Assembly (NCBI GenBank): GCA_947647615.1
Contig: CANSKS010000012.1
Location: 1 to 58,571 of the forward strand
DNA length: 58,571 bases
From: an uncultured Neglectibacter sp.
GTDB taxonomy: Bacteria; Bacillota; Clostridia; Oscillospirales; Acutalibacteraceae
Reading direction: 5' to 3'
In this document: in pieces, positions 1 to 58,571 of the stretch
How positions within the stretch are numbered: the stretch's first letter is position 1
How the letters are laid out: each line of letters opens with the position of its first letter
Translations under genes and position numbers: made by a program
Notes under the pieces: generated by a model
What the model was told of the DNA's origin: nothing
Seen by the model: only the letters and a program-made list of their open reading frames with translations
Database searches by the model: none

Positions 1-126
1 TCCCACTACGTTGCCCTGAAGTTCCACCATGTTGCCTTGGAGTCCCACTACGTTGCCCTGAAGTTCCACCATGTTGCCTTGGAGTCCCACTACGTTGTCC
101 TGAAGTTCTGCCATGTTGCTTTGGAG
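1..126 (-). repeat. 42-bp in-frame tandem repeat (two heptads per unit)
   Basis: Units 1-42 and 43-84 are identical and 85-126 differs at four bases. 127-168 and 169-210 are progressively more diverged. Each unit encodes two coiled-coil heptads, so gain or loss of units keeps the frame. The array continues past the window edge. Confidence 0.95.
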
Positions 127-312
127 CCCCGCCACGGTACCCTGGAGTTCTGCCACATTGCCTTGAATCTCTGCCACATCGCCCTTCAATTCTGAAACAT
201 CGGCCTTTAAAACGACGACATCAGCCTCTAACCTGTCCATACGGCCGTCCAGCCTGTCCAACCGGCCATCCATCCTGACCAGCATTTCTAGGATCTTTTC
301 TTCGTTATTCAT
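1..312 (-). CDS. Heptad-repeat coiled-coil protein, C-terminus cut off by window edge
   Basis: The visible 104 codons begin MNNEEKILEMLVRMDGRLDR and run off the left edge without a stop. From about residue 15 the sequence is a regular seven-residue pattern with hydrophobic a/d positions (LDRLDGRMDRLEADV, then repeats of LQGNVVG and LQGNMVE), as expected for a long parallel coiled coil. The ATG is preceded by a GAAGGGGG ribosome binding site and a consensus promoter lies just upstream. Similar short Clostridial proteins of unknown function carry expandable heptads. I cannot assign a function. The last three 42-base units are almost identical, so the length of the rod may vary between strains. 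Confidence 0.8.
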   Translation of the reverse strand, partial: MNNEEKILEMLVRMDGRLDRLDGRMDRLEADVVVLKADVSELKGDVAEIQGNVAELQGTVAGLQSNMAELQDNVVGLQGNMVELQGNVVGLQGNMVELQGNVVG

Positions 313-349
313 AACAAAGCCCCCTTCTATGCGTCATTCTACTGCTGTT

Positions 350-378
350 ACTATAACACATTCCAAGGCAAGGGTCAA
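350..378 (-). promoter_or_regulatory. Sigma-A promoter of the coiled-coil gene
   Basis: On the minus strand TTGACC (373-378) and TATAGT (350-355) are separated by 17 bases. Transcription would begin about 30 bases upstream of the start codon at 312. Confidence 0.8.
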
Positions 379-664
379 GCTGTCAATTTTGTACGGCCGA
401 CATCTCGAAACTGCCGCTCTAAACTAAAAAATATAATTTCTGCCAAAGCATGTGTAGTTTAAAAGAATAATGCTGCGCGCATTCCTTTCTTTTCATCTAT
501 TTGCTCAATTTGCTGCCCAAGCTTTTGTGAAATTCGCAATATTTTCCGAAGGCTTTCCCTGAAAAATAATATAAAATATTGCTTCACTACTAGCTTTCAG
601 GCCATTTTTGTTGTATAGTAGATCACGACAGATCAATCTGCCGATTTTAAAAAACGACAGAAAA

Positions 665-684
665 TGACAAGCGTTGACAAGCGT
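665..684 (+). promoter_or_regulatory. Exact 10-bp direct repeat before the SPFH gene
   Basis: TGACAAGCGT occurs twice head to tail (665-674, 675-684), followed by TGAA, about 30 bases upstream of the ATG at 716. The 10-bp pitch places both copies on one helix face, which suits an operator. The embedded TTGACA is too close to the start to serve as a normal -35. A TATAGT at 614-619 without a good -35 is the only other promoter-like element here. The rest of the 403-base gap 313-715 is AT-rich and shows no gene I can support. Confidence 0.4.
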
Positions 685-715
685 TGAAATAACAGAATAG
701 AAAGGAGACATAACA

Positions 716-2035
716 ATGGGATTGATCAAGGCGGCGCTGGGAAGTGCGGGCGGCGTACTGGCCGACCAATGGAAAGAATACTTTTACTGTGAGGCCATCC
801 CCGCCGATATTTTAGCGGTGAAGGGACAGAAGCGGACCGACCGCCGCTCCAGCAATACCAAGGGAAACGACAACATTATCAGCAGCGGTTCCGTCATCGC
901 TGTGGCCGACGGCCAGTGCATGATGATAGTAGAACAAGGTAAAGTGGTAGAGGTGTGCGCCGAGCCTGGCGAGTTCACCTTCGACGCATCCACTGAACCC
1001 AGTATTTTTTCTGGCAAACTGGGAGAAAGTATTGGCCAAGTGTTCCAGAACATAGGTAAGCGCTTTACTTTTGGCGGTGAAGCCCCCAAAGACCAGCGGG
1101 TCTACTATTTTAATACGAAAGAGATTATCGGCAATAAATACGGAACCCCCTCGCCTGTGCCCTTCCGGGTGGTAGATCAGCGGGCGGGTATTGACATCGA
1201 TATTTCTATCCGTTGCTTTGGGGAGTACAGCTACCGCATTGTTAATCCCCTGCTGTTTTATACCAACGTATGCAGCAATATTTCTACGTCTTACTCCCGC
1301 GCCGAGATCGACAGCCAGCTGAAAAGTGAACTGCTCACCTCTCTCCAGCCGGCTTTTGCCCGGATCAGTGAGATGGGCATCCGTTACTCTTCCTTGCCGG
1401 GCCACACCGAGGAGCTTTCTCAGGCCTTAAAGGATATCCTGTCCGAGAAATGGCGTGACAGGCGCGGCATTGAGATCGGTACCGTAGGCGTCAATTCCGT
1501 TAAGGCCGACGAGGAAGACGAGCAAATGATCAAAGAAATGCAGCGGGAGGCGGCCTATATGGATCCCACTAGGGCTGCCGGTGCTCTTTCCCGTGCTCAG
1601 GTGGAAGCCATGAAGGCGGCGGCTTCCAATCAAGGTGCTGGTCCTGCCATGGCTTTTATGGGCATGGGAATGGCCGGTCAGGCCGGAGGCATGAATGCCC
1701 AGAACCTTTACGCCATGGGTCAGCAACAGGCGGCTCAGCCTGCTCCTGCATCCCAGGCGGCCCCTGCCAGCTGGACCTGCTCCTGCGGAACCACTGTCAC
1801 CGGCAAATTCTGCCCGGAGTGCGGCAAGCCTAAGCCTGCTGCCGAGACCGGTTGGACCTGTTCCTGCGGCGCGGTGAACAAGGGCAAGTTCTGCACCGAA
1901 TGCGGCAAGCCTAAGCCCGCAGGCACACCTAAATACAAGTGCGACAAGTGCGGTTGGGAACCTGCCGACCCGGCTCATCCCCCGAAATTCTGCCCCCAGT
2001 GCGGTGACCCCTTTGACGACGGGGACCTGCAGTGA
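716..2035 (+). CDS. SPFH-domain protein with three C-terminal zinc ribbons (YdjI/virion-core-like)
   Basis: This 439-residue protein has an SPFH (prohibitin/flotillin-like) domain over roughly residues 20-290. A Met/Gly/Ala-rich linker follows. Three zinc ribbons end the protein: two copies of WTCSCG...KFC.ECGKPKP and one YKCDKCGW...KFCPQCG. It lacks a signal peptide. The same architecture is found in Bacillus subtilis YdjI, encoded with the PspA membrane-stress protein, where SPFH proteins gather at stressed membrane. Here the next genes encode partners like YdjG and YdjH, but pspA is absent from this cluster. The start is fixed by GAAAGGAGACATAACA before ATG. A role as a membrane-stress scaffold is inference. 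Confidence 0.85.
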   Translation: MGLIKAALGSAGGVLADQWKEYFYCEAIPADILAVKGQKRTDRRSSNTKGNDNIISSGSVIAVADGQCMMIVEQGKVVEVCAEPGEFTFDASTEPSIFSGKLGESIGQVFQNIGKRFTFGGEAPKDQRVYYFNTKEIIGNKYGTPSPVPFRVVDQRAGIDIDISIRCFGEYSYRIVNPLLFYTNVCSNISTSYSRAEIDSQLKSELLTSLQPAFARISEMGIRYSSLPGHTEELSQALKDILSEKWRDRRGIEIGTVGVNSVKADEEDEQMIKEMQREAAYMDPTRAAGALSRAQVEAMKAAASNQGAGPAMAFMGMGMAGQAGGMNAQNLYAMGQQQAAQPAPASQAAPASWTCSCGTTVTGKFCPECGKPKPAAETGWTCSCGAVNKGKFCTECGKPKPAGTPKYKCDKCGWEPADPAHPPKFCPQCGDPFDDGDLQ

Positions 2036-2130
2036 AATCTTTACTGAACGGGCTGGTGGTTTTGAACGTTCTGACGGTTTTGGGCATATTGGGTTACCAA
2101 TACTTTGCTATCTACCACATTACTAACTGA
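2032..2130 (+). CDS. Predicted 32-residue single-span membrane peptide
   Basis: A GTG at 2032 overlaps the stop of the SPFH gene by four bases (GTGA), the usual sign of translational coupling. The reading frame is MKSLLNGLVVLNVLTVLGIL, then GYQYFAIYHITN and TGA. That is one charged residue, a roughly 18-residue hydrophobic helix and an aromatic interface region. GGGG lies about eight bases upstream of the start. The composition (one Lys, no other charge, clean transmembrane profile) is unlike random reading of this GC-rich DNA. It is too short for standard gene calling. The function is unknown; it could tether the soluble SPFH protein to the membrane. Bases 2131-2372 after it contain no convincing gene. 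Confidence 0.5.
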   Translation: MKSLLNGLVVLNVLTVLGILGYQYFAIYHITN

Positions 2131-2372
2131 TGACGACATCATTTGGAGCCTGCCCCGCATTCCTGTTCACGACTCCAGCAGGCCTGCAGGCTTCCGCTTA
2201 GAAGGGCTTTTTAGCGAAGACTCCCAAGAAGGCGACATGGACCCATCACCCCGGAGTACGAGCAATCCTATTAAAACGACATGGATTTTCATTCCCCCCA
2301 TTGCACGAAGGGGGACCATGCGCCCGCCTGGAAACCGGTGGGCGCGTGGTTATTTCATAAGGAGAATGGACT

Positions 2373-3509
2373 ATGGCATCACAAGTTACCAACTATCAGT
2401 GCCCCGCCTGTACCGGTCCTCTCCATTTTGTCGGAGAATCCGGCAAGCTGGAGTGTGACTACTGCGGTCAGAGCTACGATGTGGCAGAGATTGAGGCACT
2501 TTATAAGGAGAAGGATACAGCGGCGCAGGCGGCCTCTTCCGCTCAGACAGAAGCCGTGCCGCCAGAAACCGAATGGGACACTTCCGGGTTGTCCGGCCAA
2601 TGGGAGGAACCCCCCGAGGGACTGCGGGTCTATAATTGTCCCTCCTGCGGTGCAGAGCTCATTTGTGACGAGACCACTGCCGCCACAAGTTGTCCCTATT
2701 GCGGCAACAACACGATTATTCCCGGCCAGCTCGGAGGCACCTTGAAGCCGGATTATGTAATCCCCTTCAAGCTAGATAAAAAAGCGGCTGTCGAAGCCCT
2801 GAAAAAGCACTACGGCGGAAAGTTTTTTCTGCCCCGAGCCTTTTCCGAAGGCAACCACCTGGAAGAGGTCCAAGGGCTTTATGTTCCCTTCTGGCTGTTC
2901 GACGCCAATGCGGATGCGGACTGCCGGTTCCATGCCACCCGCTCTCATAGCCATCAGGAGGGAGATTACGATGTCACCGTCACCGAGCATTTTGACGTAC
3001 GCCGGTCCGGTTCTATGGCTTTCGAGCACATCCCGGCGGATGGCTCCAAAAAGATGGATGACAGTTATATGGACTCTATTGAGCCCTTTGATTACAGTGA
3101 GCTAAAGCCCTTTTCCACTGCTTATCTTCCCGGCTATTTGGCAAATAAATACGACGTTTCCGCCCAGGAGAGTATGCCGAGAGCAGAGCTGCGCTGCCGC
3201 AATTCTGCCATTAGCTTCCTGCACCAGGACATAGTGGGCTATGAAACTATGGTCCCAATAGAGGAGAAAGTTTCTCTCCGCCGGGGCAAGGTTCATTACG
3301 CGTTGATGCCGGTGTGGACCCTGCACACCAAGTGGCGGAATAAGGATTACCTGTTTATGATGAACGGTCAGACGGGAAAGCTGGTAGGCGATTTACCCGT
3401 GTCTCGGGGAAAATTCTGGGGGCTTGCCGCCGTCATTTCCGCGGCCCTCAGCTGCCTCATGGTCTGGATGGGCGTGGGCCGGTGGATCGCCGAAATCTTT
3501 TTTGGTTGA
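2373..3509 (+). CDS. Zinc-ribbon membrane protein (YdjG-like)
   Basis: The 378 residues begin with a zinc ribbon (CPACTG near 9-14, CDYCG near 29-33). A linker and a second ribbon (CPSCGAEL, CPYCG, about residues 89-112) follow. Then comes a long soluble domain containing YVPFWLF and PVWTLH. A C-terminal transmembrane helix (about 350-372) ends the protein. The ribbons resemble those of PriA-like and TFIIB-like proteins, but no helicase motif is present. B. subtilis YdjG, in the same neighbourhood as YdjH and YdjI, has this design. AAGGAG lies eight bases before the ATG. A likely role is membrane recruitment together with the SPFH protein; the biochemical activity is not known. Confidence 0.8.
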   Translation: MASQVTNYQCPACTGPLHFVGESGKLECDYCGQSYDVAEIEALYKEKDTAAQAASSAQTEAVPPETEWDTSGLSGQWEEPPEGLRVYNCPSCGAELICDETTAATSCPYCGNNTIIPGQLGGTLKPDYVIPFKLDKKAAVEALKKHYGGKFFLPRAFSEGNHLEEVQGLYVPFWLFDANADADCRFHATRSHSHQEGDYDVTVTEHFDVRRSGSMAFEHIPADGSKKMDDSYMDSIEPFDYSELKPFSTAYLPGYLANKYDVSAQESMPRAELRCRNSAISFLHQDIVGYETMVPIEEKVSLRRGKVHYALMPVWTLHTKWRNKDYLFMMNGQTGKLVGDLPVSRGKFWGLAAVISAALSCLMVWMGVGRWIAEIFFG

Positions 3510-3523
3510 GAGGGGGAAACAAG

Positions 3524-4324
3524 ATGAAAAAACGATGGATTTCCCTTTTGGCCGTATTGATCTTGGTTCTTACCCTGTGCGTTTCTGCCCTGGCCGCTGG
3601 ATTTGAAGCGGCAAAAGCAGACTTTATCACCGACTATTCCGGAATTCTCACGGAGCTGGAACGGTCGGAGCTGGAACAGCGGGCGGAGGAAATTTCCCGG
3701 CAGTACCAGTGCGGCGTGTACGTCATCGTTCTGGAAGATTATACCGGATATAGTTATGACGGCAGCGTCTATGAGGCTGCCAAGGCTCTCTACCAAGAAT
3801 ACGAGCTGGGATATGGCGAGGAGAAAAGCGGCGAGCTGCTCCTGGTTTCTATGGCGGATCGGGACTATGCCTTGATTGCCCACGGCTATGGCAACACCGC
3901 CTTTACCGAATTCGGCAAAAATAAACTTTCCGAGGTTTTTGTAGATAACTTCAAAGAGGATGACTGGTATGGCGGCTTCTCCGACTATCTGGAAAAGAGT
4001 GCCTCCATGCTCCAATCCGCCTGGGATGGCCAGCCGCTGAATGCGGACAGCGACCCCCTTATCGGTTCCGCAGGCATTGGCATTTCCGTACTGTTGGGCT
4101 GCGGGCTGGGCCTTCTTATTTGCTGGTTGTTCAAGGAGCACCAGATGAAATCTGTGGCTGTCAAGACCGAGGCTGACGCTTATGTGTCCGCCGGCAGCGC
4201 AAAAATTACGAACCGGCAGGACCAGTTTACCCACACCACCGAAACTCGGAAGAAGATCGAAAAGTCATCCAGCAGTTCTTCTTCAAGTAACGATGGCTTT
4301 TCCGGAAAGAGCGGAAAATTTTAA
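3524..4324 (+). CDS. TPM-domain membrane protein (YdjH-like)
   Basis: Translation most likely starts at MKKRWISLL, preceded by GAGGGGGAAACAAG. An upstream ATG at 3482 has no site and would bury the signal peptide. Residues 1-24 form a signal peptide, and residues 30-160 a TPM domain (LTELERSELEQ, GVYVIVLED, GEKSGELLLVSMADRDYALIAHG). A transmembrane helix at about 188-208 leads to a basic cytosolic tail ending in a Ser8 tract and GFSGKSGKF. TPM domains occur in thylakoid phosphatase-like and membrane-quality proteins. This is the third member of the ydjG/ydjH/ydjI set. The Ser-rich tail is typical of bacterial TPM proteins. Confidence 0.85.
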   Translation: MKKRWISLLAVLILVLTLCVSALAAGFEAAKADFITDYSGILTELERSELEQRAEEISRQYQCGVYVIVLEDYTGYSYDGSVYEAAKALYQEYELGYGEEKSGELLLVSMADRDYALIAHGYGNTAFTEFGKNKLSEVFVDNFKEDDWYGGFSDYLEKSASMLQSAWDGQPLNADSDPLIGSAGIGISVLLGCGLGLLICWLFKEHQMKSVAVKTEADAYVSAGSAKITNRQDQFTHTTETRKKIEKSSSSSSSSNDGFSGKSGKF

Positions 4325-4430
4325 TTCTCCGGCGATACTGAATTTCTTGTACGGCCCCGGCCTCGAAACCACCTTAAAAAAGCGGCTTCATTCCTTTTTA
4401 TGACAAAATACACGAAGGGGGAAAAGATCA

Positions 4431-5102
4431 TTGAACCATCATTCGTCCAAGGGACTGGGAGTACTGGCCCTGATTGGGGTTTTGGCCCTGTTTTTTGTTG
4501 CCCGGCATTCCTTTTCTGCAATCCCAACGGCATTGTTGGTCATTGCGGGGGTCGTGGGTCTTGGCATTATCATACTGGTAGCAGTAGTGATGTATTTCGC
4601 TTTCCGGAAACCCCAATCCGAAAACGGAGAAGCGGCAGGAGATGCTCCAGCGGCCATTCTGGCCAAGGGCAGGTCCCACCTGCTGGAATTGACTCAGCTT
4701 TCCATGCGGATCCAGAACCAGCAGGTCCGCCGGGCCAGCGAAGGAGTTTGCGGAGTAATCGGCCAAATTCTGAGTGCCTTAAAGGAGCAGCCGGAGGAGC
4801 TTCCCAGGGTGCGCAAGCTGTTCAACTACTACCTGCCTGCCTTTGGAAAAATCCTTCAGCAGTTCAGGCGTCTGGAGCAGAGCGGTGTGCCCGCATCCGA
4901 CACCACGGAAAAGGTAATTTCCTGTTTTGGCGATATTCAGGCTGCTATGGAAAAGCTGTATGCCAGCCTTTTTGATGGCAGCAAACTGGATCTCACCATA
5001 GAAATAGAAACCCTGCGACAGTTCTGTAAGCAGGACGGCCTGCTTGCAGACAGCCATCTTTATCCAGGGGACAGCGACCAGGATATCACTTTGACCATAT
5101 AG
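4431..5102 (+). CDS. XpaC-like membrane protein (5-bromo-4-chloroindolyl phosphate hydrolysis family)
   Basis: The gene starts with TTG at 4431 after GAAGGGGGAAAAGATCA. Two close transmembrane helices (residues about 8-24 and 30-57) are followed by a cytosolic helical domain (HLLELTQLSMRIQNQQVRR, VRKLFNYYLPAFGKILQQF) characteristic of the XpaC/YceN family. The founding member was linked to phosphate-dye hydrolysis, but homologues are usually encoded with TelA/TerD-type stress genes and their real activity is unknown. A 106-base gap separates it from the TPM gene. An intrinsic terminator lies 30 bases downstream, so it closes the rightward cluster. Confidence 0.7.
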   Translation: MNHHSSKGLGVLALIGVLALFFVARHSFSAIPTALLVIAGVVGLGIIILVAVVMYFAFRKPQSENGEAAGDAPAAILAKGRSHLLELTQLSMRIQNQQVRRASEGVCGVIGQILSALKEQPEELPRVRKLFNYYLPAFGKILQQFRRLEQSGVPASDTTEKVISCFGDIQAAMEKLYASLFDGSKLDLTIEIETLRQFCKQDGLLADSHLYPGDSDQDITLTI

Positions 5103-5131
5103 CCTTTCTCGATTTCTCCCGAAAAAAGGAC

Positions 5132-5180
5132 GTGAGGAATATTCGCGATCAAAACCGCAGAATGTCCTCACACCTTTTTT
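5132..5180 (+). terminator. Intrinsic terminator after the YdjGHI-like/XpaC cluster
   Basis: GTGAGGA (5132-5138) pairs with TCCTCAC (5165-5171). Inner ATTC/GAAT and GCG/CGC pairs extend the stem, and a T6 run follows at 5175-5180. Confidence 0.8.
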
Positions 5181-5323
5181 ACAGCTTGGAGAATAAAAGC
5201 CCAGCGGCAATCCTGCAAGCAGATGAGCCCCCTCTTCCCTTCAAGGAGACGGCCGGGAGCCACTCCGAGATATTTTTGCCGAAAGGGATGCGTAAGAAAG
5301 CTCCTTTGTGAAGAGCCACGGGG

Positions 5324-7699
5324 TTACTCGTAGCTCTTCATGCAATCGGGGTAAAGGTAATGATAAGTATTTTTTGTGAAAAGCGGGTGCCTGGAAGAAG
5401 CCTGTTCGTAATTGGCGTGGTTAAACAGCTTTGCCTCTGCCAGCCGCCGGTACAACAGCGCAGACAAGCAAACATCGGTATGATGGTATGTCAAAATGTA
5501 TGTAGAGAAGGTCATGCTGTCTACATAATTCAAATCGTGAACAGGGGAAGGGGTGTTCAGCTTTATATTCCCACCGCGCATCCAGCCTGTGTCAGGGCCA
5601 ATTTTCACCTGGTACCACAGCTCTTTGCTCTGCGCGTTTCGCTGTATGCCAATCACCTGAAGGGAAGCACCCTTTGACACCTGGCGTTTTGGCGTGCCGT
5701 TTCCGGCAGGCGCCCCGTAGAGGCCTGCGCTTTTCACGTTCAGCACGGCAGCGCAAGGGTTTGTCGCACTGAGCCCGCTGGGAGGTACCACGGCATTTAA
5801 AATACTGGTAAATAGGCTGTTTCCGGCGGGATCGTTGATATATGCGGAACCTAGATTATATGTAAACGATACCAGCGCGTCGTACTGGCTTTGGCTCATA
5901 CGCAGATCATATTTTTTCCTAAAGTCATTTACATACCTGCCAAAATTCTTGCTTATCTGCTGCATGAGCAATGCCTTTGCTTCCCTAAGGGTCATATGGT
6001 TGTAAAAAGCCTGGTTGGCGTTTATCACCATGCCATAGCCTACGGTAGGATTCTTGGGCGCGGCGGCGTCATCTCGGATCACGGGAAGATAAGATTCATA
6101 TTCCATCATAATGCTCACCATGGTATCGCTGACATCCCGGGGAGTATTGGTGGTCACATCAGGAGCTTCCGGACCGCGGACCATAAAATCGAAGCTCAAG
6201 GAGCCTGCCTCCTGACCCTCTCCGGTTTGAGAGCAGACCTTGGCATGATATTCCCCCGCCTCCAAGAGTCCTATGGCGCATTGGAACACATGGGTTTCGT
6301 TCTGTTCATATTGCTCCGGCAGGTAAGCATTCACACTCTGGCTGAGCACACAATTCCCCTGGCTGTCTTCCACGGTAAAAAGCATACCGGTTTTCTGATT
6401 GTCTGTAATGGCCACCAGCTTGGCCTCTGTTTTGGTGGTTACAAGGTTCGGTTCGGTAAAGGCAAAACGGACAGGCTCCGGGGACCGTACAGTTACCGAA
6501 CACTTTGCCAAGGTATTGCCGCCGTAATCGGAACAATAAACTGTGGCTGTCCCTGGAGATTTCCCGCAGATAAAGCAGCTTTCGTCCCCTTCCCCATACC
6601 GCAGGGTAGATACGGCCGCCACCTCGGTGTTACTGCTGCTCCACCGCAGGGACGTCCGGGGACTGGAAAGACCGTCTAACCGGAAAGACTGGTATTGGGC
6701 CAGCTCTGCAGAAGAGGTCGACAGCCGAATAGTTTTCGCCGGGATTGTGACTGCGGTATATTCCTCTACATAATCCTTGTGAACATACCCCTGCACCCCA
6801 TCCTGGGTACTCACATGGATCCAGGTGGAATTTGTATTCTCCAAGAGGTTCAAAAGCGTATTTTTTCCCACCACCAGAAGGACTGAGTAACTGGTACCGG
6901 GGCCGCTGCGCAAATTCAGGCTGGAGGCCGTAACCTGCAGCTGCTTTTTAGCGGGTTCCGGAGGTGCCGGCGGGCGGGCCACAGCGCCACTGGCCTCCAC
7001 GATGTGAGAATAAGCCCAATGATCCTCTGTAAGATCGGTAAAGTATTTCCCCGTCCGATTTTCTCCAAACCCAGCGCCGGTGCGCTCCAAAGCCTTATTG
7101 ACCACCACCACGGTTTCGGCCCTGCTGATAGTCTTTTTCGGTTGGAAGGTTCCATTCGGATACCCACCGATCCACCCGTAGGAAAAGGCCGTAACGATAG
7201 AGGGGTAAGCCCAACTGCTCTCCGGGACATCGGAAAAGGCAGGCTTTGTCCCGGTTTCGGGAACAAAGGCCGTTAGGGCTGCCACAAGCTCTGCCCTGGT
7301 GATAGGGGCAGAGGGCCGGAAAGTGCCGTCTTCATAGCCATGAAGTACCCCCAGCTGCGCCAGCGAAGCTACAGCCTCGCTATACCATTTGCCAGCGGGA
7401 ACGTCGGAAAAGGGAGATTTTGCCGCCTCGGGAGGCTTCCGCAAAAGAGAGTAAAGCATTTGGGCGGCTTCCCCACGGGTGATGCCTCGGTTGGGCCGAA
7501 AGGTATCATCTTCATACCCGAAAACATAAGGCTCATGCTGCCGTACTTTAAAAAACTCCTCCAGGCCCTTGTCTCCCCGCTCCACGGCATAGGCCGGCAG
7601 TGCCAGGCACCACACTGTGAAAAGCGCGAAAACGGCCGTCAGCCAAAACCTACTCCGCCGCTTCCAGGGCTTTTCCTTTCTAAAAGCCGTCAACCCCAT
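5324..7699 (-). CDS. SLH-anchored lysozyme (GH24) with SH3 and Ig-like domains
   Basis: This is a 791-residue secreted protein. A signal peptide (about 1-38) is followed by three SLH domains (FGYEDDTFRPNRGITRGEAA at about 60-80, HGYEDGTFRPSAPITRAE at about 120-137, GGYPNGTFQPKKTISRAE at about 178-195). SLH triplets bind secondary cell-wall polymers. Then come an SH3b domain (LNLRSGPGTS, 261-270), a Big2-like Ig domain (about 320-405), a GH24 lysozyme domain and a second SH3-like segment (about 660-715). Glu535 with PTVGYG (551-556) matches the catalytic Glu and TIGYGH motif, with Met replacing the motif His. It likely remodels peptidoglycan from the S-layer. The start is not certain: AGGAG sits only three bases from the ATG. 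Confidence 0.85.
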   Translation of the reverse strand: MGLTAFRKEKPWKRRSRFWLTAVFALFTVWCLALPAYAVERGDKGLEEFFKVRQHEPYVFGYEDDTFRPNRGITRGEAAQMLYSLLRKPPEAAKSPFSDVPAGKWYSEAVASLAQLGVLHGYEDGTFRPSAPITRAELVAALTAFVPETGTKPAFSDVPESSWAYPSIVTAFSYGWIGGYPNGTFQPKKTISRAETVVVVNKALERTGAGFGENRTGKYFTDLTEDHWAYSHIVEASGAVARPPAPPEPAKKQLQVTASSLNLRSGPGTSYSVLLVVGKNTLLNLLENTNSTWIHVSTQDGVQGYVHKDYVEEYTAVTIPAKTIRLSTSSAELAQYQSFRLDGLSSPRTSLRWSSSNTEVAAVSTLRYGEGDESCFICGKSPGTATVYCSDYGGNTLAKCSVTVRSPEPVRFAFTEPNLVTTKTEAKLVAITDNQKTGMLFTVEDSQGNCVLSQSVNAYLPEQYEQNETHVFQCAIGLLEAGEYHAKVCSQTGEGQEAGSLSFDFMVRGPEAPDVTTNTPRDVSDTMVSIMMEYESYLPVIRDDAAAPKNPTVGYGMVINANQAFYNHMTLREAKALLMQQISKNFGRYVNDFRKKYDLRMSQSQYDALVSFTYNLGSAYINDPAGNSLFTSILNAVVPPSGLSATNPCAAVLNVKSAGLYGAPAGNGTPKRQVSKGASLQVIGIQRNAQSKELWYQVKIGPDTGWMRGGNIKLNTPSPVHDLNYVDSMTFSTYILTYHHTDVCLSALLYRRLAEAKLFNHANYEQASSRHPLFTKNTYHYLYPDCMKSYE

Positions 7700-7743
7700 C
7701 CTCTCCTTTCAAAAGCCGCCAGGCTCAAAAACAGGCTGCTCCC

Positions 7744-7772
7744 ATTGTAGCACAGCCTGAGTAATAACACAA
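7744..7772 (-). promoter_or_regulatory. Promoter of the SLH lysozyme gene
   Basis: Minus strand TTGTGT (7767-7772), 17-base spacer, then an extended -10 TGCTACAAT (hexamer 7744-7749), 45 bases upstream of the start. Confidence 0.7.
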
Positions 7773-7810
7773 TATAGGGTCGGAGAGCAAGGAGTTCTTC
7801 CCATACACTA

Positions 7811-7857
7811 CAAATACAAACTTCCCTTCTGCGGCGTAACACTGCAGAAGGGAAGTT
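7811..7857 (-). terminator. Intrinsic terminator of the dacF-like/SLH unit
   Basis: A perfect 14-bp stem (7819-7832 with 7844-7857) is followed on the minus strand by TTTGTATTTG. It ends leftward transcription of the SLH gene before the lysozyme promoter. Confidence 0.85.
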
Positions 7858-7874
7858 CCGGTTTCCGGCGGTTT

Positions 7875-9569
7875 TTACACCTGCCGCACAGAAAAAGCCT
7901 CTATTTGGTATCCCAGCGAATTATTGCAGGGCACTAGGACAGCCGTTCCCTGGTAAGCCCATGAATTGTCGCTGCCGAATTCATCCACCAAAAATTCATA
8001 GCGTAAGAGCGCCTTTCCGTTTTCCTCTGTCAAACTCAACATGCGGAAGCCATGAGATCTGGAAAACCCGGCGCGGGGAAGCACCCATACCAACGCGTCG
8101 TCCGTAGTGTAAACACGCTCATAGGCAGGGACCCGGTAACCGGAGACCAGTTCCAACACCTCTTCAGGAACACCGCCGAACAGCTCAATGGCACGATTTA
8201 CACTGGATTTTTGAAAACGTATTTCCTCTTCGGTTTCGGAAATGAGATCTGACCTTTGGAGAGGAGTTGGCATTTCCGGGATTTCTTTCACATAAGCGGC
8301 ATACGCTCCTCCCAGCCAGGAACTGCACAGGGTAAACCATTCTTCCATGCCGAATTCGCCAGGCCGCGCCGGGGACTGGCCCCCCAGCGTTCCCAAGGAA
8401 TTCATCACAAAGGCAGGATCTATTTTTTCCACTAATCCGGACTTGGACGTCAGGTCGGGGTCGGGACGTTCTTCCTGGGGCAGCAGTTGAGTGGAAGTGA
8501 GCACCTCCTTGGCGTTTAGGAACATCTGGGCCACTTGGGCCCGGCTTGCCGTGCCTCTGGGGTTCAGCCTTCCGCCGCTGCCGTTGATGATACCGTTATT
8601 GACAGCCCACTGCATGGCTTCTGTTGCCCACGAAGAGACTGCGCTGGTATCGGGGAAATCCCAGTACTTATTTCCCGTGAAAGAAGCGTTAGCTCCGGTA
8701 CGTTTGGCATACCGGTATAAAAAAGCCGCCAGCTGTTCTCGGGTAAGGGGAGAATTGGGAGAAAACTTGTTATTTCCCACACCGTCTACCAGGTCGTTCC
8801 GGTAAGCCCAGCGTATGGGCGCACAGCCCCAAAAATCTACGCCCACATCGGTAAAACAGGTATTTCCGGCGTAATCCTCTTTGAAATAGCCTTCCGTGCG
8901 GTTCGCCAAAGCCTGGGCCAGCTGTACCCTGGTCATAGGGGCATTGGGAGAAAAGGTCGTGGAGCTGGTACCGCCGAACAACGATTCGGCATAAACATAA
9001 CGCACAGCAGAAACATACCACATATTTTCATAGACATCCTGGAAAGGGGTTTCCCCTTCGGGGACGGGGCCTACTGAGCCTGGCTTAAAGCCTTCCATAT
9101 GCAAAAGCTTGCCAAGAGGAAGCATGGTAAGGCTGTAATTGGCGTTGGGGCCCGTGGTTTCCTGAGTGACAGAGCAAATAATCCCGTCTTCCCGGAAGGT
9201 CAACGTACCCCGGCCGGTATTCCCCCAACCATCGTTCTGGTAAGTAAAGCTGGCGACGCCGTTTACCATAGGCTGGGTGACAATTTTTTTGTCACGGCCA
9301 ATAGAAGCGACCCGGGAAGGCCCCCAAGACTCAAAGCTCCTTCCGCCATACAAGTCGAAGGTAACACGGCCGTTTTCTATTGCATGTATATTCAGGACTG
9401 TGTACCAAATATACGGACCGTACCCGTCGGGTACCACTCTTTCCCGGTACTCCCATTCTCCCAAATAGCAGGAATAGTCCGAAGCCGCCTCAGCGCTCAG
9501 CGGCACAGGGGCAATGATCAGCACCAGCGCCAGCAAAAGCGCCCCAAAGCACTTCCCTGCTCGTTTCAC
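7875..9569 (-). CDS. Secreted SLH protein with N-terminal lipocalin-like domain
   Basis: The 564-residue protein starts at GTG after AAGGAGAGATGAGTT. A signal peptide (1-29) precedes a beta-rich domain (about 30-155, LGEWEYRE...GRGTLTF). Three central SLH repeats follow, at about 175-225, 240-295 and 305-355. They include PFQDVYENMWYVSAVRYVY and FSPNAPMTRVQLAQAL. The C-terminal domain of about 200 residues was not recognised. The SLH repeats imply attachment to the wall polymer. Its gap to the upstream carboxypeptidase gene is only 69 bases with no clear promoter, so co-transcription is likely. The ligand of the beta domain is unknown. Confidence 0.8.
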   Translation of the reverse strand: MKRAGKCFGALLLALVLIIAPVPLSAEAASDYSCYLGEWEYRERVVPDGYGPYIWYTVLNIHAIENGRVTFDLYGGRSFESWGPSRVASIGRDKKIVTQPMVNGVASFTYQNDGWGNTGRGTLTFREDGIICSVTQETTGPNANYSLTMLPLGKLLHMEGFKPGSVGPVPEGETPFQDVYENMWYVSAVRYVYAESLFGGTSSTTFSPNAPMTRVQLAQALANRTEGYFKEDYAGNTCFTDVGVDFWGCAPIRWAYRNDLVDGVGNNKFSPNSPLTREQLAAFLYRYAKRTGANASFTGNKYWDFPDTSAVSSWATEAMQWAVNNGIINGSGGRLNPRGTASRAQVAQMFLNAKEVLTSTQLLPQEERPDPDLTSKSGLVEKIDPAFVMNSLGTLGGQSPARPGEFGMEEWFTLCSSWLGGAYAAYVKEIPEMPTPLQRSDLISETEEEIRFQKSSVNRAIELFGGVPEEVLELVSGYRVPAYERVYTTDDALVWVLPRAGFSRSHGFRMLSLTEENGKALLRYEFLVDEFGSDNSWAYQGTAVLVPCNNSLGYQIEAFSVRQV

Positions 9570-9638
9570 AACTCATCTCTCCTTTTTTAATTTTTAAGCG
9601 TGACCGTAGGAAACCACTGTCTGTCCCCCACGGTTTCG

Positions 9639-11159
9639 TTACAAATCTCTCCGCCGCCGTACCCGGCGCATCCGTTGTTGCTTTTTCTTATAGATCAACA
9701 TCAGAATCACATAAACAGCCACCAACACCGCGATCACGCCGAACACTGCCAGGAACCAGGGAGAGGTAAGCACCTCTTTCCCCTGTACCAATCCTTCCAG
9801 CATCTGGCTTTTCGCCACCGATTCCGAAGCCACCAGGGGAACGGTGGCAATTTTTTCGCCGGCATAGGAAAGGGTGGCCGTACCGATGCCCTCTCCCTTT
9901 TTCACAGGGGCCTGGACGCTTTCCGGAATCTGGCAATCTATGGTAATGCTGCCCAGGTTCACGGCCTTAGGCAACAGAGCGCTGGCGTTTTCCCCGGCCA
10001 CCAGCTGAAGGGTATCTTTTTTCCAGGCGTAATCCAGCTTTACCTCCGCCATCAGGTCTCCCTGGGCTGCCACTGTCTTTTTGGAAAGGTCCACCAGAGC
10101 CCAGCGGAACAGCTCGGCCGCATCCAGCATTTCTCCGTGGAAATTGGTAGGCTCCCCTTCCTCATCAATATAAGGGCTTCCCAAAGCGATTACCACATAG
10201 GTATAGCCGTCCGCCGTAGCGGACGCCGCGATGCAGTAGCCCGATTCGTTCAGTGAACCGGTTTTTATTCCGGTAGTGTAGGTGTAATAATATTTCCCAT
10301 CGTCCTCGTAATTGGAAAACATTTTATTGGTGGAATAGAAAGAACGGATTTCACTACTTTTATTGGTGGGGGCAAGCTCGTAGGCCAGAGTGCCGGTGAT
10401 TTCGGTAAAATTGGGCAGGGTCATGGCGTAGGCCGCGATTTTATAAAGGTCCCGGGCAGTAGAATAGTGATTTTCGTTGTGAAGGCCATGGGGGTTGGTA
10501 AAATGGGTATTCTCGCAACCCAACTCCTGGGCCTTTTCGTTCATGCGCCGCACAAAATAGCTGTTGGGATAATTGGTAGCGCTGGGCTGAGAGCTACCGG
10601 TCTGAGAAACGCCGCTTCCTTCTTCCCCGCCGGCCCCTTCTTCCTGGCTGTTCTCTTCCCCGGAAGCGCCGCTGTTTTCCTCCGCCTGTCCGGACTGAGC
10701 CTGCCATCCGCTTCCCTGGCCGTAAACATCGTCCACATAGCGGCAGAGCGTGAGGGCGGCGTCGTTGCCGGAAGGCACCATCATCAAATACAAAAGCTGT
10801 AAGCCGGTGAGCTCTTCCCCGGGATACACATCTGCCAGGGAACTGCCGGTACCCTCCAGGGCGTCTTCGATATCTTCTGGCACGGTGATCACGGTATTTT
10901 CGATGTCGGGAATGGTCTCATAGGCCACGATATAGGTCATGATTTTGGTAATTGACGCCATAGGCAAAGGCTCGTCGGGATTCATGGAATAGGCCACCGA
11001 GCCCGTGTCTAAATTCACCAGGAACAAAGATTTACAGTGGGGGCCTCCTCCCTCTTCCTTCCAGGTATAAGGAAAGCCTTCCGCAAAAGCGGAGGGGGAA
11101 AAAATAGGTAAAAGCAAACAAAAGGCCAAAAGGACAGCGAAAAATCTCTTTATTTTCAT
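9639..11159 (-). CDS. D-alanyl-D-alanine carboxypeptidase, serine family S11 (DacF-like)
   Basis: The start MKIKRFF is set by GCAGGAGAGTACACG. A longer reading from 11189 has no site. A signal peptide (1-26) is followed by the three penicillin-binding motifs: SITK (69-72), SGN (130-132) and KTG (299-301). The protein trims the terminal D-Ala of peptidoglycan stem peptides outside the membrane. A C-terminal beta domain and a transmembrane helix with a basic tail (about 455-506) anchor it. It is unusual in carrying a 50-residue Ser/Glu/Gly/Gln-rich insert (about 147-197) right after SGN, which normal S11 enzymes lack. That insert looks disordered and may be a wall-spanning or regulatory loop. 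Confidence 0.92.
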   Translation of the reverse strand: MKIKRFFAVLLAFCLLLPIFSPSAFAEGFPYTWKEEGGGPHCKSLFLVNLDTGSVAYSMNPDEPLPMASITKIMTYIVAYETIPDIENTVITVPEDIEDALEGTGSSLADVYPGEELTGLQLLYLMMVPSGNDAALTLCRYVDDVYGQGSGWQAQSGQAEENSGASGEENSQEEGAGGEEGSGVSQTGSSQPSATNYPNSYFVRRMNEKAQELGCENTHFTNPHGLHNENHYSTARDLYKIAAYAMTLPNFTEITGTLAYELAPTNKSSEIRSFYSTNKMFSNYEDDGKYYYTYTTGIKTGSLNESGYCIAASATADGYTYVVIALGSPYIDEEGEPTNFHGEMLDAAELFRWALVDLSKKTVAAQGDLMAEVKLDYAWKKDTLQLVAGENASALLPKAVNLGSITIDCQIPESVQAPVKKGEGIGTATLSYAGEKIATVPLVASESVAKSQMLEGLVQGKEVLTSPWFLAVFGVIAVLVAVYVILMLIYKKKQQRMRRVRRRRDL

Positions 11160-11267
11160 CGTGTACTCTCCTGCAAATTTGTGATACAATTCTATTAAGA
11201 TACTTAACGGCTAACCCTTTTCCCGTAGGGAAGGCGCCAAAGCGGAACAGCTATATTGGTTCCTTTT

Positions 11268-11275
11268 AGTATACT
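11268..11275. promoter_or_regulatory. Possible shared -10 (AGTATACT) between dacF-like and sbcD genes
   Basis: The palindrome AGTATACT reads as TATACT on both strands, in the middle of the 176-base divergent gap between the dacF-like and sbcD genes. Neither direction has a good -35 at 16-18 bases, so this is a weak call. Confidence 0.3.
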
Positions 11276-11335
11276 CTTAACCGGCCAAAAAAGAAAGGTT
11301 GAATTTTTAAACTTTTTGAGTAGGAGTGCTCTCCT

Positions 11336-12457
11336 TTGAAACTATTTCACACTTCCGACTGGCACTTAGGCCGCATGCTTTACGGCAGGAGCCTGCTGCC
11401 CGATCAACGCCACTTTTTAAAAGAAATCCTGTTGCCTGCCGCAGAGCGGGAAAAGCCCCTATGCGTAATAATTGCCGGTGATGTTTACGACCGTCAAATC
11501 GCTCCGCCTGAGGCCATTCGTCTGTTTGACGAAACCTTGAACCAACTGGTAGAGCTGGGCTGCCATGTGGCCGTGATTTCCGGCAACCACGACGGTGCCG
11601 GACGCATGGCCCTGTTGAAATCTGCCTTGAAAAAAAGCGGCGTCTATTTTTCCACAGAGCTGGAAGACGCTTTTTCTCCTATACTGCTGGAGGAGGAAGG
11701 CCAGCAGGTGCAGCTGTTCCTGCTGCCCTATTTTGACCCCGCCGCTGTACGGGACTATTTCCAGGATGATTCCCTACGAGGGGAAAGCGCTTGCATGAAG
11801 CAACTAATTTCCCAAATGTCCCCCCTGTTCCTGCCGGATTGCCTCCATGTCCTTGTCACCCACTGCTTTGCCGCCGGTTCCCTCACCTCCGATTCCGAAA
11901 GCACGGTGCTGGTAGGCGGCTCCGGGGAAATTCCTCCGGAATTGTTTGCAAGTTTCGACTATGTAGCCTTAGGCCATTTACACGGTCCTCAAAGGGCCGG
12001 AGAAAAAGGGCGGTATTCCGGCTCACCTTTGAAATATTCCATTGACGAAGCCGGGCAAAAAAAATCTTTTGTTCAGTTGGAAGCAGCCCGGGGAAAGATA
12101 ACGGAAACCCTCTTTCCAATAGAGCCCCTGCGGGATGTGCGAAAAATTTCCGGCCTGTTTCAAGAACTGATGTGCCAGGAGGCCTCCTGTGAAGACTATG
12201 TGGAGCTGGAACTGCTGGACAAAACCCCCATCCTTTTGGCCGCGGAACAGCTTCGCCCCTATTACCCAAATCTGTTGGCCGTGACCAACAACTGGGCCGC
12301 CTCTTCCACCGGAGAGCGGTCCAAAAGGCTGAAGGGCCAAAACGAGCTCACCATATTCCGTTCCTTCCTGGATGACGTATGCGGGCTCACCCCGGATGAG
12401 GAAGACATTACCCTGTTCCAAGAATTGCTGCGAGAACGGGAGGCGAGCCAAAAATGA
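11336..12457 (+). CDS. sbcD: SbcD exonuclease subunit
   Basis: The 373-residue Mre11-family nuclease starts with TTG (TAGGAGTGCTCTCC upstream). Phosphoesterase motifs are in order: HTSDWHLG (5-12), AGDVYDR near 46-52, SGNHDG near 80-85, and HCFAAG and ALGHLHG further on. These coordinate two metal ions for 3'-5' double-strand exonuclease and hairpin-opening activity. The stop overlaps the sbcC start by four bases (ATGA), so the two subunits are translationally coupled. The complex processes blocked DNA ends and palindromes in the cytosol. Confidence 0.97.
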   Translation: MKLFHTSDWHLGRMLYGRSLLPDQRHFLKEILLPAAEREKPLCVIIAGDVYDRQIAPPEAIRLFDETLNQLVELGCHVAVISGNHDGAGRMALLKSALKKSGVYFSTELEDAFSPILLEEEGQQVQLFLLPYFDPAAVRDYFQDDSLRGESACMKQLISQMSPLFLPDCLHVLVTHCFAAGSLTSDSESTVLVGGSGEIPPELFASFDYVALGHLHGPQRAGEKGRYSGSPLKYSIDEAGQKKSFVQLEAARGKITETLFPIEPLRDVRKISGLFQELMCQEASCEDYVELELLDKTPILLAAEQLRPYYPNLLAVTNNWAASSTGERSKRLKGQNELTIFRSFLDDVCGLTPDEEDITLFQELLREREASQK

Positions 12458-15186
12458 AGCCTCTGCACCTTTCTTTAGAAGCCTTTGGCCCCTACCTGGA
12501 AAAAACCGAGTTGGATTTTACCCAACTGGAACAAAACGCCTTATTCCTGATCACCGGTCCTACCGGAGGCGGGAAAACCACCTTGCTGGACGCTATGAGC
12601 TTCGCCCTTTACTGCCGGGCCACCGGCGGCAGAAGAGATTTCGCCGGTATGCGGTGCGCCAGCGCTCCGGAATCGGCTCCCACTACCGTGGAATTCGATT
12701 TTTCCTTGCAGGGAAAAATCTACCGGTTTCGCCGCAGCCTCTTTCTCCGGGTGAACCGCAACACCAAGCTGCCCCAGCTGCGAGATACCCACGAATGCTT
12801 TTCCGAAGAAGATGGGGAAATGCGCCTTTTGGAAAGCGGCAGTGAAAGCGCGGTACGCCGCCGGGCCGAAGAGCTTTTAGCCCTGACCTGTGAACAATTC
12901 TCCCAAGTGATCGTACTGCCCCAGGGGGATTTTTTGCGGCTGCTGCGGGCGAATTCCCGAGAAAAAGCTGACATGCTGGAAACCCTTTTTTCTGCCGGAC
13001 TCTGGAAAAGCATCACGGAACGGCTTTCCTCTAAAAGTAAGACCCTGGAAGGGGAACTCCACCAGCTTTCCGCCATGCGAAGCTCCCTGCTGGAACGGGA
13101 GCGGCTGGAAACCGTTGAGGCTCTAGCCGCCGCCTTGGCGCAAGCCGTCCAGCAGGAAACCCAGAGCCAAAGAGAGGGGGAAGAATTGAGCCTTGCCCTC
13201 CAAAAACAAGAAGCTCTTTTGCGCCTTACAGAGGAATATTTTCGGAAAAAAGCCCAATGGGAAAAGACCCAAAAGCAGGAAGCAGAAGTCCTCCAAAAAC
13301 TTACCGCTTGCCAGGAAAGAGCGACTCACACCGCGGAAAAGCGGGAAAAGGCGTCCGCCCTTCGCACACAGGCGGTGGCCGTTGTACAGGAGATCTCCGC
13401 CTTAGAACAGCAGCTTTCTGAGCTGAGCCAGGCAGAAGAGCTGAAAGCCCGGCAGAGACAGATCGGGCTCCAGCTACAGGAGGCCCGTTCCCAGCTGAAA
13501 GCCCTACAGGAAGAGGCGGCACAGCTAAAGGAGCGGCTTGTAAAGGGGGAAGCCTTTGTAGAACAGGCCCAGTCTTCTTCCGCTCTGCTGCCTGCCCTGT
13601 TGGAAGAGGGCCAGCGGCTGGAAAAATGTCTTTCCGCCTACGCCGAATTGCAGGAGCTGGCAAAGGTCCGGCAAGGAGTCGAAGCCGCCTTGGCAGAAAA
13701 GGAGCGTGCCCAAAAGGCCAGCGCGCTGCTGGCGGAAAGCCTTTCCCAAAAGCTCTCCGCCCAAGAGGCTGTACTCCGAAGCAACGCCGCTTTGGCCCTG
13801 GCCCGGCAGCTGAAGCCCTTGGAGCCCTGCCCTGTTTGCGGAGCTCTGCAGCATCCCAGCCCCGCTTCCGGGGAGGAACGGCTGCTGGATCCGGGGGAAC
13901 TGGAGCTGCTGCGGGAACAGGAGAAGGCCGCCCGGGAACAGGCACTGCGCCAGACAGCTCAGTACAGCGCCTTACAGGAAGGCCTGTGCCAAGCCAAGGA
14001 GAAGGAATCGGCCCAAAGGGCCCAGTGGGAAAGCTTTGACACTTCCTTGGATACGGCAAAGCAGAACCAAGCCCAAAACAAAACGCTTTTCCAAAAGCAC
14101 CGAGCCATGGCGGAAAAGCTGGAAGCAGCCAGGAAAAAGCTTTCCTCTTTACGGGAAGCCCAGGAAAGACAAGCCCAGCGAGAAAAGGAAACAGGCGCTG
14201 CCATTGCAGCCCTCTCTGCTTCTGCGGAAGAAACAAAGCGGGCCCTGGAAAAGCGGGAATCCGCTTTCCAAGACTTAAACCGGGAAGCCCTGACCAAAGC
14301 TGTCGCCGGGAAAAAGCAGCTTTACACCGGATTAGAACAGGAAGCCTCCCGGCTCACAAAAGAATGTGAGCAAGAGGTTTCCGCACTGCAGGCGGCAGAA
14401 GCTTCTTTCCAGGCTGCCCGGAGAGCCCAAAAGGAGGCCCAAGAGGAGTTTCAAGCCCTGCCCATCTCCTGGGATACCCCGCCGGAGCTGGAAGCCCTTC
14501 GCAGGGAAACTCTGGAAAAGCGAGAGCGCTCTCTGGCCCTTTCCGAAAGCCTGGGCCGCCTAAAGGGGAAGATTTCTTCGTTACAGCGTTCTTTACAAGC
14601 AGTAAAGGAACTGGATGAAAAGCTGCGGGAAGGAGAAAAGGTTTACAGCCGTACCGCCAGGCTTTCCCGCTCCTTGGCTGGGAACAACCCCCTAAAGACT
14701 CCCATTCTGCAATATGTGCTCAGCATCATGCTAGATGAAGTGCTGGAAAGCGCCAACTGCTTTTTCGGAAAGCTCAGCCGGGGACGGTATGCTCTGCGCC
14801 GTATGGAGGGGCCAAAGGGCGGCCACGCCCTGGGAGGCTTAGATATTGAGGTGATGGACGGCGCTTCCATGCTCCCACGTTCCATAGAGACTTTATCCGG
14901 CGGGGAACAGTTTTTGGCCTCCCTTTCCCTGGCTTTCGGCCTTTCGGACGTGGTACAGAGCCATTCGGGAGCGGTGCGCTTGGACGCCCTTTTCATCGAC
15001 GAGGGCTTTGGCAGCTTGGACGGCGAAACTTTGGACACGGCTATGAAGGCCCTAGCCATGATCCGCAGCAGCGGCAGGATGGTGGGCATTATTTCCCATG
15101 TTTCCGAACTGCGGGGGCGAATCTCCAGCAAGATCGAAGTCTCCAAGGACAGCGGCGGCTTTGCTAAAGCCGTTGTAAAGGGCTGA
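12454..15186 (+). CDS. sbcC: SbcC exonuclease ATPase subunit
   Basis: This is a 910-residue SMC-like ATPase. Walker A GPTGGGKTT is at 35-43. Long coiled coils flank a zinc-hook CPVCG (about residue 459), where two arms dimerise through zinc. The signature ETLSGGEQFLASLSL lies near 813-827. Walker B LDALFIDEGFGSLD lies near 847-860. It powers SbcD and holds DNA ends. The coiled-coil arms are rich in Ala/Glu/Gln/Lys and produce long GC-rich false frames on the other strand. Length is normal for a Firmicute SbcC. No clear T-rich terminator follows. Confidence 0.97.
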   Translation: MKPLHLSLEAFGPYLEKTELDFTQLEQNALFLITGPTGGGKTTLLDAMSFALYCRATGGRRDFAGMRCASAPESAPTTVEFDFSLQGKIYRFRRSLFLRVNRNTKLPQLRDTHECFSEEDGEMRLLESGSESAVRRRAEELLALTCEQFSQVIVLPQGDFLRLLRANSREKADMLETLFSAGLWKSITERLSSKSKTLEGELHQLSAMRSSLLERERLETVEALAAALAQAVQQETQSQREGEELSLALQKQEALLRLTEEYFRKKAQWEKTQKQEAEVLQKLTACQERATHTAEKREKASALRTQAVAVVQEISALEQQLSELSQAEELKARQRQIGLQLQEARSQLKALQEEAAQLKERLVKGEAFVEQAQSSSALLPALLEEGQRLEKCLSAYAELQELAKVRQGVEAALAEKERAQKASALLAESLSQKLSAQEAVLRSNAALALARQLKPLEPCPVCGALQHPSPASGEERLLDPGELELLREQEKAAREQALRQTAQYSALQEGLCQAKEKESAQRAQWESFDTSLDTAKQNQAQNKTLFQKHRAMAEKLEAARKKLSSLREAQERQAQREKETGAAIAALSASAEETKRALEKRESAFQDLNREALTKAVAGKKQLYTGLEQEASRLTKECEQEVSALQAAEASFQAARRAQKEAQEEFQALPISWDTPPELEALRRETLEKRERSLALSESLGRLKGKISSLQRSLQAVKELDEKLREGEKVYSRTARLSRSLAGNNPLKTPILQYVLSIMLDEVLESANCFFGKLSRGRYALRRMEGPKGGHALGGLDIEVMDGASMLPRSIETLSGGEQFLASLSLAFGLSDVVQSHSGAVRLDALFIDEGFGSLDGETLDTAMKALAMIRSSGRMVGIISHVSELRGRISSKIEVSKDSGGFAKAVVKG

Positions 15187-15252
15187 ATAAAACGCTGGCA
15201 GCCTTTTATTCCGGATTGACACCTCTCAACAGAGCAAATTTTGAAAAAGCTA

Positions 15253-15280
15253 TTGACTGCTTTCAAAAGTAGATTATAAT
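15253..15280 (+). promoter_or_regulatory. Promoter of the metallo-beta-lactamase-fold gene
   Basis: TTGACT (15253-15258), 16-base spacer, consensus TATAAT (15275-15280). The leader is about 118 bases long and no recognisable regulatory structure was seen in it. Confidence 0.8.
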
Positions 15281-15404
15281 GAAATAAATCGTAAATTATG
15301 AACAGATTTGATCTTGTAAATAAGATTTTCGCAGAACATGTGCCGAAGTTTTGTCCCAGAGATTAAGGGCCGGCGCAAAATAGTTTTAGAAAGGAAGCAC
15401 TGCC

Positions 15405-16103
15405 ATGAAAGTCACCTTTATTTATCACAGCTCTTACTTTGTGGAATTAGAGCACAGCTGCCTGCTTTTCGATTACTACGAGGGGGACCTGCCGGAGATT
15501 CCGGAAGGGAAAACCCTGTATGTGTTCGCAAGCCACAGCCACGGGGACCATTTCTCCCCGGCAGTGTTCCAGCTGGCCCAACCAGGCAGAGAAGTTTTTT
15601 ATTTCCTTTCTAATGATATTTTTGCCCGCCGGGTACCGGAAGAATTAAAGGAACACACTATTATGGTGGCCCCACACGCTTCTTATGAGGCTCAGGGATT
15701 AAAGGTAGCCACTTTAGAATCTACCGACATGGGTGTAGCTTTCTTAGTAAAATGCGAAGAAAAACTTTTTTACCATGCGGGCGACCTGAACTGCTGGGTG
15801 TGGGATGGCGCTCCTCGGTTCCAAAACGACGCCATGAAGGCCCAGTACCAAAAAGAGCTGGCTCTTCTTTCCGGCAAAGAAATCTATGCGGCATTCGTGC
15901 CCTTAGACCCACGGCAGGAAGCCGACTTTGACCTGGGCATGAAATATTTTTTCGAAGCCGCCGGAGCAGAATACGTTTTTCCCATGCACATGTGGGACGA
16001 TTACAGCGTGGTGCCCCTGTTTAAATCTACCCCCACTTACCGGGATTGGGCTTCCCATGTGATGGAGGTTTCCAGGCCCGGGCAAAGCTTTGAGCTTTCC
16101 TGA
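15405..16103 (+). CDS. Metallo-beta-lactamase-fold hydrolase (UlaG-like)
   Basis: The 232-residue protein has the metal-binding HSHGDH (H44, H46, D48, H49) and later metal-site candidates YHAGD (about 126) and PMHMWDD (about 198). This is the compact UlaG/RNase-Z-like lactamase fold without a signal peptide. Close relatives are annotated only as MBL hydrolases, so the substrate is unknown; a phosphodiester or lactone is possible. GAAAGGAAG precedes the ATG. The gene is monocistronic, with its own promoter and a converging terminator downstream. Confidence 0.8.
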   Translation: MKVTFIYHSSYFVELEHSCLLFDYYEGDLPEIPEGKTLYVFASHSHGDHFSPAVFQLAQPGREVFYFLSNDIFARRVPEELKEHTIMVAPHASYEAQGLKVATLESTDMGVAFLVKCEEKLFYHAGDLNCWVWDGAPRFQNDAMKAQYQKELALLSGKEIYAAFVPLDPRQEADFDLGMKYFFEAAGAEYVFPMHMWDDYSVVPLFKSTPTYRDWASHVMEVSRPGQSFELS

Positions 16104-16216
16104 CCCTCCACGCCGAGAAAGAAAACCCGAACCTCTTTCCAAAGGAAAAGGGTGGGAGAATTTTTTCAAAAAACCGGCTTTGCAGAAAGTTCCACCCTTG
16201 CATCCGATTCATTTCC

Positions 16217-16269
16217 TAAAAAAGAAAAAGGAAGCGCTGGAAAGCCCTGTAGAGAGCTTTTCAGCGCTT
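16217..16269 (-). terminator. Terminator between converging MBL and dehydrogenase genes
   Basis: A 14-bp stem with one G-T pair (16232-16245 with 16256-16269) is followed on the minus strand by CTTTTTCTTTTTT. It ends the leftward GH106-like/dehydrogenase operon and may also stop the rightward MBL transcript. Confidence 0.8.
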
Positions 16270-16299
16270 CTTAAACTTTAGGAACAGCAAAATTGTGCT

Positions 16300-17325
16300 C
16301 TATTCCTGTACGTCGATAATCACCTTCATGGTGGTTTCTCGGTTTGCCTCGATATACTCGTAAGCTTTCAAATACTCCCGGAAGGGGAAATGCTTGGAGA
16401 TCATAGGGGCAAGCTTTACTTTTTTCCCGTCTACCAATTCGATGGCTTTTACATAGTCCTCGTTGCGGTACATCATGGAAGTGTTCAGGTCCAATTCATG
16501 GTCGTTGAGCACCGCCAAATCGAGATTCCCCATATCGGCGAATACGGCCACCAAAATGATGGTACTGCCCTTCCTGGCATATTGAATGGCCTGACCCATG
16601 GTCACGTTGTTCCCGGCGCAGTCGTAAATGACATCTGCCTTGTCGGGGCCAAAGGCTTCCAGCAGCGCTTCTCCAAAATTTTTCTCTTTGGTGTTCACGC
16701 AAAAATCCACACCGCATTCCTTAGCCTTTTCCAGCCGCACATCGCTCACATCGGTAATGAGCACGCTTTGTGCTCCCAGGCCCTTAGCGGCCTGGGCCAC
16801 CAAAATGCCAATGGGCCCCGCGCCCAGCACGGCAATCTTTTGGCCGGCAACGTCACCTGCCCGGCGAATGGCATGGACTGCCACCGCCAAGGGCTCGATC
16901 ATGGCCCCTTCGTCCAGGCTCATGTCCTCCGGCAACAGGGTCACCTTCTTCGCGTCTACCGCAAAATAGTGGGAAGCCACGCCTGTGGTTTGGAAGCCCA
17001 TCACCTTTAAGCTCTCACACAGATTGTACTTTCCGTGGCGGCAGGGGTAGCATTCCCCGCACACCACCTGGGGCTGAATGGTTACCTTCTGGCCCAGGGA
17101 AAAGCCGGTGACGCCCTCCCCAAGGGCTTCGATCTCTCCTGAGACCTCATGGCCCTGGGTCACCGGGTATTTTGTGAAGGGGTGCTTCCCGTGGTACACG
17201 TGGATGTCGGAACCGCAAATGCCGATTTTCTGAATTTTTACCAGAACCTCCCCCGCTTTGGGGACAGGGGTTTCTATTTCCCGAAATTCTATGACTCCCG
17301 GGGCTGTCATCACTTGTTGAAGCAT
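16300..17325 (-). CDS. Zinc-dependent medium-chain alcohol/polyol dehydrogenase
   Basis: The preferred start is MLQQVMTAPG, preceded by TGGGAGAAAAAACA; two ATGs at 17343 and 17340 lie in that site. Catalytic zinc ligands are C37, H59 and E60 (ICGSD, GHE). The structural zinc is held by C89, C92, C95 and C103. The Rossmann motif VLGAGPIGIL lies near 165. The family includes sorbitol, L-threonine and L-iditol dehydrogenases; I cannot fix the substrate. It lies directly downstream of the glycosidase gene (one-base TAATG overlap with the first ATG), so a role in oxidising a sugar or polyol released by that enzyme is likely. Confidence 0.88.
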   Translation of the reverse strand: MLQQVMTAPGVIEFREIETPVPKAGEVLVKIQKIGICGSDIHVYHGKHPFTKYPVTQGHEVSGEIEALGEGVTGFSLGQKVTIQPQVVCGECYPCRHGKYNLCESLKVMGFQTTGVASHYFAVDAKKVTLLPEDMSLDEGAMIEPLAVAVHAIRRAGDVAGQKIAVLGAGPIGILVAQAAKGLGAQSVLITDVSDVRLEKAKECGVDFCVNTKEKNFGEALLEAFGPDKADVIYDCAGNNVTMGQAIQYARKGSTIILVAVFADMGNLDLAVLNDHELDLNTSMMYRNEDYVKAIELVDGKKVKLAPMISKHFPFREYLKAYEYIEANRETTMKVIIDVQE

Positions 17326-17342
17326 TGTTTTTTCTCCCATCA

Positions 17343-20300
17343 TTATTTTATATTTGTTTTTTTGTACAGCCGGGGAGCGGCCAGCACTCCGGTGCGCTTG
17401 AGCTGGTATTCATAACTGAAACTGTCTCCTGTCGTACGCCAGGAATCGGGGCCGAACCAGGTGAGTTCTTCATCGGTGAGATGGACCTGGCCAAAAGTGT
17501 TCACCCGGCTTCCGTAAGCGGTGAGTTCAATTTGATGCCGGCCGGCGGAAAGCCTGCCCAGAAGGGCTAGGTAGGGAGCAAAGGCGATCTCCCCTTTTTC
17601 TTCCCCGTCCACCTTGACGGAAAGCAAGGGAGCCCGGAACTTGGCGGCGGAAAGGGCGTATTCCCCCTCCTCCAACTCCACATCCAGGCGGTAGGTGAAG
17701 TTTCCCCCATAGAAGGGGAAGCCTTGGGGCGTCAGGCTGCCAAAGCCTATTTCTTTGGGAAGCGCAGTGAGCACAGCTCTGCTGCCGGCGACCCGCACGC
17801 CGAAATCTCCCAGCAAATAGCACCATTCCAGGCTGGACCTTTGCCGGTAGGGCAGGCGGATTTCCAACACATGACTGCCTGCTTCCACCAGGGGCAAAGG
17901 CGTCACCGTAAGGCAGGGGTCTGTATACCAGCCCTCCGGCCGGAGCTCCACCTTTTCCCCATCCCAGAAAATTTCCGAAATACCAGCCTGTTCCAAGGCC
18001 AGCTTTACCTGTTCCAGCCGCTGTTCCGCTTCCACGGCAAACCGCAGGGTCACCACATGCCGGTAGGGCTCCTCTGGCACAGTCCAGGGCTGGGCCACAT
18101 CTCCGCCATCGGCAGGATATCCCAACCGGCGGCGCACCATGGTATCGGCCCGCAAAAGCTCTTCCCGGGAACACATGGGAGTGCCATCCACCAAAATTTC
18201 TGCCTGATCCAACAGCAGCACATTGGGCTCTTGGGTTTCGTAGCCGCAAACCTCGCCTAAAACAGCCGTCTCTTCCCAGCCTTCTTCCGGCAGAGCCGCC
18301 CCTTCCCGAGAGGGCATTCCCTTTTTCAGCCGGAGCAAGAGGCTGTCCTGCCCCCAACAATTCCAGAAAATTTCTGTCTTCCCGTTCTGGAGCGCTGCAG
18401 CCATGGGCCTTTGCTCTCCGGTAAAGGTATCCAGTAAAATGGGTTGGTACTCCCCGGCTATTTCCAGGGTAAGATGCTTTGCCTTAGGGACATCTTCCCC
18501 GCAAATCGCCCGGCCGTTAGCCAAAAACAGCAAAAGCTCTTCCCCGTTTTCCCGAATTTGGGAAAGGTATTCCCCTGTGCGCACGCCGTTTTCATCTTTT
18601 AAATCAATGAGGCGGAACTCCTGCAGGGAATTTAAGAGGGCCGTCTGCTCAAAGGGGATGGCAACACAAATTTCCGCCAGCTTTTTCCCTTCCTGGCTTG
18701 GGACAGCGCCAATATGGGTGGGGATATCTCCCAAAAAGATCACTTTTCCCCCTTGACTCCGGAAGGCCTTTAGCCGTTCCAGCGTTTCCTGCCGCAAGGT
18801 GATGCATCCGGGCACCACCACCGCATCATAAGCCATTTCCCCGGCGTGGAACTTCCCATCTTTCGGGCCCCTTTCCATATCCTCCAGCAGACTTTCGCTA
18901 ATAAAATCGAAATCGATGAGACCAAAGAGCAGCCAATCGGTCACCTGGCTGAACTGCCTGTCCAGCTTTTCCCGCACAGCAGCCGTCTGCTCTTTGGGAC
19001 CAAACCACAGCCAGAAGCTTTCGATGGGATGGATCACTCCCACCCGCACCTTTGGGGTCCCGCTGCGCAAAGCCGTATTGACCCTGGCATAATGGTCTTC
19101 CAGCAGGGCGTATTTTTCGTGCCAAGGGGACTGGAAAGAAATGGAGGCCGGGTAATCCCGCTTGGCTTCCCCTTCCATAGAGACCCAGGAAAGGTGGTGT
19201 ACCCGGTGAGTGACGCCCAAAGCCGCCTGCCAATCGCCTTGAAGCTTGTGCCGCCGGAAATCGAAATCCCAGTTTGTCACGCCGTAAAGCTCACTGGTCA
19301 TTTGGTTTCGGCCAAACTGATGGCAGGCACTTTGGGCCTGCTTGGCCGTGTTGTATTCCCGCCAATCGCACAGCATGTCGATGCCGGGCATTTGGAAGCC
19401 CCGGTAATGGCGCATAGCCTCGCTGATGGCCGCTGTCTGGGATTGCAGGGTGGGCTCCTCCATCATGTGACCGGTAAGGGCGATACCATGCTTTTCGCAC
19501 CAACCGGAAATAGTAGCGGAAAAAGCCTCGCAAAAACGCTGGGCAATGTGGTCGTGGTAGCGGTAGCGGGCCAGGGAGCGTTTCCCCTCCGGCAGCTCCC
19601 ACACCACTTCGGGTAAAACATCTAAAAAGCTTTGTCCATAGGCCTTTTGGAAGCTTTCGTCAAAATTGTCGGTGTAGGGCAGAATAATAGGCCTCTTTTC
19701 CTCTGCCCTGCCCAAAGTCCCTTTGTGGACAAACTGGGGCTCGTCGGTAAAAATAGAAGGTACTGTTTTTCCGAACTCCTCCCCTACCGCCTTCCGGTAG
19801 GTTTCATGGGTGGTCTCTATGAAACGCCGGATGGCTTCCGGGTTTAAAGTGTCCACATAGGTCTGGTTATTGTACCAGGAGGAGGGAGGGCTCACCTCCA
19901 AATAGGCGTACCACAAAGTTTCCCCTGCTTTCCCCTCTTCCCCTTCTTCCAGCCGCCGGTAGGCGGAAAGAGCCCCTTGGGAAAGGGTAATTCCATACCT
20001 TGCCAACAGTGTCCCATTGGCCCGGAAGCTGTTTTGGGCAGAGCTTGAGGGAAGTTCGGCGCTGTTTCCCTTGGAAGCCTCTTCCTTTGGAAAAGGGGAA
20101 AAAGCCAAGTAACGGGCCCGGTATTTCGGCTCCTTCGTCACCTCACCCCCGGCCGCGCCCGAGGGCCAACGGTCCTCGTCGTAAAGGCAGGCCTCCATGT
20201 CCAGAGCCTTTGCCTTTTCCACACAAGCCTTGACCACCTCTAAATATTCTTCCCCCAAATAGGGAGTCCCCAGGCCGGTGCGGCAGTGCATGGTAAAGCC

Positions 20301-20441
20301 ACCCAAACCCATTTTTTGGAACACCTCGATCTGCCGGAGAAGCTCTTCCTTTTCCAGCCTGCAGTTCCATGCCCAAAACGGAGCACCCCTGAAATGAGCC
20401 GAAGGCTTTGAAAATTCCTTTAAATAATCCAGCCAAAACAA
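17343..20441 (-). CDS. GH106-like alpha-L-rhamnosidase-type glycoside hydrolase
   Basis: The protein is about 1030 residues and cytosolic, with no signal peptide. The N-terminal block PFWAWNCRLEKEELLRQIE, FTMHCRTGLGTPYLG and LYDEDRWPSGAAGG is the signature of the GH106/PF17132 rhamnosidase-like family. The central TIM-barrel-like region carries SIFTDEPQF and ALTGHMMEE. A C-terminal beta-sandwich region of GH2-like sugar-binding type follows. The open frame extends to an ATG at 20585, but a consensus promoter sits inside that extension (20502-20530). Translation therefore probably starts at TTG 20441 or CTG 20432, next to GGGAAAGGAG. Substrate (rhamnosides or related deoxy-sugars) is inferred from family only. 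Confidence 0.82.
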   Translation of the reverse strand: MFWLDYLKEFSKPSAHFRGAPFWAWNCRLEKEELLRQIEVFQKMGLGGFTMHCRTGLGTPYLGEEYLEVVKACVEKAKALDMEACLYDEDRWPSGAAGGEVTKEPKYRARYLAFSPFPKEEASKGNSAELPSSSAQNSFRANGTLLARYGITLSQGALSAYRRLEEGEEGKAGETLWYAYLEVSPPSSWYNNQTYVDTLNPEAIRRFIETTHETYRKAVGEEFGKTVPSIFTDEPQFVHKGTLGRAEEKRPIILPYTDNFDESFQKAYGQSFLDVLPEVVWELPEGKRSLARYRYHDHIAQRFCEAFSATISGWCEKHGIALTGHMMEEPTLQSQTAAISEAMRHYRGFQMPGIDMLCDWREYNTAKQAQSACHQFGRNQMTSELYGVTNWDFDFRRHKLQGDWQAALGVTHRVHHLSWVSMEGEAKRDYPASISFQSPWHEKYALLEDHYARVNTALRSGTPKVRVGVIHPIESFWLWFGPKEQTAAVREKLDRQFSQVTDWLLFGLIDFDFISESLLEDMERGPKDGKFHAGEMAYDAVVVPGCITLRQETLERLKAFRSQGGKVIFLGDIPTHIGAVPSQEGKKLAEICVAIPFEQTALLNSLQEFRLIDLKDENGVRTGEYLSQIRENGEELLLFLANGRAICGEDVPKAKHLTLEIAGEYQPILLDTFTGEQRPMAAALQNGKTEIFWNCWGQDSLLLRLKKGMPSREGAALPEEGWEETAVLGEVCGYETQEPNVLLLDQAEILVDGTPMCSREELLRADTMVRRRLGYPADGGDVAQPWTVPEEPYRHVVTLRFAVEAEQRLEQVKLALEQAGISEIFWDGEKVELRPEGWYTDPCLTVTPLPLVEAGSHVLEIRLPYRQRSSLEWCYLLGDFGVRVAGSRAVLTALPKEIGFGSLTPQGFPFYGGNFTYRLDVELEEGEYALSAAKFRAPLLSVKVDGEEKGEIAFAPYLALLGRLSAGRHQIELTAYGSRVNTFGQVHLTDEELTWFGPDSWRTTGDSFSYEYQLKRTGVLAAPRLYKKTNIK

Positions 20442-20501
20442 CTCCTTTCCCTGTAAAAATCCCGGCTGCCCTGCGGCTTTTACCGCGGCGCCTTTGGCAC
20501 C

Positions 20502-20530
20502 ATTATAACGGATGCCTCTCCGGATTGCCA
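20502..20530 (-). promoter_or_regulatory. Promoter of the GH106-like/dehydrogenase operon
   Basis: Minus strand TGGCAA (20525-20530), 17-base spacer, consensus TATAAT (20502-20507). It lies downstream of the most upstream in-frame ATG and so decides the start codon. Confidence 0.65.
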
Positions 20531-20636
20531 CGGTATTTTTTCCGAGATTTCCCCGGTTTTTTAACGCTAATGTATTTTTATTCATTATTTACACAAAGTT
20601 TCCCGGCATTCTTCCCTTAATCTGCTGTTTTTCCAC

Positions 20637-20664
20637 TTGAAAAACACACAGGAAGTTGTATAAT
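20637..20664 (+). promoter_or_regulatory. Promoter of the amino-acid ABC importer
   Basis: TTGAAA (20637-20642), 16-base spacer, TATAAT (20659-20664). The transcript would start about 50 bases before the ATG at 20722. It is divergent from the GH106-like promoter about 105 bases away. Confidence 0.85.
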
Positions 20665-20721
20665 GTAGGGCATTGGATGAATATTTATTTCAAAAAAATA
20701 ATTTTGAAGGAGAAAACCATC

Positions 20722-21558
20722 ATGAAAAAAGTTGCAATGCTCTTATCTTTGTTGTTGCTTTTGGCCACCATGGCTGCCTGCGGCGAAGCCCCTGCATCTT
20801 CCGGGGCCAATACTTCTTCCAAAACGGAAGCCTCCTCTTCTGCTGCGGAAAGCTCCGCGGCCGGCAGTGAAGAGACTCCCGCCAGCACTGCCGGCGGCGA
20901 TGTGCTCATCATGGCCACCAACGCCTTCTTCGAGCCCTATGAATATTATGAAGGTGACAATATCGTAGGTATCGACGCCGAAATCGGCGCCGCCATCGCC
21001 AAGGAGCTGGGCATGGAATTCCAGATCTCCGACATCGAGTTCGATTCCATTATCCCCGCCATTCAAAGCGGTAAGGCCTCCATGGGCATGGCCGGTATGA
21101 CCGTAACTCCCGACCGGGAAAAGAACGTGAATTTCACAAAAAGCTATGCCACCGGCATTCAGGTGGTCATTGTGAAGGAAGATTCCCCCATTGCCTCTAT
21201 CGACGACCTGGAGGGCAAAAAGATCGGCGTGCAGCAGGGTACTACCGGCGACCTGTATTGCAGCGACGACTATGGTGAGGATGCCGTAACCCGCTACAGC
21301 AAGGGTACCGACGCCGTCATGGCTTTGCTTTCCGGCAAAGTGGACTGCGTGGTTATCGATAACGAACCCGCCAAGTCTTTTGTGAGCCAAAACGAGGGCT
21401 TGAAGATTTTGGATACCGAGTATGCCCTGGAAGATTATGCCATTGCCATTGCCAAAGAAAACACCGAGCTTTTAGACAAGGTGAACGCCGCTTTGGACAA
21501 GTTGATCACAGACGGCACCGTGCAGGACATTGTAGATAAGTATATCAAGGCCGAATAA
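20722..21558 (+). CDS. Amino-acid ABC transporter substrate-binding lipoprotein
   Basis: The start MKKVAMLL follows GAAGGAGAAAACCATC. The lipobox TMAAC places the lipidated Cys at residue 20. A Ser/Ala/Glu linker (22-55) precedes a family-3 binding fold: NAFFEPYEYYEGDNIVGIDAEI, AIAKELGMEF, GMTVTPDREKNVNFTKSY, KIGVQQGTTGDLY. Such proteins capture polar amino acids at the outer membrane face and hand them to the permease. The acidic/aromatic pocket pattern fits glutamine, cystine or arginine type ligands; the exact one is not readable. The next two genes are the permease and ATPase. Confidence 0.93.
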   Translation: MKKVAMLLSLLLLLATMAACGEAPASSGANTSSKTEASSSAAESSAAGSEETPASTAGGDVLIMATNAFFEPYEYYEGDNIVGIDAEIGAAIAKELGMEFQISDIEFDSIIPAIQSGKASMGMAGMTVTPDREKNVNFTKSYATGIQVVIVKEDSPIASIDDLEGKKIGVQQGTTGDLYCSDDYGEDAVTRYSKGTDAVMALLSGKVDCVVIDNEPAKSFVSQNEGLKILDTEYALEDYAIAIAKENTELLDKVNAALDKLITDGTVQDIVDKYIKAE

Positions 21559-21580
21559 ACGGCTGCTTCCTGTTGGCCTT

Positions 21581-21617
21581 GAAAAAAACGGGACTCCCCT
21601 TCCCGCGGGAGTCCCGT
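21581..21617 (-). terminator. Strong hairpin between binding-protein and permease genes, oriented as a minus-strand terminator
   Basis: A perfect 11-bp GC-rich stem (21588-21598 with 21607-21617) is flanked by an A8 tract on its left. Read on the minus strand this is a hairpin plus T-run. Read on the plus strand no T-run follows, so it would act as a 3'-stabilising processing hairpin. Confidence 0.65.
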
Positions 21618-21708
21618 GGTCTATAAAAAACACTTTTGGGCAGGCTATGGGCTTTTTCAAGAGCCCGGCCATTGTCTTTATTAAGAGGAAATGAAGGAGG
21701 GCGTTTTT

Positions 21709-22443
21709 ATGGCGGAAGGCTGGGCCTGGTTTACCGACCAGTTTGAACAGACCTTTATTACCGATAACCGCTGGAAATATTTTTTAGACGGCATCCTCAC
21801 CACCCTGGAAGTCACGATACTGGCTCTGCTTTTGGGCATTGTGATCGGCGTTCTGGTGGCTGTGGTACGTTCGGCTCACGATTCCCAACGGGGAAACAAA
21901 AAGGGGATTGGGCATTTTGTATTGGGAGTTCTCAACTGGATTTGCAAAATATATCTCACTGTTATTCGAGGCACTCCCGCTACCGTCCAGCTTTTGATCA
22001 TGTGGTTCATCGTGTTCAACTGGGCCAGAGACGATATCATGATCTTAGTGGCCGCCCTTTCCTTTGGCATCAATTCCGGCGCCTATGTGGCGGAAATCGT
22101 CCGTTCCGGCATCATGTCTATTGACCTAGGCCAGTCGGAGGCCGGGCGGTCCCTGGGCCTGAACTATACCCAAACCATGGGGTATATTGTGATTCCTCAG
22201 GCCATCAAAAACATTCTGCCCGCCCTGGGTAACGAACTGATCACCCTGCTGAAGGAGACCTCCATTTGCACAGTGATCGGCCTGCAAGACCTGACCAAGG
22301 GCGCCATGATCGTGCAGAGCCGCACCTACGCCCCCTACATGCCCTATATCGCCATCGCTGTGATTTACCTCGCCATGGTGCTGGTGCTTTCCGGGCTTTT
22401 GAATTTGTTGGAAAGGAGGCTGCGGGCAAGTGATAAGCGTTAA
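21709..22443 (+). CDS. Amino-acid ABC transporter permease (HisM/GlnP family)
   Basis: The start at 21709 is set by ATGAAGGAGGGCGTTTTT; the upstream in-frame ATG at 21691 lies in the site. The protein has 244 residues with about five transmembrane helices. The EAA loop ([32 protein letters not shown]) is where the ATPase docks. [14 protein letters not shown] is typical of polar amino-acid permeases. It overlaps the ATPase gene by 14 bases. The permease works as a homodimer in the cytoplasmic membrane. Confidence 0.93.
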
Positions 22444-23152
22444 AAACTTGGAAAAATCCTTTGGCGGCCACATGGTTCTGAAGGGTATTGACGAACATAT
22501 TAAAAAAGGAGAAAAGGTTGCCGTGGTAGGGCCCTCCGGCTCGGGAAAATCTACCTTTCTCCGGTGTTTAAACCTGCTGGAGCAGCCCACCGGCGGCACC
22601 ATCACCTTCGAGGGCATTGACATCACCGATCCGAAAAACGACATTAACCGGCTGCGGGCCCGCATGGGCATGGTATTCCAGCAGTTCAACCTGTTCCCCC
22701 ATCTTTCGGTAAAAGAGAACATCAAGCTGGCCCCTGTAAAGCTAAAGCTCTTGACGAAACAGGAAGCCGACAAACGGGCTTTGGAGCTTTTGGAACGGGT
22801 GGGCCTGCCCGATAAGGCCAACGCCTACCCCAAACAGCTTTCCGGCGGCCAGCAGCAGCGTATCGCCATAGCCAGGGCCCTGGCCATGAACCCCGATGTC
22901 ATGCTGTTCGACGAGCCCACCTCTGCCCTGGACCCGGAAATGGTGGGCGAGGTGCTGGACATTATGAAGGAGCTGGCCGACGACGGCATGACCATGGTGG
23001 TGGTAACCCACGAAATGGGGTTTGCTCGTTCTGTAGCCACCCGGGTGCTCTTTATGGACCAAGGCGTCATTGCCGAACAAAACGAACCCGAAGCTTTTTT
23101 TACCAATCCTCAGCATCCCAGGTTAAAGGAGTTTCTTTCCAAAGTCTTATAA
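22430..23152 (+). CDS. Amino-acid ABC transporter ATP-binding protein (GlnQ family)
   Basis: A GTG start inside the permease 3' end gives a 240-residue ATPase. Walker [10 protein letters not shown] is at 34-42. The Q-loop is [13 protein letters not shown], the signature LSGGQQQR, Walker [15 protein letters not shown] and the switch His VVTHEMGFA. It energises uptake of the amino acid held by the upstream lipoprotein. GGAAAGGAGGCTGCGGGCAA precedes the start. A 44-bp palindromic terminator begins two bases after the stop. Confidence 0.95.
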
Positions 23153-23154
23153 AA

Positions 23155-23198
23155 ATGAGAAAAACCGGCTTGTCACGTGACAAGCCGGTTTTTCTCAT
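23155..23198. terminator. 44-bp perfect palindrome, bidirectional terminator
   Basis: Bases 23155-23176 are the exact reverse complement of 23177-23198, centred on CACGTG. Each strand ends in CCGGTTTTTCTC, so it can stop both the ABC operon and the leftward kinase operon, whose last stop codon is 15 bases away. Confidence 0.9.
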
Positions 23199-23212
23199 GG
23201 TAAATGGAAATT

Positions 23213-25687
23213 TCAGTTTGACGTTTCCAGTTTTGACATCTGGGAGTAAGAGATGACCATCTCATTTTTTCTCATAAATAACAGGCCAAAGGAACCCGGA
23301 CCACAATTGCTGGCAATGGCAGAAGAAGCTTTTTGCAGGTAGACCCTTTCGAAGGAACAGTATTGCTTTACAAGATACTGAATATACTGCAGTTTCTTTT
23401 CCTCCATACCGGCGTAGGTAATGAATAAAATTCGCCGGTCAATACTTTTGGGATCACGGAATACCCGGCGGACATAGCTTCTCGCCATATGGGCAAAGTC
23501 CCCCATTTTCACACCGCCCACTACCATTTTGCTTTTTCGCAATACAATAACAGGATGCAGCAGCAAAGCATTGCAAATAACCTGTATCTTTTTAGAAACC
23601 CTGCCCGCCTGGCACATTGCTTGTGTATTCTCGATGATAAAGGCCGAGGAAATATAGCGCCTCAACTTTTTTATCGCCTTCACAATCTCCGCCTTTGTAG
23701 CATGTTTTTCCGCCATAAACGCGGCATACAGCACCCCAAGGCCCATACTGCTGGAAAGGTGTCCCGAATCGACCACCGTAACATTTTCAAAAGATTTCGC
23801 CGCCTCCAAAGCATTGTAGTAGCCCTGACTGACGTGCTTTGCCATAGTGATATGTATCACGTTCTGGGCTTCGGTAAGCCTTTCGGCAAAAAACTTTTCG
23901 TAATCTTCTATTTCCGGTGGTTCCGAGGTGTCGGTTTTCCCCTCCGATATATGCACAAGCAGCTCGTCTGCACGCACTTCCAGTTCATCTAAAAATCGCC
24001 CCTCAACCGTTCGTATGTAATAAGGGCACACCGAAATGCCGAACTCCTTAAGCAATGATTCCGGAAGGTCACATACACTGTCTGTTGTGACCATAAGAGG
24101 ACGCCTTTGGGCCTGTTCAAAAATCAAAACTTCCTTCCCGATTTCAGATTGGCTTTCCGCTTCGCTGAGTTTTATTAGCCTTTTAGGCAAAATGTTCAAA
24201 ACGGCTGCCTCTAATAGCGCGCCTCCTACAGGCTTTGCAAGGTAACCATTAAAGCCTTCTTTCCGGTAAAGCATCTGGTTATCACTTCCCGCATTGGCTG
24301 TTAAGGCAATCACAGGCGTGTCCTGGCACATTCCCCCTGGTTGAGTCCGCAGGGCATGAAGGCATTGTATTCCATCCATTTCTGGCATCAGGTGGTCCAT
24401 CAAAATGGCATCGTAATGCTGGTTTTGGGTCATTTGCAGGCATTCCGCGCCGCTTTTGACCGTATCAATCTGAATCTTAGTATCTAAAAGCAGTTTGCGT
24501 ACTACCATTAGGTTCATATCATTGTCATCCACTACCAGGATATGCGCTTCCGGCGCTTCAAAGCTTTGCCGGTATCGCTCTCCCTCCCTGGCTTTGACAT
24601 GGGAATCCACCGTAAATTCCCCCAACTCATCGCCGTTTACAATATCCTGCTCCAGCATGACAAGAAAGGTAGAGCCTTTGGTATATACGCTGTTGACACT
24701 GATCTCGCCACCCATTAGCTCTACCAGCTGATGCACAATGCTAAGTCCCAGTCCGGTACCTTCAATATGGCGGTTCCTTTCTTCATCCACCCGTTTAAAA
24801 GCACTGAAAATGTAAGGAATATTTTCTCTTTTTATTCCCTGCCCGGTATCCTCTACAGAATACCAAACCCGAACCTTGTTCAACGTCATACGCTCACACC
24901 GAACGGAAAAAGTAACGGCGCCCTCCTGGGTATACTTTACCGCATTATTGAGCAGATTGATTAATATCTGCTTAATGCGCACTTCATCGCCGCAGAGCAT
25001 ACTGGGAATGGCAGGGTCCACATGTAACCGAAACTCTAATCCCTTTTCCTTGGCTTTAACCCATATCATATTGACGATTTCCGAGAAAAACTTTCCCGTC
25101 TCATAAGAAACATTCACAATTTCCATTTTCCCGGATTTAATCTTAGACAAGTCCAAAATATCGTTGACAAGGGTAAGCAGCATTTTACTGGCACCCTGGA
25201 TGTTCCTGGCGTTTTCGGCAACTTCTTCTGAAATATCTTCCCGAAGGATAATCTCATTGAGCCCGATGATCGTGTTAATAGGCGTGCGAATTTCGTGACT
25301 CATACTGGAGAAAAAGTGGTTTTCTGCCTTACTCAATTCCTCTATTTCCTCTTTTTGCTGTCTGGAAAGCTCATTTTCTTTTTCATAAATCTTGCTCAGA
25401 AACAAAAGCAACACACTGGTCAGTGCACCTACCAGAATCACAGAATTGGCAGAATCGAAAAAAGAATTTTGCAAAGAATTCTGCGCCACAAATTGGGGAA
25501 AATAAAAGGCTATATTATAACAGGCCCATATTTCTGCTGTACAAAGCAGGAAAAACACTATTTTGCGCCTTCCGGCCAAAATGAGACTAATGTAGAAAAA
25601 ACAAATTACTCCCCATTCGGGCACTCCACTATAAAACCCACCGGCCGTGAAAAAGCCTATAGGAAAAAGCACCAGCAGCAATACCAC
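23213..25687 (-). CDS. Hybrid histidine kinase with receiver and C-terminal DegV domain (5' end frameshifted)
   Basis: The open frame encodes 824 residues. Membrane helices (about 1-100) are followed by a HisKA domain with H131 (MSHEIRTP). The HATPase has LINLLNNAVKY (243-252), DTGQG and GTGLGLS. The receiver has VVDDND with phospho-acceptor D431 and K485. A complete DegV domain covers 531-820, with VTTDSVCDLP, TSEPPEIEDYEKFF, ITMAKHVSQGYYNA and VVDSGHLSSSMGLG. DegV/FakB proteins bind fatty acids. Fusion to a phosphorelay protein suggests lipid-controlled signalling, which is inference. The true N-terminus is in another frame up to 25910, and the join is broken in an A7 tract at 25719-25725. 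It is the last gene of a three-gene operon. Confidence 0.88.
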   Translation of the reverse strand: MVLLLVLFPIGFFTAGGFYSGVPEWGVICFFYISLILAGRRKIVFFLLCTAEIWACYNIAFYFPQFVAQNSLQNSFFDSANSVILVGALTSVLLLFLSKIYEKENELSRQQKEEIEELSKAENHFFSSMSHEIRTPINTIIGLNEIILREDISEEVAENARNIQGASKMLLTLVNDILDLSKIKSGKMEIVNVSYETGKFFSEIVNMIWVKAKEKGLEFRLHVDPAIPSMLCGDEVRIKQILINLLNNAVKYTQEGAVTFSVRCERMTLNKVRVWYSVEDTGQGIKRENIPYIFSAFKRVDEERNRHIEGTGLGLSIVHQLVELMGGEISVNSVYTKGSTFLVMLEQDIVNGDELGEFTVDSHVKAREGERYRQSFEAPEAHILVVDDNDMNLMVVRKLLLDTKIQIDTVKSGAECLQMTQNQHYDAILMDHLMPEMDGIQCLHALRTQPGGMCQDTPVIALTANAGSDNQMLYRKEGFNGYLAKPVGGALLEAAVLNILPKRLIKLSEAESQSEIGKEVLIFEQAQRRPLMVTTDSVCDLPESLLKEFGISVCPYYIRTVEGRFLDELEVRADELLVHISEGKTDTSEPPEIEDYEKFFAERLTEAQNVIHITMAKHVSQGYYNALEAAKSFENVTVVDSGHLSSSMGLGVLYAAFMAEKHATKAEIVKAIKKLRRYISSAFIIENTQAMCQAGRVSKKIQVICNALLLHPVIVLRKSKMVVGGVKMGDFAHMARSYVRRVFRDPKSIDRRILFITYAGMEEKKLQYIQYLVKQYCSFERVYLQKASSAIASNCGPGSFGLLFMRKNEMVISYSQMSKLETSN

Positions 25688-25910
25688 AATGGCGGTAGCT
25701 CCTGCGTTGACTCGATCCTTTTTTTATGCTTACTTTTACTATCCAAGCCATTATCACAAGACTTGCCGCCAAAGCCAGGTAGTTCCAAACAGTTCTGCCC
25801 ATTGGCATAACGAACGCCATCGCTACCATACTAATGCCCGTCACCACGCGGAACATTCGCTCCTGCAGGTCAATCCTATGATCAAAGATGATTTCCAACC
25901 ATTTTTTCAA
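25629..25910 (-). pseudogene. Displaced N-terminal segment of the DegV-fused kinase
   Basis: A TTG at 25910 with AGAGGAGAAGGCGAG upstream opens a frame encoding a cytosolic start and two hydrophobic helices (MFRVVTGISMVAMAFVMPMG and VWNYLALAASLVIMAWIVKV). This is the missing first part of the kinase sensor. After SIKK, at the A7 tract (25719-25725), the frame is lost. With one A fewer it would read SIKKDRVNAGATAIVVLLLV straight into the long open frame. It could be a sequencing error, a phase-variable tract or a real inactivating mutation. Only 36 bases separate it from the upstream kinase gene. Confidence 0.7.
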
Positions 25911-25946
25911 CTCGCCTTCTCCTCTCAACAAAATCGGTCAGGCCCT

Positions 25947-28472
25947 TTATAATTCAGCAATGCTTTCATAAAGACTCTGGTAGGCCTGCATTAGGGCAGC
26001 ATGATTTTCCTGGATGTAGGCCGTGTCGCCACTCTTCCCAGCCTGCTCCAGCGCTTTTGCCTGCTCTGAAAGAGCTTCCGCGCCAATGGTCAGGGAAGTA
26101 CTCTTTAAAGCATGAACCTTTATGGCGTAATCGGCCCAGTTGGCCGTTTCATACAGCAAAGCCAGTTCCGCTTTTTTCTCCTCATATTGAGCACCGAACA
26201 TCCGCAGCATTTCCACATAGAAATCTTCCATGCCGCCGCAATAAGCCAAGCCCATTTCCACATTGACACCAGCCTGCCTGAGCCGGGCATAAGACAAAAG
26301 AGCACCGCCTTCCGGAACTTCCCGATGTGATAAGACGGCGGAGGACTCTTCCCCCGCTGCAGGTTCCTGGGGTACCTCTTTGGCTTCTAAGACATCTTCT
26401 GCCATGGGCCTTTCGCTGTACTGAATACGGTCGGGCGGCAACACCTTGCGTAAAACCCGCTCCAAAACAACCCGTTCGATGGGCTTTGGTACAAACTCTG
26501 TAAAACCTTCGCTGCGGAACATCTCTCTGGCGCCGCTAATCGTGTTCGCCGTCAGCGCAATCACCGGCAAATCGGCATAAATCCCATTGTCTATTTCGCG
26601 AATATGCCGGAGGGTCTCCACACCGTCGAAGCCTGGCATCATATGGTCTAAAAACACAATATCGTAACAAGTGCTGCAGCAACGCTTTATAGCTTCCCGG
26701 CCGCTCAGGCAGGTTTCCACTTCTATGCCATAACCACCCAAAACGCCTTTTGCCACCACCAGGTTCATCTCTTCATCATCCACCACCAAAGCTTTGATGC
26801 CCATACAAGAAAAAGCCTTGTCCCCTACAGCCTGGGCTTCTTTGTACCCGTTTTCTTCCGATTCCCCATTTAAAAGGTTCACCACCGAAAGGGCGGAAAA
26901 GGGCTTGCGTATTACAAGCATCCCGCTTTCCCGGTTCAACATGAAATCTGCTTCCGCAATAACCACCACCTGAAGGCTATGGGTAAGCTCTTCGTAATAA
27001 GAACGGTTCTCCTCGTATTCTGCCTGTGCAATGAATATATGGGTTAGCGTATGGGTACGCTGCAGCTTAAGCAGCCCTTCGAAATTATGCGCCTGGTACC
27101 CTTCTATGCCAAGTCGTTCCACCATGTGCAGGATCAACTTGTCATAATACCTTCTCACCTCGTCGCAGCTATATTTTTCCGGCCTGAAATAGCAGGCAAT
27201 ACAAAGCCTCTCCGGGTTGGAAAGCACAATACTCGGGCTGTCGTCTGCCACCCCCTGAGGAATGGCAATATGCGCCCGCAGGCCTTGCTGCTCTTTGCTT
27301 TCGAAATGGATAAAACCACCCATGGCATGGAGAAGTCCCCGCGCAATGGGTATACCAAGGCCAAGCCCTCCTGCAAAGCGGCTGCTTCCGGAATCGGCCT
27401 GATAAAAATCGTCATACATTTGTGTGAGCTGAGAATCGGTCATACCAATACCGGTGTCAGAAATATCGATGAGCAGGTTAATCCCATAATTTTCTCTTCG
27501 GTATCCTATACAAACATTAATGCCGCCCTCCTCGGTAAATTTCAAAGAATTTTCCAGAAGGATCTTCAGCACCTGAGAAATTTTTTCTACATCCCCAACC
27601 AGCAGCGCCGGAATATCGGGAACAATGTCGAACACCAGCTCCAAATGGTGCCGACTGCCCTGCATAGCCGTCATGGCGATCACATCGTACAGCACCGAAG
27701 TGATCATATATTCTTCCTTTGCCGCAGTCAATGTGCCCTCTATGATCTCGGTATAGTCCAGAATATTGCTGATCTGGTTGGAAAGGCGTTTGCCGGCCAG
27801 CTGGATAGATTGTATGTCCTCTCGAATTTCATGAGAAATTTCTTTTTCCAGCATGACTTCGCTAATTCCAAGCACCATGTTAATAGGGGTGAGAAATTCG
27901 TGAGACACATTCGACAAAAAGAGTGCGTTTTGCTTTCCCGATGTTTCCAGCTGCTCCAATATCCTATGGTATCTCTGGAGTTCTACTCGCCTTCGGTTAA
28001 TCCGGCGCCTTGTTATTTCTACCGCGCCCGTTACCACGGCAGCACCGAGCACAAGGCGCACGACGTTTTGAAAATCCATGTCAAAAGCAATTGTTCCCAG
28101 GAATAAAAAATGATATAACAGCAGCAATACATAGAAAGCAGCCGTCAAATACAACAGCTGCTTTTTACCCAGAATTGAGAAGGCGAAGATCATGATACAA
28201 GTCACAGCAGGTATCTCAAACAAGCTGGCGCTGTGGACTCCGAAAAAGAAAAATTCCACTATCAGAAGGACAGCGCACAAATTCTCATATAGGCTCTCCG
28301 AGCCGATTCTCCCGATATGCAAAACCCATATGCTCAAACAACCTGCAGTGATCAACAAGATCATCCACAGCTCCCAAGACATGGCAACTGTGACTAAGAT
28401 CATTGTGATGCTAAACACCGTGACAATACCGGCCAAAAGCAAGTGCCTACTCATCTGTTCCTGAGTCTTCAT
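25947..28472 (-). CDS. Hybrid histidine kinase with receiver and HPt domains
   Basis: This 841-residue membrane kinase has six or so transmembrane helices (10-150). HisKA carries H191 (VSHEFLTP). The HATPase has LLENSLKF, DTGIG and GGLGLGI. A degenerate receiver-like region (about 420-535) lacks the acidic pocket. A full receiver has VVDDEE, D609 and VPKP, and a C-terminal HPt domain has H787 (VHALKST). The chain His-Asp-His allows a complete internal phosphorelay. The ATG overlaps the stop of the stand-alone receiver gene (ATGA). The phosphate probably passes between this protein, the small receiver and the DegV-fused kinase. No DNA-binding output domain is present in the operon. Confidence 0.9.
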   Translation of the reverse strand: MKTQEQMSRHLLLAGIVTVFSITMILVTVAMSWELWMILLITAGCLSIWVLHIGRIGSESLYENLCAVLLIVEFFFFGVHSASLFEIPAVTCIMIFAFSILGKKQLLYLTAAFYVLLLLYHFLFLGTIAFDMDFQNVVRLVLGAAVVTGAVEITRRRINRRRVELQRYHRILEQLETSGKQNALFLSNVSHEFLTPINMVLGISEVMLEKEISHEIREDIQSIQLAGKRLSNQISNILDYTEIIEGTLTAAKEEYMITSVLYDVIAMTAMQGSRHHLELVFDIVPDIPALLVGDVEKISQVLKILLENSLKFTEEGGINVCIGYRRENYGINLLIDISDTGIGMTDSQLTQMYDDFYQADSGSSRFAGGLGLGIPIARGLLHAMGGFIHFESKEQQGLRAHIAIPQGVADDSPSIVLSNPERLCIACYFRPEKYSCDEVRRYYDKLILHMVERLGIEGYQAHNFEGLLKLQRTHTLTHIFIAQAEYEENRSYYEELTHSLQVVVIAEADFMLNRESGMLVIRKPFSALSVVNLLNGESEENGYKEAQAVGDKAFSCMGIKALVVDDEEMNLVVAKGVLGGYGIEVETCLSGREAIKRCCSTCYDIVFLDHMMPGFDGVETLRHIREIDNGIYADLPVIALTANTISGAREMFRSEGFTEFVPKPIERVVLERVLRKVLPPDRIQYSERPMAEDVLEAKEVPQEPAAGEESSAVLSHREVPEGGALLSYARLRQAGVNVEMGLAYCGGMEDFYVEMLRMFGAQYEEKKAELALLYETANWADYAIKVHALKSTSLTIGAEALSEQAKALEQAGKSGDTAYIQENHAALMQAYQSLYESIAEL

Positions 28473-28843
28473 CGTGTTTCAAGCTCCTGCGCAACCCGTT
28501 TTAACAGCTCCTGGGGTAAAAATGGCTTTTTTAAATAATTGACAGCTCCCAGCTTAATGGCATTGAGCACATTTCCTTTTTCGCCTGACGCTGTCAGAAA
28601 AATCACAGGAATCTCCAGCGAGCACTCTTCCTTCATGCGTTCAAAGGTCTCGATACCGTTCATGTTTGGCATTTCAATATCCAGAAGGACCAGATCAACC
28701 TTTTCTCTTTTTAACCTTTCCAGAGCTTCTTCACCTGAATCGGCTAAAAGCACATCATAGTGCTTTTCCAGGATCATCCTGGTTCGCATCAAGTTCATCG
28801 TGTCGTCATCTACTACTAAAATACGTTTAATGCCTTTCTGCAT
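28469..28843 (-). CDS. Stand-alone receiver (CheY-like) response regulator
   Basis: The 124-residue single-domain receiver has ILVVDDDTMN (acidic pocket D12-D14), phospho-acceptor D55 (LLDIEMP), T84 in FLTASGE and K106 in LKKPF. All catalytic receiver residues are present and there is no output domain. It is the first gene of the phosphorelay operon and overlaps the next gene by four bases. It likely acts as a phosphate shuttle or sink, or by protein-protein contact. It has a consensus promoter with a roughly 50-base leader. Confidence 0.9.
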   Translation of the reverse strand: MQKGIKRILVVDDDTMNLMRTRMILEKHYDVLLADSGEEALERLKREKVDLVLLDIEMPNMNGIETFERMKEECSLEIPVIFLTASGEKGNVLNAIKLGAVNYLKKPFLPQELLKRVAQELETR

Positions 28844-28897
28844 ATATGGTGGCCTCCCTATTTGTTCTTAAAGCTTTTCTGGGGTTTTCCTAGAAAT

Positions 28898-28926
28898 ATT
28901 TTAAAGCACTATGCCTGTAAAATCAA
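28898..28926 (-). promoter_or_regulatory. Promoter of the phosphorelay operon
   Basis: Minus strand TTGATT (28921-28926), 17-base spacer, TAAAAT (28898-28903), about 55 bases upstream of the receiver start. It is divergent from the methyltransferase promoter about 55 bases away. Confidence 0.75.
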
Positions 28927-28963
28927 GCCCAAAAGCCCTTTTCGGAGAAAATTCCGGGATGGC

Positions 28964-28998
28964 AGACCGGTAAAAGGCGCATTGACTTTTACCGGTCT
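28964..28998. promoter_or_regulatory. 12-bp inverted repeat over the methyltransferase -35 (operator candidate)
   Basis: AGACCGGTAAAA (28964-28975) and TTTTACCGGTCT (28987-28998) are perfect inverted copies 11 bases apart. The right arm covers the last base of the -35 and most of the spacer; the -35 otherwise lies in the loop. A bound dimer would block RNA polymerase. No T-run follows on either strand, so a terminator role is unlikely. Confidence 0.65.
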
Positions 28999-29010
28999 GA
29001 GTGGTATTAT
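28982..29010 (+). promoter_or_regulatory. Promoter of the FokI-like modification/restriction genes
   Basis: TTGACT (28982-28987), 17-base spacer, extended -10 TGGTATTAT (hexamer 29005-29010). Transcription should begin near 29017, so the coding start must be the ATG at 29042 rather than upstream codons. Confidence 0.8.
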
Positions 29011-29041
29011 CCCTTATAAGGATGTTTTGGGATGTGGAATT

Positions 29042-30982
29042 ATGAGATTCATTGGCAGCAAGGCCCATTTGTTGGAAAAGATTGATCAAGTGATTTTAGA
29101 GCACGCCACAGGAAGGGAAACCATATTTTGCGATATTTTTTCCGGTACCGGCGTGGTGGCCCGGTATTTTAAGCCCAGATACGAAATTCATTCCAACGAT
29201 ATCCTGTACTTTTCTTATGTCATACAAAAAGCTACGGTGGAAAACAATAAAAAGCCCGTTTTCTTGAAGCTGAGAGACAGGGGGATATCTGATCCCTTCC
29301 GCTTTTTGGAAGAGGCGGAGATTCCTCCAATGGATAAGGGGCACCTTTTTATCACGGAGCACTATTCCCCTCACGAGCACTGCAAAAGGATGTATTTGTC
29401 CCACAAAAACGCGCTGCGGGCAGATTTTATTCGGAACACCTTAGACGCCTGGAAAAAACAATGCCTTGTAACAGAGCTGGAATATTACTACCTTCTTGCC
29501 GGGCTCATTGAAGCAATCCCTTCCGTTTCCAATATCACGGGCACCTACGGTGCTTACTTGAAGCATTGGGACAAGCGTGCCTTAAAGGATTTGGAAATGG
29601 TGCGCCTGGATGTGGTAGATAACAAAAGGAAAAACCGGTGCTACCAACAGGATGCCAACAAACTCATTAGAGAATTGGAGGGCGATATTTTATATTTGGA
29701 CCCTCCTTACAATACCCGGCAGTACGCCCCAAATTATCACTTGTTGGAGACCATATCCAAATATGACTGCCCGGAGGTGCATGGAGTTACCGGCATGAGG
29801 CCTTATGAAGACGCCAAATCTGACTTTTGCGTCAAAAGCAAGGTCTCGGAGGCATTGGAAGACCTGGTGGCAAAGGCAAAATTCCGCCACATCGTTCTGA
29901 GCTACAGCACCGACGGCCTCATGGCTTCCCATGAGATCGAACAAATCTTGAAGCGTCATGGTATAGAAAAAAGCTACCAGCGGTATGACATTCCCTACCG
30001 GCAATACAAGAGCAAAAAACCCGGGCAGTCCCAATGCCTGTACGAATATCTTTTTTATGTAGAAAAGAGGCTTCCCAGGAAGAGCCTTCTGGTACCCAAA
30101 GGCCCTGTTAAAGAGCCGTGCCCTATTGTGGATCCCAAAAAATATATTAAAAGCCCCATGAATTACATAGGCGGGAAGTACAAGCTGCTGCCCCAGCTTC
30201 TCCCCCTGTTCCCAAAAAATATCAATACCTTCGTCGACCTGTTTTCGGGAGGCTGCAATGTGGCCATTAACGTAACCGCTAAAAAGATTCTCTGCAACGA
30301 TATTAACTGGAAAGTCGTAGAGCTGTTTGAGGCCTTTCGCAGCATGGAGCTTCCCGAGCTGCTCTGTCAAATCAAATCCCGCATCGCGGAATACGGGCTT
30401 TCGAAAGAAAATGAGGAAGGGTTCCAGCGATTCCGGGAGTTTTACAATAAAACTCGGGACCCCATTGACCTTTACACCTTGACCTGTTATTCCTTTAACT
30501 ATCAGTTCCGGTTCAACAACAGCCTGGAATATAACAATCCCTTCGGAAGGGCCCGGAGCCAATTTTCAGAAAACATGGAACGCAACCTCATCGCCTTTGT
30601 CACGCGGCTCAAAAGCATGAACGTGGAATTTACCAGTAAAGATTTTACAGAAATTCCCTTAGAAAAATTCAATTCCCACGATTTCTTCTATTGCGACCCT
30701 CCTTACCTTATTACAACAGGAACCTACAACGATGGAAGCCGTGGGTTTAAAGATTGGAAGGCAAGCCAGGAACACGCTCTGTACCAATATTTGGACCACG
30801 CGAACCAGCGGGGAATTCGGTTTGCCCTATCGAACGTCATGGAGCACAAGGGAAAGCAAAACAGCATTTTGCTGGAATGGGCAAAGAAGTACAAGCTCGT
30901 CCCGCTGGATTACACCTATTCCAACTCCAGCTACAATACCAAGAGAGGGGAAAGCAAGGAAGTTTTGGTAATAAACTACTAA
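29042..30982 (+). CDS. FokI-like type IIS DNA adenine methyltransferase with two catalytic domains
   Basis: The 646-residue protein is a tandem of two D12-class N6-adenine methyltransferases. The first has MRFIGSKAHLLEKI (1-14), the SAM-binding DIFSGTG (31-37) and DPPYN (220-224). The second has SPMNYIGGKYKLLPQL (371-386), DLFSGGCN (399-406) and CDPPY (551-555). M.FokI has this same duplication and nearly the same length, because the asymmetric site GGATG needs a separate enzyme unit for each strand. The gene is followed 14 bases later by a FokI-like nuclease in the same order as in the FokI system. The start is weakly supported by a ribosome site but fits the promoter. It would protect host DNA from the cognate nuclease. 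Confidence 0.93.
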   Translation: MRFIGSKAHLLEKIDQVILEHATGRETIFCDIFSGTGVVARYFKPRYEIHSNDILYFSYVIQKATVENNKKPVFLKLRDRGISDPFRFLEEAEIPPMDKGHLFITEHYSPHEHCKRMYLSHKNALRADFIRNTLDAWKKQCLVTELEYYYLLAGLIEAIPSVSNITGTYGAYLKHWDKRALKDLEMVRLDVVDNKRKNRCYQQDANKLIRELEGDILYLDPPYNTRQYAPNYHLLETISKYDCPEVHGVTGMRPYEDAKSDFCVKSKVSEALEDLVAKAKFRHIVLSYSTDGLMASHEIEQILKRHGIEKSYQRYDIPYRQYKSKKPGQSQCLYEYLFYVEKRLPRKSLLVPKGPVKEPCPIVDPKKYIKSPMNYIGGKYKLLPQLLPLFPKNINTFVDLFSGGCNVAINVTAKKILCNDINWKVVELFEAFRSMELPELLCQIKSRIAEYGLSKENEEGFQRFREFYNKTRDPIDLYTLTCYSFNYQFRFNNSLEYNNPFGRARSQFSENMERNLIAFVTRLKSMNVEFTSKDFTEIPLEKFNSHDFFYCDPPYLITTGTYNDGSRGFKDWKASQEHALYQYLDHANQRGIRFALSNVMEHKGKQNSILLEWAKKYKLVPLDYTYSNSSYNTKRGESKEVLVINY

Positions 30983-30996
30983 TTGCGAGTGCGATT

Positions 30997-32775
30997 ATGA
31001 TTTCTGTTATACCCACCTGCCACACCGTTTTTCGGGCCTTTGGCTGGGTGCAGGACCCCAGCAATTTGCGAAGCCTTTGCGATGTTGTGGCCGTATTCGA
31101 CAACAGTTCGGAAAAGCATCGGGAGCTTGTCTCCCATACCATCCCAAAGCTGGTAGAAGAACGGGATGGACGCGGTGAACTTGTAGACGCTCTGAACACC
31201 CGGCCTGTAAGAATCTCCTATTCCCAGCTGGTGGGCACTGCTTTTACGCCTCGAAGCCATTCCCGCTGTAACGGCATCATTCAAGCGGCGGTAAAGGGGC
31301 AAAAGCGAGATTTTATTGTAGATTGGCCCGCCGATAATTATGTACGCTGGGCCCATTGCTTCGGATTTCTCCAATATGACTATAGCAGCGACACCTTCAC
31401 CATAACCCCCCAGGGATTGCGGCTTACGGCCTTCCGGGAAAAGGGCGAGGCGCTTTCTGCCGGAGAAAAAGAGGTGTTGACAAACGCCGTTTTGGCCTAC
31501 CCTCCGGCTATTCGAATTTTGGGCCTGCTGGCCAAAAGCCAGGAAACGCCCCTTACCAAATTCGAATTGGGGCAGCAGTTGGGCTTTATTGGGGAAGACG
31601 GCTTTACCAACATGCCCCAGAAGCTGCTGATCCGAGCACTAGTGGGGGCACAGCCCAAGGACCGCAACGCTATGAAGGCCGATTGGGAAGGATCTTCCGA
31701 CAAATATTCCCGCATGATCGCCAGTTGGCTGGAAAAGCTGGGTTTGGTAGAGAAAGCGCCCAAAAAGGTTACTGTCACAGTGGCGGGAAACAATTATTCC
31801 GAAACGCTTAACCAGGCGTACCTGATCACCGCCGGCGGCATGACAGCATTGGGAAGAGCGCGCGGGAAAAGCAGGCACAAAAGAATTCCAAAAAATGTAT
31901 GTTGGGAGATGTTGGCCACCAAGGGCTCCGGCCGGGAATATCTGCGTACCCGGCGGGCTTTCCTGCTCAAATATATTTCGGAAAGCAAACGGGCCGTTTC
32001 CCTGGCGGAAATTCAAGCCTATTTAAAAAAGGCTGGGTTGGAAGAAAGTGAAACTACCATCTGCGACGACATCAAGGGCTTGCAAAATATCGGCTTGGAA
32101 ATTTCGGAAATTCAGGGGCGAATTTTGTTCCAGGATGAAATTTCCGATTTTGTAATCCCGTTGCCTCAATCCCTAGCAAGATCCGGTTTGGAAGAAACCA
32201 AAGAGGCGCTGCGGGCCAAACTGATGTATTTGTCTCACGAATACCTTACTTTGCTGGACTTGGCTTACGACAGCCAACAAAACCGGCTGTTCGAAATGAA
32301 GACTCTGGAGCTGCTCACAGAGGAGTGCCGGTATCAAGGACTGCATTTGGGAGGCAGCCGCAAACCCGACGGTATTATTTTCACCTGCGGAAAAGAGGGC
32401 TACGGCGTCATCATTGACACCAAAGCCTATTCCAAAGGCTACAGACTTCCCATTGCCCAAGCCGACGAAATGGAGCGGTACATTGGAGAAAACCAAACCC
32501 GGGATGAAAAGGTCAATCCCAACAAGTGGTGGGAAAATTTCGACAGCGGTATTGAGGATTTCTATTTTCTGTTTGTTTCCGGCCATTTTACCGGGAATTT
32601 TGAGGCACAGCTGGACAGGATAAGCCGAAACAAGGGCATAAGGGGCGGCGCCCTGCCCGTTGTCCAGCTCTTGCTGTGTGCCGAGGCCTACAAGGCTGGG
32701 ACCCTCACCCACGAGGGTATTCGGGACAGGCTGTTTCAAAACAAAGAAGTTTCCCTGTGCAAAGCTTGTCGCTAG
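30997..32775 (+). CDS. FokI-like type IIS restriction endonuclease
   Basis: The 592-residue protein is recognisably homologous to R.FokI along its length (about 580 residues). FGWVQDPSNL is at 15-24, SYPP-like AYPPAIRILGLL at 167-178, WEGSSDKYSRMIASW at 230-244 and the linker side at VCWEMLAT. The cleavage domain starts near 400. Catalytic residues are P457-D458, D474 and K476 (FokI D450, D467, K469). The dimer-interface D490 and R494 correspond to FokI D483 and R487. The recognition half therefore probably reads GGATG and the nuclease half cuts at a distance after dimerising. The FokI NNW motif is ADW here, so specificity could differ. There is no good ribosome site; it is translated downstream of the methyltransferase, which may keep its level low. 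Confidence 0.94.
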   Translation: MISVIPTCHTVFRAFGWVQDPSNLRSLCDVVAVFDNSSEKHRELVSHTIPKLVEERDGRGELVDALNTRPVRISYSQLVGTAFTPRSHSRCNGIIQAAVKGQKRDFIVDWPADNYVRWAHCFGFLQYDYSSDTFTITPQGLRLTAFREKGEALSAGEKEVLTNAVLAYPPAIRILGLLAKSQETPLTKFELGQQLGFIGEDGFTNMPQKLLIRALVGAQPKDRNAMKADWEGSSDKYSRMIASWLEKLGLVEKAPKKVTVTVAGNNYSETLNQAYLITAGGMTALGRARGKSRHKRIPKNVCWEMLATKGSGREYLRTRRAFLLKYISESKRAVSLAEIQAYLKKAGLEESETTICDDIKGLQNIGLEISEIQGRILFQDEISDFVIPLPQSLARSGLEETKEALRAKLMYLSHEYLTLLDLAYDSQQNRLFEMKTLELLTEECRYQGLHLGGSRKPDGIIFTCGKEGYGVIIDTKAYSKGYRLPIAQADEMERYIGENQTRDEKVNPNKWWENFDSGIEDFYFLFVSGHFTGNFEAQLDRISRNKGIRGGALPVVQLLLCAEAYKAGTLTHEGIRDRLFQNKEVSLCKACR

Positions 32776-32851
32776 GCGCAGAAGCCCTGTCCTATTTTGC
32801 CATTTTCTCACAGTTTCAAAAAAGTGCACGAAAAAAATTGTGTGGAAAAGC

Positions 32852-32880
32852 TTGACTTTTTCCTTCAAATGCGATATTGT
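32852..32880 (+). promoter_or_regulatory. Promoter of the cytidylate-kinase-like gene
   Basis: TTGACT (32852-32857), 17-base spacer, TATTGT (32875-32880), with about 70 bases of leader before the ATG at 32959. No separate terminator for the restriction gene was seen in 32776-32851. Confidence 0.7.
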
Positions 32881-32958
32881 TTAGTTGTGAAATCATGGTA
32901 TCATTTACCAGAAGACTTCCAATTAACGTTATTTTACTAATGCGAGGAGGAATCAAAT

Positions 32959-33582
32959 ATGTTGCCTGTTATCACCATTTCCCGTCAATTTGGAAGCGGC
33001 GGCCACGAGGTGGGGGAAAAGCTTTCCGAGCAGTTGGGGATCCCTTTTTATGACAAAGCCCTTATCGCCATGGCGGCCAAGGAGAGCGGTTTTTCCGAAG
33101 AGGTGTTCGCTGCTGCGGATGAAAAAGCCACCAGCAGCCTGCTCTATTCTATGGTGATGGGCAGTTACGCCTTTGGTTCCCGCATTCCCGGCTTAAACGA
33201 AATGCCTATTAACGATAAACTATTTATCATTCAAGCCGATATTATTAAAAAGGCCGCGGAACAAGGCCCCTGTGTGATCATTGGCCGTTGTGCCGATTAC
33301 ATTTTGAGAGAGCATGAAAACTGCCTCAACGTGTTTGTCCATGCCGACAAGTCTGCCAGAGTAAAGCGCGTTACCGAAAAGCAGTTATGCGGCGAGGAAC
33401 GGAAAATCCCCGACTTCGTGGCTAAAAAGGATAAACAGCGGGCCAACTATTACAATTTCTACACCAACAACCGGTGGGATGATCTGCTGAATTACGACCT
33501 GACCATCGACACCTCCAGGTTTTCCATTGATATGGCCGTAGCACTTATTATTGACGCGGCCAAAAAACTGGAGCTTAACTAA
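32959..33582 (+). CDS. Cytidylate kinase-like protein
   Basis: The 207-residue protein has ITISRQFGSGGHEVGEKLSE (residues 5-24), a variant P-loop of the cytidylate-kinase-like family (PF13189). GPCVIIGRCADYILRE and a lid-like KDKQRANYYNFYTNNRW follow. Family members resemble nucleoside monophosphate kinases, but their substrate is unproven and many genomes also carry a true cmk. AGGAGGAATCAAAT precedes the ATG. It is a single-gene unit with its own promoter and terminator. Confidence 0.88.
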   Translation: MLPVITISRQFGSGGHEVGEKLSEQLGIPFYDKALIAMAAKESGFSEEVFAAADEKATSSLLYSMVMGSYAFGSRIPGLNEMPINDKLFIIQADIIKKAAEQGPCVIIGRCADYILREHENCLNVFVHADKSARVKRVTEKQLCGEERKIPDFVAKKDKQRANYYNFYTNNRWDDLLNYDLTIDTSRFSIDMAVALIIDAAKKLELN

Positions 33583-33608
33583 GCGTACAAGATATTTTCT
33601 TTTCCTTT

Positions 33609-33646
33609 CCCCGGGCAATCTCCCTGCCCGGGGACTTTCCTTTTTC
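33609..33646 (+). terminator. Terminator of the cytidylate-kinase-like gene
   Basis: CCCCGGGCA (33609-33617) pairs with TGCCCGGGG (33625-33633), followed by ACTTTCCTTTTTC. Confidence 0.85.
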
Positions 33647-33658
33647 TAGGGGCCATGC

Positions 33659-33664
33659 TATAAT
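33659..33664 (+). promoter_or_regulatory. Extended -10 promoter of the apbE leader
   Basis: TGCTATAAT provides an extended -10 (TATAAT at 33659-33664) with no good -35. It lies about 230 bases before the apbE start and before an internal terminator hairpin. Confidence 0.6.
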
Positions 33665-33670
33665 AGTTTC

Positions 33671-33761
33671 GTGCCGGAAGTGCATCTTCCCCGCGCTTTG
33701 TTATTCACGCCGAGTTTTGTTTTCCCACCAAAGAGCGCTCCACTCCCTGGAGCTCTTTTTT
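33671..33761 (+). ncRNA. Leader RNA or small RNA ending in an intrinsic terminator, upstream of apbE
   Basis: Between the promoter and apbE lies a roughly 90-base segment containing hairpin GGAAG-TGCAT-CTTCC. It ends in a terminator: AAGAGC (33731-33736) pairs with GCTCTT (33752-33757), with inner TCCA/TGGA and a T6 run to 33761. Because the downstream gene has no other clear promoter, this is either an attenuated leader controlling apbE or an independent small RNA. It does not match the FMN riboswitch consensus that I know. The remaining 33762-33895 stretch is AT-rich with no convincing gene. Confidence 0.5.
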
Positions 33762-33895
33762 ATAGCGGAGAAAAGAAAAATGCGCACTTTGTTTTGCCGG
33801 TCTTCCGCGGCATACAAAAGCGGGCTTGGAACGCCGGTCTCAAAACAAACGTCAACGAAAACCTTGAAAAAATTGTAGGTGAAAATTTTACTTTT

Positions 33896-34957
33896 ATGAA
33901 GCTTTTTGACCGCATATCCCTAAAAAACAAGAAATGGCTGCTGTTTGGTATGTTGGCCTTGGCCGTGATCCTGCTGGCCTTATCCCTTTATATTGCCCAA
34001 GGCTCCGGGCAAAAGTACCAAGTGACCACCTATTCCATGGGTTCTTATGTGCAGCAGACCCTTTACGGGCCGGAGCGGGAAGAGACAGCGCAAAAAGCCG
34101 CAAACCAGGTGGCCCTGCTGGAAGACCTAATCTCTTGGCGGGTAGAAAACAGCGATATTCAAAGGCTAAACGCTCAGGCCGGAAAAGATTTCATCTCGCT
34201 GGATCCCGCTACTCAAAAGATTTTAGAAACGTCTCTCTCTGTTTGCGAGGCCAGCGACGGCGCTTTCGATATCACCATCGCCCCTCTAAGCCAGCTTTGG
34301 CGTTTTGACGACAGCCCTCACCTGCCCAAGGATGCATTAATCCAAAATTTGCTGCCCCGAATAGATTACCATAACCTCTCCCTTCTGGAAGACGGCACCG
34401 CATCCCTGAAGGAAAGTGCCACTGCTCTAGACCTGGGCGCTGTAGGAAAGGGGGCCGCCTGCAACGCAGTATTGGACGTCTACCGGGAAAGTAAAATTAG
34501 CCGGGCAGTGGTAGCAGTGGGCGGCAGCGTAGGTGTTTACGGGAAAAAGCTCTTCGGGGAACCCTGGGAGATCGCTCTGCGGGATCCCAATGGCGCAGGT
34601 TCTATTGGGATTTTCCAAATAAAAAGCGGGTTCCTTTCTACCTCGGGAAGTTACGAAAAAACCTTTACCGATGAGACCACCGGAAAAACCTACCACCATA
34701 TTTTGGACCCACAAACCGGCTACCCTGCAGGCAGTGGCCTGGTTTCGGTCTCTGTGTGGAGCCAGGATGGAGCCTTGAGCGACGCCCTTTCCACCGCCTG
34801 CTTTGTGCTGGGAACAGAACGCAGCCTGCCCCTGCTGGAACAGTTCGACGCCCAAGCTCTGTTCATCACGGAAGATAACCAGATCTACCTGACCCGCGGG
34901 TTGGAAAAAAATTTCCGGCTTAACTCCCCCAGCTACCGCTTAGCGGGCATTTTATGA
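33896..34957 (+). CDS. apbE: FAD:protein FMN transferase (ApbE)
   Basis: The preferred start MKLFDRISLKNKK gives 353 residues. An N-terminal membrane anchor (about 15-38) precedes an ApbE domain: TTYSMGSYVQQTLYG, DGAFDITIAPLSQLWRF, ALDLGAVGKGAACNAV, VGGSVGVYG and the metal/FMN site HHILDPQTGYPAGSGLVSVSV. ApbE covalently attaches FMN to Ser/Thr of extracytoplasmic redox proteins using FAD. The protein faces outside. The next two genes (NusG-II domain and Gx transporter) follow closely (20 and 64 bases), as in flavin-based electron-transfer loci. The ribosome site is weak (TAGGTGA, 13 bases). Confidence 0.92.
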   Translation: MKLFDRISLKNKKWLLFGMLALAVILLALSLYIAQGSGQKYQVTTYSMGSYVQQTLYGPEREETAQKAANQVALLEDLISWRVENSDIQRLNAQAGKDFISLDPATQKILETSLSVCEASDGAFDITIAPLSQLWRFDDSPHLPKDALIQNLLPRIDYHNLSLLEDGTASLKESATALDLGAVGKGAACNAVLDVYRESKISRAVVAVGGSVGVYGKKLFGEPWEIALRDPNGAGSIGIFQIKSGFLSTSGSYEKTFTDETTGKTYHHILDPQTGYPAGSGLVSVSVWSQDGALSDALSTACFVLGTERSLPLLEQFDAQALFITEDNQIYLTRGLEKNFRLNSPSYRLAGIL

Positions 34958-34976
34958 CCTTCGGGAGGGAACATTT

Positions 34977-35369
34977 TTGGAAAACTTGAGAGGCCGCCGT
35001 CTGTTCCAAAAAAGAGATCTGGTTCTTTTGCTGGCTCTATTGTTGTTGGCATCCGCGCTGCTGTTGGCCTTTTTGTTTCGTCCCGCCTCTCAAAGAGCTG
35101 TGGTGGAACGGGAAGGGGAAATCCTTTGGGAAGAGGATCTCTCCCTGCTCACCGGCCCTAAGGAAATGGTTTTTGAAGGGGCAAACCATATTTCTCTGGT
35201 GGTACGGTTTTCTCCGGAAGGCGCCCAGGTGATTTCTTCTCAATGCCCCGACCAAATATGCGTGGAAACAGGTTTCCTGGTCCGGGCCGGGGAAGCTGCT
35301 GTGTGCCTGCCTGGAAGGCTGGTACTGCGCATGGAGGGAACAAAGTCCTTCGACGCGCAAACTTACTGA
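34977..35369 (+). CDS. NusG domain II membrane protein (EetA-like)
   Basis: This 130-residue protein starts with TTG after GGGAGGGAACATTT. One transmembrane helix (about 15-35) leads to an extracytoplasmic NusG-II domain with the conserved SSQCPDQICVETGFLVRAGE and CLPGRLVLR. Such proteins are encoded with ApbE, Gx transporters and Rnf-type or extracellular electron-transfer genes. EetA of Listeria and Enterococcus is, to my knowledge, of this type. The two Cys of CPDQIC are conserved in the family. The direct function is unknown. Confidence 0.8.
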   Translation: MENLRGRRLFQKRDLVLLLALLLLASALLLAFLFRPASQRAVVEREGEILWEEDLSLLTGPKEMVFEGANHISLVVRFSPEGAQVISSQCPDQICVETGFLVRAGEAAVCLPGRLVLRMEGTKSFDAQTY

Positions 35370-35433
35370 TCCCCCTTTGCAGACCGACCCTACGTCTGGC
35401 TCTTAAAACTTACAGGAAGGAAACGTCACATCC

Positions 35434-35943
35434 ATGAAAGAAAAATCCGGTAAAGCCGCCCTTTTAGGACTTTTAGCCGCTTTGGCTCTATGCCTTTCTT
35501 TTTTGGAAAACCTCATTCCCCCTCTTCCCTTGTTGCCTCCCGGCGCGAAGCTAGGGCTTTCCAACCTGGTTTCTATGTACGCCGCAGGCAGTCTGGGCCT
35601 GCCCGCAGCCCTGTTCCTTGCGGCCATAAAAGGCGGCTTTGCCTTTCTTACCCGAGGGGTAACGGCGGGATGCATGAGTCTTTCCGGCGGCCTTTTGAGC
35701 AGCTTTGTCATGTGGTTCCTTTTGAAAAAAACAAAAACCTCTTTATTGCTTCTGGGCGTTTGCGGCGCCCTTGCCCACAACCTGGCCCAGCTCTGCGTAG
35801 CATGGTTTCTCACCTCTTCAGCAGTGGCCTTCTACGCCCCTTTCCTGCTTCTCTTCGGTCTCGGAGCCGGGATACTCACCGGTTTGGTATTAAAGCTCAC
35901 GTTGCCTGTGCTGGTCCGCCTGGAACGGTATTTTTTGTCATAG
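35434..35943 (+). CDS. Gx transporter family membrane protein (EetB/HepS-like)
   Basis: The 169-residue, very hydrophobic protein has about five helices and the family motifs ENLIPPLPLLPPGAKLGLSN and ALFLAAIKGGFAFLTRG. The family (PF07456) was first named for heptaprenyl diphosphate synthase component I but looks like a small-molecule transporter of the ECF-S type. It is the last gene of the apbE trio and is followed by a terminator. A role in flavin or quinone-precursor handling for ApbE-modified proteins is inference from context. ACAGGAAGG precedes the ATG. Confidence 0.8.
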   Translation: MKEKSGKAALLGLLAALALCLSFLENLIPPLPLLPPGAKLGLSNLVSMYAAGSLGLPAALFLAAIKGGFAFLTRGVTAGCMSLSGGLLSSFVMWFLLKKTKTSLLLLGVCGALAHNLAQLCVAWFLTSSAVAFYAPFLLLFGLGAGILTGLVLKLTLPVLVRLERYFLS

Positions 35944-36036
35944 AAACCGCCCGAAAAAAGTAATCCGCCTCCCGATCTCCCTGCAGGACCTGGAGAAACG
36001 ATCCTGAAAATCCATCCAAAAGTACAACAAAAATGA

Positions 36037-36085
36037 CTTTCTGAAAAAGGATTTTAACATCTTTTTCGGAAAGTGATGCTTTTTT
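36037..36085 (+). terminator. Terminator of the apbE trio
   Basis: A 13-bp stem with one G-T pair (36037-36049 with 36061-36073) is followed after TGATGC by a T6 run. An extended -10 TGCTAAAAT (hexamer 36098-36103) right after it could serve the GH31 gene. Confidence 0.75.
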
Positions 36086-36159
36086 CGGGGAATATGCTAA
36101 AATGTTTTCATAAAGAACTCGAAAACTGGCGAGTCGTTCCATGCAAAGGAGGAAATGTC

Positions 36160-38166
36160 ATGTCTATTATCAAATCGGAAGGCGGAAAGCTCAGCGTACG
36201 CTATAACAACGAGATTCTCTGGCTGGAGCCCTGGGGGAAAAATTCCCTGCGGGTACGGGCCTGCAAGCAAAGCCAAATGCCCCAGGAAGACTGGGCCCTG
36301 CAAAACAAGGGGGATTTTACAGCCCAAATAGAAGCCGGGGCAGAAGGCGGCTCCATCACCAACGGAAACATCACGGCCAAGGTCTCCCGGGCGGGGGCCC
36401 TCAGCTTTTACAACCAAAAGGGCGAGCTGCTGCTGGAGGAATATTTCCGCAACCGCCGGGACATCACTTCCCCCAAGTGCAGCGCCCTGGAAATAGACGC
36501 CCGGGAATTCCGTCCTATTCCCGGAGGCGATTATAGCCTTTTTGCCCATTTTGAATCGGACCCGAAAGAGAAGCTCTACGGTATGGGGCAATACCAGCAG
36601 CCCTACCTGGACTTAAAGGGCTGCGAGCTGGAGCTCGCCCAGCGAAACTCCCAGGCCAGCGTGCCTTTCCTGCTTTCTTCCAAGGGCTATGGCTTTTTGT
36701 GGAACAACCCGGCGGTGGGTTCTGTGACTTTGGGAAAAAATATAACCACCTGGCGGGCCCAGTCCACCAAGGTGCTGGATTACTGGATCACCGCAGGAGA
36801 TACTCCCGCCCAAATTGAAGAAACCTATGCCTCTGTCACCGGTACTGTTCCCATGATGCCCGATTACGGTATGGGCTTTTGGCAATGCAAGCTCCGCTAC
36901 CAGACCCAGGAGGAACTTTTGCAGGTGGCCCGGGAATATAAAAAGCGGGGTCTGCCTATTTCCGTCATCGTAGTGGACTTCTTTCACTGGCCCTATGAAG
37001 GGGAATGGAAATTCGACCCGGAATATTGGCCCGATCCCGACGCCATGGTAAAAGAGCTGGAAGGGATGGGCATTGAGCTCATGGTTTCTATTTGGCCTAC
37101 GGTAGATTACCAAAGCGAAAACTTCCAGGAAATGAAAGAGAACGGCTACCTGATCAATACCGAGCGGGGCTTCCCCATTGGCTTGCGCTGTTTTTCCGAC
37201 ACGCTCCACTACGACGCCACCAATCCGGAAGCCAGAAAATACCTGTGGGGCAAAGTAAAGCAAAACTATTACGACAAGGGAATTAAAATTTTTTGGTTGG
37301 ATGAAGCCGAGCCGGAATACAGTATTTACGATTTTGACCATTACCGTTACCACTTGGGACCCAATGTGCAGATTGGCAATAGCTATCCCAAATTCTACGC
37401 CCAAACCTTCTACGAAGGCATGGAGGCGGAAGGGCAGACTAACATTGTGAACCTTCTGCGCTGCGCCTGGGCCGGTTCCCAAAAATATGGCGCTCTGGTG
37501 TGGTCCGGCGACATTCATTCCAGCTTCGAAAGCCTGCGCAACCAGTTTGCGGCCGGTTTGAATATGGGCATTGCTGGCATTCCCTGGTGGACCACCGATA
37601 TCGGTGGATTCCATGGCGGCAATGCGGCCGACCCGGAATTCCGGGAGGTGCTGGTGCGCTGGTTTGAATATGGCGCTTTTTGTCCCGTTATGCGCCTGCA
37701 TGGCGACCGGGAGCCTCACAAAGCGCCTATGAGCGATGTACGCGGCGGCCGGTGCGCTTCCGGCGCAGACAACGAGGTTTGGTCTTACGGGGAAGAGGTC
37801 TATGAAATTTGCAAAAAGTACCTGTTCCTTCGGGAGCGGATGCGCCCCTATACCGAAGCCCTTATGAAAGAGGCTCACGAAAAGGGCAGCCCGGTGATCC
37901 GTCCCTTGTTCTACGGTTTCCCGGAAGACCAAAGGGCTTGGGAAGTGGAAGATCAATACCTCTTTGGCGGCGATATTTTGGTGGCCCCTATCTTGTATTC
38001 CGGCCAGCGGGAAAGACAGGTCTATCTTCCTGCCGGAACCCAATGGACCCACGTTTGGACGGGAGAGAAGATGGAAGGGGGACAAACCGTCACGGTAGAT
38101 GCCCCCATTGACCAGATCCCTCTATTTGTAAAGGATGAAGCTTTGCTAAAGGTACTGAACCCCTAA
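36160..38166 (+). CDS. GH31 alpha-xylosidase/alpha-glucosidase
   Basis: The start MSIIKSEGG is set by AAAGGAGGAAATGTC; upstream in-frame ATGs at 36073 and 36097 lack sites. It has 668 residues and no signal peptide, so it is cytosolic. An N-terminal beta domain is followed by the GH31 barrel with KIFWLDEAEPE (nucleophile D381) and RLHGDREPH (acid/base D516). The sequence WSGDIHSSFESLRNQFAAGLNMGI is typical. The WLDEAEPE version and overall length fit the YicI-like alpha-xylosidase branch more than maltases. It probably releases xylose or glucose from imported oligosaccharides. It is monocistronic, and no sugar transporter lies next to it. Confidence 0.92.
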   Translation: MSIIKSEGGKLSVRYNNEILWLEPWGKNSLRVRACKQSQMPQEDWALQNKGDFTAQIEAGAEGGSITNGNITAKVSRAGALSFYNQKGELLLEEYFRNRRDITSPKCSALEIDAREFRPIPGGDYSLFAHFESDPKEKLYGMGQYQQPYLDLKGCELELAQRNSQASVPFLLSSKGYGFLWNNPAVGSVTLGKNITTWRAQSTKVLDYWITAGDTPAQIEETYASVTGTVPMMPDYGMGFWQCKLRYQTQEELLQVAREYKKRGLPISVIVVDFFHWPYEGEWKFDPEYWPDPDAMVKELEGMGIELMVSIWPTVDYQSENFQEMKENGYLINTERGFPIGLRCFSDTLHYDATNPEARKYLWGKVKQNYYDKGIKIFWLDEAEPEYSIYDFDHYRYHLGPNVQIGNSYPKFYAQTFYEGMEAEGQTNIVNLLRCAWAGSQKYGALVWSGDIHSSFESLRNQFAAGLNMGIAGIPWWTTDIGGFHGGNAADPEFREVLVRWFEYGAFCPVMRLHGDREPHKAPMSDVRGGRCASGADNEVWSYGEEVYEICKKYLFLRERMRPYTEALMKEAHEKGSPVIRPLFYGFPEDQRAWEVEDQYLFGGDILVAPILYSGQRERQVYLPAGTQWTHVWTGEKMEGGQTVTVDAPIDQIPLFVKDEALLKVLNP

Positions 38167-38191
38167 GTGAACTCCTGAGCTTTTCTGTTTT

Positions 38192-38229
38192 ACCGGATGG
38201 GCAGCACAGCTGTCTGTCCGGTTTTTTCT
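38192..38229 (+). terminator. Terminator of the GH31 gene
   Basis: ACCGGA (38192-38197) pairs with TCCGGT (38217-38222) around a GGCAG/CTGTC inner stem and is followed by T6 (38222-38227). The next promoter's -35 begins inside the T-run. Confidence 0.75.
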
Positions 38230-38257
38230 TGACAAATAGCCTAGCCTGGCGTATACT
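38229..38257 (+). promoter_or_regulatory. Promoter of the MarR-MATE operon
   Basis: Consensus TTGACA (38229-38234), 17-base spacer, TATACT (38252-38257). The roughly 60-base leader is the likely MarR autoregulatory target, although no clear palindrome stands out. Confidence 0.88.
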
Positions 38258-38322
38258 GGAGTAAATTAGTTTTAAAAAGAACTGTTTTATAAAAAACCAA
38301 TTTGCAAAAGAGAGGGATTCCT

Positions 38323-38778
38323 GTGAACCAATGGGCAGATTTTGTTTCCTCCATGCGCCGGCTTTTCAAGCTTTACGACCATTCTCTGGAATCCATCTGC
38401 GAAGAATACCGGCTTTCCCAGGTGGAAATTACCATCATCAGCTTTCTGCACAACAACCCGAGCAAAGATATGGCCTCCCATATTTCCGAACTGCGGGGTC
38501 TACCTAAGGGGAACGTTTCCCAGGGCGTGGAATCGCTCATAAAAAAAGGACTGCTAACCCGTACTCCTGACCGGCAGGACCGGAGAAAAATTCATCTGGC
38601 GTTACAACCGCCAAGCCTCCCTATTGTAGAAAAAATAGAGGTTACAAAAAAAGAATTTCTGCGGCAAATGTTTGCCGGTTTTACAGAAGAGGAAATTGCC
38701 TGCTGGCATTCCTTAAACCGCCGTTTGGCGGAAAATATTACAAAAGCCCTGGCAGAGGAGAACATTCATGGAAGATAA
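38323..38778 (+). CDS. MarR family transcriptional regulator
   Basis: The GTG start at 38323 (AGAGAGGGATTCCT upstream) is preferred over a TTG at 38302. It gives 151 residues with the winged-helix core: SQVEITIISFLHNNPSKDM, HISELRGLPKGNVSQGVESL (recognition helix) and the wing KGLLTRTPDRQDRRKIHLAL with the conserved D-x-R-D-x-R. It overlaps the MATE pump gene by 11 bases, so it almost certainly represses this operon and responds to a pump substrate. Confidence 0.92.
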   Translation: MNQWADFVSSMRRLFKLYDHSLESICEEYRLSQVEITIISFLHNNPSKDMASHISELRGLPKGNVSQGVESLIKKGLLTRTPDRQDRRKIHLALQPPSLPIVEKIEVTKKEFLRQMFAGFTEEEIACWHSLNRRLAENITKALAEENIHGR

Positions 38779-40129
38779 CAAGGAATTTTTAGGCACCGAG
38801 CCGGTGGGAAAACTGCTGCTGAAGTTAGCTGTTCCCACCGTGGCCGCTCAGGTCATTAACATGCTCTATAATATTGTAGACCGCATTTATATTGGCCACA
38901 TTCCCGGAGAGGGCGCTATGGCTCTAACCGGGGTAGGGGTGTGTATGCCCCTTATCATGATTGTGACGGCTTTCGCCGCCTTGGTGGGCAGCGGCGGCGC
39001 TCCCAGAGCCTCTATTTTTTTGGGCCAGGGGAAAAAGGAGGCTGCAGAAAAGACCTTGGGCAACTGCTTTTCTTTGCAGCTCTTGATTTCGCTGGTGCTC
39101 ACAGCCATTTTGCTTTTTTGGAACAAAGACCTGCTTCTGGCCTTTGGCGCCAGTGAAAACACGGTGGAATATGGAAGCGCTTACATGAACATTTATGCTA
39201 TTGGCACCATTTTCGTACAGCTCACCTTGGGCATGAACGCCTTTATTACCGCCCAAGGGTTTGCCAAAACCGGCATGCTTTCCGTATTGATCGGAGCGGT
39301 GACGAATATTGTGCTGGACCCCTTCTTCATTTTTGCCTTTCACATGGGCGTGCAAGGCGCGGCGCTGGCTACGGTAATTTCTCAGGGTTTGTCCTGCGCC
39401 TGGGTACTTTCTTTTTTGTTTGGAAAAAAGACCCAACTAAAAATTCGAAAAGAAAATCTGCCTTTGCAGGCAAGCTTTATTCTGCCAAGCCTGGCCCTTG
39501 GTCTTTCTGTATTCATTATGCAGGCTAGCGAAAGCGTGATCTCCGTATGTTTTAATTCCTCTTTACTCCGCTACGGAGGCGATACTGCCGTAGGAGCCAT
39601 GACCATTCTCACCAGCGTGATGCAGTTTGCCATGCTACCCTTGCAGGGCCTGGGCCAGGGAGCTCAGCCCATTATCAGCTACAATTATGGGGCCAAAAAC
39701 CCTCAGCGGGTAAAAGCCGCCTATTGGTCTCTGCTAAAGGTAAGCTTAGCTTACGCCATTCTTTTTTGGGCCCTTGTCATGCTGTTCCCCCAGCTGTTTG
39801 CTGGTATGTTTACTGCCGATAAAGTTCTGCTGGACTTTACAAAAAACGCCCTGCGCATTTACCTGGCTGCTGTGCTCATTTTTGGTGTACAAATGGCCTG
39901 CCAATTGACCTGTACTTCCCTGGGTAACGCCATTTCTTCCATTGCCGTGGCGGTCATGCGGAAGTTCGTTTTGCTAATCCCCCTAATTTACCTGCTTCCC
40001 CAGATTTTTACCAACGATCAAACCACAGCGGTATACCTGGCGGAACCCATTGCCGATGTATTGGCCGTTACCTTTACAGGTATATTATTCAGTTTCCAGT
40101 TCCGAAAAGCCTTGAAAAAGATCTCTTGA
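38768..40129 (+). CDS. MATE family multidrug efflux transporter
   Basis: The 453-residue protein has twelve transmembrane helices in two MatE halves. The first starts GTEPVGKLLLKLAVPTVAAQVINMLYNIVDRIYIG. The second has QGAQPIISYNYGAKNPQRVK. These are typical of the DinF/NorM-like Firmicute branch that exports cationic drugs or metabolites using a sodium or proton gradient. Its ATG lies inside the 3' end of marR. A bidirectional terminator follows 170 bases later. The 211-base gap 40130-40340 has no gene. Confidence 0.93.
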   Translation: MEDNKEFLGTEPVGKLLLKLAVPTVAAQVINMLYNIVDRIYIGHIPGEGAMALTGVGVCMPLIMIVTAFAALVGSGGAPRASIFLGQGKKEAAEKTLGNCFSLQLLISLVLTAILLFWNKDLLLAFGASENTVEYGSAYMNIYAIGTIFVQLTLGMNAFITAQGFAKTGMLSVLIGAVTNIVLDPFFIFAFHMGVQGAALATVISQGLSCAWVLSFLFGKKTQLKIRKENLPLQASFILPSLALGLSVFIMQASESVISVCFNSSLLRYGGDTAVGAMTILTSVMQFAMLPLQGLGQGAQPIISYNYGAKNPQRVKAAYWSLLKVSLAYAILFWALVMLFPQLFAGMFTADKVLLDFTKNALRIYLAAVLIFGVQMACQLTCTSLGNAISSIAVAVMRKFVLLIPLIYLLPQIFTNDQTTAVYLAEPIADVLAVTFTGILFSFQFRKALKKIS

Positions 40130-40299
40130 GTTTTTCTCTCTGAAGGCAGCAAAAGCCGGTAATTGGCGTCTTCACTTCCCGGCAATGTTTGTTTTTGCTG
40201 TACGGGCTACCTCCTTTACAGTTCTATTTTCAATTTTGGAAAGCACCGGACAATTTCCCATGCTCTCCACGTTCAGAAACAGAAACGCGCCCAAAACCC

Positions 40300-40332
40300 A
40301 AAAATGGTTCCGGAATATCCGGAACCATTTTT
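40300..40332. terminator. Bidirectional terminator between MATE and kinase genes
   Basis: A perfect 15-bp stem (40300-40314 with 40318-40332), a three-base loop and A5/T5 ends on both sides stop converging transcripts. Confidence 0.9.
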
Positions 40333-40340
40333 CTTAGGTT

Positions 40341-41942
40341 TTACTTGCCGTTTTCCCCGTCCTTCCGCAGGGGAAACAGGAACCGGAAGCACGCGCCTTC
40401 CCCTCCGGTTTCCACCTGAATCTCAATCTGGTGCCGCAGAGCGATTTGTTGGGCGATGGGCAGACCTAGCCCTGTACCGACTGTATTTTTTTCTCCGCCC
40501 CCCTTTTGGAAGCGCTGGAAAATACGGGAAACCTCCTCTTGAGAAATTCCTGGGCCTTGGTCCGAAATTTCAATAACGGGGCGGCCGTTCTGCCGAAAAA
40601 GGGAGAACTTTACAGCTTTTTTCTCTGGGGAAAATTTCACCGCATTGTCCATCACAATAAGTAGCATTTGCCGCAAGCGAAGGTAGTCGCCTTCCAGAGG
40701 AAAGCTGCCCGGTTCCAAAGAGGTTTCCAAGGGGACATTCTTTTGCTCCGCCACCCTGCGCATAGCCCGTACCACATCTTCGGAAAGCTGCCGCAGCTCC
40801 AGGCTCCCGCATTCAATTTTAAAATCGGGGTTCTGCAGGCGGGAAAGCTCCAAAAGGTCTTCCACCAGCCTTTGCAGATGCATACATTCCCTTAACATTT
40901 GCCGGTGGTATTCCTCTACCTGCCGACTATCGCTAACTACGCCATCTGCCAGAGCCTCTAAGGAGCCCCGCATGACAGTGATGGGGGTTCGCAATTCGTG
41001 GGAAATATCGGAAATGAAGTTCCGTCTGGCTTGTTCCAACCGCTCACTTTCCTGGGAAGCCTCTGCCAGCCGGCCGGCCAACTGGTCCATGGTGGAAGCC
41101 AGCTGGCCAATTTCGTCGTTCATGGCCAAATTATTTTGAGCCGAAAAATCCCCTGCCGCCAGTTGGTCGGCCATGGCCTTCATAAGGGTAAGAGGCTTTG
41201 TAAATTTCAAAGAAAGCAAAATACCTGTTGTCACTGCCAGAACCAAGGCCAAAATCATGGAAAGCAACAGCGTTTTTACACTGCCGCTAACGGAATCGGA
41301 AACTCCTTGCACCGGGGAATGGAGCAGTACCGCACCCAGGGGAGCTTCCCCAGCCTTCCCACCTATGGGGACTCCGACCGATAAGGTGGCCTCCCCCAAC
41401 AGATCGCTGAAGCCTTCGCTGAATACGGTTTCTCCCTCCAGGGCCCGGCGGATGACCTCCTCGCCGTCTTCGGGGAGCTCCCCATATTCTATCCATGCGT
41501 GCTGGGCACCAGGGGTAATCGCTCTGGAATCGGCGTCCACCACCCAGACATCCGCCATGGCGATGTCGTCTAAAAATCGCATATAAGCGCCAAATCCCGT
41601 GCCATGTAGAGAATTTCCAACACCCATTCCGTTCCCCTGACCATTTTCTTGACTGCCTTCTTGACTATTCTCTTGGCTGTTTCCCTGACCATTTCCCCGG
41701 CCTCTTCCCTGGCCATTTCCTTGACCACAGTTTCCGTCGTTCATTTGCGGCGCAGAACCGCTCAAGAACTCAAACATGGCCTCAGAAATGGTTTCTGCCC
41801 GGTTTTGCAGGTCCTCCCGGTAGAACGCCAGAGTTTGCCTAGTGGAAAAAAAGGTAAATACGCCGCCCAGTACCAAAGCGAACAGCAAAAGGGCCATAAA
41901 GAAATACAGGCTGAGCCGCAAGGCGATCCGGTTTCTTTTCAT
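40341..41942 (-). CDS. Sensor histidine kinase with Gly/Asn/Gln-rich extracytoplasmic domain
   Basis: The 533-residue kinase has a TM helix (12-32), an outside sensor region and a second TM helix near 228-252. Then come HAMP, HisKA (FISDISHELRTPITV) and HATPase (MDNAVKFS, DQGPGIS, GTGLGLPIA). The sensor begins with a low-complexity stretch of repeated GNGQG and SQE units (about 67-108, with one Cys). A globular segment that may be a dCache/PAS-like fold follows. That low-complexity stretch resembles the secreted repeat protein encoded divergently from the operon. It overlaps the regulator gene by four bases and pairs with it. Confidence 0.9.
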   Translation of the reverse strand: MKRNRIALRLSLYFFMALLLFALVLGGVFTFFSTRQTLAFYREDLQNRAETISEAMFEFLSGSAPQMNDGNCGQGNGQGRGRGNGQGNSQENSQEGSQENGQGNGMGVGNSLHGTGFGAYMRFLDDIAMADVWVVDADSRAITPGAQHAWIEYGELPEDGEEVIRRALEGETVFSEGFSDLLGEATLSVGVPIGGKAGEAPLGAVLLHSPVQGVSDSVSGSVKTLLLSMILALVLAVTTGILLSLKFTKPLTLMKAMADQLAAGDFSAQNNLAMNDEIGQLASTMDQLAGRLAEASQESERLEQARRNFISDISHELRTPITVMRGSLEALADGVVSDSRQVEEYHRQMLRECMHLQRLVEDLLELSRLQNPDFKIECGSLELRQLSEDVVRAMRRVAEQKNVPLETSLEPGSFPLEGDYLRLRQMLLIVMDNAVKFSPEKKAVKFSLFRQNGRPVIEISDQGPGISQEEVSRIFQRFQKGGGEKNTVGTGLGLPIAQQIALRHQIEIQVETGGEGACFRFLFPLRKDGENGK

Positions 41943-42637
41943 GAGAGATTCTCCTCTTCGTCAAACCGGTAGCCCACGCCCCAAATAGTCTTGATTTCCC
42001 AGGGGGCATGGGGCACAGCATCCAATTTCTGGCGCAACCGCTTAATGTGGGAATCTACCGTGCGATTATCACCATAATAATCGCTGCCCCAAAGGAGGTC
42101 CAACAGATTATCCCGGGTAAACACCCTTCCAGGAGAGTTCACCAAGGTCCATAAAAGCTCGGTCTCTTTCTTGGTAAGGGCCACCGGTTTTTCTCCCACC
42201 TTGGTAATAAAGTGGTCTAAATCCACAGTGAGGTCTCCCCTCTGGTACAGACGAGCGGCCTTCGCCCCGGGAGCCCGCTCCAGTCTTCGGAGAATGGCCC
42301 TTACTCTGGCCATCACTTCCCCGGGAGAAAAGGGTTTTACAATATAATCGTCGGCACCAATATCCAGTCCCATAATGCGTTCGAAATCTTCCCCGCGGGC
42401 GGTGATGATAATAATGGGTACATCCGACTGAGCTCGAATTTCCCGGCACACTTCAAAGCCGTCTTTTTCCGGCATCATCACATCCAACAGAACCATATCG
42501 AATTTTTCGCTGCCAAACACCCGAAGAGCCTCTTCTCCGGTGTAAGCTCGAAACACCGTAAACCCTTCTTTTTTGGCATATTCCGTTAAAATAGAGGCTA
42601 TTTGCTGATTGTCGTCGGCGATCAATAAATTTGGCAT
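41939..42637 (-). CDS. OmpR/PhoB-family response regulator
   Basis: The start MPNLLIADDNQQ follows AAAGGAGCCTGCCGGT; an open extension to 42739 lies upstream of the promoter TATAAT and is not translated. The receiver has ADDN, the phospho-acceptor in MVLLDVMMPEKDG, and VKPFSPGE. The winged helix has ALTKKETELLWTLVNSPGRVFTR and TVDSHIKRLRQKL. It is the partner of the downstream kinase. Its promoter region is shared with the secreted repeat protein gene, a probable target. Confidence 0.92.
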   Translation of the reverse strand: MPNLLIADDNQQIASILTEYAKKEGFTVFRAYTGEEALRVFGSEKFDMVLLDVMMPEKDGFEVCREIRAQSDVPIIIITARGEDFERIMGLDIGADDYIVKPFSPGEVMARVRAILRRLERAPGAKAARLYQRGDLTVDLDHFITKVGEKPVALTKKETELLWTLVNSPGRVFTRDNLLDLLWGSDYYGDNRTVDSHIKRLRQKLDAVPHAPWEIKTIWGVGYRFDEEENLS

Positions 42638-42738
42638 ACCGGCAGGCTCCTTTATTCTCAAAAAATTGTACTTAGGTATTTGCAGGAAAGATTTTAGAGA
42701 ATTTGACCCCTGGGAAAAGGGAGAGGTTTCTTCCCGCA

Positions 42739-42766
42739 ATTATAGTTTACCTGAAAATTTTGTCTT
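42739..42766 (-). promoter_or_regulatory. Promoter of the regulator-kinase operon
   Basis: Minus strand AAGACA (42761-42766), 16-base spacer, consensus TATAAT (42739-42744). It gives a leader of about 95 bases. Confidence 0.65.
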
Positions 42767-42824
42767 TTTTGTGTTTTCCTTTTCCTGCTAAACATAAAAA
42801 CAGCCGGAAAAAGACACACATTTG

Positions 42825-42836
42825 CCACAACTGTGG
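42825..42836. promoter_or_regulatory. CCACA-AC-TGTGG palindrome before the secreted repeat-protein gene
   Basis: A 12-base dyad with 5-bp arms lies about 50 bases upstream of the ATG at 42889. It sits just before a TATGATAAT stretch that may hold the -10. No clean -35 was seen, so transcription may need an activator. Confidence 0.4.
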
Positions 42837-42888
42837 GTTATGATAATGACAACAAGAAAACACAACCCAAAAAGAAAGGTGATCGTTT

Positions 42889-43473
42889 ATGAAGCTTTGG
42901 AAAAAATTAACCGCTCTGACCGCCGCGGTGGCTCTGACTGTCAGTTTTGGCGTAACTGCCTCCGCAAGAGGCTATGGTATGGGCGGCGTAGGCGCACAGG
43001 CCGCTGTCAATGTTTCAGGTCAAAGCCTGGAGGAGCTTCGGGAACAAATGAGCACGGTCAACTGCATGGGCACTCTTATGGCTCAGCAGGGCCTGTTAGA
43101 AGAGTTCCAGGAGGAACGCCTGAGACTTTGTGAGGATCGGCTCAACCAGTGTGTGGCAAATGGCACTATCACACAGGAACAAGCCGATAGCACCCTGGCG
43201 CAGATCAAAGAGCGGCAGGCGTTGTGCGATGGTTCCGGCCAAGGCGCCTGCAATGGTTTGGGCCTGGGCTTGGGCAACGGCGCCTGTGACGGCACCGGTC
43301 AAGGTTGGGGCAATGGCAACGGCGCTTGCGATGGCACCGGTCAAGGTTGGGGCAACGGCAACGGCGCTTGCGATGGCACCGGTCAGGGCTGGGGCAATGG
43401 CAACGGTCAGGGCCAAGGCTGGGGCGGCGGCCACCATGGCGGCGGAAGAGGCTGCGGCCGGGCTTACCGATAA
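42889..43473 (+). CDS. Secreted Gly/Asn/Gln/Trp/Cys repeat protein
   Basis: The 194-residue protein has a signal peptide (1-26, ending TASA). A short helical domain (about 45-110) contains Cys in VNCMG, RLCED and NQCVANG. A glycine-rich tail contains three 14-residue units GACDGTGQGWGNGN, then a GQGQGWGGGHHGGGRGCG end. Each unit has one Cys, one Asp and one Trp. It has a good site (AAAGAAAGGTGATCGTTT). It is divergent from a two-component system whose sensor carries a similar GNGQG stretch. Metal binding or a surface/wall matrix role is possible, but I do not recognise the family. Confidence 0.85.
   Translation: MKLWKKLTALTAAVALTVSFGVTASARGYGMGGVGAQAAVNVSGQSLEELREQMSTVNCMGTLMAQQGLLEEFQEERLRLCEDRLNQCVANGTITQEQADSTLAQIKERQALCDGSGQGACNGLGLGLGNGACDGTGQGWGNGNGACDGTGQGWGNGNGACDGTGQGWGNGNGQGQGWGGGHHGGGRGCGRAYR
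43279..43404 (+). repeat. 42-bp in-frame tandem repeat (14 residues, three units)
   Basis: Units 43279-43320, 43321-43362 and 43363-43404 encode the same 14-residue sequence with only synonymous changes. This points to selection on the protein and recent duplication. A partial, degenerate unit precedes and follows. Confidence 0.92.
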
Positions 43474-43482
43474 ATAAACAAG

Positions 43483-43519
43483 AGAGGGGTGTTGCCAAAG
43501 CGGCGCGCCCCTCTTTTTT
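43483..43519 (+). terminator. Terminator of the secreted repeat-protein gene
   Basis: AGAGGGG (43483-43489) pairs with CCCCTCT (43508-43514) around a GTTGCC/GGCGC inner stem, followed by T6. It lies next to the converging beta-mannosidase stop. Confidence 0.8.
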
Positions 43520-43523
43520 GTGA

Positions 43524-45857
43524 CTACAGGCTTTCAAACCCTTCCGGCTTTGGATAGACCGCCTTCAAAAAATCCCGGTACCAGGCCAGGTCAAAAGGGG
43601 GATTGCCCGCCAAATAATGGTTACGTCCAGAATACTGCCGGGCTTCCCAACTTATGACATACAACTTTTTTTCTCCCATACTATAGGGAAGAAATTCCAA
43701 AACAGAGACTGGAGCCTGGCCTAGTTGAGCCGTTCCCTGTAAAACCACGCGCCGGGTATGATGCTCTTCCACCCGGTAAGAAACCAAAAGTGGCGTTCCC
43801 GAATTGTTGACAGCCACCAAATTCAATTTCCAGTCTTCTGGCTCTGTAAAAGTGAGGACTAAGGGAGCCTGGCTGTTCTTGATGTAATAATAGGCCAGCT
43901 TTTTGGCGAAATAGTAATCTACTACCGCGTCGGAAAATTGGGGCCACCCATCCATCAGGTTCCACCAGATGATTCCGTTGCGCTGGGGCTGGCCGTACCG
44001 CATACGTTCTATAAAATATTTTTTGGCTTCCGCTTGGGAAATCTGGCTTGCCAGGGCAAAGTCTTCCAGGTTTTCCGGGATGCTCCCAAACAGTTCTCGA
44101 ATCTGTTTGGCCATAAGCTCAATCCTGTAAAGATACGGGCCGTTTTCCGTTTCCGGGGAAGCTGCGTGCAAAAGCCATTCTCGGTTATTTTGCCAAGGCC
44201 AAAGCTTTTCCGGAGAAAGGAACTTGCGGAGGGAAGCCGGAGCCGGGCAGCCGTGGTAACCTGTCTCGCTCACAAAATGGCTCAGCGCATTTCTGTAGAA
44301 GGGGCCCTTGTAATAATCTCTGGGTCCCCAAAGGTGATTTTCCGGAAGATACCGGTCCGGCATTCCCGCCGCTTCCCGGCTGTAATAGGGAGAGGAAGGC
44401 AAATAGGGCCGGGCAGGATCTTCATAAGCCACCACATCCGGTAAAACTTCCCGGGTGATGCGGTTGCCGTTAGGGTCGCGGCCGTAACCGTCGGAGACCA
44501 TGAACTGGTCGCATTCATTATCACCGCTCCAAAGGATTAAAGAAGGATGCTGGCGCAGCTTACGTACAATGGCAACTGCCTCCTCCCGAATCACCCTTTG
44601 GAAATCGGGATCTATGGGATAAACGCCGCAGGCCATGGCAAAATCCTGCCATACGACAATCCCCTTTTCGTCGCAAAATTCAAAAAAGCTTTCTTCCTCA
44701 TAAAGGTTCCCGCCCCAGCAGCGCACCACATTACATCCCAGATCCTCCACCAGGTCCAGCATGGCCGGAATGCGCTCCCTGTCCCGGGAATGGTAGGCAT
44801 CCGCCGGCACCCAGTTGGTTCCGGTTAGAAAAACCGGTTTTCCGTTTATCTCAAAATGGAAATCTCCCTGAAGCAGCTCGTTGGTAGTCCCGGTGCGCAG
44901 CAACTTCACCGTGCGTATTCCCGCACGAAAGCTTACTGTGTCCACAAGACGGCCGTTCCTCGTAAGGGAGACCGTCACCTCATAAAGGGCGGCCTGTCCA
45001 TACCCTTTCGGCCACCAAAGCTGAGGGGAAGGCAAAAAAACCTCTATTTTCCCACTGGAAAACCAAAGTCTTTGTTCCGCAAAAAACCGGGAAGCGCCGC
45101 ATTCGCCCGTCACGGAAACGACATAGCCATCCAGACTGTCGCCGGCAAGCTCCAAATCGTAAAACAGTTCCAGGCCGGCCCAGGAGCTTGGGCCGGCCGC
45201 CATTACGGCTTTTGTCATCAAATAAGCCTGCCGTATTCTCCGAGGGGGCTGGTAAGAAAGGAAAACAGAACGGTACAAGCCCGCCGAAACCAGACGGGGC
45301 ATGATGTCCCAGCCAAACATGTGGGAAGCTTTTCGCAGCCGAAGTGTCTCATAGTTGTATTTTTGCGCGTAGTTTCCGGCAGAAACCGAATTTTTTCTCG
45401 CCTCTATACAGGCAGGCAGCAAATGGACCACCAGCTCATTTTCCCCGGCTCTTAGCCCCTTTGCCTCGAATTGCTGGGGAATAAACATATTTTCCCCATG
45501 GCCGATCAGTTCCCCATTGAGATAGACATCGCCAATGGTATCCATCCCGTCAAATTCCAAAACAAAACAGGAACCCTCTTCCGCTCCGCCGGGATCGCAA
45601 TAAAATTTTTTAGCGTAATAAATGTGGCGGTCCTCATACTCCTGCATTTTCAGCGGGTTCTCGCCGTAAAAAGGGTCTTCGAGCTTTCCGGCCCGCTGTA
45701 AATCCAGTTCAAAGTTCCCGGGCACCTTGGCGTCGATCGCTCCCGCCTCTTCTACCTCGTCACAGGTCTTAATCGGGCCCCTTTCTCCTCTTACCACCTG
45801 TTCATTGCGCAGCACCGCCATGCGCCAGTCCCCATCTAAAACCAGCCTCTTTTTCAT
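43524..45857 (-). CDS. GH2 beta-mannosidase-like glycoside hydrolase
   Basis: The 777-residue enzyme has no signal peptide. The N-terminal jelly roll (LDGDWRMAV, VPGNFELDLQRAG, LEFDGMDTIGDVYLNGE) is followed by an Ig domain. The barrel has INGKPVFLTGTNWVPADAYHSR and RCWGGNLYEEESFFEFCDEKGI. Acid/base is E448 in WSGDNE and nucleophile E531 in VSETG. The RCWGGN..YE and WSGDNE versions are typical of beta-mannosidases, not beta-galactosidases. It would remove terminal beta-mannose from imported mannan or N-glycan fragments. It is a separate unit with its own promoter. The GH38 alpha-mannosidase gene lies 2 kb away on the other strand. Confidence 0.9.
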   Translation of the reverse strand: MKKRLVLDGDWRMAVLRNEQVVRGERGPIKTCDEVEEAGAIDAKVPGNFELDLQRAGKLEDPFYGENPLKMQEYEDRHIYYAKKFYCDPGGAEEGSCFVLEFDGMDTIGDVYLNGELIGHGENMFIPQQFEAKGLRAGENELVVHLLPACIEARKNSVSAGNYAQKYNYETLRLRKASHMFGWDIMPRLVSAGLYRSVFLSYQPPRRIRQAYLMTKAVMAAGPSSWAGLELFYDLELAGDSLDGYVVSVTGECGASRFFAEQRLWFSSGKIEVFLPSPQLWWPKGYGQAALYEVTVSLTRNGRLVDTVSFRAGIRTVKLLRTGTTNELLQGDFHFEINGKPVFLTGTNWVPADAYHSRDRERIPAMLDLVEDLGCNVVRCWGGNLYEEESFFEFCDEKGIVVWQDFAMACGVYPIDPDFQRVIREEAVAIVRKLRQHPSLILWSGDNECDQFMVSDGYGRDPNGNRITREVLPDVVAYEDPARPYLPSSPYYSREAAGMPDRYLPENHLWGPRDYYKGPFYRNALSHFVSETGYHGCPAPASLRKFLSPEKLWPWQNNREWLLHAASPETENGPYLYRIELMAKQIRELFGSIPENLEDFALASQISQAEAKKYFIERMRYGQPQRNGIIWWNLMDGWPQFSDAVVDYYFAKKLAYYYIKNSQAPLVLTFTEPEDWKLNLVAVNNSGTPLLVSYRVEEHHTRRVVLQGTAQLGQAPVSVLEFLPYSMGEKKLYVISWEARQYSGRNHYLAGNPPFDLAWYRDFLKAVYPKPEGFESL

Positions 45858-45917
45858 TACTTCTTCTCCTTTGCCTTTTCTTTCCTCTTTCCGGCTTTAC
45901 ATGAAATCTTAGGCATA

Positions 45918-45945
45918 AGTATAACACAAGTTTCCTCTTTTTCAA
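45918..45945 (-). promoter_or_regulatory. Promoter of the GH2 gene
   Basis: Minus strand TTGAAA (45940-45945), 16-base spacer, TATACT (45918-45923). The 310-base gap 45858-46167 also holds an inverted TTGACA/TGTCAA pair (46026-46031, 46050-46055) and a tandem GAACGC motif between its arms. I see no clear promoter for the following penicillin-binding gene. Confidence 0.8.
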
Positions 45946-46167
45946 ATACAGTTTAGCTATAAAAGAATTGAGATCCATATTGTTTTTAGAGATGTTTTTT
46001 AATTTGCCGGGCTTCCTCGCTGCTCTTGACAAAGAACGCCGGAACGCTGTGTCAAAACTCCCAAGGGAAAAATTGGGCCCTGCTTAAAAAAGCCGCGGCC
46101 TTTGAGAACATAAAACAAAGCGGAACGACCCATACTGCTTTTAGTGAGAAGGAAAGGAGACCCCTTC

Positions 46168-47787
46168 ATGAAACGAAAAGCATATGGGCTGTTCTTTGTG
46201 TTGCTGCTCATGCTCTGCGCCTCTGTTTTTTCCATTTTAAACGTTTCCGGCACTACAGAGTATGTGATGGCCGCAGGCAGGCAAAGTGTTTACCAGCTGA
46301 CCTTGGTAAAGGCCCGGGGCGCTATTTACGACTGTAACCTGAACCCTTTGACCGGTGGAAAACGCACGCGGGTGGCAGCGGTAGCCCCCACCATTGAATC
46401 TATCGGCGCGCTGGAACAGGCTACCGGCGGAACCCAGCGGGAACGGCTGGCGGCCGCTCTGGAAAACGGGAAGCCCTTTGCCATGGAATTGAACCAAAAA
46501 GTATCCCACAACTGTATAGAGCAATTCTGGATTCCCCAGCGGTATGAAGAGGACCAGCTGGCCCCCCATGTAGTGGGATATGTGGACGGCAGCGGCAACG
46601 GGGTGAGCGGAATAGAATATGCCATGGACGACCTGTTGAGCCAGGCTTCGGGAGAAATCACCCTGTATTACCGGGTAGATGCCCTGGGACGAGTGATCGC
46701 CGGAGCCAACAGGCAGCTTGTAGACACCATGGATAAGACAAAGGCCGGGGTGGTCCTTACCATAGACAGCCAGATTCAGGAAATCGTGGAGCGGGCCGCG
46801 AGAAAGCTGCAAAAGGGTGCCGTAGTGGTAACAGAGGTACCGAATGGAAAAGTGAGAGCTCTGGCCAGTGTGCCGGATTATTCTCCTTACGAGGTAGGGG
46901 CTGCTGCCTCAGACCCCGACTCTCCTTTGGTAAACCGGGCCTTTTCCGCTTACAGTCCCGGTTCTGTGTTCAAGCTGGTCACTGCCGCCCAGCAGATGGA
47001 AGAAAAGGCCGACAGCTACAGCTTCTCCTGCACCGGATCTATCAATGCCGGGGGCATGATATTCCAGTGTATTGACGGTACTGCCCACGGAGTTTTAGAC
47101 CTTCGGGGCGCTCTGGAGCACTCCTGCAACTGCTATTTTGTCTCTGCCGCCAGGGCATTAGGCGGGCAATCCGTTTTGGAAATGGCCTATAACCTGGGCT
47201 TTGGTTCCAGCCAGGAATTTGGACGGGGGCTTTCTACCAGTCCCGGCCTTTTGCCGGAACCCTCGGCACTGGAAAATACCAGGGCACTGGCGAATTTCTC
47301 TTTTGGACAAGGAGACCTCACCGTCACCCCCATGCAGGTGGCGGGCATGATCAATACCATCGCCTCGGGCGGGAAATATTCCAGCTTAAAGCTCATAGAA
47401 GGAACAGCCGACCAAGAGCTGAACGTCACTCCTGTTCAGTCCGCCCAAGAGAAGGCCATACAGGTTTTGGAGCACAGCACCGCGAAAAGGCTTCAAAACT
47501 ACCTGGAAAGCGCCGCCAGTTCCGGAACCGGACGGGCGGGAGCACCCTCCTCTTGTGCTTCCGGCATAAAAACTGGCACTGCCCAAACCGGAATTTACGA
47601 AAATGGAGAAGAATTGCTGCATTTTTGGTATACCGGATATATTTCCGACGGCACCGGCCCCAAATACACCATTACCGTACTTCGGGAATCGACTCCCGAC
47701 GATTACGGCATGGCAGCCAAGGTCTTTCAGGAGATCGGCGAAGGGATCTCTCAGCTGCGCTTTTCACCAGAAACCCCAAAAGAATAG
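46168..47787 (+). CDS. Class B penicillin-binding protein (D,D-transpeptidase)
   Basis: The start MKRKAYGLFF follows GAAAGGAGACCCCTTC. It has 539 residues. An N-terminal membrane anchor (5-25) precedes a dimerisation-type segment (KARGAIYDCNLNPLTGG; the usual IYDRN has Cys for Arg). The transpeptidase has S266-V-F-K269, S319-C-N321 and K468-T-G. There is no PASTA domain. It cross-links peptidoglycan outside the membrane. The size and motifs fit a PbpA/SpoVD-like enzyme, possibly an accessory elongation or sporulation enzyme. No shape genes are adjacent, so its role is open. Confidence 0.92.
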   Translation: MKRKAYGLFFVLLLMLCASVFSILNVSGTTEYVMAAGRQSVYQLTLVKARGAIYDCNLNPLTGGKRTRVAAVAPTIESIGALEQATGGTQRERLAAALENGKPFAMELNQKVSHNCIEQFWIPQRYEEDQLAPHVVGYVDGSGNGVSGIEYAMDDLLSQASGEITLYYRVDALGRVIAGANRQLVDTMDKTKAGVVLTIDSQIQEIVERAARKLQKGAVVVTEVPNGKVRALASVPDYSPYEVGAAASDPDSPLVNRAFSAYSPGSVFKLVTAAQQMEEKADSYSFSCTGSINAGGMIFQCIDGTAHGVLDLRGALEHSCNCYFVSAARALGGQSVLEMAYNLGFGSSQEFGRGLSTSPGLLPEPSALENTRALANFSFGQGDLTVTPMQVAGMINTIASGGKYSSLKLIEGTADQELNVTPVQSAQEKAIQVLEHSTAKRLQNYLESAASSGTGRAGAPSSCASGIKTGTAQTGIYENGEELLHFWYTGYISDGTGPKYTITVLRESTPDDYGMAAKVFQEIGEGISQLRFSPETPKE

Positions 47788-47828
47788 TGTGCAAAACCCA
47801 TAACATTGGCACAGTGCGAAAAAACCAG

Positions 47829-47856
47829 TTGAAATCTTCTGGCGTCATGGTATAAT
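47829..47856 (+). promoter_or_regulatory. Promoter of the GH38 gene
   Basis: TTGAAA (47829-47834), 16-base spacer, extended -10 TGGTATAAT (hexamer 47851-47856). It gives a structured leader of about 125 bases. Confidence 0.85.
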
Positions 47857-47908
47857 TGACCGCAAAAGGGGGCCAAAACCACAGGCCGCTTTTTGGAAAA
47901 GAACGGGC

Positions 47909-47962
47909 AGCCCCACAGCCACCCCCGCCGCTTCCCCTGCGGCTTCTTTTGGCTTTGGGGCT
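47909..47962 (+). promoter_or_regulatory. Three-tier stem-loop in the GH38 leader
   Basis: AGCCCC (47909-47914) pairs with GGGGCT (47957-47962), AGCCA (47917-47921) with TGGCT (47950-47954) and GCCGC (47927-47931) with GCGGC (47939-47943). This makes a long interrupted hairpin ending 24 bases before the start codon. There is no T-run. It may modulate translation or mRNA stability. Confidence 0.55.
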
Positions 47963-47986
47963 TTGTCCGAAATGGGAGGAAACACC

Positions 47987-50827
47987 ATGACATTGGCAGA
48001 AAAGTATAAACGCTTAAAAACCCAAGTCGGAGGGAACCGGGAAAAAGAGCATTACGAAGAAACCTTCGGCATGCCCAAGGAAGAATTTTGGAACATTACC
48101 ATGCCCAACGCCTTTATTCGCCGTATTCTGGCTGAGGTGGAATTTTGCATCCGCCTTTCTCAGGACCGGGAAAACCGTTTTGACAGCCAGGTCGGGCAGG
48201 CTCTCGACTTTCTGTTGGAAAAAATGGAAGCAGATGGCGTGCTTACCAAGGCGGCTTGCCTGGAAGCGGAGCAATATTTAATGCCCCTGCAAAAGGAGGC
48301 TCAGGAATACTCGCTAATCCTCGCAGCCCACGCTCATATTGATATGAACTGGATGTGGAGTTGGCAAGAAACCGTGGCTGCCACCGTCGCCACCTTCCAG
48401 ACCATGCTGAAGCTGATGGAAGAATACCCCGGTTTTTGCTATTCCCAGTCCCAGGCTTCCGTATACCAGATCATTGAACAATATGCCCCGGAACTGAAGG
48501 AACCTATTCGGAAGCGGATCGAGGAAGGCCGCTGGGAGGTTACGGCCTCTGCCTGGGTAGAGACCGATAAGAACATGCCCTCCGGCGAATCGCTGCTGAA
48601 TCATATTCGTTATACAAAGCAATACTTAAAAGAATCCTGGGGCATTGACCCCGCTTCCCTAAAGATCGATTTCTCCCCCGACACCTTTGGCCACAGCGCC
48701 AATTTGCCGGAGCTGGACGCCTTAGGTGGTGTATCTTACTATTATCACTGCCGGGGCTTAGACGGCGATAACGCCCTGTACCGTTGGAAAGCCCCCTCCG
48801 GCAAAGAGCTTTTGGTTTATCGCGAGCAGTACTGGTATAACAGCGGCATTACTCCCCTGCCTGCCATTGGGCTTATCGATGTGGCCCGCCGCTCCGGCGG
48901 CTTGAAGACCGGCCTGGTGGTTTACGGCGTAGGAGATCACGGCGGCGGTCCCACCCGGCGAGACCTGAACCGGGCTTTGGAAATGATGGAATGGCCGGTG
49001 TTCCCCCGGCTGCGCTTTGGTACCTTCCGCGAATTTTTTGAAGCGGCGGAATCGGTACGGCAAAACCTGCCTTTGGTAGACCACGAGCTCAATGTGATCT
49101 TCCCCGGCTGCTACACCACCCAAAGCCGAGTGAAAATGGCCAACCGCCATTGTGAAGCCGCCCTATACCAGGCTCAGCTTTGGAATACCTTTGCCAAAGA
49201 AAAAGAGGTGCTGCCCTACGAGGAAAAGCAGTTTGAATCGGCCTGGCAGAGCGTCCTGTTCACCCATTTCCACGATATTCTCACCGGTTCCTGCGTACAA
49301 GACAGCCGGGAGCATGCCATGGGGCAATTCAGCCACGCCATGGCCGTTGCCCAGGCCAGGACAGCCCTTTCCCAGCAAAGGCTGGCTGCCGCAATAGACA
49401 CCTCCGCCTTTGCGACAGAAGCCGCGCCCGGCGACCAATCTTACGGAGCCGGGGTGGGCTACGGCATCGAGGGCTTTTCCGGCGTTCCCGCGCCGGAACG
49501 TGGCTGCGGAAAAACCAGGATTTACCACCTGTTCAATTCCTCCCCCAACTGCCGGAAAGAACCTGCAGAACTCACTGTGTGGGACTGGACCGGCGACAGA
49601 AACCTTCTTTCTGTTCAAAACGAAAAGGGCGAGGAGCTGCCCTTCCAACTGCTGGACAGCGAATTACAGCATTACTGGGACCACAAGTATTTTCGCCTGC
49701 TGGTGCTTGCAGAGGTTCCCGCCTTCGGTTATGCCACGGTAGTCCTTTCCGAAAAGGAGCTTGTGGAGTATCCCCTTTACTACCAGCCGGAGATCCGTAC
49801 CCACAAGCCCTTCGAAAACTACGTGTTGGAAAACGAGAAGCTGCGGGCGGAATTTTCCCGGGAAAACGGCGCTCTGCTTTCTTTGACCGATAAAAGCGTC
49901 GGAGAAGAGCTGCTTCGCCCGGGAGAAACCGGCGGCCTGCGTTTTGTTTGGACAGAGCGAAAAACCTCCAACGCCTGGAATATCGGCCGTTGGGAGCGGG
50001 TCCTCGCGGATTTCAAAACCTTGGACATCACTCCTATTTCCGGCCAACTGCGCAATGGCTTCGTGATGCGGCAGGAATTTGAACATTCCAGCATCACCGT
50101 TACCGTCACCCTGGACAGCGGCGCGGCGGCCTTGGCTGTCCGGCTGAAAATTCATTGGAACGAAGAAAGCGCTATGGAGGGACCCGTACCGGTTTTGGTC
50201 TATTCCCTTCCCTTAAGAGAGGCCGGAAGTTATTGTTACGACGTTCCGGGCGGTGCCCAGTACCGGGAACCCATGGGCCTGGATGTGCCGGGCCTGCAAT
50301 ATGGCGCCGCCATCTATAAAGAACGCGCCCTCGCCTTAGTCAGCGACTGCAAATACGGTTATCGCACCCAAGACGGTAACCTCTCCTGCACGCTGATCAA
50401 TGCCTCTTATTCACCGGATCCCTACCCGGAACGGGGCGTACATGACATCCAGCTGTACCTGGCCCTGTGTGACGGCTGTCCCAAAGCTTTGGAGACTTGT
50501 GCCTCCGCTTTTAACCAGCCCATTGCCGTACAATCGGGCAGTGTGCAAAAAGGAAGTCTGCCCATGTCTGGCAGCTTCCTCAAGGCCGAAACGGGAACCG
50601 CTGTGATCTCCGGCTTAGAGACCTTAAACAGCTCCACCGTACTACGCCTTTACGAGACCTGCGGAAAAACTGCCCAGGTGGAGCTTTCCCCCGCCTTTCC
50701 TGTGACAGAGGCCCAATTCTGCGACGTGTTGGGCAACGCGCTTCCCGGAGAGATCCGGCTGGAGAAGGGTGCGGTTTCCTTCCAGATGGCTCCCTATACC
50801 ACCGTCATAGTAAAGCTGAGCCGGTAA
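47987..50827 (+). CDS. GH38 alpha-mannosidase
   Basis: The start MTLAEKYKRL is set by GGGAGGAAACACC; an upstream TTG at 47963 lies before the site. The enzyme has 946 residues and no signal peptide. HAHIDMNW carries zinc ligands H117 and D119. DFSPDTFGHSANLP carries the nucleophile D232. A later FTHFHDILTGSC carries the fourth ligand. The C-terminal beta domains of GH38 follow. It hydrolyses alpha-mannosides in the cytosol. Together with the GH2 beta-mannosidase it suggests breakdown of N-glycan or yeast-mannan fragments. It is flanked by its own promoter and terminator. Confidence 0.94.
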   Translation: MTLAEKYKRLKTQVGGNREKEHYEETFGMPKEEFWNITMPNAFIRRILAEVEFCIRLSQDRENRFDSQVGQALDFLLEKMEADGVLTKAACLEAEQYLMPLQKEAQEYSLILAAHAHIDMNWMWSWQETVAATVATFQTMLKLMEEYPGFCYSQSQASVYQIIEQYAPELKEPIRKRIEEGRWEVTASAWVETDKNMPSGESLLNHIRYTKQYLKESWGIDPASLKIDFSPDTFGHSANLPELDALGGVSYYYHCRGLDGDNALYRWKAPSGKELLVYREQYWYNSGITPLPAIGLIDVARRSGGLKTGLVVYGVGDHGGGPTRRDLNRALEMMEWPVFPRLRFGTFREFFEAAESVRQNLPLVDHELNVIFPGCYTTQSRVKMANRHCEAALYQAQLWNTFAKEKEVLPYEEKQFESAWQSVLFTHFHDILTGSCVQDSREHAMGQFSHAMAVAQARTALSQQRLAAAIDTSAFATEAAPGDQSYGAGVGYGIEGFSGVPAPERGCGKTRIYHLFNSSPNCRKEPAELTVWDWTGDRNLLSVQNEKGEELPFQLLDSELQHYWDHKYFRLLVLAEVPAFGYATVVLSEKELVEYPLYYQPEIRTHKPFENYVLENEKLRAEFSRENGALLSLTDKSVGEELLRPGETGGLRFVWTERKTSNAWNIGRWERVLADFKTLDITPISGQLRNGFVMRQEFEHSSITVTVTLDSGAAALAVRLKIHWNEESAMEGPVPVLVYSLPLREAGSYCYDVPGGAQYREPMGLDVPGLQYGAAIYKERALALVSDCKYGYRTQDGNLSCTLINASYSPDPYPERGVHDIQLYLALCDGCPKALETCASAFNQPIAVQSGSVQKGSLPMSGSFLKAETGTAVISGLETLNSSTVLRLYETCGKTAQVELSPAFPVTEAQFCDVLGNALPGEIRLEKGAVSFQMAPYTTVIVKLSR

Positions 50828-50860
50828 ACCGGCAAAAGCCATCTAAAAATATGCAGAAAC

Positions 50861-50901
50861 AAAATCTCCTCCGAAGCCTTGGGGCATTCGGAGGAGATTT
50901 T
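50861..50901 (+). terminator. Terminator of the GH38 gene
   Basis: A perfect 15-bp stem (50861-50875 with 50887-50901) ends in TTTT followed by CTCTTT. Confidence 0.85.
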
Positions 50902-50944
50902 CTCTTTCCAGGCCTTAAAATTTCTTACATCGTTTTCGCACAGC

Positions 50945-50982
50945 GAAAAGCCGCCTCTCTCAAAACTCAAGAAAGGCGGCTT
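50945..50982 (-). terminator. Terminator of the cold-shock gene
   Basis: AAGCCGCCT (50948-50956) pairs with AGGCGGCTT (50974-50982). On the minus strand the stem is followed by TTTTCGC. It lies 20 bases after the csp stop. Confidence 0.75.
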
Positions 50983-51002
50983 GTTTCCGATTACAAATTA
51001 CA

Positions 51003-51212
51003 TTACAGCTTCTGTACGTTGACAGCTCTCAGCTTTTCGCTGTTCTTGGGATCGGGTTCGGTCTCAAAAATAACCTTCTGGCCCTCTTCCAAAGTCTTGA
51101 AGCCCTCCGACATAATAGCGGAAAAATGCACAAATACATCCTCGCCGCCATCATCGTTAGAGATGAATCCATAACCTTTTTCTGCGTTGAACCACTTAAC
51201 TGTACCGTTCAT
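51003..51212 (-). CDS. Cold-shock domain protein (CspA family)
   Basis: The 69-residue cold-shock domain has RNP1 KGYGFIS (12-18) and RNP2 VFVHF (26-30). It begins [17 protein letters not shown]. It binds single-stranded RNA/DNA and melts structured mRNA. AAGGTTATATGGAGG-like sequence (GGAGGTGCCGATATT) precedes the ATG. The gene has a promoter about 190 bases upstream and a long leader containing a terminator-like hairpin, typical of cold-shock genes controlled after transcription starts. Confidence 0.96.
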
Positions 51213-51314
51213 AATATCGGCACCTCCATATAATCTTCGTATCTTGCATAGTCACTTGGGGGCGCCAAGCGGAACCGACGCGCTGCCAGACAGGTTAAAA
51301 AAGTATTGACCTGT

Positions 51315-51371
51315 AAAAACTCACAGCTGTGTAAAACATCAAACATCAATGAATTACACATGCTGTGAGTT
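51315..51371 (-). promoter_or_regulatory. Terminator-like hairpin inside the csp leader
   Basis: A 16-bp stem with a small internal bulge (51318-51327 plus 51329-51334, with 51354-51359 plus 51362-51371) is followed on the minus strand by a T5 run at 51315-51319. It lies about 20-75 bases into the csp transcript and about 100 bases before its start codon, so it could attenuate transcription. Confidence 0.65.
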
Positions 51372-51399
51372 CATCTACGTGCTATCAGAATACGTATTT

Positions 51400-51429
51400 A
51401 CTATACCATTGTAAAGCTTTCTTTGTCAA
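51400..51429 (-). promoter_or_regulatory. Promoter of the csp gene
   Basis: Minus strand TTGACA (51424-51429), 18-base spacer, extended -10 TGGTATAGT (hexamer 51400-51405). The leader is about 180 bases. Confidence 0.8.
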
Positions 51430-51530
51430 GGGATTTTCCCTAGATTCCCAAATTTTTTCTTAAAAAAAATTAAACTCTATGGCCTTCATGGCAGAAAGTA
51501 TTTTTTCTCAAAAAATCTTTTATTTTTCTG

Positions 51531-51559
51531 TTGACAAACCGGTTCTGTTCTGATATACT
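51531..51559 (+). promoter_or_regulatory. Promoter of tRNA-Gly
   Basis: TTGACA (51531-51536), 17-base spacer, extended -10 TGATATACT (hexamer 51554-51559), about 20 bases before the tRNA. This is a near-ideal strong promoter. Confidence 0.9.
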
Positions 51560-51580
51560 AATTGTGTTGTGAAAATGAAT

Positions 51581-51656
51581 GCGGGAGTAGCTCATCTGGT
51601 AGAGCGCCACCTTGCCAAGGTGGAGGTAGCGAGTTCGAGCCTCGTCTTCCGCTCCA
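51581..51656 (+). tRNA. tRNA-Gly (anticodon GCC)
   Basis: The acceptor stem GCGGGAG pairs with CTTCCGC. The D-arm is CTCATCTGGTAGAG. The anticodon stem CCACC/GGTGG holds loop TTGCCAA with anticodon GCC. The T-arm has GAGTTCGAGCCTC-type sequence. A discriminator T and encoded CCA end at 51656. It has its own promoter and terminator and is 76 bases long. Confidence 0.97.
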
Positions 51657-51660
51657 TAGA

Positions 51661-51696
51661 AAACCGTTACGATTTTTATCGTGACGGTTTTTTGTT
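51661..51696 (+). terminator. Terminator of tRNA-Gly
   Basis: A 13-bp stem with one G-T pair (51661-51673 with 51678-51690) is followed by TTTGTTTTT. Confidence 0.9.
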
Positions 51697-51727
51697 TTTA
51701 AAATTTGCGATTTTCGCCGAGACTTTT

Positions 51728-52003
51728 CTATTTTTTGAGCGGGAATTTAGAGGCCTTCCCCTCCGCAAAAGGGTTTTTCGGGCTGTTTCTTCTGCTCTCT
51801 TCCGGCCTTCCGTTTTTGGTATCCCTTGGAATTTCCATGGAAGAAAGCTGCTGGTAGGCCTCCATCTCCTCCTGGTTTTGCGGTGGGGCATACATCAGGC
51901 CTGTGCATTCGTTGGCCGAAGCCACATTGGAAAGGTTGGGGTATGGAGCGGAGCCAGACGTTTCATGTTCTTTATAGTCAATTTTTTTCTTCGGCTGTTT
52001 CAA
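51728..52003 (-). CDS. Small hypothetical protein, YPNLSNVASANECTGL type
   Basis: The 91-residue frame starts with TTG after GAAGGGAAGGCCC. A basic start (MKQPKKKIDYKEHE) is followed by NVASANECTGLMYAPPQNQEE and AYQQLSS. This kind of NVASAxECTGLxPxPP...E motif recurs in small Clostridial proteins, as I remember it, and I know no function for them. The C-terminal third is basic and looks disordered. It lies between the tRNA terminator and the HEAT-repeat gene terminator. I see no own promoter. Confidence is moderate because the region is short and compositionally simple. Confidence 0.6.
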   Translation of the reverse strand: MKQPKKKIDYKEHETSGSAPYPNLSNVASANECTGLMYAPPQNQEEMEAYQQLSSMEIPRDTKNGRPEESRRNSPKNPFAEGKASKFPLKK

Positions 52004-52161
52004 GGGCCTTCCCTTCTTTCTTTCGATTTTTCTTTAGTTTCCGCAAGAAAAAAACAAATATACGCTTTAAGCCCTAAGCTCCAAAACCCACTTTTCTTCT
52101 GGAGGTCCTTTTTAAAATGAAAAAGGAAGGTCGTTTGCCGCTCCTTCACAAGACAGCGGTT

Positions 52162-52204
52162 AAAAAACGGAGGCCTGAACTTCTTCCGGCAGTTCAGACC
52201 TCCG
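52162..52204 (-). terminator. Terminator of the HEAT-repeat gene
   Basis: A 14-bp stem with one mismatch (52168-52181 with 52191-52204) is followed on the minus strand by T6 (52162-52167). Confidence 0.85.
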
Positions 52205-52219
52205 CCCATTTTCAAAAAC

Positions 52220-52552
52220 TTATTGACCTCCGCCCAATTTGGTGATGGCCTCTTTCATTGCCTCTTTTACCTTTGCTTCTTTTTCGTTTTCCAAATGGTA
52301 CCGCAGGTGTGCGCTGGCGTGTTCATTCCGCATTTCACCCAAAGCCGAAGCGGCAGCGGCCCGCAGATCGGCATCTTCCGCAGTGAGCAGGGGCACCATC
52401 AAGTTAAACCCGTCGTCTTTTCCAACCTTACCCAATCCGGCAATGGCAGCCAGCTGCACATTTTTGTCCTTATCTTGGGCCAGCTTGAGTAAAGCTCCTT
52501 CCTTTCCCTTTTCGATTGCCGACGCTACCTTTTCCAACTTGTTTCCGAACAT
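52220..52552 (-). CDS. Small HEAT-repeat protein
   Basis: The 110-residue all-helical protein contains about three HEAT-type repeats: ALLKLAQDKDKNVQLAAIAGLGKVG, GFNLMVPLLTAEDADLRAAAASALGEM and SAHLRYHLENEKEAKVKEAMKEAI. HEAT repeats make curved protein-binding scaffolds; the partner is not evident. GGGAGGTCTCTTTAAAA precedes the ATG. It is monocistronic with a terminator right after the stop. Confidence 0.88.
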   Translation of the reverse strand: MFGNKLEKVASAIEKGKEGALLKLAQDKDKNVQLAAIAGLGKVGKDDGFNLMVPLLTAEDADLRAAAASALGEMRNEHASAHLRYHLENEKEAKVKEAMKEAITKLGGGQ

Positions 52553-52603
52553 TTTTAAAGAGACCTCCCAGGTAATATTTTTGATAAGCTACCCCAAACA
52601 CTT

Positions 52604-52619
52604 TGTTAGCTTACTAACA
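52604..52619. promoter_or_regulatory. TGTTAG-CTTA-CTAACA dyad in the HEAT-gene leader
   Basis: 6-bp inverted arms (52604-52609, 52614-52619) lie about 25 bases downstream of the -10 and 55 bases before the start. A repressor dimer here would block elongation. Confidence 0.4.
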
Positions 52620-52646
52620 GAAAGAATAACAAAACATCATGGCGAA

Positions 52647-52675
52647 ATTATAGAAAAAAAGTGAATAATTTGTAA
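52647..52675 (-). promoter_or_regulatory. Promoter of the HEAT-repeat gene
   Basis: Minus strand TTACAA (52670-52675), 17-base spacer, consensus TATAAT (52647-52652). Confidence 0.6.
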
Positions 52676-52761
52676 AAGCCTTAAGGATTTTGAAAGAATT
52701 TAGTCTTTCTTTATTATATATTTCAAATTACTCTGCCAAGGGGAAGGCTCCGACGCCGGGT

Positions 52762-54099
52762 TCAGAACGGTTTTTTCCCCACTTTCGAAGCCTTAGACCC
52801 TTTCATTCGAGGCAGCAGCACGGAAAAGATATTGGTCCCATTCGCACTTTCCGCCCAGATATTCCCCTTGTGGCTTTCTACAATCTCCCTGGCAATAGCC
52901 AAGCCCAGCCCGTAGCCCTCTGTTTCTTCCCGGGAAGGGTCCCTTCTGTAAAACCGCTGGAAAATGCGGGGCAGCTCTTCCTTCGGGATGGCGTCCCCCT
53001 GGCTTGTCACAGAAAAAAGCGCGTACCTGCCTTTTTCGGAAGCTGTAAGCCTTACCGCGATTTCGCTGTGTTCCCGGCCATATTTTAGGGCGTTATCTAA
53101 GAAAATACCGGCCAGCTGGGAAAGAGCCGCCGGGTCACCGGCCACAAAAATCCCCTCTTCCACCTCGTAAGAGAAAGTTTTCCCGTTTTCAAAGGCAGCT
53201 GCCTCGAAAAGAAGAATGCTGTCTGTGACCAGATAAGAAAGGTCCACTTTTTGAAAAACAAGCCCGGCGCCGCCGTTTTCCAGCTTGGCCAAAGAAAGCA
53301 GCTCTTCCGTAAGGCTCTTCATACGCCGGGCCTCCGCCTTGATGTTTTCGGCCCACCGCCGTTGGCCCTGGGCAGGCTGGGTGAGCAGCATATCGGCATT
53401 GGAGAGAATAACCGTGAGGGGCGTTTTCAATTCATGGGAGGCATCCCCTACAAACTGTTTTTGACGTATCCAGGCCCGTTCCACCGGCCGCACCGCCCAT
53501 CGGGCCAGCAGAAGGCTGGCTCCGAAGAGAACCAGCAGCGCAAAAAAACCGACGATTAAGGAATTTCTTATAAGTTGGACAACCGCAGCGTTTTCTGCCG
53601 AAATATCACCGAAGGCCACCTTTATTCCCTGTTCTGTCTGCTTTTTGGCATACCGCAGATGGTAACCGGGGATCACGCCGAAATCTTTACCCTCAGCAGC
53701 GTAGCGAACCAGCTCTTCTAAGGTTTCCTCTTCCAATTCTTCCAGCAAAAAGGCCCCCCGGTCCGGCAGCGTCACGTTCCCCTCCTCATCCAGCAACGCG
53801 GAAAACAACAAAAAACGGCCGTCTTGAACGCCGGGGCTCCGTTCCCTTCGAGCCAGGCCTCCCTTCCACGGAAGATCCTTGGAGGAATCTTTTGGAAGGG
53901 CGGGGCCTTTTTGATATTCTTCTTTTTCCAGTTCTATTGTCAGCATTTGCTTGCTTTGGTTTTCCAGTCCGGCTTTCGTGGTAAAAAGCAATACCAAAAA
54001 TACAGCCAGCAAAATGAATGCGGCTACGCCCAGCACTACCGCCACAAACTTTCTGCGCAGCTTTCTGAGCATGCTGCTATCGGATGCGCTCATTTTCAT
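52762..54099 (-). CDS. Sensor histidine kinase of the CotH-linked two-component system
   Basis: The 445-residue kinase has TM helices at about 18-40 and 182-204. A mixed extracytoplasmic domain of about 140 residues lies between them. HisKA is GDASHELKTPLTV, and HATPase has LDNALKYG and GYGLGLAIA. The G1 box SQGDAIPKE is degenerate compared with the usual DxGxGI, which may affect ATP turnover. It starts five bases after the regulator stop (GAAGGGGTAAAAGAA site). The paired regulator and the divergent VTC-DUF4956-CotH operon share promoter boxes, so this kinase probably senses an envelope signal controlling that operon. Confidence 0.9.
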   Translation of the reverse strand: MKMSASDSSMLRKLRRKFVAVVLGVAAFILLAVFLVLLFTTKAGLENQSKQMLTIELEKEEYQKGPALPKDSSKDLPWKGGLARRERSPGVQDGRFLLFSALLDEEGNVTLPDRGAFLLEELEEETLEELVRYAAEGKDFGVIPGYHLRYAKKQTEQGIKVAFGDISAENAAVVQLIRNSLIVGFFALLVLFGASLLLARWAVRPVERAWIRQKQFVGDASHELKTPLTVILSNADMLLTQPAQGQRRWAENIKAEARRMKSLTEELLSLAKLENGGAGLVFQKVDLSYLVTDSILLFEAAAFENGKTFSYEVEEGIFVAGDPAALSQLAGIFLDNALKYGREHSEIAVRLTASEKGRYALFSVTSQGDAIPKEELPRIFQRFYRRDPSREETEGYGLGLAIAREIVESHKGNIWAESANGTNIFSVLLPRMKGSKASKVGKKPF

Positions 54100-54104
54100 T
54101 TCTT

Positions 54105-54800
54105 TTACCCCTTCTTTTCCTCATCCTTTCCGCTGAGATAGTATCCCAGCCTGCGGGCCGAGCTTATTGACACCGGGCATTGGAGATGGGCCAGCTTTTT
54201 TCGCAAAAAGGAAATATAGACTTCTACATGGTTATCTTCCGCTTCGGAATCGTACCCCCAGGCCTTTAAAAGCAAAGTTTCCTTGGGCACCATGTTGCCG
54301 GAATAGTGCAGCAGCAGGCGCATAATTTCAAACTCCTTTTGGCTCAGCCTGGCCTGCCTGCCCTGGAAGCCTAGCAGGCAGGAGGAAAGGTTCAGGGTGA
54401 GGCCGCGAAATTCCAACTCCTCCGAAACGACCTCCTCCTTTCGGCGCAGAATCGCCCTTAGGCAGGCCAGCAGTTCTTCTGTATCAAAAGGCTTTGTCAG
54501 GTAATAATCGGCTCCTTGATCCAGGCCCAACACCTTGTCGGAGGTTTCCGACCTGGCGGTAAGCAGCAGCACCGGTGTGGAAAGTCCTGCCTCTCGGAGC
54601 TCCTTCACCACCTGAAATCCATTCCTTTTAGGCAGCATCACGTCTAAAACAATGCCATCGTAAATGCCGCTGAGAGCACAGTCCAATCCGCTTTCCCCAT
54701 CGTAGGCCACGTCTACGGTATACCTGTGATAGGAAAGCAGCTCCTTCAGGGTATCGGCAAGGCGTTTTTCATCTTCCACTACCAAAATGCGCACGGGCAC
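54105..54800 (-). CDS. OmpR/PhoB-family response regulator of the CotH-linked system
   Basis: The 231-residue regulator has a receiver (VVEDEKRL, the phospho-acceptor in IVLDVMLPKRNG, LTKPFDTEE) and a winged-helix domain (RLSQKEFEIMRLLLHYSGN, NHVEVYISFLRKKL, RRLGYYLS). Its promoter carries two direct TTTCAG boxes with an 11-base pitch, the usual layout for dimeric OmpR-type regulators and an indication of autoregulation. The same layout precedes the divergent VTC gene. Confidence 0.93.
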   Translation of the reverse strand: MPVRILVVEDEKRLADTLKELLSYHRYTVDVAYDGESGLDCALSGIYDGIVLDVMLPKRNGFQVVKELREAGLSTPVLLLTARSETSDKVLGLDQGADYYLTKPFDTEELLACLRAILRRKEEVVSEELEFRGLTLNLSSCLLGFQGRQARLSQKEFEIMRLLLHYSGNMVPKETLLLKAWGYDSEAEDNHVEVYISFLRKKLAHLQCPVSISSARRLGYYLSGKDEEKKG

Positions 54801-54826
54801 ACGCCCTTTCTTTCCTGTTTTTTTCT

Positions 54827-54859
54827 ATTATACAGGAAAAAGCTGAAAAATACCTGAAA
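54827..54859 (-). promoter_or_regulatory. Autoregulatory promoter: TTTCAG direct repeat plus -10
   Basis: On the minus strand TTTCAG-N5-TTTCAG (54843-54859) ends ten bases before TATAAT (54827-54832). The boxes replace the -35, as in promoters activated by OmpR-type regulators. Confidence 0.75.
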
Positions 54860-54939
54860 TATTTTTATATTCCTATGACCGGTAAAAACTCGCTTCGGGA
54901 AACCTTCTGAGGTTAAGATTGCCCTCCTTGTGTAAAATC

Positions 54940-54972
54940 TTTCAGGTTGTTTTAAGGCTCATCTTTTAAAAT
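54940..54972 (+). promoter_or_regulatory. Matching direct-repeat promoter of the VTC-DUF4956-CotH operon
   Basis: TTTCAG-N5-TTTAAG (54940-54956) ends ten bases before TAAAAT (54967-54972). The order, pitch and distance match the regulator promoter on the other strand. Transcription from here starts after 54978 and excludes the ATG at 54971 as a start codon. Confidence 0.75.
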
Positions 54973-55024
54973 GGCCTCGCAAACCAGCAAAATCATTCCA
55001 CTTCTAAAAAGGAGGGCACTATAT

Positions 55025-55705
55025 TTGGGGCAAAATTTCCGGCACGAATATAAATTTCAAATAAACCCGGGAGAGTACCAACGGCTCCGGGCCAGATTAA
55101 AAACCTTCCTGCGTCCGGATCCCCACGGAGGCCAAAAAGGGGAATACCGTATTCGAAGTGTTTATTTCGACGACCTTAAGGACAAAGCTCTTTGGGAAAA
55201 AATCGAAGGCACGGACCTAAGGGAAAAATTCCGGCTGCGGTATTACAACGATGATCTTTCTTTTCTCGTCCTGGAAAAGAAAAGCAAAATAAACGGCCTA
55301 TGCTCAAAACAGGGGGAACGGCTTACTGCGGAGCAGGCCAGCTGCCTTTTTCACGGGGATCTTACCTGGATGCTGGAAGAAGGCGGCCCGGTAAGCCGGG
55401 AACTCTTTATAAAAATGAAGAACCAAAGGCTCGCGCCAAAGTTGGTGCTGGATTACCGGCGAGAAGCCTTTTTGTACCCGGCGGGAAACGTGCGCGTCAC
55501 TTTAGATAAAGAAATCCGCTCCGCCAGGTTTTGGCCGGAGCTGCTCACCACTTCCAGACCCACCTTTCCCGCTGCCGGAGGTGCTATGCTCATGGAGGTA
55601 AAGTATGACCAATTCCTGCCGGAGGCCATTCGGGAGCTGGTGCAGCTGGGCAGCAGGTTGGCAGGTTCCTTTTCTAAATACGCAGCGGGGCGTGCTTTTT
55701 GGTGA
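55025..55705 (+). CDS. VTC-domain (polyphosphate polymerase-like) protein
   Basis: TTG at 55025 follows AAAGGAGGGCACTATA. The 226-residue domain begins with RHEYKF, and SVYFDD, EKIEGTDLREKFRLRYYND, VLEKKSKINGLCSKQ and MEVKYDQFLPE follow. These basic and acidic strands form the VTC tunnel fold that in yeast Vtc4 makes polyphosphate. Bacterial members beside DUF4956 and CotH genes are common, but their product is unproven. The next gene starts 48 bases on. Basic residues (RHEYK, RIRS, KFRLR, EKKSK) match the polyphosphate-channel pattern. Confidence 0.9.
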   Translation: MGQNFRHEYKFQINPGEYQRLRARLKTFLRPDPHGGQKGEYRIRSVYFDDLKDKALWEKIEGTDLREKFRLRYYNDDLSFLVLEKKSKINGLCSKQGERLTAEQASCLFHGDLTWMLEEGGPVSRELFIKMKNQRLAPKLVLDYRREAFLYPAGNVRVTLDKEIRSARFWPELLTTSRPTFPAAGGAMLMEVKYDQFLPEAIRELVQLGSRLAGSFSKYAAGRAFW

Positions 55706-55753
55706 GCCGCTTTCCAACCTTTTATCATCTAAACAGAACAGGAGTTAAAATTT

Positions 55754-56428
55754 ATGACCACTTTTCAAGACATTTTCAAATCCAACTTTTTAGAGAATAT
55801 TTCCAGCGTGACTATTTTCGACATGGTACTGGCCATTACTCTGGCCTTTTGCCTGGGCCTGTTCATTTTTCTCGTATACAAGAAAACCTACAGCGGCGTC
55901 ATGTATTCTTCCGGCTTCGGCATTTCTTTAATCGCCATGGCCATGATCACCACCCTGGTGATCTTAGCCGTCACCAGCAATGTGGTGCTCTCTTTGGGCA
56001 TGGTGGGTGCTTTGTCCATTGTCCGGTTCCGGGCCGCGGTGAAAGAGCCCTTGGATATCGCCTACCTGTTTTGGTCTATCGGCGTGGGCATTGTGCTGGC
56101 GGCAGGCATGATCCCCCTGGCGGTGTTCGGCAGCGTAGTCATTGGCGTTATGCTGTTGATCTTCGCCAACCGCAAGCCTCATCACTGCCCCTACATGGCG
56201 GTGATCACCTGTGAAAACGGCCAGGCGGAGCAAGCGGCCCAGGAATTTTTAAAGGCCACCGTGGAAAAAAGCGTGGTGAAAAGCAAAACCGTTTCTGCCG
56301 AACAGGTAGAGCTCAGCTGTGAAATCCGTCTGAAAAACGACGACACTTCTTTTCTCAACGGCCTCATGAGGATTGACGGGGTGGCCAACGCTGTTCTGGT
56401 AAGCTATAACGGCGAATATATGGGGTAA
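55754..56428 (+). CDS. DUF4956 membrane protein
   Basis: The 224-residue protein has four transmembrane helices (about 22-42, 50-75, 78-100, 110-140), with the family core SNVVLSLGMVGALSIVRFRAAVKEPLDIAYLFWSIGVGI. A cytosolic ferredoxin-like or ACT-like C-terminal domain follows (about 150-222). DUF4956 proteins are encoded with VTC and CotH proteins in many Firmicutes. They are thought to form a membrane platform for the VTC enzyme; this is context-based. CAGGAGTTAAAATTT precedes the ATG. Confidence 0.9.
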   Translation: MTTFQDIFKSNFLENISSVTIFDMVLAITLAFCLGLFIFLVYKKTYSGVMYSSGFGISLIAMAMITTLVILAVTSNVVLSLGMVGALSIVRFRAAVKEPLDIAYLFWSIGVGIVLAAGMIPLAVFGSVVIGVMLLIFANRKPHHCPYMAVITCENGQAEQAAQEFLKATVEKSVVKSKTVSAEQVELSCEIRLKNDDTSFLNGLMRIDGVANAVLVSYNGEYMG

Positions 56429-56462
56429 AACGCGGGAGAACGCTTCCAGAAAGGGTCATACT

Positions 56463-58382
56463 ATGATAAGAGACAGACGATTCGGTTGGATCTGCGGCGG
56501 TGCAGTGCTGATTATGGTGCTGGCGGCGCTGGTACTGCTGGGCAACGGAGGAAGCTTTTTGCAGGCTGCCGCCGCTACCCTTCCCTATGCAGAAAGACTT
56601 TTTGACACCAGCCGGGTACACACGGTAGACATTGTGGCAAACGAAGCGGACTGGCAGGAGATGCTAGACAATGCCGTTTTAGAAGAATACACTGCCTGTT
56701 CGGCGGTTATCGACGGCGAGGCTTACCAGAACATCGCCATTCGCCCCAAGGGGAATTCCTCCTTGAGCCAGGTGGCGAACTCTAATTCCGACAGGTACAG
56801 CTTTAAGCTGGAGTTCGACCACTACGACAGCAATGTGAGCTATTACGGTCTGGATAAGCTATGCCTGAACAATCTGATTCAGGACAACACCTGCCTGAAG
56901 GATTTTCTTTGTTACCAAATGATGAATCACATTGGCGCAGACTCCCCACTTTGCAGCTATGTGTGGATCACGGTAAACGGGGAAGACTGGGGGCTGTACC
57001 TGGCCACCGAAGCCATAGAAGAGGCCTTTGCCCTGCGGAATTACGGCGCAGGCTATGGAAAGCTTTATAAACCTGACAGCATGGACATGGGTGGAGGCGG
57101 AAGAGGCGCGGAGGCTCGGAACGCTTTAGAACAAGAAGTCCTTCCAGAAAATGAAAAAGACTTTTTTGAAAACCAGGAAGATTTGGAAGAAAAGAGCTTT
57201 GGAGAAAGGTCTTTTGGTGAAATGCCTCCCTTCGGTGACCTTGGCAGGGCCGGAAAGGGCGGCAGGGGAGGAAGCTCCGACGTCCTGCTGCAATATACCG
57301 GCGACGACCCGGAAAACTACCCGAATCTGTTCGACAACGCTGTGTTCCCGGTGACCAAGGCGGACCAAAACCGGTTAATCACCTCATTAAAAAAGTTGGG
57401 CGAAGGAAACATAGAAGCTTCGGTAAACACGGAAGAGGTGCTCCGTTACTTCGCGGTTCACAACTTCGTGCTTAACGAAGACAGCTACACAGGGAGCATC
57501 ATTCACAATTATTACCTTTACGAGGAAGAGGGCCTTCTCTCCATGATTCCTTGGGACTATAATTTGGCTTTTGGGGGCATGAGCTCGGGAAATGCCGAAT
57601 CTCTGGTGAACTCTCCCATCGATTCCCCGGTATCCAATGGGGACCCGACAGAGCGCCCCATGGTAGCCTGGATTTTCCAGGAAGCGGAGTATACCCAAAG
57701 ATATCATGCCATTCTGGAAAATTGGATTGCGGAATTTTTTGATACCGGTTATTTTGAAGAATTACTTCAATCTACTATAACGCTTATTTCCCCCTATGTA
57801 GAACGGGATCCCACCGCCTTTTGTACCTACCAAGAATTCCTAGAGGGCAGTGAGACTTTAAAAAGCTTCTGCCTGCTCCGGGCCGAAAGCGTAAAAAAGC
57901 AAATCGACGGCACAATTCCTTCTACCTCAGAAGGCCAGACAGAAGACAGTTCCTCGCTTCTCCGTGCCGATGGCCTGGAAATTTCCAGTATGGGAGGCAG
58001 CAAGAGCTTTGGCGGCATGGGTATGCTGGAAGAAAAAGAGCGGAATTTTTCAGAGCCCAAAGCTACAGAGAGCAGCCCCCCGGAAGTGTCGCCGGATGGG
58101 ACAGAACCGGATCACACAAAGCCAGACGCACAAGGCGGCACGCCTTCCATTGAATTGGAAGAAGGGGCAAACGGCACGCCCAAAACCCCCGAATCCGAAA
58201 CGGCAGAGCCTCCTTCCAAGGAAAACCCTTTCCAGGAGGGAGGTCCATTTGGAAAGGGCGCGACGCCTTCGAAAGGGACAACCCCTGTCGAAACAGGCTC
58301 CGGCATGGAAACCTGGCTGCTGCTGGGCGGCTCTGCCCTTTTGCTCCTTTTGGGCCTGGCCTTTGCCAAATTTTACAAATGA
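56463..58382 (+). CDS. CotH-type kinase, membrane-anchored at both ends
   Basis: The 639-residue protein has an N-terminal TM or signal helix (8-38). A CotH kinase domain follows (about 50-480), with RPKGNSSLSQ, SFKLEFD, GLDKLCLNNLIQD, V336-LNEDSY and MIPWDYNLAFGG (W364-D365). A disordered tail rich in Ser, Glu and Pro (about 490-605) and a C-terminal TM helix (612-636) end the protein. CotH of Bacillus is a secreted atypical protein kinase that phosphorylates spore-coat proteins. A Gly/Glu-rich insert (about 205-270) splits the domain. It is the last gene of the VTC operon. Its targets are likely envelope proteins; this is inference. Confidence 0.9.
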   Translation: MIRDRRFGWICGGAVLIMVLAALVLLGNGGSFLQAAAATLPYAERLFDTSRVHTVDIVANEADWQEMLDNAVLEEYTACSAVIDGEAYQNIAIRPKGNSSLSQVANSNSDRYSFKLEFDHYDSNVSYYGLDKLCLNNLIQDNTCLKDFLCYQMMNHIGADSPLCSYVWITVNGEDWGLYLATEAIEEAFALRNYGAGYGKLYKPDSMDMGGGGRGAEARNALEQEVLPENEKDFFENQEDLEEKSFGERSFGEMPPFGDLGRAGKGGRGGSSDVLLQYTGDDPENYPNLFDNAVFPVTKADQNRLITSLKKLGEGNIEASVNTEEVLRYFAVHNFVLNEDSYTGSIIHNYYLYEEEGLLSMIPWDYNLAFGGMSSGNAESLVNSPIDSPVSNGDPTERPMVAWIFQEAEYTQRYHAILENWIAEFFDTGYFEELLQSTITLISPYVERDPTAFCTYQEFLEGSETLKSFCLLRAESVKKQIDGTIPSTSEGQTEDSSSLLRADGLEISSMGGSKSFGGMGMLEEKERNFSEPKATESSPPEVSPDGTEPDHTKPDAQGGTPSIELEEGANGTPKTPESETAEPPSKENPFQEGGPFGKGATPSKGTTPVETGSGMETWLLLGGSALLLLLGLAFAKFYK

Positions 58383-58400
58383 CACACAAAATACAATTCA

Positions 58401-58439
58401 GCCAGGACAAAGCCAAAAAAGTTTTGTCCCGGCTTTTTT
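58401..58439 (+). terminator. Terminator of the VTC-DUF4956-CotH operon
   Basis: GCC (58401-58403) pairs with GGC (58431-58433) and GGACAAA (58405-58411) with TTTGTCC (58423-58429), followed by T6. Confidence 0.85.
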
Positions 58440-58487
58440 GGGCGGCCGGGAAACGCCGGGCGGTTTTGGCCCTTCCCTTGCCCAAAT

Positions 58488-58549
58488 ATTCGGAAAGGTG
58501 GGTTTTCCGAATGAAGTAAAAAATTCGGAAAAGTATACTTTTCCGAATT
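58488..58549. repeat. Two adjacent palindromes with the same arms
   Basis: ATTCGGAAA-N7-TTTCCGAAT (58488-58512) is followed ten bases later by a perfect 28-bp palindrome with arms AATTCGGAAAAGTA (58522-58549). The shared ATTCGGAAA arm occurs four times in 62 bases. It may be a double operator, a second terminator for an unseen leftward gene, or a small repeat element. Confidence 0.7.
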
Positions 58550-58571
58550 GCCCACACGAATTCATTTATAC

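Follow-up and report, generated by a model that had tools for sequence, protein, structure and literature searches.

An apparently complete FokI-type restriction-modification operon in an uncultured Neglectibacter, with a conserved GGATG tandem at its predicted methyltransferase promoter

Introduction

The endonuclease FokI cleaves DNA 9/13 bases downstream of its recognition site, the corresponding distance for StsI being 10/14, and it is from FokI that zinc-finger nucleases and TALENs take their cleavage domain. Passages of a study on Prevotella intermedia assign its FokI-like systems to GGATG/CATCC by REBASE prediction and methylome (PMC5608340), and a report on Streptococcus equi states in one of its passages that CATCC/GGATG is methylated (PMC8754150). 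Control of restriction-modification systems through their own sites has also been described. In sections of one account, methylation of a site in the methyltransferase promoter is the means of control for CfrBI, LlaDII and AhdI, and action of the methyltransferase as its own repressor is a second published route (PMC12707154). The LlaJI promoter, in the relevant passage, contains two of the system's own recognition sites (PMC1459862), and for MhoVII, which acts on GATG/CATC, a promoter region without own sites is described in part of the report (PMC12898733). A paper from 2018 holds a passage in which a recognition site within a strong methyltransferase promoter senses methylation, and cites a 1989 FokI paper among the examples (PMC6237814); on the strength of that passage, self-site control of the FokI methyltransferase has probably already been described. 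A family-wide tandem of sites at fixed spacing was not found in the open-access literature searched.

Here we describe a FokI-like locus in a stretch of 58,571 nucleotides from an uncultured Neglectibacter sp. (GenBank assembly GCA_947647615.1, contig CANSKS010000012.1, positions 1 to 58,571 of the forward strand), referred to below as the window. The source genome is a draft of 94 contigs, and placement of the locus on a Clostridial chromosome is plausible.

Results

The window holds a methyltransferase gene (M) and, 14 bases downstream on the same strand, a nuclease gene (R) (Table 1). Pfam detects two MethyltransfD12 stretches in M, and a type II methyltransferase model of PADLOC matches it from residue 1 to 646; no fused DNA-binding repressor domain was found by Pfam in this protein, which starts at its first D12 domain. 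In R, Pfam detects FokI_D1, FokI_dom_2, FokI_D3 and FokI_cleav_dom, each far over its cut-off, and the FokI chains 1fok_A and 2fok_A match query residues 12-586 with E about 1e-163. The genome as a whole yielded just a single FokI cleavage domain and a single D12 gene, the latter with two domains. A preliminary description of this DNA had claimed a complete FokI-like type IIS system with a duplicated-domain methyltransferase at these coordinates and with this gap; the open reading frames, both full-length, the four FokI domains and the two D12 domains bear this out.

Table 1. Features of the locus, in window coordinates.
Feature	Position	Strand	Basis and remarks
Perfect inverted repeat across the -35 region, arms of 14 bp, loop of 9 nt	28963..28999		Unique in the genome, even when as many as 3 mismatches are allowed
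Sigma-70-like promoter TTGACT-N17-TATTAT ahead of M-R	28982..29010	+	Consensus match only, 10/12; TG before -10
Tandem GGATG-TTTTG-GGATG, two presumed recognition sites at 10-bp period	29020..29034	+	22 nt before M start
M, methyltransferase of M.FokI type, two D12 domains	29042..30982	+	646 aa; ATG at 29042, stop ends at 30982; Pfam; 54% identity with the FokI-strain M
R, FokI-type endonuclease: D1, D2, D3 and cleavage domain	30997..32775	+	592 aa; ATG at 30997, stop ends at 32775; Pfam, alignment to FokI

The comparison with FokI was made by pairwise alignment of R to the solved sequence, in which 274 of 566 aligned residues are identical (48%) and R has three residues fewer before the cleavage domain. 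Identity is 54% in the cleavage domain and 42% in the recognition subdomain D1. R residues D458, D474, K476, D490 and R494 fall on FokI D450, D467, K469, D483 and R487, of which the first three are catalytic and the last two belong to the dimer interface. For the methyltransferase, the reference is the locus of Planomicrobium okeanokoites IFO 12536 (L042), presumably the FokI source strain, in agreement with the presence there of the solved FokI sequence at 574 of 574 residues; this locus likewise has M followed by R. The five residues and the FokI-like gene order had both been named in the preliminary description, and both withstood the alignment with the FokI proteins that it had proposed, at 48% identity for R and 54% for M.

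Relatives of R were collected from several sources. In a scan of a genome-contig collection covering 84,980 species, 92 stretches were confirmed and 80 retained, corresponding to 78 loci, so that the weakest relatives are absent from the set; the closest relative there is an Oscillospiraceae MAG with an R that is 72% identical. A plasmid collection gave 13 records matching R, all below 60% identity, six of which were fetched. Four relatives of R were present in viral contigs and none in a phage collection. A match to the N-terminal half of M accompanies R in 82 of 88 loci and is lacking in six, the contig part being the best 80 of 92. Among these 82, a fused M precedes R in 46, R precedes a fused M in three, the genes converge in 13, one of which has M in separate halves, and diverge in two, separate M halves precede R in 14, and the remaining four have no match to the C-terminal half. 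Four loci from Poribacteria and Zixiibacteriota (L037, L040, L043 and L079) combine a FokI-type R, 44-49% identical, with an M that is related to the N-half alone, since the fetched stretch gave no C-half match. In one near-complete genome (G768), split M genes lie more than 1 Mb from a FokI cleavage domain (L147 and L140). A Staphylococcus haemolyticus plasmid (L007) carries a FokI-like frame of about 310 aa that covers only the first half of the query and adjoins an IS257 transposase, and seven further Staphylococcus plasmid records match the same part of R.

Next to the M promoter, which is recognised by consensus match, lies GGATG, here taken as the site of the system, in a direct repeat that the preliminary description does not mention. 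The pattern GGATG-N5-GGATG is found on the strand of M, 20-34 nt before its start, in 60 of 82 scorable loci, window and FokI included. Counted with the window, 83 loci have an M start, the contig-scan part again being the best 80 of 92; L041, which is kept in that count and among the 64 loci scored as fused, lacks the 5´ end of M, and the denominator for the tandem is therefore 82. That no site base differs among the 60 loci follows from their selection by the pattern; the five spacer bases do differ. Elsewhere in 1.06 Mb the pattern occurs once, within the M gene of L069, and GGATG pairs at the 15 other spacers from 0 to 15 were not found upstream of M. When all repeated 5-mers at spacers 0 to 25 were scored in the 60 bases upstream, GGATG at spacer 5 came first (60/82), followed by its own frame-shifted overlaps and then by pairs present in at most 5 loci. 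Since the set contains near-duplicates (e.g., L087/L088, L003/L061 and L081/L082), we also give the count by cluster: single linkage on M identity sorts the 60 loci into 12 groups at 60% and 31 at 70%. One locus, L018, has a degenerate pair, GAATG-TTCTG-AAATG, upstream of an otherwise fused M, which could represent decay or a shifted specificity.

Two further roles for the tandem were considered and rejected. A genome-wide regulon is not indicated by the six matches in the window's own genome, compared with three for a reversed control pattern; of the five other matches, four lie inside frames of more than 500 codons and one in a 74-codon frame. A leader peptide starting from the ATG of the first GGATG, which in the window would have 7 codons and overlap the M start, is not conserved: across the 60 loci this frame stops after 1-2 codons in 23, has 7 codons in seven and 9-26 codons in 13, and runs without a stop through the examined stretch in 17. 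In viral sequences, a scan with a longer form of the motif plus a start codon gave nine matches, two of them before M.FokI-like genes already in the set; the other seven look like chance.

The tandem of the window starts 10 nt past the last base of the promoter, which would place it just after the transcription start if the latter is about 7 nt past the -10 element. Within 40 nt upstream of the tandem, a promoter matching at least 9 of 12 positions is present in 37 of the 60 loci (shuffled sequences: mean 8.3, maximum 13), and in 36 of these 37 the distance from the end of the -10 element to the tandem is 1-12 nt. No 9/12 promoter was found in 23 of the 60 loci, and in 11 of the 37 the -10 element is only 2 nt away, such that part of the tandem would precede the transcription start; placement with respect to that start therefore varies. 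In the 12 convergent loci with a tandem and the three with R first, it precedes M and not R, and in the two divergent loci, L081 and L082, it lies in the shared intergenic stretch upstream of both genes. Among the 59 other tandem loci, 4 also have inverted repeats, of 11-15 bp and with sequences unlike that of the window, in the last 130 bases before M.

The tandem marks one clade of M. In a phylogeny of 82 M N-halves, built by a quick method that left 24 of its 77 inner branches open, the 60 tandem rows group with the tandem-less L018, L046 and L051, and the other 19 tandem-less rows fall on the opposite side, with a basal support of only 30. Because these 19 loci still have a FokI-like R, a system of the FokI type can do without the tandem. 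It is present in 60 of the 64 loci scored as fused and in none of the 19 others, of which 15 have separate M halves and four lack a C-half match. As a cause of the tandem, however, fusion was rejected: the tree requires a minimum of only three changes of tandem and four of fusion, an independent-pairs test was uninformative, and the fused L069 and L072, both of the other clade, and L139 are without tandem. We therefore regard the tandem as the mark of a clade, its dependence on fusion being unsupported.

When 391 genomes were drawn from across the class, M was matched six more times. Two of these matches repeat loci of the set (L135 to L010 and L136 to L033), L137 and L138 are new and have the tandem, and L139 (fused) and L140 (split) are without it; a phylum-wide draw of 398 genomes at a limit of E 1e-100 returned the window's own genome only. 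In the drafts that carry L138 (G697, 98% complete) and L137 (G632, 99% complete), M is present with its tandem and a search for a FokI cleavage domain gave nothing, which indicates that the tandem goes with M and not with R. In G697, this M, with its tandem, adjoins a GmrSD-type gene (L141, 4674-6767 and 6801-8813).

Of the 148 genomes in the window's kinship group, R was found only in the window's own, from which we conclude that the system is patchy and was probably acquired. The locus is flanked by a divergent two-component block on one side and by a block with cytidylate kinase, ApbE and NusG_II on the other. A clean empty insertion site was not seen among same-genus relatives; in the five of these in which both flanking blocks were found well conserved (G001, G002, G010, G011 and G018), the two-component and cytidylate-kinase blocks are on different contigs. 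The GC profile gave no clear foreign signal. In L062 and L066, M is 59% identical to that of the window and the tandem is present, and R is just 36-37% identical, a disparity that makes exchange of M and R between lineages probable. The M genes of L029/L030 and of L073/L080 are near-identical even though the records are labelled as different phyla, which suggests recent transfer or contaminated MAGs.

Discussion

We consider it likely that the window carries a complete FokI-type IIS operon, specific for GGATG/CATCC, in which M damps expression of its own operon through the tandem at the promoter. Each half of M would methylate the adenine of one strand of GGATG/CATCC, and R would bind GGATG via D1/D2 and cut at a fixed distance downstream by dimerisation of its cleavage domain. 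The two sites, one helical turn apart, would lie near the transcription start of the M promoter, and action of M on them, by methylation with or without binding, may lower expression of the operon once the cell is protected. The clade-wide occurrence of the tandem upstream of M points both to GGATG specificity and to control of the M promoter through the system's own sites, and the GGATG pair is probably a self-regulating switch. Owing to its strict spacing, control in this family should be directly testable by simple reporters.

A bolder version, to which we give a small chance, is that the two-headed M is itself a repressor, its two domains, each the reader of one strand of a single site, clamping the neighbouring sites on the same face of the helix, so that one molecule bridges the tandem and blocks RNA polymerase. 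If true, the 10-bp period would set the distance between the domains like a ruler, and this would be part of the reason why they are fused.

We think it improbable that the tandem is a translation signal only, of Shine-Dalgarno type, with no operator in the DNA. The string AGGATGTGA does resemble the Shine-Dalgarno consensus AGGAGGTGA, and the second GGATG ends 5-9 nt before the start codon in 34 of the 60 loci. Yet the distance to the start codon ranges from 20 to 34 nt while no spacer but 5, among those from 0 to 15, was found upstream of M, and 22 of 23 loci with long leaders have a purine-rich Shine-Dalgarno-like string after the intact tandem, a lenient count as strings of four bases were accepted. 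A silent or inactive, though intact, operon is about equally improbable. The single occurrence of R among the related genomes would fit a recent and possibly disposable acquisition; against this stand two full-length frames with their catalytic motifs and, ahead of them, the tandem and a promoter-like sequence.

For the specificity of the window system we compared nine residues reported as base contacts in the 1997 FokI structure: Q12, N13, R79, Q95, W105, N217, E220, K225 and R228. In an alignment of 80 R sequences, each with a best match of more than 480 residues, 54 rows belong to tandem loci. Seven of the nine positions (Q12, R79, Q95, W105, E220, K225 and R228) are identical in the window; an apparent change of Q95 to K in the pairwise alignment was discarded as a gap artefact, the 80-row alignment giving Q. 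At position 13 the window has D, and the 54 tandem loci divide into 28 with N and 26 with D. At position 217 the window has A, as do 12 of the 54, where S, T, N and Q also occur. The kept contacts are themselves not all invariant in these loci, R79 being G in four and E220 being D in nine. The preliminary description had left open a new specificity or an isoschizomer, pointing to ADWEGSSDKY in place of NNWEGSSDKY. The quoted difference is correct, and because position 217 varies throughout the family we reject it as evidence for a new specificity. A diverged recognition half that reads another sequence, as the lower identity in D1 than in the cleavage domain and the two substitutions might suggest, is in our view very improbable, given the N/D alternation at position 13, the seven retained contacts and the two GGATG sites that the promoter holds in the family arrangement. 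The contact residues and the promoter sites together make GGATG by far the likeliest target, and of the two earlier options it is the isoschizomer that is favoured: judged from sequence, the system is very likely a FokI isoschizomer reading GGATG. By the same token, the promoter tandem offers a sequence-only hint to the specificity of uncharacterised FokI relatives.

That R rather than M acts on the tandem, e.g. by cutting an unprotected promoter, is highly doubtful: R should bind the same sites, and in the divergent loci the tandem is also upstream of R, but tandem and M occur in the two drafts in which no cleavage domain was found, in convergent and R-first loci the tandem stands before M and never before R, and L062 and L066 pair a window-like M and tandem with a distant R.

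In comparison with known systems, the window resembles FokI in the four domains of R and its catalytic and dimer residues, in the fused two-domain M, in the order of the genes and in GGATG-N5-GGATG before M, but only about half of the residues of either protein are shared. With CfrBI, LlaDII, AhdI and LlaJI it has in common own methylation or recognition sites at the M promoter; it differs from them in that the sites are directly repeated at a constant period of 10 bp, immediately past the predicted promoter of an M-R operon of type IIS. The regulatory methyltransferases EcoRII, Ecl18kI and SsoII limit expression of their own gene, as proposed for the window, but passages of the account that covers them ascribe to them a fused DNA-binding repressor domain (PMC12707154), which sets them apart from the window M. 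What is new here is a strikingly conserved and better-defined putative control element in a known kind of system.
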